Positions 1 through 33,100 of a stretch of DNA of 33,100 nucleotides are shown here, in pieces. Position 1 is the first letter of the stretch. The number at the start of each line of letters is the position of its first letter. The position numbers were made by a program, and so were the translations under genes. The stretch covers positions 1 to 33,100 of the forward strand of contig NZ_WACG01000004.1 in the NCBI RefSeq assembly GCF_009193255.1, given 5' to 3'. The notes beneath the pieces were generated by a model. The model was given only the letters and a program-made list of their open reading frames with translations, had not been told where the DNA came from and ran no database searches. Origin of the DNA: Arthrobacter koreensis. Lineage in GTDB: Bacteria > Actinomycetota > Actinomycetes > Actinomycetales > Micrococcaceae.

Positions 1-30
1 CGGAGCCAGACGGGCATTACCGTGGGACAT
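1..30 (-). CDS. IS481-family transposase, first ten codons only (runs off window)
   Basis: The reverse complement of the first 30 bases reads ATG followed by codons for SHGNARLAP. Many actinobacterial IS481-family DDE transposases begin with MSHANARLTP or close variants, so this is most likely the start of such a gene that continues beyond the left edge. Only ten residues are visible, so no catalytic residue can be checked. The start codon abuts an inverted repeat (30-85) that could be the element's end. The call rests on the N-terminal motif alone. Confidence 0.55.
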   Translation of the reverse strand, partial: MSHGNARLAP

Positions 31-85
31 GAAGACCTCTTAGGTTCGGCTGTGTGTGGTAACCACCAAACCTAAGAGGTCTTCA
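30..85. repeat. Nested inverted repeat at the IS481-like element edge
   Basis: gaagacctcttaggtt (31-46) is perfectly repeated in inverse at 69-84, and the pair extends by one base on the outside. A second short palindrome, gtggt-a-accac (56-66), lies between the arms. The left arm directly abuts the putative transposase start codon. It could be a terminal inverted repeat, two abutting element ends, or a hairpin that limits outside transcription into the transposase. The sequence alone does not separate these. Confidence 0.6.
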
Positions 86-91
86 CCCTAT

Positions 92-370
92 TCACGTGTA
101 ACTAACGTGGTGTCTCAGTACACCTAGGGGCATTCCCTCCTTCAGCAGCGTGAAGAACTCCCGCTGCCGGGGGTGGGGTTTCCAGCCCGGGCGGCCCTGA
201 CCCCGGAGCCCGGCTTTCCGGACCCAGCCGGCGCACGTGACACGGTTCAAACCAAGTTCCCGGGCAGCAGCGCTCACGTCACCGTCCACACGGTCGAAGA
301 CCTCGAAGAACTCTGCTATCTGCGCCGCGCTATGCCGCGGACGGGACTGGTTTCCTGATGAAACAGACAC
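92..370 (-). pseudogene. IS30-like transposase, truncated N-terminal fragment
   Basis: The frame encodes an N-terminal helix-turn-helix region (AAQIAEFFEVFDRV, then SAAARELGLNRVTCAGWVRKAG) typical of IS30-type transposases of actinobacteria, followed by RQREFFTLLKEGM, where the family continues with a second helix-turn-helix. Here the frame instead runs into an unrelated tail (about 12 residues) and stops, so the DDE catalytic domain is missing. GTG at 370 is the preferred start; an upstream ATG at 406 would place the start inside the 370-412 inverted repeat. The break lies close to the IS481-like end, suggesting insertion or deletion by that element. Fragment, presumably non-functional. Confidence 0.6.
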
Positions 371-412
371 GGTCGTTGCAACTCCCAAAATGATCGGGTG
401 TTGCAACGACCG
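370..412. repeat. 13-bp perfect inverted repeat upstream of the IS30-like fragment
   Basis: cggtcgttgcaac (370-382) and its exact complement gttgcaacgaccg (400-412) flank a 17-base spacer. It sits at the 5' end of the transposase fragment, so it is probably the promoter-proximal end structure of the IS30-like element. Whether it is the transposase binding site or a transcriptional hairpin cannot be told from one copy. Confidence 0.6.
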
Positions 413-474
413 CTAGAACCCGCCGGACTGATACGGGCAGTTTCTGTAATCTCGATGTGCGGAGCCGGGAACCG

Positions 475-1878
475 CTAGATGTGTACGTGCAGCCTGCGCG
501 CAGCTTCGGAGATGGAGCCGGTCAGGGACGGGTACACCGTGAAGGTGTTGGCTACGTCGTCCACGTGCAGCTTCTGGGTGACCGCCAGGGCGATCGGGAA
601 AATCAGCTCAGAGGCGCGGGGACCGACGACGACGCCGCCGATCACCGTTCCGGAACCCTTTCGGGCAATGATCTTCACGAAGCCTTCCTTGACGTCCATC
701 ATCTTGGCCCGCGCATTGGTGTGCAGCGAAAGTTTGATGACGTCGCCCTGGTAGCGGCCGGCGTCGACGTCGGCTTCCGAGACACCCACGGAGGCGATCT
801 CCGGGGAGGTGAAGATGTTCGAGGCCACGTGCTTGAGTTTCAGCGGCTTCACGCTGTCCCCCATCAGGTGAGCAATGGCGATGCGTCCCTGCATGGCTGC
901 CACGGACGCCAGGTTGAACACTCCAGTGCAGTCACCGGCGGCGTAGACGTTCGGGGCCGTGGTGCGGGAAACGCCGTCGACCTTGATCTGTCCGTATTCG
1001 TCCAGGGCGATCCCGGCTTCCTCGAGCCCGATGTCCTGGGTGTTGGGGATGGCTCCGACGGCCACGAGGCAGTGCGACCCCTCGACCGTGCGTCCGTCGG
1101 AGAGGGTGACGAGCACGCCCTCGCCGGTGTTCTTCACGGAGTCTGCGCGGGACCGGGACAGCACTGTCATGCCGCGGGCCTGGAACACGTCCTCCAGCAC
1201 CCGGGCGGCGTCGGCGTCTTCACCGGGCAGCACGCGGTCGCGGCTGGAGATCAGCGTGACGCGGGAACCCAGGCCGTTGTACGCCGAGGCAAACTCGGCA
1301 CCGGTGACACCGGAGCCGATCACGATCAGGTGCTCGGGAACTTCGGTGAGGTTGTAGATCTGCTTCCAGGTGAAGATCCGCTCGCCGTCCGGCATGGAGG
1401 TTTCCAGCTCGCGCGGGTTGGCGCCGGTGCAGAGCAGCAGGGCTTCGGCTTCGACCGTGGTCACGGTGCCGTCGTCGGCGGTCACTTCGATGGTGTGGTT
1501 GTCCAGCAGGCGGCCGTTGCCGATCACCACGTTCACGCCCATGCGCTCCAGCGTGCGCCGGATGTCGCTGGACTGCTCGCGGGCCAGCGCAAGGAGGCGG
1601 TGGTTGACCATCTTCAGGTCCGCTGCCACCGGCTTCGAGTCACCAAAGTCCACGCCCAGGCCGGAAGCCGCGTTCAAACGCGTCATCACGTCGGCGGTGG
1701 CGATGAGGGTCTTGGAGGGAACGACGTCGGTGAGGACGGCTGAGCCGCCCAGGCCGTTGCGCTCAACGATGGTGACGTCCGCCCCCAGCGATGCCGCCAC
1801 CATGGCGGCTTCATATCCACCGGGGCCGCCGCCGAGGATCGCGATTTTTCGGGCTGTGAAATCTAGTTGGCTCGTCAC
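475..1878 (-). CDS. lpdA: NAD(P)H-quinone dehydrogenase of the LpdA (Rv3303c) type
   Basis: A 467-residue flavoprotein of the pyridine nucleotide-disulfide oxidoreductase fold. FAD-binding GGGPGGYEAA is near residues 16-25, a second dinucleotide motif VIGSGVTGAE near 186-195, and the FAD motif NVYAAGDCTG near 310-319, followed by the dimerisation domain. The redox-active CxxxxC of lipoamide dehydrogenase is absent: the equivalent stretch is GLGGSAVLTDVVPSK. The C-terminal HPTLSE active-site motif is also replaced (YPSLTGSISE). This matches mycobacterial LpdA, an NAD(P)H:quinone reductase rather than a lipoamide dehydrogenase. The GTG start at 1876-1878 has no Shine-Dalgarno sequence but a CAGAAT box 8 bases upstream, suggesting a leaderless mRNA. 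It is divergent from the purine nucleoside phosphorylase gene, the same neighbourhood as in mycobacteria. Cytoplasmic, probably membrane-associated through its quinone substrate. Confidence 0.88.
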   Translation of the reverse strand: MTSQLDFTARKIAILGGGPGGYEAAMVAASLGADVTIVERNGLGGSAVLTDVVPSKTLIATADVMTRLNAASGLGVDFGDSKPVAADLKMVNHRLLALAREQSSDIRRTLERMGVNVVIGNGRLLDNHTIEVTADDGTVTTVEAEALLLCTGANPRELETSMPDGERIFTWKQIYNLTEVPEHLIVIGSGVTGAEFASAYNGLGSRVTLISSRDRVLPGEDADAARVLEDVFQARGMTVLSRSRADSVKNTGEGVLVTLSDGRTVEGSHCLVAVGAIPNTQDIGLEEAGIALDEYGQIKVDGVSRTTAPNVYAAGDCTGVFNLASVAAMQGRIAIAHLMGDSVKPLKLKHVASNIFTSPEIASVGVSEADVDAGRYQGDVIKLSLHTNARAKMMDVKEGFVKIIARKGSGTVIGGVVVGPRASELIFPIALAVTQKLHVDDVANTFTVYPSLTGSISEAARRLHVHI

Positions 1879-1972
1879 AACTGTCCATTCTGTCGCATCG
1901 GGGGATGCCGCTCAAACGGGACCGGTACCGCAGGCAGGAGCAGTGCCGTCCAACACACGGTAAGTTGTACGG
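1879..1972. promoter_or_regulatory. Divergent promoter region lpdA / purine nucleoside phosphorylase
   Basis: 94 bases separate two GTG starts. On the plus strand a TAAGTT box ends six bases before the GTG at 1973. On the minus strand a CAGAAT box ends eight bases before the GTG at 1878. Neither start has a purine-rich Shine-Dalgarno sequence. This fits back-to-back leaderless promoters, common in actinobacteria; the boxes are matched by eye. Confidence 0.45.
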
Positions 1973-2776
1973 GTGAGCAACGACGAACCCTTTGAACTTG
2001 CCCGGCACGCCGCAGCGTACATTGCCGAGAAAACCGGCGTACCCAGCCATGACATCGCCCTGGTCCTGGGCAGCGGATGGGGTGAGGCAGCCGAACTGAT
2101 CGGCGAAACCACCGCCACCATCCCGGCGTCGGAAATCCCCGGATTCTCCGCCCCCGCAGTGCAGGGCCATGTTGGAACCATCCGTTCCATCCTGACCCCC
2201 AGCGGAAAGCGCGCGCTGGTCCTGGGAGCCCGCACCCACTACTACGAGGGCAAGGGCGTCCGCGCCGTAGTCCACGGCGTACGCACCGCGGCTGCCGCCG
2301 GCGCCAAGGTGATGGTGCTGACCAACGGCTGCGGCGGGCTGAACCTGGACTGGAAGCCCGGCACCCCCGTGCTGATCAGCGACCACCTGAACCTGACGGC
2401 CACCTCACCGCTGGAAGGTGCCACGTTCGTGGACCTGACGGACCTCTACTCTCCGCGCCTGCGCCAACTGGCACGCACCATTGACCCGACCCTGGCCGAG
2501 GGCGTCTACGCCCAGTTCCCCGGCCCGCACTACGAGACCCCTGCCGAGGTCCGCTACGCCAAGACCATCGGCGCAGACCTCGTTGGCATGTCCACCGCAC
2601 TGGAAGCCATTGCGGCCCGCCACGCCGGCATGGAGGTGTTCGGCATCAGCCTGGTCACCAACCTCGCCGCCGGCATCAGCCCGCAGCCGCTCAGCCACCA
2701 GGAAGTGCTGGAGGCCGGAGCCGAAGCGGGTCCGCGCATCTCCCGGCTGCTGGCCGGAATCATCGGCGCCATCTAG
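1973..2776 (+). CDS. Purine nucleoside phosphorylase (trimeric, PNP/MTAP family)
   Basis: A 267-residue protein of the usual length for trimeric purine nucleoside phosphorylases, which split inosine or guanosine (or the deoxy forms) with phosphate into base and (deoxy)ribose-1-phosphate. Visible family motifs are the phosphate-binding VLGSGWG near residue 31, HYYEGK near 89, TNGCGGLN near 113, [11 protein letters not shown] near 185, [13 protein letters not shown] near 205 and VTNLAAG near 227. The GTG start at 1973 is supported by a -10-like box just upstream and may be leaderless. It is followed after 24 bases by a phosphosugar mutase, so the two are probably cotranscribed; the mutase could convert the (deoxy)ribose-1-phosphate product to the 5-phosphate. 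Cytoplasmic. Commonly named deoD or punA in actinobacteria. Confidence 0.93.
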
Positions 2777-2800
2777 CCAGAGACCTGCATAGGACACCCC

Positions 2801-4561
2801 ATGAGCTTGACCTCCACTGAACGTGACAAACTGATTGCCGCGGCCCGCCTCTGGGCGGACACGGACCCCGACCACGCGACTGCTGCCCAGCTGCGGAAAC
2901 TGCTGGCCGAAGCCACTGCGGACGGCGAAGCGGCAGAAGCTGCCCTGGCCGACCTGGCAGACCGTTTCTCCGGCACCCTGCAGTTCGGCACCGCCGGCCT
3001 GCGTGCCGCCCTCGGCGCCGGGCCCATGCGGATGAACCGTGCAGTCGTCCGGCGCACGGCAGCCGGGATCGCCTCGTTCCTGCAGGACAAGTCCGAGGGC
3101 TGGACTCCCAGCGCGGTCATTGGCTACGACGCCCGCCACAACTCCCGGGCTTTTGCCCTGGAGACCGCGGCGGTCTTCAGCGCGGCCGGAATCGAGGCAT
3201 TCCTGCTCCCCTGCACGCTCCCGACGCCGGTACTCGCCTACGCGGTCAGGGCCCTGGACACGGATGCCGGCGTGATGGTCACTGCCAGCCACAATCCTGC
3301 ACAGGACAACGGCTACAAGGTGTACCTGGGCGGCCGGACGGTCAAGGGCCCGGGGCGCGGCGCCCAAATCGTTCCGCCGTACGACGCCGAGATTGCCGCG
3401 CGCATCGACTACTCCGTGCCGCTGGACTCGATCGAGACAGCACCCGAAGGCTGGACCGACGTGTCCGAGTCGATCGCGGCGGACTACATCAACGCCGTCG
3501 ACGCCCTGGTGTCCAGGGATGGTTATCCGTCGCGGGACCTGAAGATTGTCCTGACGCCTATGCACGGGGTTGGCGGGGAAACCATGACCGCTGTCCTGCG
3601 CGACGCCGGCTTCACCTCCGTGAAGCTGGTGGCAGCCCAGGCCCAGCCGGATCCGGATTTCCCCACGGTCGCGTTCCCCAATCCGGAGGAACCAGGCGCT
3701 TTGGACATGGCCGTTGCCATGGCCGCGGAGACGGACGCTGACATAGTGCTGGCCAACGATCCCGACGCCGACCGGGCCGCAGTAGCTGCCAAGGACCGGG
3801 CCACCGGGCAGTGGCGCATGCTGCGGGGCGATGAGACCGGCGCCCTGCTTGGCGCGCATCTGGCTGCCCGGATCCGTTCCGGGCATCTCAAGCCGCGGGT
3901 CAGGGCCGGACACTCCCCCGTCTTCGCGAACTCAATCGTCTCCTCCCGCTTGCTGGCACGGATTGCTGCTTCCGCGGGATTCGCACATCAGGAGACCCTG
4001 ACCGGCTTCAAGTGGATTTCCCGGGTTCCGGGGCTGGTGTACGGGTACGAGGAGGCACTGGGCTACTGCGTGGCTCCCGGCCTGGTTCGGGACAAGGACG
4101 GCATCTCCGCCGGTCTGCTTATCGCCGAGCTTGCGGCCTCGCTCAAGGCGTCCGGACGCACGCTGTTCGACATGCTCGATGACCTTGCGCTGGAGCACGG
4201 CCTGCATGCGTCCGACCAGCTTTCCGTCCGGGTCGCGGACCTGGCCCTGATTCCGCAGATGATGACGCGCCTGCGCGAGCAGCCCCCGGCTTCCCTGGCC
4301 GGCTCTCCCGTGGCGTCCGCCGTCGACCTCTCGACCGGCTCGGCAGACCTCCCGCCCACCGATGGCCTGCTCTACCTGACGCGGGACAGCACCCGCATCA
4401 TCGTCCGGCCCTCCGGCACCGAGCCGAAGCTGAAGTGCTACCTGGAAGTGATTGAGCCGGTATCCGGGCGGGACGGACTCGGAGCGGCCCGTACGGCCGC
4501 CGCCGAGCGTCTGGCAGCGGCAAAGGCGGACATCGCGGCGGCGCTGGGGCTGGACGCCTAA
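2801..4561 (+). CDS. pmmB: Phospho-sugar mutase (PmmB-like phosphomannomutase/phosphopentomutase)
   Basis: A 586-residue alpha-D-phosphohexomutase-superfamily enzyme. It shows the catalytic phosphoserine loop VTASHNP (Ser163), the metal-binding loop DPDADR near residues 321-326, the sugar-binding loop GYEEALGY near 415 and the phosphate-binding RPSGTEPKLK near 530-540, in the family order. The long N-terminus containing QFGTAGLRA marks the PGM2/PmmB subgroup, whose members act as phosphopentomutases and phosphoglucomutases; mycobacterial pmmB is also next to the phosphorylase gene. In this setting conversion of (deoxy)ribose-1-phosphate to the 5-phosphate is the most economical role, but the exact sugar cannot be read from sequence. 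ATG at 2801 lies 24 bases after the phosphorylase stop. The 3' end converges on the GGDEF-EAL gene with only 27 bases between. Confidence 0.9.
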   Translation: MSLTSTERDKLIAAARLWADTDPDHATAAQLRKLLAEATADGEAAEAALADLADRFSGTLQFGTAGLRAALGAGPMRMNRAVVRRTAAGIASFLQDKSEGWTPSAVIGYDARHNSRAFALETAAVFSAAGIEAFLLPCTLPTPVLAYAVRALDTDAGVMVTASHNPAQDNGYKVYLGGRTVKGPGRGAQIVPPYDAEIAARIDYSVPLDSIETAPEGWTDVSESIAADYINAVDALVSRDGYPSRDLKIVLTPMHGVGGETMTAVLRDAGFTSVKLVAAQAQPDPDFPTVAFPNPEEPGALDMAVAMAAETDADIVLANDPDADRAAVAAKDRATGQWRMLRGDETGALLGAHLAARIRSGHLKPRVRAGHSPVFANSIVSSRLLARIAASAGFAHQETLTGFKWISRVPGLVYGYEEALGYCVAPGLVRDKDGISAGLLIAELAASLKASGRTLFDMLDDLALEHGLHASDQLSVRVADLALIPQMMTRLREQPPASLAGSPVASAVDLSTGSADLPPTDGLLYLTRDSTRIIVRPSGTEPKLKCYLEVIEPVSGRDGLGAARTAAAERLAAAKADIAAALGLDA

Positions 4562-4588
4562 GCGCGCTTCCGTCGTCGGGACCGGCCG

Positions 4589-6151
4589 CTAACGTGCTGC
4601 GGCCGGTGCCTGAACCAGCGGGAGCACCGTACCTTCTGCCAGGATGGCCTGGATCTGTCCCGCGGCCAGCGGCCTGCTGAAGTAGTACCCCTGGCCGTTG
4701 CGGCAGCCAAGCACCAGCAGGTCTGCCGCCTGGTCAAGCGTCTCGATTCCTTCGAAAACCGCTTCCATGCCGGCGGCACGGATCAGCCCGTGGACAGCAT
4801 CCACGAACTGCCGCTGTCCGGGGTCCGCGCTGATGTCCCGAATCAGGCTGCGGTCCACCTTCACCGTCTGGACGGGCAGCCTGCGGAGGTAGCTGATCGA
4901 GGAGTACCCCGTGCCGAAGTCGTCTATCTCGATGCCCACGCCAAGCGCGTTCAGCGACTTCAGGGAGTACATCTCCACGTCTCCTCCGCTGACGAAGGCG
5001 CTCTCGGTGATCTCGATGACCAGGCGGGAAGCGCGTATCCCGGTTTCCAGCAGGTCCTGCCGCACATGGTCCACCAGATCCAGCCGCTGCAGTTCCATGG
5101 CGGAGAGGTTGACCCGGACCTTGAAATCGTCGTCGAGGTCCAGCTGCCCTTCCCAGTGCGCCACCTGCTCCAGGGCAGCCCGCAGCACCCAGCGGCCAAG
5201 GTCCAGGATGATGCCGGTTTCCTCGGCGATCGGAATGAAGTCATCCGGCATCACCAGACCGCGCTGTGGGTGCTGCCAGCGAACCAGTGCCTCCACCCCG
5301 CTCATCCTGCCGGTGGCGAGCTCGACGACGGGCTGGTAGTCGAGGAACAATTCGTTCCGTCCCAGGCCCTCCCGGAGCTCGGTAGCCATATCCCGGCGGA
5401 GCTGGCGGGCGTACAGCATCACCGGCTCGAATGCCTTGCTTTGTCCCCGGCCCGCGTCCTTGGCCGCATACATGGCAGTGTCCGCCCGCACCATGATGTC
5501 CTCGGCGCTTTCCCCCGGCTGTGCGGCATGGACGCCCACGCTCGCGCGCGGCCACACGTCGATTTCCTCCACCCGGATGCATTCGGCCAGCGCATCGTGG
5601 ATTCGCGCGGACACACCCATGGCAGTACTCAGGCCCGTGTCCGGCAGCAGAACGGCAAATTCGTCCCCACCCAGCCGGGCCACTGTGTCGCCCCTGCGAA
5701 CTGCCCAGCGGAGCCGGCGGGCTACTTCCACGAGGACCTGGTCACCGGTTTGGTGGCCAAAGCTGTCGTTGATGTCCTTGAAGGCATCCAGGTCGATCAT
5801 CAGGACCGAGGGGCGCGTACCTTCTATCTCGCTGGCGAGCAGTTCCGCCTCAATCTCGTGCATCAGCGCCGTGCGGTTGGCGGTGCCGGTCAGGGCATCA
5901 CTCATCGCCATCCGCTGCATTTGGCGGTGCGCCGCCTGCAGCTCGCGGGTACGCGATTCGACCCGCTCTTCGAAGTCCTGATAGACGGAGTTCAGTTCCT
6001 CGGCCAGCAGGTTGATGCCGGTGATAACGGCGTCCACGTCGTCGCGTTGTGGTGAGGTGCGGATCCTCGTGCCAAGGTCGCCGGCAGCAATCCGGACAAT
6101 TCCGTCCACGACCTGCTGAAGTCTTGGGTCTCCGGCTTCAGGGTCCGTCAT
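4589..6151 (-). CDS. Cytoplasmic GGDEF-EAL cyclic-di-GMP turnover protein
   Basis: A 520-residue two-domain protein. Residues 10-60 resemble a HAMP-like helical linker but no transmembrane segment precedes it, and 60-82 is probably coiled coil. The GGDEF domain starts at DALTGT (85) and has an intact GGDEF at 161-165 plus an RRGD inhibitory site at 152-155, five residues upstream, so diguanylate cyclase activity with product inhibition is expected. The EAL domain has EAL at 287-289, the metal and catalytic residues in NLSAMEL, ITESAF, DDFGTG (410-415), KVDRSLI and FEGIE (466-470), so the phosphodiesterase half also looks intact. The net direction cannot be predicted. Its ATG overlaps the stop of the upstream STAS-like gene (ATGA at 6151-6148), so the two are translationally coupled and probably work as a sensor/output pair. 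Confidence 0.92.
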   Translation of the reverse strand: MTDPEAGDPRLQQVVDGIVRIAAGDLGTRIRTSPQRDDVDAVITGINLLAEELNSVYQDFEERVESRTRELQAAHRQMQRMAMSDALTGTANRTALMHEIEAELLASEIEGTRPSVLMIDLDAFKDINDSFGHQTGDQVLVEVARRLRWAVRRGDTVARLGGDEFAVLLPDTGLSTAMGVSARIHDALAECIRVEEIDVWPRASVGVHAAQPGESAEDIMVRADTAMYAAKDAGRGQSKAFEPVMLYARQLRRDMATELREGLGRNELFLDYQPVVELATGRMSGVEALVRWQHPQRGLVMPDDFIPIAEETGIILDLGRWVLRAALEQVAHWEGQLDLDDDFKVRVNLSAMELQRLDLVDHVRQDLLETGIRASRLVIEITESAFVSGGDVEMYSLKSLNALGVGIEIDDFGTGYSSISYLRRLPVQTVKVDRSLIRDISADPGQRQFVDAVHGLIRAAGMEAVFEGIETLDQAADLLVLGCRNGQGYYFSRPLAAGQIQAILAEGTVLPLVQAPAAAR

Positions 6152-6579
6152 CGCGTTTTAGCCCTCAACCAGCCAAGTGCCTCGTCCCTGGAAGAGAAGT
6201 ATCTGGTCGGGCAGTGCGGCAGGTCACCCCCCAGCAGGAAATTGGCTATGACCCGATCAACCTGCGAAGACCCGAGGACTGCAACCGCTGAGGCGGAATG
6301 GGCGCCGCCAAAGACTGATCGGGCACTGCGCGTAATGGATTCAATGCCAGTCAGTTCGAGCAGGAGCGGCATCATTCCCGTTCCGGTTATCTGTTCGAAC
6401 TCCGATGCAGCACGGGCTGCGATCCCTCCCGTGATGACGGCACCGGGAGGTAGGACCAGCCTGACGAAACCATCTTCCAGGGAGACTCCTACATACCCTT
6501 CGATGAGTCCGGCGGCTTCGGCGACGTCCACGGGTGGGGCCTCTTCCGGTACCGGGACTGCACTATCAACGACCGTCAT
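6148..6579 (-). CDS. STAS/SpoIIAA-like protein coupled to the GGDEF-EAL gene
   Basis: A 143-residue soluble protein without signal peptide or membrane segment. The pattern is a beta-strand-rich N-terminus (GFVRLVLPPGAVITGGIAA), a helix, LLLELTGIESITRSAR and a C-terminal RYFSSRDEALGWLR. This resembles STAS/SpoIIAA-like domains of actinobacteria, in which the strand ending MPLLLELTG replaces the anti-sigma-antagonist strand. There is no obvious phosphorylatable Ser in the classic SpoIIAA position. The stop codon overlaps the start of the GGDEF-EAL gene by four bases. It is probably a regulatory partner that modulates the cyclic-di-GMP enzyme, since that protein lacks its own sensory domain. The family assignment is by pattern and moderate. 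Confidence 0.6.
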   Translation of the reverse strand: MTVVDSAVPVPEEAPPVDVAEAAGLIEGYVGVSLEDGFVRLVLPPGAVITGGIAARAASEFEQITGTGMMPLLLELTGIESITRSARSVFGGAHSASAVAVLGSSQVDRVIANFLLGGDLPHCPTRYFSSRDEALGWLRAKTR

Positions 6580-6799
6580 ATCATGCCCCCGGCACGGCTT
6601 GGCGAGGTGTTGCGGAACTGATCAGTCCCGTGCGGCCTTGCGAAATCCAAAAGTCGATACTTTCCCATGTTTCCCCCCAAAGCCAAAGGTACCCCAGTAG
6701 AGCTAGAAACGGAGGATTTCGAGACGCCATTTCGAGCCGGAATATTAATTTCTAAGCGTGCTTGCAGGTGTTCAGGGTTAGCATCCCGACACCGTTGTA
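6580..6799. other. Intergenic region upstream of the STAS-like gene
   Basis: 220 bases lie between the stop of the TPR gene and the STAS-like start, both minus strand. It is clearly more AT-rich than its surroundings around 6735-6755 (aatattaatttct). A weak hairpin (ggtgt/acacc, about 6767-6793) follows the TPR gene but has no T-tract. No supported ORF. It presumably contains the promoter of the STAS/GGDEF-EAL operon. Confidence 0.4.
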
Positions 6800-7828
6800 T
6801 TAGTCATCCGCAGATTCCCGCAATTGGGTTAGGAATCTCCTGGACTGCTCAGCGCGGGCGCCGGCACCCGCAGTTTCGAATAGGTGGGCGCTCAGGGCGA
6901 AACGATCGGCGGCGGCCGCCAGATGTCCTTCCGCCCGGAGAATCCTGGCCAGCAGGAAGAGAGCTTCCCCCTCGATATGAGGTGCCATGATTTCCGACTT
7001 CCCCATCACTGCGTTCATCTTGGAACGTGCTGCAGCAAGGTCGCCTGTCAGGAACGACCAGTAGGCACGGGTTATCGCCAGCTCAATTTCGTCCTGCGGT
7101 GTGCCACCCGTAATTGAGATGGCCATTTCGGCCCGCTCGATGCACTGGAGGGTTTCAGGCTCTACGAGGTTCGCAGTGAGGCGCATGAAGGCGGAAGCCT
7201 TGTTGAAGAGGGCCCACAGGCTCACGTCGTTCGTCGGCGACAGCGAGGCCGAAGCCAGCCCATGGTAATGCGTTGCCTCGCTGTGCCGACCAGCAAGGAA
7301 TGCAGCATTTCCCACCGACCAGTATGCCTTCCCGGCTTTCTCCAACCCGGTGTCGTCGCCGACCATGCTGGCGAGCACTTCGGCCTCTGTCCAAGCGTCA
7401 TCAAAGTTGCCGCTCTCGGCCAGGACCGCTACGAGGGCCTGCTGCGCTTCGAGTTTTCCGCGTCCCCCAACGTCACCGTCCGGAAGTTCCAACGCGGCCG
7501 CACGGGCAACCTGCAGTGCTTGAGGAAGCAGGCCCTGACCTTGAAGACCCAGCGAACGGAGAGCTTTGGCCTTAGCGGCCAGCTCCGGATCTTCCAGGGA
7601 GAGTGGATGGCTCACCAGCTGCAGAGCGGTCTCCGAGCAGTCTTCCATCTGACCGAGCTCGAGCTGACATTCCCCCATGAGGAACGTCATACGCCACCAT
7701 CCGGATTCGTCACCGGATTCCCGCGCCGCTTCCGCTGCCCTTCCAGCACACTTCAGGGCCGCGGGATAGTCACGGCCTTCCCAGCTCTGACGAGCCTTGT
7801 ACTCGTTCAGTATGAAGTCACTGATCAT
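6800..7828 (-). CDS. Stand-alone TPR protein, candidate peptide receptor (RRNPP/Rap-like)
   Basis: A 342-residue, almost entirely alpha-helical protein with no signal peptide, membrane segment or DNA-binding domain. Degenerate tetratricopeptide units run through its length: the first helices (SWEGRDYPAALKCAGRAAEA), then WRMTFLMGECQLELGQ, AKALRSLGLQGQGLLPQALQ, AYWSVGNAAFLAGRHSEA, ALFNKASAFMRL, AYWSFLTGDLAAARSKM and ALFLLARILRAEGHLAAAADRF. A TGA stop lies directly before the ATG, so no N-terminal helix-turn-helix is being missed in this frame. The size and TPR-only design resemble Rap-type members of the RRNPP family, cytoplasmic receptors for imported signal peptides. The gene is divergent from a small secreted-peptide gene (8073-8213) across 244 bases, the arrangement expected of a receptor/peptide pair. 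Alternatively it could be a scaffold protein of unrelated role. The ribosome-binding site is poor. Confidence 0.75.
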   Translation of the reverse strand: MISDFILNEYKARQSWEGRDYPAALKCAGRAAEAARESGDESGWWRMTFLMGECQLELGQMEDCSETALQLVSHPLSLEDPELAAKAKALRSLGLQGQGLLPQALQVARAAALELPDGDVGGRGKLEAQQALVAVLAESGNFDDAWTEAEVLASMVGDDTGLEKAGKAYWSVGNAAFLAGRHSEATHYHGLASASLSPTNDVSLWALFNKASAFMRLTANLVEPETLQCIERAEMAISITGGTPQDEIELAITRAYWSFLTGDLAAARSKMNAVMGKSEIMAPHIEGEALFLLARILRAEGHLAAAADRFALSAHLFETAGAGARAEQSRRFLTQLRESADD

Positions 7829-8072
7829 TCAAAAGCCACGACTTTCTCGGTATCCTGCACGGCGTCTGTACCACCCCCGATTCATTCTTGCGCATCGGAG
7901 GTCGCCGCTGAGTCAACGTTACGTTGCGTCGCGGGTTTGAGGTGGCAGATCGACCAGCCGCAGCATATACGCAAGATAACCTGAAATTTCGATACATGAA
8001 CGCTTTTAGGGTGTCTTCGTTAGGTACACTTTCTTTGTCAGCTAGCTGTGAAACCTCACTATAGGAGCACCA
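7829..8072. promoter_or_regulatory. Divergent control region between TPR gene and secreted-peptide gene
   Basis: It has two conspicuous dyads. One is caacgt-t-acgttg (7914-7926), on the TPR-gene side. The other is the perfect palindrome cagctagctg (8039-8048), in the likely 5' untranslated region of the peptide gene. A candidate -10 box TACACT (8025-8030) precedes the second dyad; an alternative TAGGGT is at 8007-8012. Neither has a strong -35 match. The stretch 7966-8010 is AT-rich compared with the flanks. These could be operators for autoregulation; this is inference from symmetry. Confidence 0.45.
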
Positions 8073-8213
8073 ATGAAGAAACTAGGCGCATCGCTTCTTC
8101 TCGCGGCAGCCATTACGGCTGTCGGAGTCGCCGCACCGGCGAATGCGGCACCGTCGTTCGGCAACACTGGCGGCGGGACGGTTTCTCCGCTCGTCAACTG
8201 GTGGCCGAACTAA
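8073..8213 (+). CDS. Small secreted peptide precursor (46 aa), candidate signal peptide gene
   Basis: ATG at 8073 is preceded by a good Shine-Dalgarno AGGAG (8063-8067, five-base spacing). The product is 46 residues: a basic start (MKK), a hydrophobic core (LGASLLLAAAITAVGVAA) and a signal peptidase I site PANA|APS, leaving about 21 residues. The mature part is APSFGNTGGGTVSPL followed by VNWWPN, uncharged, Gly-rich in the middle and with a Trp-Trp-Pro-Asn C-terminus. It has no Cys, so it is neither a lipoprotein nor a lanthipeptide-like precursor. The gene is monocistronic, ending in TAA two bases into a short spacer before a strong terminator at 8224-8270. It lies divergent from a TPR protein with receptor-like architecture. 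The layout suggests an exported pro-peptide whose C-terminal fragment is a signal; a small antimicrobial or cell-wall peptide is the alternative. Confidence 0.8.
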   Translation: MKKLGASLLLAAAITAVGVAAPANAAPSFGNTGGGTVSPLVNWWPN

Positions 8214-8223
8214 GTCTGTGTCT

Positions 8224-8270
8224 GGCCGGGCTCCAATCTCTCTGGGATTGCAGCCCGGCCTTTCTCGTTT
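8224..8270 (+). terminator. Strong intrinsic terminator of the peptide gene
   Basis: ggccgggct (8224-8232) pairs perfectly with agcccggcc (8252-8260). After one C-C mismatch the stem continues with caatc/gattg (8234-8238/8246-8250). The run tttctcgttt follows directly. It begins 10 bases after the peptide stop, which supports the small ORF being a real transcription unit separate from deoC. Confidence 0.9.
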
Positions 8271-8308
8271 AAGCCTCCTTACTCGGTGAATCTGAGCAGC
8301 AAAGAACC

Positions 8309-8351
8309 GGCGGGCATTCCCCGCCCCCATATGGGAGACTGGAAGACCAGT
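8309..8351 (+). promoter_or_regulatory. deoC leader with two small hairpins
   Basis: Between the terminator and the deoC start are ggcggg-cattc-cccgcc (8309-8325) and actgg-aaga-ccagt (8338-8351). The second ends three bases before the Shine-Dalgarno region GGAAAGG (8354-8360). They may be part of the 5' untranslated region and could influence translation; no known riboswitch is recognised. Confidence 0.35.
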
Positions 8352-8366
8352 TTGGAAAGGACCGCC

Positions 8367-9074
8367 ATGCCCACGAACGCCGCGCCTGAAGAGACTCCGC
8401 AGACCGCTGACCTCGCCTCTTACATCGACCACACCCTGCTCAAGCCGGAGGCCTCCCGTGAGGACATCCTGCGGGTCTGCGAAGAAGCAGCCGAGTACGG
8501 TTTTAAGTCCGTCTGCGTAAACCCCCTGTGGGTCTCGACGGTACATACTGCCCTGAAGGACTCCGGAGTAGACACCTGCTCCGTTATCGGCTTCCCGCTC
8601 GGAGCGACCACCACAGAGGTCAAGGTCTTTGAAGCACGGGGCGCCCTGCAGGACGGCGCCGACGAGATCGACATGGTCATAGACATTGCCGCAGCACGGC
8701 GCGGCGACCGTGAGACGCTGGTCCGGGACATCGCTTCCGTGGCCGAAGCCGTCCATGAAGCCGGCGCAATCCTTAAGGTCATCATCGAAACCTCGCTGCT
8801 CACTGACGAGCAGAAGGTCCTGGCCTGCGAAGCGTCCGTGGACGCCGGAGCGGACTTCGTGAAGACGTCCACGGGTTTCAACGGCGGCGGTGCCACGGTT
8901 GAGGATGTTGCCCTGATGCGCCGGACGGTCGGTCCTTACCTGGGCGTGAAGGCGTCCGGCGGTGTCCGCAGCCGTGAAGATGCCCTGGCGATGATCAACG
9001 CCGGTGCCACACGAATTGGAGCTAGCTCCGGAATCGCTATTGTTAAGGGTGGTAACGGCGGGTCCGGTTACTGA
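8367..9074 (+). CDS. deoC: Deoxyribose-phosphate aldolase
   Basis: A 235-residue class I aldolase that splits 2-deoxyribose-5-phosphate into glyceraldehyde-3-phosphate and acetaldehyde. Family motifs are YIDHTLLKP near residue 19, IDMVIDI with the catalytic Asp at 102, the Schiff-base Lys166 in DFVKTSTGF, and Lys195 in GVKASGG with the following GGVR. The start at 8367 is chosen over in-frame ATG 8286 because GGAAAGG lies six bases upstream and because family members begin close to this point; the upstream extension falls in the untranslated leader. It is the downstream step to the phosphorylase and mutase at 1973-4561. Cytoplasmic. Monocistronic or with the small membrane protein that follows after 41 bases. 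Confidence 0.95.
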
Positions 9075-9115
9075 TCCGTCCGCCGCTGAAAACTTTTTGA
9101 AACGGAGAAACTCCC

Positions 9116-9367
9116 ATGGCACGAACCAAGGCCAAGCAGCCCACCCACTCGGGCGAAGGACACCTGGTCTCGAACCTCGTCACCTTCATTGTCTTCTTTG
9201 GGCTCTTCCTCGCCTCGATCTACGCCTTGAACTGGCTGACACTGGACGCGGTTTGGCCGATGGTGGTCTGCCTCGTCGTAGGTACTCTCGTCTACCTCAT
9301 CCCGTTCATGATGGGCCGCTCGGACACCACCGTTGAGCTGGCTGAAGGCAAGTCGCACAACGAGTAA
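9116..9367 (+). CDS. Small two-helix membrane protein, function unknown
   Basis: An 83-residue protein with a polar, basic start (MARTKAKQPTHSGEGH), two hydrophobic segments at about residues 19-40 and 46-67, and a charged tail (DTTVELAEGKSHNE). It is preceded by GGAGA with suitable spacing and followed by a strong terminator at 9397-9441. It lies 41 bases after deoC in the same direction, so readthrough from deoC is possible. Similar short membrane proteins downstream of deoC are known from Micrococcaceae-type genomes in my recollection, but no function is established and none is proposed. Confidence 0.8.
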   Translation: MARTKAKQPTHSGEGHLVSNLVTFIVFFGLFLASIYALNWLTLDAVWPMVVCLVVGTLVYLIPFMMGRSDTTVELAEGKSHNE

Positions 9368-9396
9368 CCAACGGCGGCGACAAATCCGCGTTAGGC

Positions 9397-9441
9397 AAAA
9401 AAGACTGCACGCCCGGAATTGCCCGGCGTGCAGTCTTTTTT
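9397..9441. terminator. Bidirectional intrinsic terminator
   Basis: aaaaaagactgcacgcc (9397-9413) is perfectly complementary to ggcgtgcagtctttttt (9425-9441), a 17-bp stem with an 11-base loop. With A and T tracts on the two sides it can work in both directions, ending the deoC-side transcript on the plus strand. Confidence 0.92.
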
Positions 9442-9516
9442 TCGGGTAAAAACGGGCATGAAACGAGTAGTAAGTACTCTTAGCACTCAGCTGGACCCGT
9501 TCTTAAAGTCATCCCC

Positions 9517-9657
9517 ATGAGCACAACACTGACACGTAGACAATGGCGCGCTGAGCGTATCCGCCAGCAGCGCTTCACCAGGTTCTCCTACTCGGCAATC
9601 GCTGCGCTCGTCGTCTCGGCAGCCGTAGTCTTCGCGATTGCCATCCAGCAAACGTAG
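9517..9657 (+). CDS. Small single-pass membrane protein (46 aa), uncertain
   Basis: ATG at 9517 opens a 46-residue frame with a strongly basic first half (RRQWRAERIRQQRFTRFSY) and one hydrophobic helix (SAIAALVVSAAVVFAIAI), ending QQT. The charge pattern fits an inward N-terminus and a single membrane anchor. It occupies the space between two well-defined units and ends eight bases before the convergent SIS gene. There is no clear Shine-Dalgarno sequence, so coding is plausible but not proven. Confidence 0.5.
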   Translation: MSTTLTRRQWRAERIRQQRFTRFSYSAIAALVVSAAVVFAIAIQQT

Positions 9658-9665
9658 GAACTGCC

Positions 9666-10667
9666 CTAGCTAGCCGGCGTGGCGGTGACCTGTGCGCTCC
9701 AGGAGTGCTCCGGATCCTTGCTGTACCAGTCCCAGGCCACCAGCTCCGGCACCATCGTCTCCACCAGGGCAGACACCAGCCACCGTTCCTGCCCCGGATA
9801 GGAAACGGTAAGAGCCGCCTCGGGAAAGCCTCCTCCGACGGCGACAACCTGGGCTCCGCGCGGCATCATCCAGTCCAGGGCCTGCTGGTCCCACCGCGAT
9901 CCGGCGAAAACGAGCGCCCGGTAATCGAGGGTCTTGGACAGATAAACATCCACGTGGGACCAGTCCCCCGTTTCACTGCCGTATGCCGGCCGGCGGGGCA
10001 CTTCACGGATCATCAGCGAACCCTGGGCCGCACTGGAGAAGCGTTCCGCAGGCGCCAGCAGGAACGCACCGTCCGGGCCCAAAAGCAGATCCGAGGCCTG
10101 CGGGAGCCACCGTTCGGCGGAGTCCAAGAGGGATCGGGCACCAGCCGCTGCACCATTCACCTCCTCCGCCAGCATCCCGCAGGAAGCACCGTACCGTTCA
10201 AGCAGTGCCGCGATGACCAGCAGCGAATGCCTGAAGTTCCGGCAGGAGATACCCGAGACCTCCTCCCCCGCGTTCATGGCAACGGTGTGGTCAGCCATGG
10301 CCGCAAGCGGTGAGTTGGGGTTGTTGGTCACTGCCACCAGTCCGCCCGTGCCGCGGTAGCGTTCAGCCGCAGCCAGGACCTCAACACTTGTGCCGGTGGC
10401 AGAGACAGCGACCACCAGGAGGTCCGGTGCCGGCGCCGGAAGCAGCACGGTACTGGCCAGTTCAACCTGGACGTTCACGCCGTCGGCACGTGCTTTCCGC
10501 GCGGCAGTGGCCGCCGCGTAGGCACTCGACCCCATCCCCAGGATCAGGATGCGTTGGGCCGGTGGAAGCTCCGCCAGCCCGGGGTAACCGCCGTTGAGCA
10601 GTTCAGCCATACGGTCCAGGTACTCTGGGACCAGCTGCAGGTCCTCTAGGAAGCGGGAGGTGTCCAC
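9666..10667 (-). CDS. SIS-domain sugar isomerase/deaminase-like protein
   Basis: A 333-residue protein with a tandem SIS architecture like the isomerase half of GlmS and like AgaS/FrlB deglycase proteins. The first domain shows ILGMGSSAYAA near residues 43-53, VVAVSATGTS near 106-115 (the Ser/Thr phosphate-binding loop) and VAVTNNPNSPLA; the second shows RFSSAAQGSLMIREV near 215 and FAGSRWDQQ. It likely binds a phosphorylated (amino) sugar and isomerises or deaminates it. The GTG start at 10667 follows AAGGAG, lies inside the end of the upstream kinase gene (22-base overlap) and indicates cotranslation. Glucosamine kinases of the maltokinase-like family are reported next to sugar isomerase genes in actinobacteria, which supports amino sugar use. 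Exact substrate unknown. Confidence 0.8.
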   Translation of the reverse strand: MDTSRFLEDLQLVPEYLDRMAELLNGGYPGLAELPPAQRILILGMGSSAYAAATAARKARADGVNVQVELASTVLLPAPAPDLLVVAVSATGTSVEVLAAAERYRGTGGLVAVTNNPNSPLAAMADHTVAMNAGEEVSGISCRNFRHSLLVIAALLERYGASCGMLAEEVNGAAAGARSLLDSAERWLPQASDLLLGPDGAFLLAPAERFSSAAQGSLMIREVPRRPAYGSETGDWSHVDVYLSKTLDYRALVFAGSRWDQQALDWMMPRGAQVVAVGGGFPEAALTVSYPGQERWLVSALVETMVPELVAWDWYSKDPEHSWSAQVTATPAS

Positions 10668-11866
10668 ACGGGCTCCTTCGTCTGTGGGGTGCGGGAGAAG
10701 TCCCGCTGGAAACGGTAGGTGATGGCGCCGTCGGCCGCGTATTGCCAGCGCGGCAGATAGCGGTGGGCGTAGATGAGTTCGCGCAGCAGCTGCTCTGCGG
10801 TGAGGCCGGGCAGCAGGGCTTCGTCCAGCAGGTCCGGGAAGCCGGACTCTGCTGCGGCGCTGCGGTACGCCCGGACAAGCTGTGCCTGCGCTTCCGCAGC
10901 CCAGCCGTAGAGCCGGTCCAGTGACCGCAGGTCATCAGCCTGCAGGCGCTTGGCGGCCACCGAGGCCACCATGTCCAGGCTGGCGGCTAGATGTGCGACG
11001 TCGCGGGCGGCGGTATCGGGCCGGTCCCGCTCAGCGGCGGGCAGCTGGGGATCGCCGTCGAAATCCAAGAGCCAGTACCTATCCCCCGAACGCAGCACCT
11101 GCCCCACGTGCAGGTCTCCATGCAGGTCAAAGGCCGGTGCGCCCGTCTCGGGCAGCGCGGCCAGCAGATCCCTCAGGTGCCCGGCCCTGTTCTCCAGCCG
11201 AATCCCGGCGTCGCCGTCCGTGAGAGCCAGGGCAACATCCAGCACGCCGTCGGCCCGAGCCCTGGCCTCGGCTGCGCCAGGGCCCGGCAGCGGTTCGGCA
11301 GCGAACAGCGCGGCGTGCACTTCTGCGGTCAGCCGGCCAAGGGCGGAAGGGAAGTCCGGCAGCGCACCGCCGCGGAACCAGGCCACGACGTCGTCCGCGG
11401 CCCAGGTCCAGCCATCGTCCGCGTCCGGTATCAGCGCGCTGAGCAGCGCCAGGGTACCGCGGCCCTGCTCCGGGTGATCCCACTCCAGCGAACCGTAGTA
11501 ACCGGGCACGGACTCAACTCCGGCGTCTGCCAGCCGCGCCAGCAGCCGGGCCGAACGGTCGGCTCCGGACCACTGCCGCACGAGCTTAATGATCTTGTCC
11601 CGGCCAACCACCACCGAAAGGTTGGTCATGTCCACGCTGACGGCTGTCTCTTCGAGTCCGCCGCCGGCAGGCAGGCGGGTACGCACCGCGTACAGCTCTC
11701 CGGCGGTGGCCGTGAGTGAACCAGCCTCGCCGGACAGCACTGCAGCAGCGAGGTCTCCGGCCAAGCCCGAACCTGCCGCCGCGGGACGTCCGCGGGAATC
11801 GAGCACGGCAAGGCCGCCGTCCGGCTGCAGTCGCAAACAGCCGTGCGCGGCCTTCACTTCATCCAT
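10646..11866 (-). CDS. Maltokinase-like sugar kinase, probable glucosamine kinase (GlcNK type)
   Basis: A 406-residue kinase with an aminoglycoside-phosphotransferase-like fold. The N-terminal cap (1-85) is followed by the ATP-binding lobe with VVVGRDKIIKLVRQW (Lys94 region), the catalytic loop HGDLHVGQ at 249-256, the metal-binding LLDFDGDP around 266-273, and the family signature ERDRPDTAARDVAHL. The C-terminal ELIYAHRYLPRWQY matches the maltokinase group. That group includes Mak (maltose kinase, linked to trehalose-maltokinase systems) and actinobacterial GlcNK (glucosamine to glucosamine-6-phosphate). No treS or glgE neighbour is present, but an overlapping SIS isomerase is, so glucosamine or a related amino sugar is the better guess. 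The gene diverges from potD with 161 bases between. Confidence 0.75.
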   Translation of the reverse strand: MDEVKAAHGCLRLQPDGGLAVLDSRGRPAAAGSGLAGDLAAAVLSGEAGSLTATAGELYAVRTRLPAGGGLEETAVSVDMTNLSVVVGRDKIIKLVRQWSGADRSARLLARLADAGVESVPGYYGSLEWDHPEQGRGTLALLSALIPDADDGWTWAADDVVAWFRGGALPDFPSALGRLTAEVHAALFAAEPLPGPGAAEARARADGVLDVALALTDGDAGIRLENRAGHLRDLLAALPETGAPAFDLHGDLHVGQVLRSGDRYWLLDFDGDPQLPAAERDRPDTAARDVAHLAASLDMVASVAAKRLQADDLRSLDRLYGWAAEAQAQLVRAYRSAAAESGFPDLLDEALLPGLTAEQLLRELIYAHRYLPRWQYAADGAITYRFQRDFSRTPQTKEPVWTPPAS

Positions 11867-11892
11867 GTCCTAACCTTCACATTCCTTGCACG

Positions 11893-11959
11893 CAGGTTCA
11901 AGGACCGATTGTTAAATGCTTGTTACGGCGAAAAATAAGCGTTGTATTCCTTGAATCTG
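11893..11959. promoter_or_regulatory. Divergent kinase / potD control region with inverted 12-mers
   Basis: Within the 161-base intergenic space caggttcaagga (11893-11904) and tccttgaatctg (11948-11959) are inverse copies matching at 11 of 12 positions, 43 bases apart. attccttg also occurs at 11881-11888 and 11946-11953. The spacer is AT-rich (gttaaatg, aaaaataag), as expected for promoters. This may be the operator pair controlling both transcription units, possibly for the TetR protein at 15952-16563. Confidence 0.45.
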
Positions 11960-12027
11960 AATGTAAAGATCAATTCACCACCCAACCGGGGTGTGATCCA
12001 CAACACAGCGCAAGAGTAGGAGCCATC

Positions 12028-13119
12028 GTGAGTTTCCAGCGCGTTTCACGGACCGCCGCCGTAGCAGCAACAGCGGTCCTTGCTCTGTCCGCCTGCGGCG
12101 GAGGAAGCGGGTCCGCGGACCTGGATCCCGACGCCGACATCAGTGAACAGAAGCTGGTAGTCGGCATCTGGGCCGATTACTACCCCGAGGATCTTGCCGA
12201 GACCTTCGAAGCGGAGACGGGCGTTCCCGTCCAGATTGTGCACCATGCCACGAACGAAGAGATCATGGCCAAGCTGACAGCCGGCGGGGACTCCGGAATC
12301 GACGTCGCATTTGTCTCCGGCCAGTACGCCCAGGCGCTCAACGAAGGCGGAATGCTCCAGGAACTGGACCACTCCCTCATCCCGAACATCGAGAACCTTT
12401 ACCCCGAGGCCATGGAAATGGCCTACGACGACGGCAACACTTTCTCCCTGCCCTACGCATGGGGAACCACCGGCCTCTGCTACCGCTCGGACCTGCTGCC
12501 GGCGGAGCCCACCTCCTGGACGGATCTGCTGGAGCCGGCGGCCGGCGTCGCCGGGAAAACCACCATGCTCTCCACCGAACGCTGGATGGCGCTCCCTGCC
12601 CTGAAGGCACTGGGCTACTCGGTGAACTCGGAGAATCCGGACGAGCTGGCGGCCGTAAAGGAACAGCTCACGACAACCAAGCCCACCCTGCTTTCCTTCG
12701 ATGACACCACCTTCTACTCCAAGCTGGTCACCGGCGAGGCAGTGCTCACCGAGGCCTGGGACGGCTGGTGCAACTACGGCATTGCCGAGGACCCGAACAT
12801 CAAGTTCACCGTCCCGGAAGAAGGCAGCGATCTCTGGGTGGACACCATGACCGTGCTGAAGTCCTCTCAGAACAAAGAGGCGGCCATGGCGTTCCTGAAC
12901 TACGTTCTTGAGCCGGAGATCCATTCCTGGGCAGCGGAAAACATCCTCTACAAGGTGCCGAACCAGGCAGCCATGGAGGCACTGGACCCGGAACTGCTGG
13001 TCACGTACCCCAACCTGGCCATGACCCCTGCCGAACTGGCGAAACAGGAAGTCATCGTCGACCTGGGTGATTACAGCACCGAGTACACCCGCCTCGCCAC
13101 GGAAATCTCCGCGAAGTAG
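12028..13119 (+). CDS. potD: Polyamine-type ABC transporter substrate-binding lipoprotein
   Basis: A 363-residue extracytoplasmic binding protein of the PotD/PotF group. The GTG start at 12028 has AGGAG at 12018-12022; the longer frame upstream is antisense to the kinase and is not used. A lipoprotein signal ends in the lipobox LSAC with Cys23. The mature domain begins EQKLVVGIWADYYPEDLAETFEAET and shows the family-typical LPYAWGTTGL segment and ATNEEIMAKL near the N-lobe. It should capture a polyamine or related cationic amine outside the membrane and deliver it to the permeases encoded directly downstream (six-base gap). The exact ligand cannot be deduced. First gene of a potDBCA operon. 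Confidence 0.88.
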   Translation: MSFQRVSRTAAVAATAVLALSACGGGSGSADLDPDADISEQKLVVGIWADYYPEDLAETFEAETGVPVQIVHHATNEEIMAKLTAGGDSGIDVAFVSGQYAQALNEGGMLQELDHSLIPNIENLYPEAMEMAYDDGNTFSLPYAWGTTGLCYRSDLLPAEPTSWTDLLEPAAGVAGKTTMLSTERWMALPALKALGYSVNSENPDELAAVKEQLTTTKPTLLSFDDTTFYSKLVTGEAVLTEAWDGWCNYGIAEDPNIKFTVPEEGSDLWVDTMTVLKSSQNKEAAMAFLNYVLEPEIHSWAAENILYKVPNQAAMEALDPELLVTYPNLAMTPAELAKQEVIVDLGDYSTEYTRLATEISAK

Positions 13120-13125
13120 CTTCCC

Positions 13126-14028
13126 GTGCCTGCCCTCCGCTCCGCAGCCTCCGGCGCCGCCTGGCGCCGGAGGCTCGCCGGCCTTCCGATCCTCGGACCC
13201 GGTGTCCTCTTCCTCTTCGTCCTTGCCGTCCTGCCCGTGGCACTGGTTACCGTCTACGCGTTCTTTGAGCGCGGCCGGTTTGGCGGGGTCGAGTACAACT
13301 TCACCCTGGACAACTTCGTCCGGCTGGCAGACCCGCTCTACCTGGGCGTGGTGCTGAAGTCCATTCTCATTGCCGGTGCCGCCACCGGAATCGCCCTGCT
13401 AATCGGCTACCCGGCGGCCCTGTTCATCTCCCGCCTGCCCAAGCGGTGGCGCACCCTGGCGCTGATCGCCGTGCTGCTGCCGTTCTGGACCAACTTCCTG
13501 ATCCGCACCTATGCGTGGATCCTGCTGCTGAACAACGCAGGCTGGATCAACCAGGGCCTGCAGGCCCTCGGAATCACCACCGAACCGGTGGCAATGCTCT
13601 ACACCGAACCGGCCGTCGTCGTCGGGCTGGTCTATATGTACCTGCCGCTGATGATCCTGCCGCTGTACGCGTCCTTGTCCTCCCAGGACGCGCAGCTTAC
13701 CGAAGCTGCCACCAACCTTGGTTCCTCGCCGTTCCGGGTGTTCCGCACCGTCACCCTGCCGCTCTCCGCCCCGGGTGCCCTGACCGGCTGCATCTTTGTC
13801 TTCGTGCCCGCCATGGGCAACTTCATCATTCCGGAGCTGATCGGCGGCGGGAAGACAGTGCTGATCGGCAACCTCATCCGCGACCAGTTCCTCAAGGCCC
13901 GCGACTGGCCCTTCGGCGCTGCCCTGGCCCTGGTCATGACGGCGTTCCTGGTACTGCTGCTGGTTCTGCAACAGCGGGCGTCCCGCGCCGTCAGTGAAGG
14001 CAAGACCCCGCGGAAGGCGGACGCATGA
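13126..14028 (+). CDS. potB: Polyamine-type ABC transporter permease, PotB family
   Basis: A 300-residue inner membrane permease with about six hydrophobic helices (first at residues 17-40: LPILGPGVLFLFVLAVLPVA). The cytoplasmic EAA loop, contacted by the ATPase, is EAATNLGSSPFRVFRTVTLP at about 192-211. PFWTNFLIRTYAWILLL is typical of PotB. The GTG start at 13126 follows the potD stop by six bases. It pairs with PotC to form the membrane channel. The stop overlaps the potC start (ATGA at 14025-14028). Confidence 0.92.
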   Translation: MPALRSAASGAAWRRRLAGLPILGPGVLFLFVLAVLPVALVTVYAFFERGRFGGVEYNFTLDNFVRLADPLYLGVVLKSILIAGAATGIALLIGYPAALFISRLPKRWRTLALIAVLLPFWTNFLIRTYAWILLLNNAGWINQGLQALGITTEPVAMLYTEPAVVVGLVYMYLPLMILPLYASLSSQDAQLTEAATNLGSSPFRVFRTVTLPLSAPGALTGCIFVFVPAMGNFIIPELIGGGKTVLIGNLIRDQFLKARDWPFGAALALVMTAFLVLLLVLQQRASRAVSEGKTPRKADA

Positions 14029-14858
14029 GCACCATCGCAGCCGGCCGGACTGCCGGAGACAAAAACGTACGACGCCGTGGCGCGCGGCACGGACGCGGCT
14101 GGCACCTCCGGGTGCCGTTCTGGGCGGTGATCGGCTTCCTCTACCTGCCGATCCTCGTGGTCACGGCCATGTCCTTCAATGCCTCTTCCAATCTGTTCTC
14201 CTGGTCGGGTTTTTCGCTGAAGTGGTACGCAGAAATCTTCCGCTCCCCGGAGATCCTTGCGTCGCTGGGGAACACCCTGATCGTGGCCGCGGCCGCTGCT
14301 GTGCTGGCCACTGTGCTGGGCACGCTCACCGCCGTCGGCATCCACCGCTACACCAGGGGCGGACTGATCCGGGCGATCGCCATTGCCCCGGCCATGCTCC
14401 CGGATCTGCTCCTGGCCATCGGCCTGCTAAGCCTGTTCACCCTGCTCAACTTCACCCTGGGCCTGCTCTCGGTCATCCTGGCCCACACCGTGTTCGCCAT
14501 GGCCTTCGTGACCGCTATTGTGCTGGCCCGGCTGGCGCAGGTTGATCCGTCGCTGGAAGAAGCCTCGAGAGACCTGGGAGCCACTCCGGCCCGCACCCTG
14601 CTGAAGGTGACGGTTCCGCAGCTGGGACCTGCCATTATCTCCGGCGGACTGCTGGCATTCACCCTCTCCCTGGATGAATTCGTGATCGCTTTCTTTACCA
14701 CCAGCCCCACAGTCTCCACCCTGCCCATCAACATCTACTCGATGGTTCGCTTCGGCGTCTCCCCCGAAATCAATGCCCTCGCCACCATGCTGCTTGGCCT
14801 GACCGTCCTGGCGGTCCTGGGCACACAGCGCCTGACCAAGATTGCGGATTCACTATGA
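14025..14858 (+). CDS. potC: Polyamine-type ABC transporter permease, PotC family
   Basis: A 277-residue permease with six predicted membrane helices after a basic N-terminal tail of about 30 residues (RRRGARHGRGWH). The EAA motif EASRDLGATPARTLLKVTVP lies near residues 182-201, and LDEFVIAFFTTSPTVSTLP is a hallmark of PotC/PotI permeases. It overlaps potB at its start and potA at its stop by four bases each, so translation is coupled throughout. Partner of PotB in the import channel. Confidence 0.92.
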   Translation: MSTIAAGRTAGDKNVRRRGARHGRGWHLRVPFWAVIGFLYLPILVVTAMSFNASSNLFSWSGFSLKWYAEIFRSPEILASLGNTLIVAAAAAVLATVLGTLTAVGIHRYTRGGLIRAIAIAPAMLPDLLLAIGLLSLFTLLNFTLGLLSVILAHTVFAMAFVTAIVLARLAQVDPSLEEASRDLGATPARTLLKVTVPQLGPAIISGGLLAFTLSLDEFVIAFFTTSPTVSTLPINIYSMVRFGVSPEINALATMLLGLTVLAVLGTQRLTKIADSL

Positions 14859-15973
14859 CCTACGGACCTGACACAGTTTCCGCCAGCCAGCCCCTGCTGC
14901 AGCTGCGTTCGCTCAGCCACAGCTACGGCTCCGTCCAGGCACTTCACGGGATTGACCTGGACATCGCCGGCAACGAATTCTTCGCCCTGCTGGGTCCGTC
15001 CGGCTGCGGCAAGAGCACCCTGCTGCGGTCCATCGCAGGTTTCGAAACCCCGGCACATGGGGAGATCCTGCTCGACGGCGAACCGCTGACTGCGCTTCCG
15101 GCCCACCGCCGGCCGGTGAACATGATGTTCCAGTCCTACGCCCTTTTCCCGCATCTGAGCGTGGAGAAGAACGTGGCCTACGGACTTGAGGCCGAAGGCA
15201 GGGGCAAGGCCGAGGTCCGCCGCCGGGTGGGCGAGGCGCTCGAAACCATCGGTCTCACGAAATTCGCCAAGCGGCGCCCGGGACAGCTCTCCGGCGGGCA
15301 GCGCCAGCGCGTGGCCCTGGCCCGGGCCATCGTCAAACGGCCCCGCCTGCTGCTGCTGGACGAGCCGTTGTCCGCCCTGGACCGCAAGGTCCGCGCGGAA
15401 ATGCAGCTCGAGCTCAAGCGTCTGCAGCACGAGGCGGGCATGACGTTCGTCGTGGTCACCCATGACCAGGAAGAGGCCATGTCCATGGCGGACCGGGTGG
15501 CAGTGCTCAACGCTGGCCGGCTGGAGCAGGTGGACACGCCGGTAGCCCTCTACGCCGCGCCCCGGACGCGGTTCGTAGCCGATTTCATCGGCACCGCGAA
15601 CCTCCTGGACGGCACCGCCGCCGCCGGGGGCATCCTGCTGGACAACGGCCTGGTGATCGCCGCGGACCATACGCTGCCCGCCGGAACCGCGGCCACCGCC
15701 GTCGTGCGCCCGGAAGACGTGGCGCTGGCCGGGGCCGGCACCGGCACGCTGTCCGGAACCGTGGTGGATACGTTCTTCCTGGGCGGCACCTCCACGGTCT
15801 CGGTGCAGGTTCCCGGGCTGAGTGCACCGTTCACCTGCACCGTACGGGCGGTCCAGGTTCCACAGCGTGGCTCACAGGTGGGTTTGGTTATTGACGCGGC
15901 CAGAACCGTAGCCGTGGAAGATGACCGCGCGGCGTCGCGGCCGGGCGCTGCTCAGGAAACGGTCAGCTCATGA
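14855..15973 (+). CDS. potA: Polyamine-type ABC transporter ATP-binding protein
   Basis: A 372-residue ATPase. Walker A GPSGCGKST is at 47-55, the Q-loop MMFQSYALFPH near 90-100, the signature LSGGQRQRVALARA from 145, Walker B LLLLDEPLSALD ending near 175, and the switch His203 in VVTHDQEEA. The C-terminal 140 residues form the TOBE-type regulatory domain of PotA/UgpC proteins. It energises import through PotB/PotC. Its last 22 bases overlap the 3' end of the convergent TetR gene. Confidence 0.94.
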   Translation: MTYGPDTVSASQPLLQLRSLSHSYGSVQALHGIDLDIAGNEFFALLGPSGCGKSTLLRSIAGFETPAHGEILLDGEPLTALPAHRRPVNMMFQSYALFPHLSVEKNVAYGLEAEGRGKAEVRRRVGEALETIGLTKFAKRRPGQLSGGQRQRVALARAIVKRPRLLLLDEPLSALDRKVRAEMQLELKRLQHEAGMTFVVVTHDQEEAMSMADRVAVLNAGRLEQVDTPVALYAAPRTRFVADFIGTANLLDGTAAAGGILLDNGLVIAADHTLPAGTAATAVVRPEDVALAGAGTGTLSGTVVDTFFLGGTSTVSVQVPGLSAPFTCTVRAVQVPQRGSQVGLVIDAARTVAVEDDRAASRPGAAQETVSS

Positions 15974-16563
15974 GCGGTTGCGATCCGCGCGTAGTCCGCG
16001 ATCAGGAGCGCCGCCGTCTCGGCGTCGATGCTCGGATGGCGGGCAATGATCCGGTAACCGTAGGCGTCTTCGAGCGCCACCAGATTTCGGGCAACGGTCA
16101 GCGGGTCCTGGGCCAGCGCGAACACGCCTCGAGCGGCCCCCTGTTCCAGCACGACCAGGTACATGCCAACCTGCCGCTCGTAGAGGGAGGTCAGCAGGGT
16201 GGCGGTCACCGGATTGTTGCCCGCGGAGCCGCCCAGGGCACAGAGCATGGCCACCTGCGCGTCATCGGATCCGGACGGCAGGCCGGAGCGGATCAGCGCC
16301 AGCAGCCGGACGGCGGGGTCATCCGGCAGCGACGCGAGCATCTGCACGCGCTGTTCGTAGAAGCGCTCCATGGCTTCGCGGTTCGCCTCAAGCATCAGGT
16401 CATCAATGTTCGGGTAGTAGTACAGCACCGCTCCGCTGGTCAGCCCGGCTTCTTCTGCGACCCGGTTCAGCCGGGCACCGTCCGGACCATGCTTGGCCAC
16501 CGCCCGCTGCGCGGCCGCCACAATCTCGCTGCGGCGTGCGGCCTGGTTCTTCGGACGTGCCAT
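15952..16563 (-). CDS. TetR-family transcriptional regulator
   Basis: A 203-residue repressor-type protein. The N-terminal DNA-binding domain has RRSEIVAAAQRAVAKHG (helix 1) and the helix-turn-helix RVAEEAGLTSGAVLYYYPN near residues 33-51; the rest is a ligand-binding helical domain, and the N-terminal residues resemble regulators of the BetI type. It is convergent with potA and divergent from the glycosyltransferase gene, so it probably controls the adjoining amine-use genes in response to the amine or a product. It has a good ribosome-binding site (GGAGGAAGG). Targets are inferred from position only. Confidence 0.88.
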   Translation of the reverse strand: MARPKNQAARRSEIVAAAQRAVAKHGPDGARLNRVAEEAGLTSGAVLYYYPNIDDLMLEANREAMERFYEQRVQMLASLPDDPAVRLLALIRSGLPSGSDDAQVAMLCALGGSAGNNPVTATLLTSLYERQVGMYLVVLEQGAARGVFALAQDPLTVARNLVALEDAYGYRIIARHPSIDAETAALLIADYARIATAHELTVS

Positions 16564-16672
16564 GTAAAAACCTTCCTCCGATGGACTGATTCACCACAAT
16601 AGGACACTTCCGCCACAATAACCGCATTTCACATAAGTAATTTGCATCACCCACCGATTCCTGGAGGCAGCA
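16564..16672. promoter_or_regulatory. Divergent TetR / glycosyltransferase control region
   Basis: 109 bases between the starts contain the direct repeat ccacaata at 16594-16601 and 16613-16620 (19-base spacing, about two helical turns) and an AT-rich stretch tttcacataagtaatttgc at 16626-16644. The repeats are plausible operator half-sites for the TetR protein, but TetR operators are more often inverted repeats, so this is tentative. Confidence 0.35.
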
Positions 16673-17965
16673 TTGACAAATTCACGCACTTTTCTTTTCA
16701 TGCCGGAAAGCGCTTACGGACCCACCAACAACTGCATCGGGATTGGCAGCGAGCTGCTGAAGCGCGGGCACCGGGTTGTCTTCGCGGCGGAGTCGTCCTG
16801 GAAAGGCAAGCTAGCGGCACTGGGCTTCGAGGAAGCGCTCGTGGACTTCGCTCCGCCGGCCGCGGACGATGCAGAGGCCGAAGCCGGCGATTTCTGGAAG
16901 GAATACATCAAAGCCATCTCTCCGGAATTCCGTAAAACAACACTGGAACAGGCTGAAACGGTCATCCGGCCTATTTGGGAAGGAGCAATTGAAGGCGCAA
17001 AATACTGCGAGCCCGAATTGCGGAAGATAATCGCGGACGTGAATCCGGATGTAATCATCGAGGACAACGTGGTGGCTTTCCCCGCCCTGGTGACCGCGGA
17101 GAAGCCGTTCGTGCGGATCGTCTCCTGCAACCCGCTGGAAATCCCCGGACCCGGCATCGCCCCCGCGTACTCCGGCCTGGGCCAGGATGACACCGCCGCG
17201 TGGGACGAGTACCGCGCCGAATACGAACGCACCCACAAGGACCTCTGGAAGGACTTCAACGCCTGGGTGCAGGCCCAGGGTGCACCGCCGCTGCCACGGC
17301 TCGAATTCATCCATTCAGGGGTGCACAACATCTACGTCTACCCTGAAGAACTGGACTACACCTCCCGCCGGCCGCTGGAGCCGAACTGGACCCGCGTCGA
17401 CTCCGCCGTCCGCGAGACCGAATCGGCCGTTGAGCTCCCCGAGGAGTTCCTGGATGGATCCAAGCCGCTGGTCTACTTCAGCCTGGGCTCCCTGGGCGGC
17501 GCCGACGTCGAACTCATGCAGCGCACGGTGGATATCCTCGGCGGCGCTGACGGCTACAACTTCATCGTCTCCAAGGGCCCCCGGCACGAGGAGATCACCC
17601 TGGCACCAAATATGTGGGGTGCGGAGTTCCTGCCGCAGACCCGCATCATTCCCCTGGTGGACCTGGTCATCACGCACGGCGGCAACAACACCACCACCGA
17701 AGCCCTGCACTTCGGCAAGCCGATGATCCTGCTGCCGCTGTTCTGGGACCAGTATGACAACGCCCAGCGTGTCCACGAATCCGGCTACGGCCGCCGCCTG
17801 GACACCTACAGCTGCACGGCCGAAGAGCTCCTCGGCACCATCGACGAGCTGCTGAACGATGCAGAACTGCAGGCCCGCTGCCGCACCGCCGGGGAACGCA
17901 TCCGCGCCGTGGACGGCTTGTCCGCGGCGGCCGCCGCGCTCGAACAGGTCGCCGCAGCACACTAG
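16673..17965 (+). CDS. GT1-family glycosyltransferase (macrolide/UGT-like)
   Basis: A 430-residue GT-B enzyme. The N-terminal acceptor domain starts FLFMPESAYGPTNNCIGIGSELLKRGHRVVF; the C-terminal nucleotide-sugar domain has LVYFSLGSLG near residue 265 and the donor-binding signature ITHGGNNTTTEALHFGKPM, then LLPLFWDQYDNA, near 333-363. It should transfer a sugar from a nucleotide diphosphate donor to a small acceptor, as in the UGT/macrolide glycosyltransferase group. The start is TTG at 16673, with GGAGG at 16663-16667. It leads a plus-strand run with aldehyde dehydrogenase and FAD oxidase genes, so the acceptor may be linked to amine metabolism, or the enzyme may detoxify a pathway compound. 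The substrate is not predictable. Confidence 0.82.
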   Translation: MTNSRTFLFMPESAYGPTNNCIGIGSELLKRGHRVVFAAESSWKGKLAALGFEEALVDFAPPAADDAEAEAGDFWKEYIKAISPEFRKTTLEQAETVIRPIWEGAIEGAKYCEPELRKIIADVNPDVIIEDNVVAFPALVTAEKPFVRIVSCNPLEIPGPGIAPAYSGLGQDDTAAWDEYRAEYERTHKDLWKDFNAWVQAQGAPPLPRLEFIHSGVHNIYVYPEELDYTSRRPLEPNWTRVDSAVRETESAVELPEEFLDGSKPLVYFSLGSLGGADVELMQRTVDILGGADGYNFIVSKGPRHEEITLAPNMWGAEFLPQTRIIPLVDLVITHGGNNTTTEALHFGKPMILLPLFWDQYDNAQRVHESGYGRRLDTYSCTAEELLGTIDELLNDAELQARCRTAGERIRAVDGLSAAAAALEQVAAAH

Positions 17966-18020
17966 CTTCCTCATCCGAACGCACTGAATCTCCACGTCAC
18001 CACCACTGCAAGGAACACCC

Positions 18021-19478
18021 ATGGCATCCGGAACTTTCATTTCCAACGACTACCGCGCTTCGAACGGCGAAGTGCAGGAGCTCATCAATCCCGCCACCGG
18101 CGAGGTCTCGGGCACGCTTACCGCATCCACGGTGGACGACGTCGATTCCGCCGTCGCTGCTGCCCGGGACGCCGCAGCGGGCTGGGCAGCACAGACCCCG
18201 GGGCAGCGTGCCCGCGTGCTGCTGAAGCTCGCCGATGCCCTGGAGACGGACGGCGAGGCGCTCACCGAGCTGGAAGTCACGGAGGGCGGCAAACCGTGGA
18301 CCACCGTGCTGGACGGCGAAATCCCGTTCGGCGCGGACAACCTGCGATTCTTCGCCGGTGCCGCCCGATCCGTGGACGGCACCGGCGCGGGCGTCTTCTC
18401 CGACGGTTACACCTCCATGATGGTCCGCCGGCCGGTGGGTGTGGTTGCCGGCATTACGCCGTGGAATTTCCCGCTGATCATGGCGCTGTGGAAGGCCGGC
18501 CCCGCGCTGGCCGCCGGCAACACCGTCATCCTCAAGCCTGCCCCGCTGACTCCGGGATCCACGCTGCGCCTGGCCGAGCTGGCTGCTTCCGCGGGCCTGC
18601 CGGCGGGTGTGCTGAACGTGGTGACCGGCGGCGGGGATATCGGCTCCGCCCTGGCGGGGCACCGCGGCGTGGACATGGTCTCGGTGACCGGGTCAACTGC
18701 CACCGGCCGTGCCGTCATGCAGGGGGCCGTCAAGGACGTCAAGCGCGTTCACCTGGAACTGGGCGGCAAGGCCCCGGCGCTGGTCTTCGCCGACGCCGAC
18801 GTGGCGCAGATGGCCCGCGCTGTGGCTCTGGGCGCCACCTACAACACCGGCCAGGACTGCACCGCGGCCACCCGCGTGTACATCCACCGGAGCATTTTCG
18901 ACGACGCCATTGCTGCCCTGCGGGCAGAGCTCAAGGGCATCAACATCGGCAATCCGCATGACCCGGCCACGCACATCGGCCCGCTGATTTCCGCAGCCCA
19001 CCGGGAGAAGGTGGCAGGGTTTGTGCAGCGCGCGGTCGACGCCGGTGCGCAGGCGCTCGAGGGCGGCTCGCCCCTGGAGGGCCCCGGCTTCTACTTCCCG
19101 CCCACCCTCGTGGTGGGTGCCGGGCAGTCCTCGGAACTGGTGCAGGGAGAGATCTTCGGCCCCGTGCTGGTGGCACTGCCCTTCGATACCGAGGAAGACG
19201 CCGTCGCCTTGGCCAATGACAGCGCCTACGGCCTTGCTTCCTCGGTCTGGACCGCCGACGTCGGGCGTGCCATCCGCGTCAGCCACCAGCTGGAGGTGGG
19301 CGTCACCTGGATCAACGACCACCTGCCGCTGGCTTCCGAGGCCCCGCACGGCGGCGTGAAGGGTTCCGGTTTCGGCAAGGACATGAGCATTGAGCCGCTC
19401 CTGGACTACTCCGTGACCCGCCATCTGATGATCCGCCACGCCGTGCCGCCGGAAACCACGGGCTACCGCCCGGCCTGA
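18021..19478 (+). CDS. NAD(P)-dependent aldehyde dehydrogenase (aminobutyraldehyde type)
   Basis: A 485-residue ALDH-superfamily enzyme. It shows the NAD-binding TPWNFPLIMALWK near residue 150, VTGSTATGR near 223, the general base Glu in LELGGKAP near 245 and the nucleophilic Cys in NTGQDCTAATRVY near 280, followed by EIFGPVL near 378. The DHLPLASEAPHGG and GSGFGKD motifs near the C-terminus recall gamma-aminobutyraldehyde dehydrogenases (PatD/YdcW). It would oxidise the aminoaldehyde made by the oxidase that follows, giving an amino acid such as GABA. It lies 55 bases after the glycosyltransferase with AAGGA upstream of the ATG. Substrate inferred from the PotDBCA context. Confidence 0.88.
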   Translation: MASGTFISNDYRASNGEVQELINPATGEVSGTLTASTVDDVDSAVAAARDAAAGWAAQTPGQRARVLLKLADALETDGEALTELEVTEGGKPWTTVLDGEIPFGADNLRFFAGAARSVDGTGAGVFSDGYTSMMVRRPVGVVAGITPWNFPLIMALWKAGPALAAGNTVILKPAPLTPGSTLRLAELAASAGLPAGVLNVVTGGGDIGSALAGHRGVDMVSVTGSTATGRAVMQGAVKDVKRVHLELGGKAPALVFADADVAQMARAVALGATYNTGQDCTAATRVYIHRSIFDDAIAALRAELKGINIGNPHDPATHIGPLISAAHREKVAGFVQRAVDAGAQALEGGSPLEGPGFYFPPTLVVGAGQSSELVQGEIFGPVLVALPFDTEEDAVALANDSAYGLASSVWTADVGRAIRVSHQLEVGVTWINDHLPLASEAPHGGVKGSGFGKDMSIEPLLDYSVTRHLMIRHAVPPETTGYRPA

Positions 19479-19527
19479 TCCGGCCCAGCATCCACCTGCG
19501 AACCACACCCGATCGAAAGCAGATACC

Positions 19528-20961
19528 GTGCCACGCACCACCCCAACCGCCTACGACCTGGCCGAGCAGCGCATCCCGGCCGCCACCGTCACCGCCGCCC
19601 TGTCCACCGCAGTGCCCGCACCCTACTGGCTGGACCGCCCGGAACGCCCCGCTCCCCTGCCGCCGCTGGACTCCCATGTCTCCGCGGACCTGGCAGTTGT
19701 CGGCGGCGGATACACCGGCCTGTGGACGGCGCTGCTGGCCAAGGAACGTGATCCGTCCGCCAGCGTGGTGCTGCTGGAGGGCCAGGAGGTGGGCTGGGCG
19801 GCGTCGGGCCGCAACGGGGGCTTCGTTTCGGCCAGCCTGACCCATGGCTACAGCAACGGGGTCAAGCACCTGCCCGGGGAGGTGGACCTGCTCCAGGAAA
19901 TGGGCGACGAAAACCTGGCCGAGTTCGCGGAAACGCTTGAGCGCTACGGGATCGACTGCGGGTTTGAATGGAATGGCACCCTGGCCCTGGCCACCGAGCC
20001 GCACCAGGTGGACTGGCTGCGCGAGGAAGCCGGGCACGACGGCGTCGAATTCTTCGACCGGGACAAGGTCCAGGCCGAAGTGAAGTCCCCCCTTTACCTG
20101 GCCGGGGCGTGGAACAAGAAGGGCAGCGCACTGGTGGATCCGGCGCGGTTGGCGTGGGGCCTGAAGCGGGCGTGCCTGGAACTCGGCGTGCAGATCTTCG
20201 AGCACTCCCCTGTGCGGTCGCTGGCCAAGTCGGCCCACGGTGTCCAGCTGAAAACCGGCGCCGGCACGGTCTCAGCTTCCAAGGTTGCGTTGGCCACCAA
20301 CGTGTTCCCGTCGCTGCTGCGGCGGGCCCGGCTGCACACCGTGCCGGTGTACGACTATGCACTGATGACCGAGCCTCTCACCGAAGCCCAGCTTGAATCC
20401 ATCGGCTGGTCACGGCGCCAGGGGCTCGACGACGTCGCGAACCGGTTCCATTACTACCGGCTGACGGAGGACAGCCGGATCCTCTTTGGCGGCTATGACG
20501 CGCCTTACCACTACGGCCGCAGCATGGAGCCGGAGTACGACCAGAGCGAAGAGTCCTTCCGCCGCCTGGCCGCTCACTTCCTGGCCACGTTCCCGCAGCT
20601 GGAGGGCATCTCATTCACCCATAAGTGGGGTGGGGCGATCGATACCTGCAGCAGGTTCTTCTCGTTCTTCATGAAGGCATACAGCGGACGGGTGGCCTAT
20701 GCAGCCGGATTCACCGGCCTCGGTGTGGGTGCCAGCCGGTTTGCGGCCAATGTGCTGCTGGACCTGCTCACGGGTTCGCCCACGCGGCGGACCTCCCTGG
20801 AGTTGGTCCGTAAGCTGCCGCTGCCGTTCCCGCCCGAGCCTGTTGCGTGGCTGGGCGTGAAGATCACTACCGCCGCGATGGTCCGCTCCGACCGCCGGCA
20901 GGGCAAACGCGGCCCCTGGCTGAAACTCATGGACGCCGTCGGCATGGGGTTCGACTCCTAG
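19528..20961 (+). CDS. FAD-dependent amine oxidase (DAO family, PuuB-like)
   Basis: A 477-residue flavoprotein of the D-amino acid oxidase/glycine oxidase fold. The FAD-binding motif AVVGGGYTGLWTALLAKE starts near residue 56, followed by LLEGQEVGWAASGRNGGFV, a pattern seen in gamma-glutamylputrescine oxidase (PuuB/OrdL). HKWGGAIDTCSRFF near 365 and AAGFTGLGVGASRFAANVL near 392 are the C-terminal FAD contacts. It probably oxidises a primary or secondary amine to an aldehyde, which the preceding dehydrogenase then oxidises. No glutamyl-putrescine ligase is in the window, so a free or otherwise modified amine may be the substrate. GTG start; ends just before a terminator at 21028. Confidence 0.85.
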   Translation: MPRTTPTAYDLAEQRIPAATVTAALSTAVPAPYWLDRPERPAPLPPLDSHVSADLAVVGGGYTGLWTALLAKERDPSASVVLLEGQEVGWAASGRNGGFVSASLTHGYSNGVKHLPGEVDLLQEMGDENLAEFAETLERYGIDCGFEWNGTLALATEPHQVDWLREEAGHDGVEFFDRDKVQAEVKSPLYLAGAWNKKGSALVDPARLAWGLKRACLELGVQIFEHSPVRSLAKSAHGVQLKTGAGTVSASKVALATNVFPSLLRRARLHTVPVYDYALMTEPLTEAQLESIGWSRRQGLDDVANRFHYYRLTEDSRILFGGYDAPYHYGRSMEPEYDQSEESFRRLAAHFLATFPQLEGISFTHKWGGAIDTCSRFFSFFMKAYSGRVAYAAGFTGLGVGASRFAANVLLDLLTGSPTRRTSLELVRKLPLPFPPEPVAWLGVKITTAAMVRSDRRQGKRGPWLKLMDAVGMGFDS

Positions 20962-21027
20962 TTCCTGCCGGCGTTCCTCTGAGGCTCTCTGTGTGGAGGG
21001 CCCTCCGGGACGCCGGTGCTTCAAGCC

Positions 21028-21075
21028 GCGTGCCTCCTTCGGCCCGATTCCCCCTCCCGAAGGAGGCACGCTTTT
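21028..21075 (+). terminator. Intrinsic terminator after the amine oxidase gene
   Basis: gcgtgcctccttcgg (21028-21042) pairs perfectly with ccgaaggaggcacgc (21057-21071) around a 14-base loop, followed by tttt. It closes the plus-strand amine-use run. Confidence 0.9.
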
Positions 21076-21095
21076 GCGTGCGCTGTGATTAAGGG

Positions 21096-21245
21096 GCCGG
21101 GTAAGGGGCGGGGCGGTCGGGGCGCCGTGGGGTGAGGGGTAAGGACCGGCGGCGTGAGGGCTGCGGGGTGCTGCGGGGGTACGGGCGACGGGTGCTGCGG
21201 GGTACGGGGCGGCGGGTGCTGCGGGGGGGGCCGGCGGGAGCGGCG
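21096..21245. repeat. G-rich low-complexity stretch
   Basis: The plus strand is dominated by runs of three to eight Gs with the recurrent phrase cgggtgctgcgggg (three copies or near copies at about 21164-21225). It lies after a terminator and before the inverted-repeat cluster. G-quadruplex formation on the plus strand is conceivable. A proline-rich frame on the opposite strand is judged a composition artefact. Confidence 0.6.
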
Positions 21246-21277
21246 ATGCCGGTATGCGGTTTCTTCGGGCCCGTCTC

Positions 21278-21420
21278 ATCCTGTGGCGCAATCATGTCGC
21301 TTTGAGTTCGTCTTCGGAATCCTGTGCTGCAATAACGCTTCTTCCGGGCTTGCTGAACGACCGTTTTGCGTCACAGGATGGACGGCTTCCCTCACAACGA
21401 GCCTTATTGCGACACAGGAT
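21278..21420. repeat. Imperfect inverted repeat with two units per arm
   Basis: Four copies of an ATCCTGTGnCGCAATAA-like unit occur. Two are forward (21278-21292, 21319-21337) and two are reverse (21364-21379, 21404-21420). Within each arm the units are spaced by exactly 41 bases, and the sequence between them is also partly complementary, so the whole is an imperfect inverted repeat of about 60 bases per arm around a short centre near 21350. Part of a 697-base gene-free interval (20962-21658). Confidence 0.7.
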
Positions 21421-21468
21421 GCCCCCTCGATCCCCGAGTCCAGCCCGGCCCTTCCACCGTCCAGCCTT

Positions 21469-21524
21469 TCGGGGAGATAACGCTGCATTCGGCCCCTGCC
21501 CCGCAACCATCGGGGAGATAACGC
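21469..21524 (+). repeat. Two copies of a 15-base direct repeat
   Basis: tcggggagataacgc occurs at 21469-21483 and 21510-21524, 41 bases apart, the same period as the units in the neighbouring inverted repeat. The shared ataacgc tail links it to the unit at 21331-21338, so all of these may belong to one degenerate repeat family. Apart from these repeats nothing recognisable fills 21525-21658. Confidence 0.6.
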
Positions 21525-21658
21525 CGCTGAACCCGGCCAGACCCTCAGAACCGCCATGTCCAACACCCGCCGAATCCACGGGTTCGTGGGTCCTAGAGCA
21601 CGAGCAGATCCAACCCGCACGCACAAATGAGCCCGGCCCGCCACTACGCGCCAACCTG

Positions 21659-21910
21659 TCATGCCTGCCCCAATACCAGCCACCCGCGGGTTGGCGCATA
21701 CGGGAGCAGCCGGATTTCCACTGCACCAAACCCCGCCTCAGCGAGGGAAGCACGCAGCGCGTCCCGGGAGCGAAACCGCAGGGTGCTCGTGGATTCCACC
21801 CGTTCACCGCCGCGCAGGAAAACGGTGGGCGACTCGAAGGTCACCAGCTCGCCGTCAACACGGTTTACCTGCACCCCAGCGCCACCAGCGCCCAGCGCCG
21901 TCGGCCCCAC
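21659..21910 (-). pseudogene. C-terminal remnant of a SAM-dependent methyltransferase
   Basis: About 83 residues in which VDGELVTFESPTVFLRGGER, then STSTLRFRSRDALRASLAEAGF and WLVLGQA match the last third of actinobacterial class I SAM-dependent methyltransferases, where the strand LVTFES is followed by STLRFR and a substrate-binding helix. The SAM-binding GxGxG half is missing. The frame is the same as that of mfd, with only the mfd stop and about seven codons between them, so the 5' part was probably lost by a deletion that brought it next to mfd. Presumably not expressed as a functional enzyme. Confidence 0.55.
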
Positions 21911-21931
21911 TGCGGCCCGGCCCCCGCGAAC

Positions 21932-24900
21932 CTACTCCTTGAAGATCGCGTCCAGCACCTGGTGCGCCCACTGCAGCATCTCCGCGTCCTGCAGGTCCCG
22001 GCCACCGATCTTCGCGGTCTTGGGCTTCGGGATCAGGATCGCATTCAGCGCCGGCTTCACCTGCGAGCCCGGGTACATCCGCTGCAGGCGCATGGTCCGG
22101 GATTCGGGCAGGTCTCCCGGGGAGAACTTGATGAAGTTGCCCTGCAGCGCCACGTCGGTCAGCCCGGCCGAGCGCGCATCGACACGGAAGCGGGCGACGT
22201 CGATCAGGTTCTTCACTTCCTGCGGCGGTTCGCCGTAGCGGTCCACCAGTTCGGCGAGGACCTCGTCGATCGCCTCGTTCGTCAGCGCGGAAGCCAGCTT
22301 GCGGTAGGCCTCCAGGCGCAGCCGCTCCCCCGGAACATAGTCGTGCGGCAGGTGCGCGTTCACCGGCAGCTCGATCTTCATCTCGGCGGCCTTCTCCTCG
22401 GCCTCGCCGCGGAAGTCCGCCACGGCCTCGCCGACCAGCCGGATGTACAGGTCGAAGCCGACGCCGGCAATGTGCCCGGACTGCTCGCCGCCCAGCAGGT
22501 TGCCGGCACCGCGGATCTCCAGGTCCTTCATGGCCAGCTGCATACCGGCGCCGAGTTCGTTGTGCGCTGCGACAGCCTTCAGCCGCTCCAGCGCCGTCTC
22601 GCCCAGGGGCTTTTCCGACGGGTAGAGGAAGTACGCGTAGGCGCGTTCCCGGCCGCGGCCCACACGTCCGCGCAGCTGGTGCAGCTGGGACAGGCCAAAG
22701 TGGTCCGCCCGGTCCACGATCAGGGTGTTGGCGTTGGAGATGTCCAGGCCGGTTTCGATGATGGTGGTGCACACCAGCACATCGAACCGTTTCTCCCAGA
22801 AGTCCACGATGATCTGCTCAAGCTTCGCTTCGCTCATCTGGCCGTGCGCGACGGCGATCCGGGCTTCCGGGACCAGCTCCTGCAGGTGCGCGGCGGTCCT
22901 GTCGATGGAGGAGACCCGGTTGTGCACAAAGAACACCTGGCCTTCACGCATCAGTTCGCGGCGGATCGCGGCCGACGCCTGCTTGTCCGTATACGGGCCA
23001 ACATAGGTCAGCACCGGGTGCCGTTCCTCCGGCGGGGTGGCCAGGGTGGAGGTCTCGCGGATGCCGGTCAGCGACATCTCCAGGGTTCGCGGAATCGGCG
23101 TAGCGCTCATGGCCAGCACGTCCACGTTGGTGCGCAGCTTCTTCAGCGCTTCCTTGTGTTCGACGCCGAAGCGCTGCTCCTCATCCACGATCACCAGGCC
23201 AAGATCCTTGAACTGGACCTCCTGCGAGAGCAGCCGGTGCGTGCCGATGATGACGTCCACGGACCCGTTGAGCACGCCTTCGATGACTTCCTTCGCCTGC
23301 TTGGCGGTCTGGAAGCGGGAGAGCGTGGCTACGCGGACGGGGAAACCGGAGAAGCGTTCGGAGAAGGTTTCCAGGTGCTGCTGGGCGAGCAGCGTCGTTG
23401 GGACCAGGACAGCAACCTGCTTGCCGTCCTGCACGGCCTTGAACGCAGCGCGCACCGCAATCTCGGTCTTGCCGTAACCGACGTCGCCGGAGACCAGCCG
23501 GTCCATGGGAATCTCGCGTTCCATGTCCGCCTTGACCTCATTGATGGTGGTCAGCTGGTCCGGCGTCTCCACGTACGGGAATGCCTCTTCCAGCTCGCGC
23601 TGCCACGGGGTGTCCTGCCCGAAGGCGTGCCCCTTGGATGACATACGAGCGGAGTAGAGCCGGATCAGTTCCCCGGCGATTTCCTTGACGGCCTTGCGGG
23701 CCTTGGACTTGGTCTTCGCCCAGTCGGAGCCGCCCATCTTGGACAGCACCGGGGTCTCCCCGCCCACGTAGCGGGTGATCTGGTCCAGCTGGTCGGTCGG
23801 CACGAACAGCCGGTCCCCCGGCGCTCCGCGCTTTGACGGCGCGTACTCCAGCACCAGGTATTCACGGACCGTCTTGTTTACCCCGGCCCCGGTGGCACGC
23901 TGCAGCAGCTCCACGAACCGGCCTACGCCATGCTGTTCGTGCACCACGTAGTCGCCTTCCTGCAGCTGCAGGGGGTCGACGGCGTTGCGCCGCCGGGAGG
24001 GCATCTTGCGCATGTCCTTGGTGGAGTACGTGCTGGCCCGGCCCAGCAGGTCCGCCTCGGTGAGCAGGCCCATCTTCAGGTTGTCGAAGACGAAGCCGCG
24101 CCCGGCGCTGGCGGTGGTTATTTCGATGATGCCCGGCTGCGGCGCGGAGTCCAGGGAGTCCACCCGGGCGGCGGGGATGTCATTGTCGTGGAACAGTTCG
24201 GCCAGCCGGGAGGCCGGGCCAGGCCCTTCGGTAACCACGACGACGCGCCATTGGTCCCTGATCCGGGAGCCGATGAAGTCCATCATCTCCGCCACGTCGC
24301 CCTTGTAACCCCGCGGTTCGCGGGCGTTGATCGTCAGGGTGTCGATGTCCAGGACGGTCTCGGCGTCCGGATTGAAGGACGTGATGGCCCACCACGCGAC
24401 GTCGTTGGCCAGGGCCGCGGAGCGGGTGTCCGTCAGGGAGCGGAAGCTGGCGGCTTCCAGGTCCGCGCTGAGCCCGGCGGAGAGATCTACGGGCGCCGCA
24501 CCGCCGTCGGACGCCGTGGCCCACGCGGCAGCCAGGAATTCCTCGTTGGTGGATTCAAGGTCATGGGCGCGGGCGCGGACTTTCTCCGGTTCAATGACCA
24601 CGGAAATGGAGCCGGCCGGGAGCTGGCTCATCAGCGGCACCATTTCATCCACCAGCACCGGGGCCAGGGATTCCATGCCTTCGACGGCGATGCCCCCGGC
24701 GATCTTCTCCAGCATGTCCGCGGCGGCCGGCATCTGGCCCTGCAGCTTCGCGGCCCGGCTCATGACGTCCGGGGTGATGAGCAGTTCGCGGCACGGAGGG
24801 GCGTAGAGCTCCTTGGGGTGGACCACGTGCTCGCCGGTCAGGGTCCGCTGGTCGGCCACGGCGAACCAGCGCATCGAGTCCACCTCGTCGCCGAAGAAGT

Positions 24901-25549
24901 CTATGCGGATGGGATGGTCGTCGGTGGGCGGGAACACGTCAAGGATGCCGCCGCGCACGGCGAACTCGCCGCGGTGGGACACCATGTCCACGCGGGCGTA
25001 GGCGGCGTCGGCGAGCGCCTTGACGACGGCATCGAACGGCCGTTCATCCCCCACGGCCAGGGACACCGGCTGCAGGTCGCCCAGGCCCTTGACCAGGGGC
25101 TGCACGACGGCGCGGACGGGCGCCACGACAATCTGGATCGGGTGGTCCTCAGGGTGCGCAAGCCGGCGCAGGACCGAGAGCCTGCGGCCCACGGTGTCCG
25201 AGCGGGGTGAAAGCCGCTCGTGGGGCAGGGTCTCCCAGGAGGGGAACTCCTCGATTCCGGCCAGTGGAAGGTAACTGCGCAGGGCTGCGGCGAGGTCTTC
25301 CGCCTCCCGCCCGGTGGCCGTGACGGCGAGGACTACGGGAGGTGCGCCGTCGCTCCCGGCGCCGGTGCCGGCGTCGTGCGCTTCCGCCAGGCCGTCCACC
25401 ATTTCCGCCAGCAGCGCGGCCCGCATACCCTGCGGTGCGCCGATCTCCAGGTCCTGGCTGCGCTTGGCCGGGACCCGCGCGGCATGCGCCCTGAGACGGG
25501 AGTAGGACTTGTCCTCGGCGAGGGCGGCGCGCAGACCGTTCAGGCTCAT
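21932..25549 (-). CDS. mfd: Transcription-repair coupling factor
   Basis: A 1205-residue DNA translocase that removes RNA polymerase stalled at lesions and recruits the UvrA2B repair complex. The order is the UvrB-like N-terminal region with GGILDVFPP and WETLPHERLSPR, the CarD-like RNA polymerase interaction domain (GDYVVHEQHGVGRF and LEYAP), then the RecG-like helicase core with Walker A SGDVGYGKTE near residue 686, DEEQRFG near 790, SATPIPRTL, motif VI QLRGRVGRG, and the C-terminal TRCF domain. ATG 25549 is preferred over in-frame 25600 because AAGGAG lies upstream of it and homologues start with a similar sequence. Its length and motifs are normal. Transcribed toward the methyltransferase remnant. 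Confidence 0.96.
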   Translation of the reverse strand: MSLNGLRAALAEDKSYSRLRAHAARVPAKRSQDLEIGAPQGMRAALLAEMVDGLAEAHDAGTGAGSDGAPPVVLAVTATGREAEDLAAALRSYLPLAGIEEFPSWETLPHERLSPRSDTVGRRLSVLRRLAHPEDHPIQIVVAPVRAVVQPLVKGLGDLQPVSLAVGDERPFDAVVKALADAAYARVDMVSHRGEFAVRGGILDVFPPTDDHPIRIDFFGDEVDSMRWFAVADQRTLTGEHVVHPKELYAPPCRELLITPDVMSRAAKLQGQMPAAADMLEKIAGGIAVEGMESLAPVLVDEMVPLMSQLPAGSISVVIEPEKVRARAHDLESTNEEFLAAAWATASDGGAAPVDLSAGLSADLEAASFRSLTDTRSAALANDVAWWAITSFNPDAETVLDIDTLTINAREPRGYKGDVAEMMDFIGSRIRDQWRVVVVTEGPGPASRLAELFHDNDIPAARVDSLDSAPQPGIIEITTASAGRGFVFDNLKMGLLTEADLLGRASTYSTKDMRKMPSRRRNAVDPLQLQEGDYVVHEQHGVGRFVELLQRATGAGVNKTVREYLVLEYAPSKRGAPGDRLFVPTDQLDQITRYVGGETPVLSKMGGSDWAKTKSKARKAVKEIAGELIRLYSARMSSKGHAFGQDTPWQRELEEAFPYVETPDQLTTINEVKADMEREIPMDRLVSGDVGYGKTEIAVRAAFKAVQDGKQVAVLVPTTLLAQQHLETFSERFSGFPVRVATLSRFQTAKQAKEVIEGVLNGSVDVIIGTHRLLSQEVQFKDLGLVIVDEEQRFGVEHKEALKKLRTNVDVLAMSATPIPRTLEMSLTGIRETSTLATPPEERHPVLTYVGPYTDKQASAAIRRELMREGQVFFVHNRVSSIDRTAAHLQELVPEARIAVAHGQMSEAKLEQIIVDFWEKRFDVLVCTTIIETGLDISNANTLIVDRADHFGLSQLHQLRGRVGRGRERAYAYFLYPSEKPLGETALERLKAVAAHNELGAGMQLAMKDLEIRGAGNLLGGEQSGHIAGVGFDLYIRLVGEAVADFRGEAEEKAAEMKIELPVNAHLPHDYVPGERLRLEAYRKLASALTNEAIDEVLAELVDRYGEPPQEVKNLIDVARFRVDARSAGLTDVALQGNFIKFSPGDLPESRTMRLQRMYPGSQVKPALNAILIPKPKTAKIGGRDLQDAEMLQWAHQVLDAIFKE

Positions 25550-25683
25550 TGCGGGGATATCTCCTTCAGGGCAGGCAACGCAAGAACCCGAAGCTGGCAA
25601 TCAACCCCGGGTAGGTAATTCCAGCCTACCCGTTGCCTGCCTGCGGTAAGCGGGGATACCGCTCAGGGCGAACCCGGGCAAAA

Positions 25684-25719
25684 GGGAGGCCGCCCGCAGG
25701 TTTCTGCGGACGGCCTCCC
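25684..25719 (-). terminator. Intrinsic terminator downstream of the M28 pseudogene
   Basis: gggaggccgcccgcag (25684-25699) and ctgcggacggcctccc (25704-25719) form a 16-bp stem that in the minus-strand RNA has only one wobble pair. The minus strand then reads ttttgcc. It lies between the aminopeptidase pseudogene and mfd and separates the two units. Confidence 0.85.
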
Positions 25720-25741
25720 CCAGTGGGTGAGAGAGGTGCTC

Positions 25742-26424
25742 TTAGCGCAGGGCCTCGTGTCCCTTGTAGGCCGGACCCTGGGTTGCCGGAGCGGACGGCA
25801 GTGCCCGTGCCGACACTCCCGCGCCGCCACGGATATCCGCGTCAGACTGGGCGAAGGTCAGCGTGGTGTGGGCCACGGCGTCGGACATTTCGCCGAGCGC
25901 CTGCTTGCTGATATTGCCCAGGTCGTCGCATGCCGCGTGGTAGCAGGGGTCATAGGACTCGCCGGCTGTTCCGCCGAAGAGCGCCGCTTCCTCTGCGGTC
26001 TTCACGCCTTCGGCCCCGGTGAACAGGCCGCCGGCGGGAATGCCGTTGTTGATGAAGGCCTGGTAGTCGGAGCGTCCGTCGAACTCCGTAGGCGCCGTGG
26101 GCAGCCCCTGGGATGCGAAGTAGTCCTCGAAGACTCCTTCAATCACGTCGGACCCGGTGGGGCCCGTGGACCCGAATGCCCCGCCGTCACCGTCATAGAC
26201 AAACCGGACGAAGTTCGTTGACCCGAGCATGTCGAAGTTCAGGTTGAGCAGGGTATTGGCCAGGCCTGCCTCGGCTGGTTCTTCCCGGGCCCCTGATGGG
26301 AGCCCGGAACTCCCTTTCCTCCGGAGCTGACCTCCGAGGCGAAGGCCGCTGGAACTCCTGCTGAGAGCGTGAGGACTACGGTCGCTGCCAGGGCAGCCCC
26401 GCGCATGGATTTACTAAGTTTCAT
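25742..26424 (-). pseudogene. M28-family secreted aminopeptidase, internally deleted and frameshifted
   Basis: The 5' frame starts at ATG 26424 with a clear signal peptide (KLSKSMRGAALAATVVLTLS, then AGVPAAFAS) and runs only 61 codons to a stop at 26239. The 3' part continues in another frame with LANTLLNLNFDMLGSTNF (26285 to about 26215), FVYDGDGG, and SYDPCYHAACDD, which are diagnostic of Streptomyces griseus-type M28 aminopeptidases. The retained pieces cover the Zn ligands equivalent to SGAP Asp160 and His247, but the segment with His85, Asp97 and Glu131/132 is gone. About half the enzyme is deleted, and the junction shifts the frame. The gene is clearly dead. A terminator follows. Confidence 0.8.
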
Positions 26425-26702
26425 CGTTCCCCTAAGAGTGCGAGTGAATGAACTGGCCGGATGCGCGCCGCCCCCGAGACACAAGCCGTGCCGCGATGCT
26501 AGGCCGGTGCTTCGGGTTCCTAACAGGGCACAGCCCAACTGCAGCCGAAAATTCCCCGGCACTCTTCTCAAGGCAGTCCGATTCGACTAGGTTTCCGCCC
26601 GCCGGAGGGCACCGGCTGTGGCTTTTCACCGGTCCGGCTGGCACGCTGAAAGGCACCGGCATCACTGCATCCGCCTGACCCAGCGCATCGGAGGCCTGCC
26701 CC
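26425..26702. other. Intergenic region between divergent M28 pseudogene and lipoprotein gene
   Basis: 278 bases with no supported gene. The minus strand has AGGGGAACG directly before the aminopeptidase ATG, consistent with its ribosome-binding site. No repeat or RNA structure stood out. Confidence 0.4.
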
Positions 26703-27398
26703 ATGGGACGCACACCGGGAGCCACATCCAGCCGCGGGACTCTGCTCCTGCTCTCCGCCCTGACCGCACTTTCGCTGCTCTTCACAGCGTGCGCCAACGC
26801 CGGGAACCAGGAGGATACTTCCAACAACGCGACCTCCTCGGCAGCTTCCTCCAGCCTGAGCAGTGACTGCGAAACCGGGCCGGAGGCGACGTCGTCGTCC
26901 TGCCAGGCGGCCGGTCCGGGCCGCACGGTCGCAGCTGACCGGTGTCCTGATTCTTCCCCCACGCCGCTGGATGGCGGAGTGATTGAAGGCGCGTTCGGCC
27001 CCTGGTGCGAGAACGCGATCGCGACCTCGTACCCCACGTCCAACACGGAGGTGCTGATCCCGGAGGGGGCGGAGACCGAGCTGACCATCTCCGAAACAGA
27101 CATGGACACCACACTGGATATGCAGGTCCAGGGCTTCCCGGCAGGCGTCGCCTATTCGGCCATCCTGCACGAGGGTCCGTGTGCTGAAAGCCCCGGGGAC
27201 ATCGGACCGGAGTACGTCCACCAAGGCAGCGGCGACACCCCAAGCGCCAGTGTGGCGCTGGATTTCACCACCGAGTCGGACGGTTCAGCGACGGCAACGG
27301 CTACGCTGCCGTTTGTGGTGCCGGACAACGCGTCCGGCAACTCCCTGGTCCTGGAGGACTCGCAGATGCAGACCGTGGGGTGCGTGCGTATTCCGTAG
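26703..27398 (+). CDS. Lipoprotein with a Cu/Zn-superoxide-dismutase-like domain
   Basis: A 231-residue secreted protein. The signal peptide ends in a lipobox FTAC (Cys30), then a Ser/Thr-rich low-complexity linker (about 33-60), and a C-terminal domain of about 130 residues. GFPAGVAYSAILHEGPC aligns with the SodC pattern in which HxH is followed by E-G-x-C; His156 is kept but the first His of the HxH pair is not. YVHQ near 180 could match another metal ligand. Cys160 and Cys227 would form the conserved disulfide. The incomplete copper ligand set suggests a non-enzymatic SodC-like fold. Anchored to the outer face of the membrane. Stands alone, with no operon partner. Confidence 0.6.
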   Translation: MGRTPGATSSRGTLLLLSALTALSLLFTACANAGNQEDTSNNATSSAASSSLSSDCETGPEATSSSCQAAGPGRTVAADRCPDSSPTPLDGGVIEGAFGPWCENAIATSYPTSNTEVLIPEGAETELTISETDMDTTLDMQVQGFPAGVAYSAILHEGPCAESPGDIGPEYVHQGSGDTPSASVALDFTTESDGSATATATLPFVVPDNASGNSLVLEDSQMQTVGCVRIP

Positions 27399-27504
27399 CC
27401 GGGGCACGGCTGCTTTGGGGACTGCCCGGGGAGAGCGACTAGGATGTTTGGCGGGTCCGGTGCAGAAAGCCGGACCTGCCGCACTTTGCCTACCGGAGGA
27501 CCCC

Positions 27505-28002
27505 ATGGCCCTGTCTGCTTCCACCACCCTGCCCTACGACGCCGCCACGCTGACCAAGACCTTCACCGACGAAGGATTCGTCCGCAGCATCAGCGAGCAC
27601 GTAGGCGGTTCCCTGGTCTCTCTGACGGTCGACGGCGATACCTCCGGTCCCTTCACCCTCACCGCGGTGCGCCAGCTGCCCACCGACCGGCTCCCGGACA
27701 TGGCGAAAAAGCTCGTGGGATCCTCCCTGACCGTGACGCAGAAGGAAGAGTGGGACGCCCCGGCAGCAGACGGCTCCCGGACCGCCTCCGTGGACCTGTC
27801 CGTGGGCGGCGTGCCGCTGAAGGTCAGCGCCGTACAGCGGCTGGTGGTCCTGGCCGAAGGCACCCGCGTGGACGTCGAAGGATCCGTCTCCTCCTCCATC
27901 CCGTTCCTCGGGGACAAGATCGCCAAGGCTGCCGAGCCGATGATCGGCAAGGCCCTGACCATTCAGGCTGCCCAGGCCGGCAAGTGGATCGAAAACAACT
28001 AG
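27505..28002 (+). CDS. DUF2505 family protein
   Basis: A 165-residue soluble protein with no signal or membrane segment. The features EGFVRSISEHVGG near residue 28, RQLPTDRLPDMAKKLVGSSL near 63-82 and GTRVDVEGSVSSSIPFLGDK near 122-142, followed by the helix KAAEPMIGKALTIQA, fit DUF2505, a START/Bet v1-like domain found mostly in actinobacteria. ATG 27505 is chosen because of GGAGGA at 27495-27500; the upstream in-frame extension overlaps the preceding gene's 3' region in a different frame. It precedes an SCO4848-like gene by 27 bases, as in other actinobacteria. Such folds bind hydrophobic ligands, but no ligand is known here. Confidence 0.75.
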   Translation: MALSASTTLPYDAATLTKTFTDEGFVRSISEHVGGSLVSLTVDGDTSGPFTLTAVRQLPTDRLPDMAKKLVGSSLTVTQKEEWDAPAADGSRTASVDLSVGGVPLKVSAVQRLVVLAEGTRVDVEGSVSSSIPFLGDKIAKAAEPMIGKALTIQAAQAGKWIENN

Positions 28003-28029
28003 CCCGCGTCACCAGCCAGGAGTACTTCT

Positions 28030-28251
28030 TTGGAACTTTCCACCCCGCTGTCCCTTGTCCTGGTCATCGCCGGCCTCTGGTCGATCATGGTCTGGCCCAT
28101 TTTTCTCAAGCGCGTCCTCAAGGACCCGCAGGCGCGTGACGCCAACGGCGCTCCCACCCGGTTCATGACCACCAACCTCATGATGATCAGCACCGCGATC
28201 ATTTTCGCACTGGCCACTGCCGTGATCGGCGTGCGGGGCCTTATCGGCTAG
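28030..28251 (+). CDS. SCO4848-like small membrane protein
   Basis: A 73-residue protein with two hydrophobic helices (about 6-24 and 47-68) separated by a short basic loop (FLKRVLKDPQARD). The pattern of a first helix with GLWSIMVWPIFLK and a second helix ending GVRGLIG resembles the SCO4848 family of actinobacteria. TTG start at 28030, with AGGAG at 28018-28022. Probably cotranscribed with the DUF2505 gene. Function unknown. Confidence 0.7.
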   Translation: MELSTPLSLVLVIAGLWSIMVWPIFLKRVLKDPQARDANGAPTRFMTTNLMMISTAIIFALATAVIGVRGLIG

Positions 28252-28290
28252 CCGTTTGCAGCTGCGTCCCTGCCCCCGGGCCGCAGCATC

Positions 28291-28354
28291 GGTAAAGTGG
28301 GGGAAGGTGAGCCGGGAAGTCTGGTCGGCAGCGAATCTTCCGTACCCGCTTACC
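28291..28354 (+). promoter_or_regulatory. Structured leader upstream of nhaA, riboswitch candidate
   Basis: Three nested helices can be drawn. P1 is 28291-28301 with 28345-28354 (ten pairs with one bulged A, one G-U). P2 is ggaag 28302-28306 with cttcc 28337-28341, separated from P1 by a three-base bulge. P3 is gccg 28311-28314 with cggc 28326-28329 around an 11-base loop ggaagtctggt. The structure ends four bases before the AGGAG (28359-28363 region) of nhaA. A compact, purine-rich loop held by stacked helices directly before an ion antiporter fits a sensing leader. A T run (tttt, 28355-28358) just after P1 would also permit attenuation. No Rfam family is assigned. Confidence 0.5.
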
Positions 28355-28372
28355 TTTTAGGAGCTCTCTTTC

Positions 28373-29752
28373 ATGGCCTCAAACGAGCCGAATCCCCAGC
28401 CCTCAGGATCAACCAAAGTCTTTTTCGGCCGTTCCAGCTACAGCGAGCACCTCCGCATCGGCGAGATCCTCCGCAAGGAAACCGTGGGCGGCATCCTGCT
28501 GCTCATCGCCACGGTGGCGGCGCTCATCTGGGCCAACTCACCGGCGTCGGAAAGCTACTTCTCCGTCCGCGACTTCACGTTCGGCTACGAGCCATGGCAC
28601 CTGGACCTGAGCGTCGGGGCGTGGGCGGCCGACGGACTGCTGGCTATTTTCTTCTTCCTCGTGGGTCTGGAGCTCAAGAAGGAATTTGTCGCCGGTGACC
28701 TGCGGCAGATCAGCAAGGCGATCGTGCCGGTGGCCGCAGCCTTCGGCGGAGTCGTCATTCCCGCCCTGATCTACGCGGGCATCCAGGTTGCTACCGGGGC
28801 GGACGGCATGCGCGGCTGGGCCATACCGACGGCGACGGATATCGCCTTCGCGCTGGCCGTCCTGGCTGTCATCAGTTCCCACCTGCCCACGGCCCTGCGG
28901 ATTTTCCTGCTGACCCTTGCCGTGGTCGATGACCTCATTGCGATCACCATCATCGCGCTCTTCTACTCCGAAGACGTGAACCTGCTGATGCTGGGGCTCA
29001 TGCTGGTTCCGCTGGCCCTCTTCACAGTGCTGGTGCAGCGCGCCCCGCGGTTCTTCGGAACCCGTCCGTGGGCGTTCTGGGTGTTCCTGGCTCCGCTGGC
29101 CGTGGCCGTCTGGATCCTGATGCATGCTTCCGGCGTACACGCCACAGTTGCCGGCGTGCTGCTCGGGTTCGCTGTTCCGGTACTGCGGCGCGATCCGGCG
29201 GGCGGCACGCTGCCGCACAGTGAAGACAAGCCGGGCCTGGCCGAAATCTTCGAGCACAGGTTCCGCCCCATCTCCACAGGCTTTGCGGTGCCGGCCTTCG
29301 CGTTCTTCTCTGCCGGCGTCGCGATTGGCGGTATTGAAGGCCTGGGCCGCGCGCTGACCGATCCGGTGGCTGTCGGCATCGTGGCCGCCCTGGTTCTCGG
29401 CAAGCCGATCGGCGTGCTGCTGACCACCTGGGTCCTGACGTTCTTCACCAAGGCGACCCTGGACCAGTCGGTGAAGTGGGTGGACCTGACCGGCATCGGC
29501 ATCCTGGCAGGCATCGGCTTCACGGTGTCCCTGCTGGTCAACGATCTCAGCTTCGGCATGGGCTCGGCCCATCACGAGGACGCCAAGATCGCGATCCTAA
29601 CGGCGTCCGTACTCGCCGCCGCCCTGGCGTCGGTCCTGCTCACCATCCGCAACCGCCGCTACGCGGTGCTGGAGAAGGCCGAACGGCTGGACGCGGACAA
29701 CGACGGCATTCCCGACGTGTTCCAGGAGGGCAACGGGCACCCGGGACGCTAG
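28373..29752 (+). CDS. nhaA: Na+/H+ antiporter NhaA
   Basis: A 459-residue inner membrane antiporter that exports Na+ (or Li+) in exchange for protons. About twelve hydrophobic segments are visible. The ion-binding Asp pair is in [10 protein letters not shown] (Asp186-Asp187), with NhaA hallmarks WANSPAS near residue 54, GLELKKEF near 97, [14 protein letters not shown] near 148-161 and [10 protein letters not shown] near 380. The last 40 residues leave the membrane and contain [13 protein letters not shown], a calcium-binding-like D-x-D-x-D-G motif that is unusual for NhaA. AGGAG lies upstream and a structured leader precedes it. Monocistronic by position. Expected to act in sodium and alkaline-pH tolerance. 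Confidence 0.93.
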
Positions 29753-29765
29753 GCTCCCCTGCCGC

Positions 29766-30776
29766 TCAGCCCCGCAGTTCGTTCCCTGTAGCCCAGCACT
29801 CGTGGCTGTTCGCGCCCAGCTGGTAGGTCAGGTATACCGGATCGCCGGCGGTTGTCCCGTTCATGGGCTGGACCCGCACGGAGTACTGGGAGAAGTGCTG
29901 GGTGGATCCGCCGGGCTGGCTCAGGCTGGTCCTGAACCTCGTCTGGGTGGTTGCCTGGTTCGTCTGCGCTCCGTAGCGCCCGTTGGCTGACCGGATCGTC
30001 ACGTCGTAGCTGGCGGCGCCGGACGAGGCCGCCCAGTTGAGCACCAGTTCGGCGTACCCGTTCCTGCCACGGACCAGTTCCGGAAGAGTGCACGTCAGCG
30101 GGTTGATCTTGCCCAGCGGCGCAGCGTTTGGCGCTGCTGCTGCGTGCGGATCCGCCCAGTAGCAGTTGGTCACGTTGTAGTGCTCGTACTTGTACGTCCA
30201 GTAGAGCGGGTCACCGGCCACCGATCCGTTCATGGGCATGACGCGCACACGGTAGTCCGTGTAGTACGGCGTCGGGTTCGAAACCGGCTTGCCGTACTGG
30301 TCAACCGCGGCGCGGTCGAAGCGGAACGTGGCGCTGGCAGCCGGAACCGTCTGCGTCTGGGCGTAGGGGTAGGCGGAGTTCGTTGAGGTCACGGAGATGA
30401 CGTAGTGGGTTACGGGCCCGGCCGCGGCCCACGTAAAGGTGGTGTCCGTGCGCTGGTTGCCGGTGGCCGCGGTGCAGGTGCCCGGGGACGGTTTTCCTGG
30501 TCGGGCGGCGAAGACCGGATCTGCCTGGTTGACGACGGTACCGGGCGGGGTGGGCGTTGGCTGCGGGGTGGGAACAGCCGGCACCGGCTTTCCGGCGGTT
30601 ACCGTGATCGCTGCCGTGCCCTGCTGGTTCCACAGTGCCCAGGCAGCCGGTGCGCCGAGGCCCAGCACAACCGTCACGGCGAAGGCAGCCGCGGCAATCC
30701 GGGACCCCGGAAGCTCCCGGAACCGCTGCAGCACGTTCTTCCTCCGCGGCTTGCCCACCTGCTCGTTCTCCTTCAT
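29766..30776 (-). CDS. Secreted/anchored protein with SipW-type signal and two duplicated domains
   Basis: A 336-residue protein. A basic N-terminus (KPRRKNVLQRFREL) is followed by a hydrophobic segment ending in APAAWALWNQQGTA, the TasA-like style of SipW-dependent signal peptides (ALW/YW then alternating polar). A Pro/Thr linker (65-79) precedes two similar domains, each with the block PMNGSVAGDPLYWTY near residue 185 or PMNGTTAGDPVYLTY near 305, so this is an internal duplication of a beta-rich, fibronectin-like unit. NCYWADP and HECWATG end the two units, suggesting disulfides. It overlaps the preceding gene by four bases (ATGA at 30776-30773) and is last in a four-gene operon. The function is unknown; surface or matrix protein is inferred. 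Confidence 0.65.
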   Translation of the reverse strand: MKENEQVGKPRRKNVLQRFRELPGSRIAAAAFAVTVVLGLGAPAAWALWNQQGTAAITVTAGKPVPAVPTPQPTPTPPGTVVNQADPVFAARPGKPSPGTCTAATGNQRTDTTFTWAAAGPVTHYVISVTSTNSAYPYAQTQTVPAASATFRFDRAAVDQYGKPVSNPTPYYTDYRVRVMPMNGSVAGDPLYWTYKYEHYNVTNCYWADPHAAAAPNAAPLGKINPLTCTLPELVRGRNGYAELVLNWAASSGAASYDVTIRSANGRYGAQTNQATTQTRFRTSLSQPGGSTQHFSQYSVRVQPMNGTTAGDPVYLTYQLGANSHECWATGNELRG

Positions 30777-31678
30777 TGTGTCCTTCGGGTTATGCGTATC
30801 CGGGCAGCGGCGGCCGCGAAGAAGGCGGCGGCCAGCAACACCATCAACGTACCCTGCCAGGTGCGGATGATTGGCTCCACGGTGCTTTCGAGGAACGACG
30901 CCGGTGTGATCCGCGGCGGAAGATCCGGTGTACCCGAGGCCTTGGGGAGCCCCGCCGGTGCCGCGGCTTCGCCGAACGCCGGGACAGCGTTGAGCGGCGC
31001 GGCCGTGCCTCCGGTTCCGGGGACGGCAATGACTGCGGCTGTGCCCGGCCCGGGCTGGACGGCAGGTCCGGATCCCCGGGTGCCGGAGTCCTGCCCTCCG
31101 GGAACTGGATTCTGTGTGTCCGAACCATCAGTGGCCTGGCAGGCTGAGCGGCCGCCGGCTGCATCCAGGAGCAGGATGATGTCGAAGGAGCCGCGCCGGT
31201 TCATGGTGGTGTTGGGTGATTCAAGGACCAGGCCGGTGCTGAGATCCAGCCGGCGTGCTGCACCGGCTTCGAGGAGCACGGGTGTTCCGACGTCACTGCA
31301 GGCCTCGCTGCCGGGCAGGGCCGCGGATGCAGCACCCGCGCCGAGCCTGGAACGGAATTCAAGATACCCGGAGAGCTCAGGAGCCATTCCGGCCCCGGTC
31401 ACCGCCAGGGAAAAATAGGCTGGTTCAGCTGAATTGTTCCGAATCCACAGGGTCCTGGACTGGGAGCTTCCCGGATTCAGGTGCAGGCCCTCCGGGAAGA
31501 CGGGCTGGCTGGCCGAAGCCGCGAAGGAAGTTCCATCGAAGCTGACCTGGAGGGAATCGGCGTCCGCGTGGGCGGCCGGGGGCGCTGCAAGGGACATGGA
31601 GGCGAACACTCCGGCTCCGAGGAGCGCCAGGCCGGCCCTGGCACCGCGGGGCGCTGGGGTCCGGCGGGAAGGATTCAT
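30773..31678 (-). CDS. Exported protein with C-terminal membrane anchor (SipW operon)
   Basis: A 301-residue protein. ATG 31678 overlaps the stop of the signal peptidase gene (TGATG) and is preferred over the longer frame from 31747. The signal peptide ends near AAPPAAHADA, then a beta-rich domain (residues 40-180, SLQVSFDGTSFAAS, RTLWIRNNSAEPAYFSLAV), typical of exported coat-like proteins, a Gly/Pro/Ala-rich linker (190-265) and a C-terminal transmembrane helix (TLMVLLAAAFFAAAAARI) with a basic tail (RITRRTQ). There is no LPXTG motif. It looks like a membrane-tethered surface protein, plausibly an anchor for the small secreted products of the operon. No family assigned. Confidence 0.65.
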   Translation of the reverse strand: MNPSRRTPAPRGARAGLALLGAGVFASMSLAAPPAAHADADSLQVSFDGTSFAASASQPVFPEGLHLNPGSSQSRTLWIRNNSAEPAYFSLAVTGAGMAPELSGYLEFRSRLGAGAASAALPGSEACSDVGTPVLLEAGAARRLDLSTGLVLESPNTTMNRRGSFDIILLLDAAGGRSACQATDGSDTQNPVPGGQDSGTRGSGPAVQPGPGTAAVIAVPGTGGTAAPLNAVPAFGEAAAPAGLPKASGTPDLPPRITPASFLESTVEPIIRTWQGTLMVLLAAAFFAAAAARIRITRRTQ

Positions 31679-32403
31679 CAGACTGCCACGCTCTTGGGGG
31701 CATGTGCTGAGTGGAAGCCTGAAACGGCGTGGTCGCAGTGGTCGCACTCGTGCAGGACGGGGTCGTCATGGAAGGCGTCAGGGCGGGAGTGGAAGCCGGC
31801 GTCGTCGCGGAGGGGAAGTTCCAGGACCACCGCGTCCACTTCGGGTTCCGGAGACTTGCGCTTGGCTTCAAGGGCGCCGCGGACCAGCAGGACGATTCCG
31901 TAACCGAGCAGGCCAACTGCTGCCCACTGTGCGATCTCGCCGCGTTCGCTGCTGCCGAGACCGTTCGCCACGAAGCCGACGTACGGGACGGCGTAGGAGA
32001 GCTTGCCGCGGATCTGGGCTTCCTGGACGGCGGCTTCGTCGGCCACGTCATTGTTGTCTCCCTGGGTTGCGAACAGCCGCTCACCGTTCTGTCCCGTGGA
32101 GATGCCGATGATCCGGTGCGTGATGACCGTGGGATCCCCGGACTCGATCTGGTAGGTGATGATGTCACCCGTCTTGAGCTGGTCCGCCGGGATCGGCTTG
32201 ACGACGAGGAAGGTGCCGGGTGCGTAGTTCGGTGCCATGGAGCTCGTTAGCACGGTGTAGGTCTGCGATCCGGTCGCCAGCGGAATGACAATCAGGACCA
32301 GGGCGGCCAGCGCAGCAGCGCACATGGCTACCAGGCTCAGGGCCGAACCGGTGAACTTCAGTGCCCGGAGTGCCGGTGAGGGATTGCTGCGGCCTTTTGA
32401 CAT
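31678..32403 (-). CDS. ER-type (SipW-like) signal peptidase I
   Basis: A 241-residue membrane peptidase. A first transmembrane helix (residues 21-42) precedes the nucleophilic Ser55 in LTSSMAPNYAPGT. Instead of the bacterial Lys, THRIIG supplies His96, and TQGDNN near 113-118 supplies the Asp of the Ser-His-Asp triad of the ER/SipW type. A second helix at about 159-175 leads into a cytosolic tail. This tail carries VLHECDHCDH near 217-225, an unusual Cys/His cluster. It probably cleaves the SipW-type precursors encoded on both sides (32412-32981 and 29766-30776). ATG 32403 is chosen over 32502 because the longer start would overlap the upstream gene heavily. The order is substrate gene, peptidase, anchor protein, second exported protein. 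Confidence 0.88.
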   Translation of the reverse strand: MSKGRSNPSPALRALKFTGSALSLVAMCAAALAALVLIVIPLATGSQTYTVLTSSMAPNYAPGTFLVVKPIPADQLKTGDIITYQIESGDPTVITHRIIGISTGQNGERLFATQGDNNDVADEAAVQEAQIRGKLSYAVPYVGFVANGLGSSERGEIAQWAAVGLLGYGIVLLVRGALEAKRKSPEPEVDAVVLELPLRDDAGFHSRPDAFHDDPVLHECDHCDHAVSGFHSAHAPKSVAV

Positions 32404-32411
32404 GGAAGTTC

Positions 32412-32981
32412 CTATCCTTTTTGTTCGACGGTGAGCGGAATCGAAATTGTGGAAGTCTGGCCCTCTGCATTTGCCGCTGCCGAGAGCGTTACGCGGAAGC
32501 AAAGGACACCCGAGGTGCCCTTGGGCAGCTCGAGGGCCGGGGCTGCGGGCCCCGTGAACAGAGCCGGGTTGGAACAGGCGGCCAGGTCCGCGCCGCCGAC
32601 GGCGCGCTGGTCAATGGCCAGCAGGGGCGCGAGGCTGCCTCCGACTACCGGCTGGCCGGCGGTGGCTGCCAGTGTGAACGTTCCCCCGGCGTCAGTGAGG
32701 TTAGTCAGCTTCACGCCGGCGTACACCGACTCGCCGGCGTTCACCGGCCCGAGCGGAGCGGTGGCCAGTCCAACGGTGCCCTGGCTGCCGTCCGGCTGTT
32801 CCATCATGACGACGCCGGCACCGCCATCCATTTCCACGTTGAAGGAAGCGGCCTGGAGGCTTCCGCCGGCCGAAGGTGCAGAAGCACTCCACAGGGCGTA
32901 GGTGCCTTGAACGGTCATGAGCCCCAGCAGCACGGCACAGAGCACGAGCCCTGTCCCCTTCAGTGCTGCTTTCATTGCCAT
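32412..32981 (-). CDS. TasA-like exported protein with SipW-dependent signal
   Basis: A 189-residue protein. The signal region (KAALKGTGLVLCAVLLGLMT) ends in VQGTYALWSASAPSAGGSL, the pattern of SipW-dependent precursors such as TasA. The mature part is beta-rich (SFNVEMDGGAGVVMM, GESVYAGVKLTNLT, GTFTLAATAGQP, SGVLCFRVTLSA) with two Cys residues (ACSNP and LCFRV) that could form a disulfide. No repeats and no anchor. First gene of the minus-strand operon, with its stop 8 bases before the signal peptidase start. In other bacteria such proteins form fibres or matrix components; that role here is inference. Two nearby ATG codons (32981, 32975) are possible starts. Confidence 0.7.
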   Translation of the reverse strand: MAMKAALKGTGLVLCAVLLGLMTVQGTYALWSASAPSAGGSLQAASFNVEMDGGAGVVMMEQPDGSQGTVGLATAPLGPVNAGESVYAGVKLTNLTDAGGTFTLAATAGQPVVGGSLAPLLAIDQRAVGGADLAACSNPALFTGPAAPALELPKGTSGVLCFRVTLSAAANAEGQTSTISIPLTVEQKG

Positions 32982-33013
32982 GCCCTGCTTTCCGACTGTG
33001 CTGCAGTTTTTTC

Positions 33014-33053
33014 GGGGGGGGGGTGGCGGGGGGGGGGGGGGGGGGGGGGGGGG
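33014..33053. repeat. Poly-G run at the window end (probable artefact)
   Basis: Ten Gs at 33014-33023, t, gg, c, then 26 consecutive Gs at 33028-33053. Long G homopolymers are typical dark-cycle artefacts of two-colour sequencing chemistry and often sit at contig ends. It lies just upstream of the exported-protein gene, so the sequence from about 33011 onward should not be relied on for promoter analysis. Confidence 0.75.
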
Positions 33054-33100
33054 CGCCCCCCGAGAAAGCTTCCCGTGTAGGGGGTGGTGCGGTGCAGCGG

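Follow-up and report, generated by a model that had tools for sequence, protein, structure and literature searches.

A Putative RRNPP-Like Peptide Pheromone Module with a Predicted c-di-GMP Output in Arthrobacter koreensis

Introduction

Quorum sensing by imported peptides and TPR receptors has so far been documented in Bacillota and the mobile elements they carry. The Rap proteins of this group carry no helix-turn-helix (HTH) domain and act on a partner protein by protein-protein contact, and in the type II ComR-ComS systems the Streptococcus XIP carries a WW motif.

According to PMC10075063, the RRNPP_Detector signature has five criteria, covering a Sec-secreted propeptide of 10-100 aa, a receptor of 250-500 aa, peptide-binding TPRs, and adjacency of the two genes; among bacteria, the survey that defined this signature covered only complete Firmicutes genomes. 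Repeated Phr propeptides are known (PMC9765709 and PMC11343458), and repeated propeptides have also been reported for NprR and PlcR (PMC9765709). Among the matches listed by a search of the open-access literature, with subscription papers and preprints mostly outside its scope, there was no earlier such system in Actinomycetota.

Comparison with Known Systems

The window analyzed here is a stretch of 33,100 nt from A. koreensis (contig NZ_WACG01000004.1, positions 1 to 33,100, forward strand). The initial annotation had proposed that a TPR protein and a small secreted-peptide gene in this window form a system comparable to RRNPP in an actinobacterium. Gene pairing, coding constraint, and covariation support this proposal in the sense that the locus appears to work like RRNPP; this support does not extend to shared descent with RRNPP receptors, and the receptor profile reached RapF in a search against PDB only at a non-significant E of 0.095. 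The propeptide has 46 aa in the window and 43-53 aa at the 29 genus loci, within the range of the signature, and four multi-copy relatives exceed 100 aa (L126, L132, L135, and L137); the receptor, with 342 aa, also falls inside its range.

The locus resembles Rap-Phr in that a TPR-only cytoplasmic receptor lies beside a propeptide with a short signal, Sec-exported in Rap-Phr and predicted to be so here. It differs in belonging to Actinomycetota, in its WP-type signal, in its predicted partner, a c-di-GMP enzyme, and in the lack of significant sequence similarity of the receptor family; moreover, the precursor gene is divergent here, whereas it lies immediately downstream in Bacillales systems (PMC9765709). 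The likeness to PlcR-PapR and NprR-NprX is found in a Micrococcaceae sister family, where HTH_3 plus TPR proteins are encoded beside a secreted, often multi-copy precursor, but the genes are divergent, the code is of GNWPD type, and the phylum is another one. Unlike AimR-AimP (arbitrium) of SPbeta-type phages, the system here is chromosomal. A signal such as LVNWWPN, with Trp-Trp close to its end, resembles type II ComR-ComS; however, the window receptor has no HTH, and the constant of the present family is Trp-Pro, not Trp-Trp.

The reading that we prefer, with a probability of about 0.77, is a chromosomal RRNPP-like module with a Rap-like receptor, a hexa- or heptapeptide signal, and a c-di-GMP output. 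For its export, processing, import, binding, partner, and direction of effect, we infer the following course. Sec would export the 46-aa precursor, signal peptidase would cleave it, and another protease would release the C-terminal VNWWPN or LVNWWPN, which would re-enter the cell, probably via an oligopeptide permease, and dock on the concave side of the TPR receptor in the cytoplasm. Since the receptor has no DNA-binding domain, it would work through contact with a partner. That partner would likely be the GGDEF-EAL enzyme, whose gene shares the receptor's strand; in this genus the DUF7793 protein may mediate the contact, and cell density would thereby set c-di-GMP.

On balance, and by no wide measure, we favor the broader claim of RRNPP-type quorum sensing in Actinomycetota, in which an imported peptide and a Rap-like receptor (perhaps with a SpoIIAA-like adaptor) control the only diguanylate cyclase of the cell, c-di-GMP is a density signal in the genus, and an HTH-TPR/TPR-only family uses private WP-peptide codes across Micrococcaceae. 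If true, this would add a phylum to imported-peptide quorum sensing with TPR receptors and provide signal sequences ready for immediate synthesis, many natural receptor-peptide pairs for specificity studies, and a direct pheromone-to-c-di-GMP link, for which the single GGDEF enzyme in the genus would offer a clean test.

Organization of the Locus

Both ORFs of the proposed pair, the 342-residue TPR protein on the minus strand and the 46-codon gene divergent from it, are present, 244 nt apart (Table 1), which corresponds to the adjacency of RRNPP genes. The signals that the initial annotation had read around the small gene were likewise recovered: a good ribosome-binding site, a signal peptide with a peptidase site (a hydrophobic leader and A-N-A/A after residue 25, by pattern), two intergenic dyads (an inverted pair and a palindrome), and a strong terminator of its own, for which a 71-nt stretch folds at -29.2 kcal/mol (z -3.79) and 0 of 200 shuffles were equally stable. 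No operator conserved over the whole genus spacer was found; the shared elements are short blocks in the eight closest loci. On the receptor side, the GGDEF-EAL and DUF7793 frames overlap by 4 nt, and a membrane segment was not seen in the GGDEF-EAL protein (judged by eye).

Table 1. Features of the locus, with positions in the window (a slash marks the predicted cleavage site)
Feature	Position	Strand	Basis
Pheromone precursor gene (putative), 46 codons, MKKLGASLLLAAAITAVGVAAPANA/APSFGNTGGGTVSPLVNWWPN	8073..8213	+	Counterpart ORF at 29/29 genus loci; pN/pS 0.13 in signal peptide
Sec-type signal peptide (predicted), residues 1-25, A-N-A/A cleavage	8073..8147	+	Judged by pattern; relatives show the same pattern
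Predicted signal hexapeptide VNWWPN	8193..8210	+	Place of the repeated hexapeptide in multi-copy precursors; heptapeptide-receptor covariation; predicted for this genome
Heptapeptide alternative LVNWWPN	start 8190	+	Predicted for this genome
Ribosome-binding site AGGAG of precursor gene	8063..8067	+	GGAG retained in the 8 closest spacers
Intrinsic terminator (stem-loop) of precursor gene	8224..8260	+	Folding energy versus shuffles
Imperfect palindrome TTTGTCAGCTAGCTGTGAAA, 5' of precursor gene	8034..8053	.	Left-half GTCAG retained in 8/8 closest loci, right half not
Second inverted pair in spacer	7918..7980	.	Arms 7918-7929 and 7969-7980
TPR-only receptor, 342 aa, without DNA-binding domain	6800..7828	-	Genus matches, fold model
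DUF7793/SpoIIAA-like protein, 143 aa, candidate adaptor	6148..6579	-	DUF7793 4.5e-15; SpoIIAA-like below cut-off
HAMP-like GGDEF-EAL protein, 520 aa, candidate output enzyme	4589..6151	-	Only GGDEF domain found in genome; linkage

Receptor Fold and Architectures

No Pfam or NCBIfam model was over its cut-off for the window receptor; the Pfam TPR models, below cut-off here, were over it for the relative L111. The AlphaFold model built from 41 sequences is nevertheless an all-helical TPR solenoid (pLDDT 92.3, pTM 0.87), and HTH was absent in both the domain scan and the model, in agreement with the earlier description of a TPR-only protein lacking a DNA-binding domain. In alignment A1, W205, F208, N209, and R216 of the receptor are invariant. 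In a structure search, the model resembles MalT, Rap, AimR, and NprR. The fold match to RRNPP receptors is strong, but MalT and eukaryotic TPRs equal or surpass it. The TPR domains of APPBP2 and MalT are closer to the model than Rap, and LGN is almost as close; because of this, the modelled TPR fold alone does not show pheromone binding. PlcR and NprR were absent at E up to 1 in one PDB profile search with a TPR-only profile.

Longer relatives carry an N-terminal HTH_3 or HTH_31 ahead of the TPRs, which is over cut-off in L101, L111, L130, and L135. This HTH-then-TPR architecture is that of PlcR and NprR, and the HTH-less window protein corresponds to Rap in this respect. The model of the HTH-TPR protein L101 has good TPRs and a poor HTH (pLDDT < 50 at residues 1-8 and 14-41). 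The genus also possesses a longer paralogue, found as the second match in 29 of 29 genomes, whose HTH is recognizable by alignment to A4, with no Pfam HTH match in L145; L147 and L148 belong to this paralogue by tree and place. The copy of the present genome, with a degenerate HTH plus TPR, is located at L145:5770-7005 (G000:C9), between an rpf-like gene and ksgA (by eye). The receptor tree, in which the two rows L147 and L148 are mislabelled TPR-only, needs three changes between HTH-TPR and TPR-only.

Linkage to a GGDEF-EAL Gene

A GGDEF-EAL gene lies on the strand of the receptor at all 29 genus loci and at 44 of 56 other TPR-only loci, versus 0 of 29 HTH-type loci, within fetched stretches of mostly 3 kb on each side and in some cases less. 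Ten of the 12 TPR-only misses have GGDEF-EAL within about 5 kb, the exceptions being L094 (contig end) and L100. The gene is found on the other side of the receptor, with the strand unchanged, in L110, L132, L138-L140, and L144, and linkage persists with about 4.6 kb between the genes.

Across 245 genomes of the family, at least 52 of 106 GGDEF-EAL places have a listed TPR homologue no more than 10 kb away, in eight genera, with absence of HTH checked for part of the linked receptors, and all 52 are on the strand of the TPR homologue. By match strength, the linked places number at least 34 of 35, at least 14 of 25, at least 2 of 14, and at least 2 of 32 among the TPR matches listed; on the same basis, the unlinked places are at most 54 of 106, with 12 of the 60 best, which are upper bounds. 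In genus g8, none of the GGDEF-EAL orthologues of the genomes G088, G145, G183, and G195 (E about 1e-163) is linked to a TPR homologue among the matches listed, and the TPR match that three of these genomes have elsewhere is marginal.

The finding of greatest weight is that each of the 29 genus genomes contains exactly one GGDEF match, which by comparison of places is always the gene of this locus. The strongest EAL match is the same gene, and a second, EAL-only match occurs in 15 of the 29. The window protein retains the GGDEF motif, an RxxD site, EAL, DDFGTG, and related motifs. DUF7793 is encoded between receptor and GGDEF-EAL at 29 of 29 genus loci and on the same strand at 25 of the 56 other TPR-only loci; because of the latter proportion, it cannot be a general adaptor. 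The TPR protein is linked to GGDEF-EAL and not to unrelated genes, and the adjacent STAS/GGDEF-EAL pair, which the initial annotation had called a possible but unproven output, has gained strong support in its linkage, with the output itself still a prediction from sequence.

It is possible, though we think it rather unlikely, that the pheromone-receptor pair is real but has an output other than c-di-GMP, with the TPR protein controlling another protein (e.g., the longer paralogue encoded elsewhere) and GGDEF-EAL being a mere long-standing neighbor. The existence of GGDEF-EAL orthologues without a linked receptor, the 220 nt between the receptor stop and the DUF7793 start, and the presence of the longer paralogue in every genus genome all fit this possibility, as does the negative outcome of searches of this genome for c-di-GMP receptors of the PilZ and MshEN types. 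However, mere neighborhood sits poorly with a linkage that extends over eight genera with a shared strand, survives changed gene order or a gap of several kb, and is missing from the fetched stretches of all HTH-type loci.

Gene Pairing and Distribution

The initial annotation had proposed to check whether the small ORF is conserved beside TPR homologues, and it is. The TPR gene and a divergent secreted-peptide gene of 43-53 codons occur together in 29 of 29 genus genomes; the script found the ORF at 28 loci, and the one in L010, with a GTG start, was found by eye and later also by script. Named relatives with the TPR gene include Arthrobacter gandavensis, A. luteolus, A. citreus, and A. agilis. 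In the family, a TPR homologue is present in at least 121 of 245 genomes (six of the 121 with only a marginal match, 4e-5 to 8e-4) and at least 18 of 32 genera. The pairing counts rest on 114 distinct receptor sequences, not on the neighborhoods of all 121 genomes. By a fixed ORF criterion (35-170 codons, leader pattern, Shine-Dalgarno-like stretch, W/F-P, divergent position), a precursor ORF accompanies 79 of the 81 distinct TPR-only receptors for which 700 nt or more of upstream DNA was available (four more were cut off), the exceptions being L100 and the first copy in L074.

Under a stricter, WP-only criterion, 89 of 110 receptors have a secreted-like ORF at the divergent position. Elsewhere in the same DNA, 65 such ORFs occur in 680,249 bp on both strands, and 41 in first-order Markov copies of it; chance pairing is excluded because about 0.03 would be expected per site.

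The fixed ORF criterion gave a precursor ORF for 14 of 24 HTH-TPR receptors outside the genus, and at 10 of the 24 no WP-peptide gene was nearby (9 if L124 is counted, a further HTH receptor with a precursor that was found separately from this criterion). Of the five copies of the genus's longer paralogue that were examined, none had a WP-peptide gene nearby. The neighbors were scanned at five HTH-type loci, of which L111, L122, and L128 adjoin purC; an ABC transporter gene and purD are further neighbors in L111 and L122.

These pairings bear on an improbable alternative, in which a membrane sensor detects the peptide outside the cell and the TPR protein independently serves as a scaffold for c-di-GMP enzymes. 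TPR scaffolds are common, and import of the peptide is only predicted, the six SBP_bac_5 matches for oligopeptide import in this genome making it possible. But the same peptide family is found beside both HTH-TPR, transcription-factor-like proteins and TPR-only proteins, and therefore the TPR domain is the common factor; furthermore, no sensor kinase was among the ten neighbor proteins at the five HTH-type loci.

Beyond the family, 18 of 297 genomes of the order matched A4 at 1e-20, 15 in Micrococcaceae and three in another family (f17). Family f17 includes HTH-TPR receptors with WP-type precursors; by script, of four f17 loci, L163 has three GGSWPT copies and L165 a precursor ending in DTWPA, and L162 and L164 gave no precursor. 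A draw over the phylum matched in 5 of 396 genomes, two of which are weak members of another family (f21), with no precursor seen at its two weak matches. A phage or plasmid origin was considered and rejected: tblastn of the HTH-TPR receptor L111 (not the window protein) against 50,697 phage records gave no match, a viral-contig scan with A4 (again not the window protein) found no relative, and plasmids gave one weak match, in Embleya (28%). An Arthrobacter-type locus is also carried by a contig labelled Vibrio cholerae strain 35D (L072); this record is most likely mislabelled or contaminated, because its receptor falls among Arthrobacter in the tree.

Precursor Peptide and Covariation with the Receptor

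Judged by pattern and by conservation in relatives, the precursor shows distinct n-, h-, and c-regions followed by A-x-A, and export is predicted. The mature part is rich in Gly, Ser, Thr, and Asn, followed by a short conserved end. Many relatives encode precursors with 2-8 copies of one hexapeptide, such as IGNWPD (four copies in L111), VGDWPH (six in L122), VGNWPD (eight in L135), and VGWWPN (four in L132). The initial annotation had expected a mature product of about 21 residues. Cleavage would indeed leave 21 residues, but the signal itself is probably the C-terminal VNWWPN or LVNWWPN, because in L050 and L120 the tandem copies follow one another directly, as bare hexapeptides (in L120, VGNWPN twice, back to back).

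The product is under constraint, a further point that had been put forward for checking. The signal peptide has a pN/pS of 0.13 over 49 close pairs of the genus, the hexapeptide one of 0.54, and the preceding linker one of 0.76. Between the copies of 28 precursors with at least two copies, pS is 0.43 and pN 0 over the six codons around WP, where choosing the unit by WP fixes W and P and leaves the other four residues free, 6 of the 28 lack a synonymous difference and are hence uninformative, degenerate copies without WP are excluded (IGNWAD in L112, GSWTH in L130), and the multi-copy precursors L124 and L163 are omitted. We regard pN of 0 with synonymous change between copies as the mark of a multi-copy pheromone precursor, and the pattern indicates that the gene delivers a short peptide, at or near the C-terminus in single-copy precursors. 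The hexapeptide is exactly identical within species and changes between species, and F-P replaces W-P in 3 of 29 genus peptides.

The proposed covariation of receptor and peptide was also found. The mean distance within the genus is 0.56 for the receptor versus 0.09 for the adjacent deoC, and heptapeptide distance can be predicted from receptor distance with deoC taken out (partial r 0.30, a value reached in 0 of 2000 permutations), whereas signal-peptide distance cannot (0.02). Heptapeptide and receptor thus covary to a degree that species divergence does not account for. In a tree of 109 receptors, whose names include wrong precursor choices (the automatic choice erred at L011, L124, L031, L134, L141, and L148), related receptors mostly carry related peptide codes.

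Slightly less probable even than an external membrane sensor is that the product of the small gene is a secreted peptide of antimicrobial or surface-active kind, with the TPR protein regulating production or immunity without binding it. A short secreted Trp peptide with tandem copies would fit a bacteriocin-like product too, yet within the window there is no further gene between the precursor gene and deoC, and the composition of the mature part ahead of its short end, the identity of the hexapeptide within but not between species, and its covariation with the receptor all speak against such a product. The small ORF is short, and Pfam and NCBIfam gave no match to it, but the possibility that it arose by chance or is kept for an RNA or regulatory reason rather than its product has a negligible probability, given the constraint on the signal peptide and between copies and the pairing far above expectation.

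Tandem TPR-only receptor pairs were observed in L051, L060, L074, L086, L089, and L091. Where enough upstream DNA is available, every tandem receptor but the first one of L074 is accompanied by a precursor of its own. In the tree, the side-by-side receptors in L051, L060, L086, and L089 keep separate codes, with IDDWPH or IDNWPN for one copy and VGNWPD, VGNWPG, or SGNWPD repeats for the other.

In G022 (L022/L096), the receptor is split into two frames with the precursor gene intact, which represents either a loss or a sequencing error. Finally, another 46-codon ORF is present in the window at 9517-9657, following an ORF for an 83-aa membrane protein (9116-9367), and encodes a small protein with one likely membrane segment.
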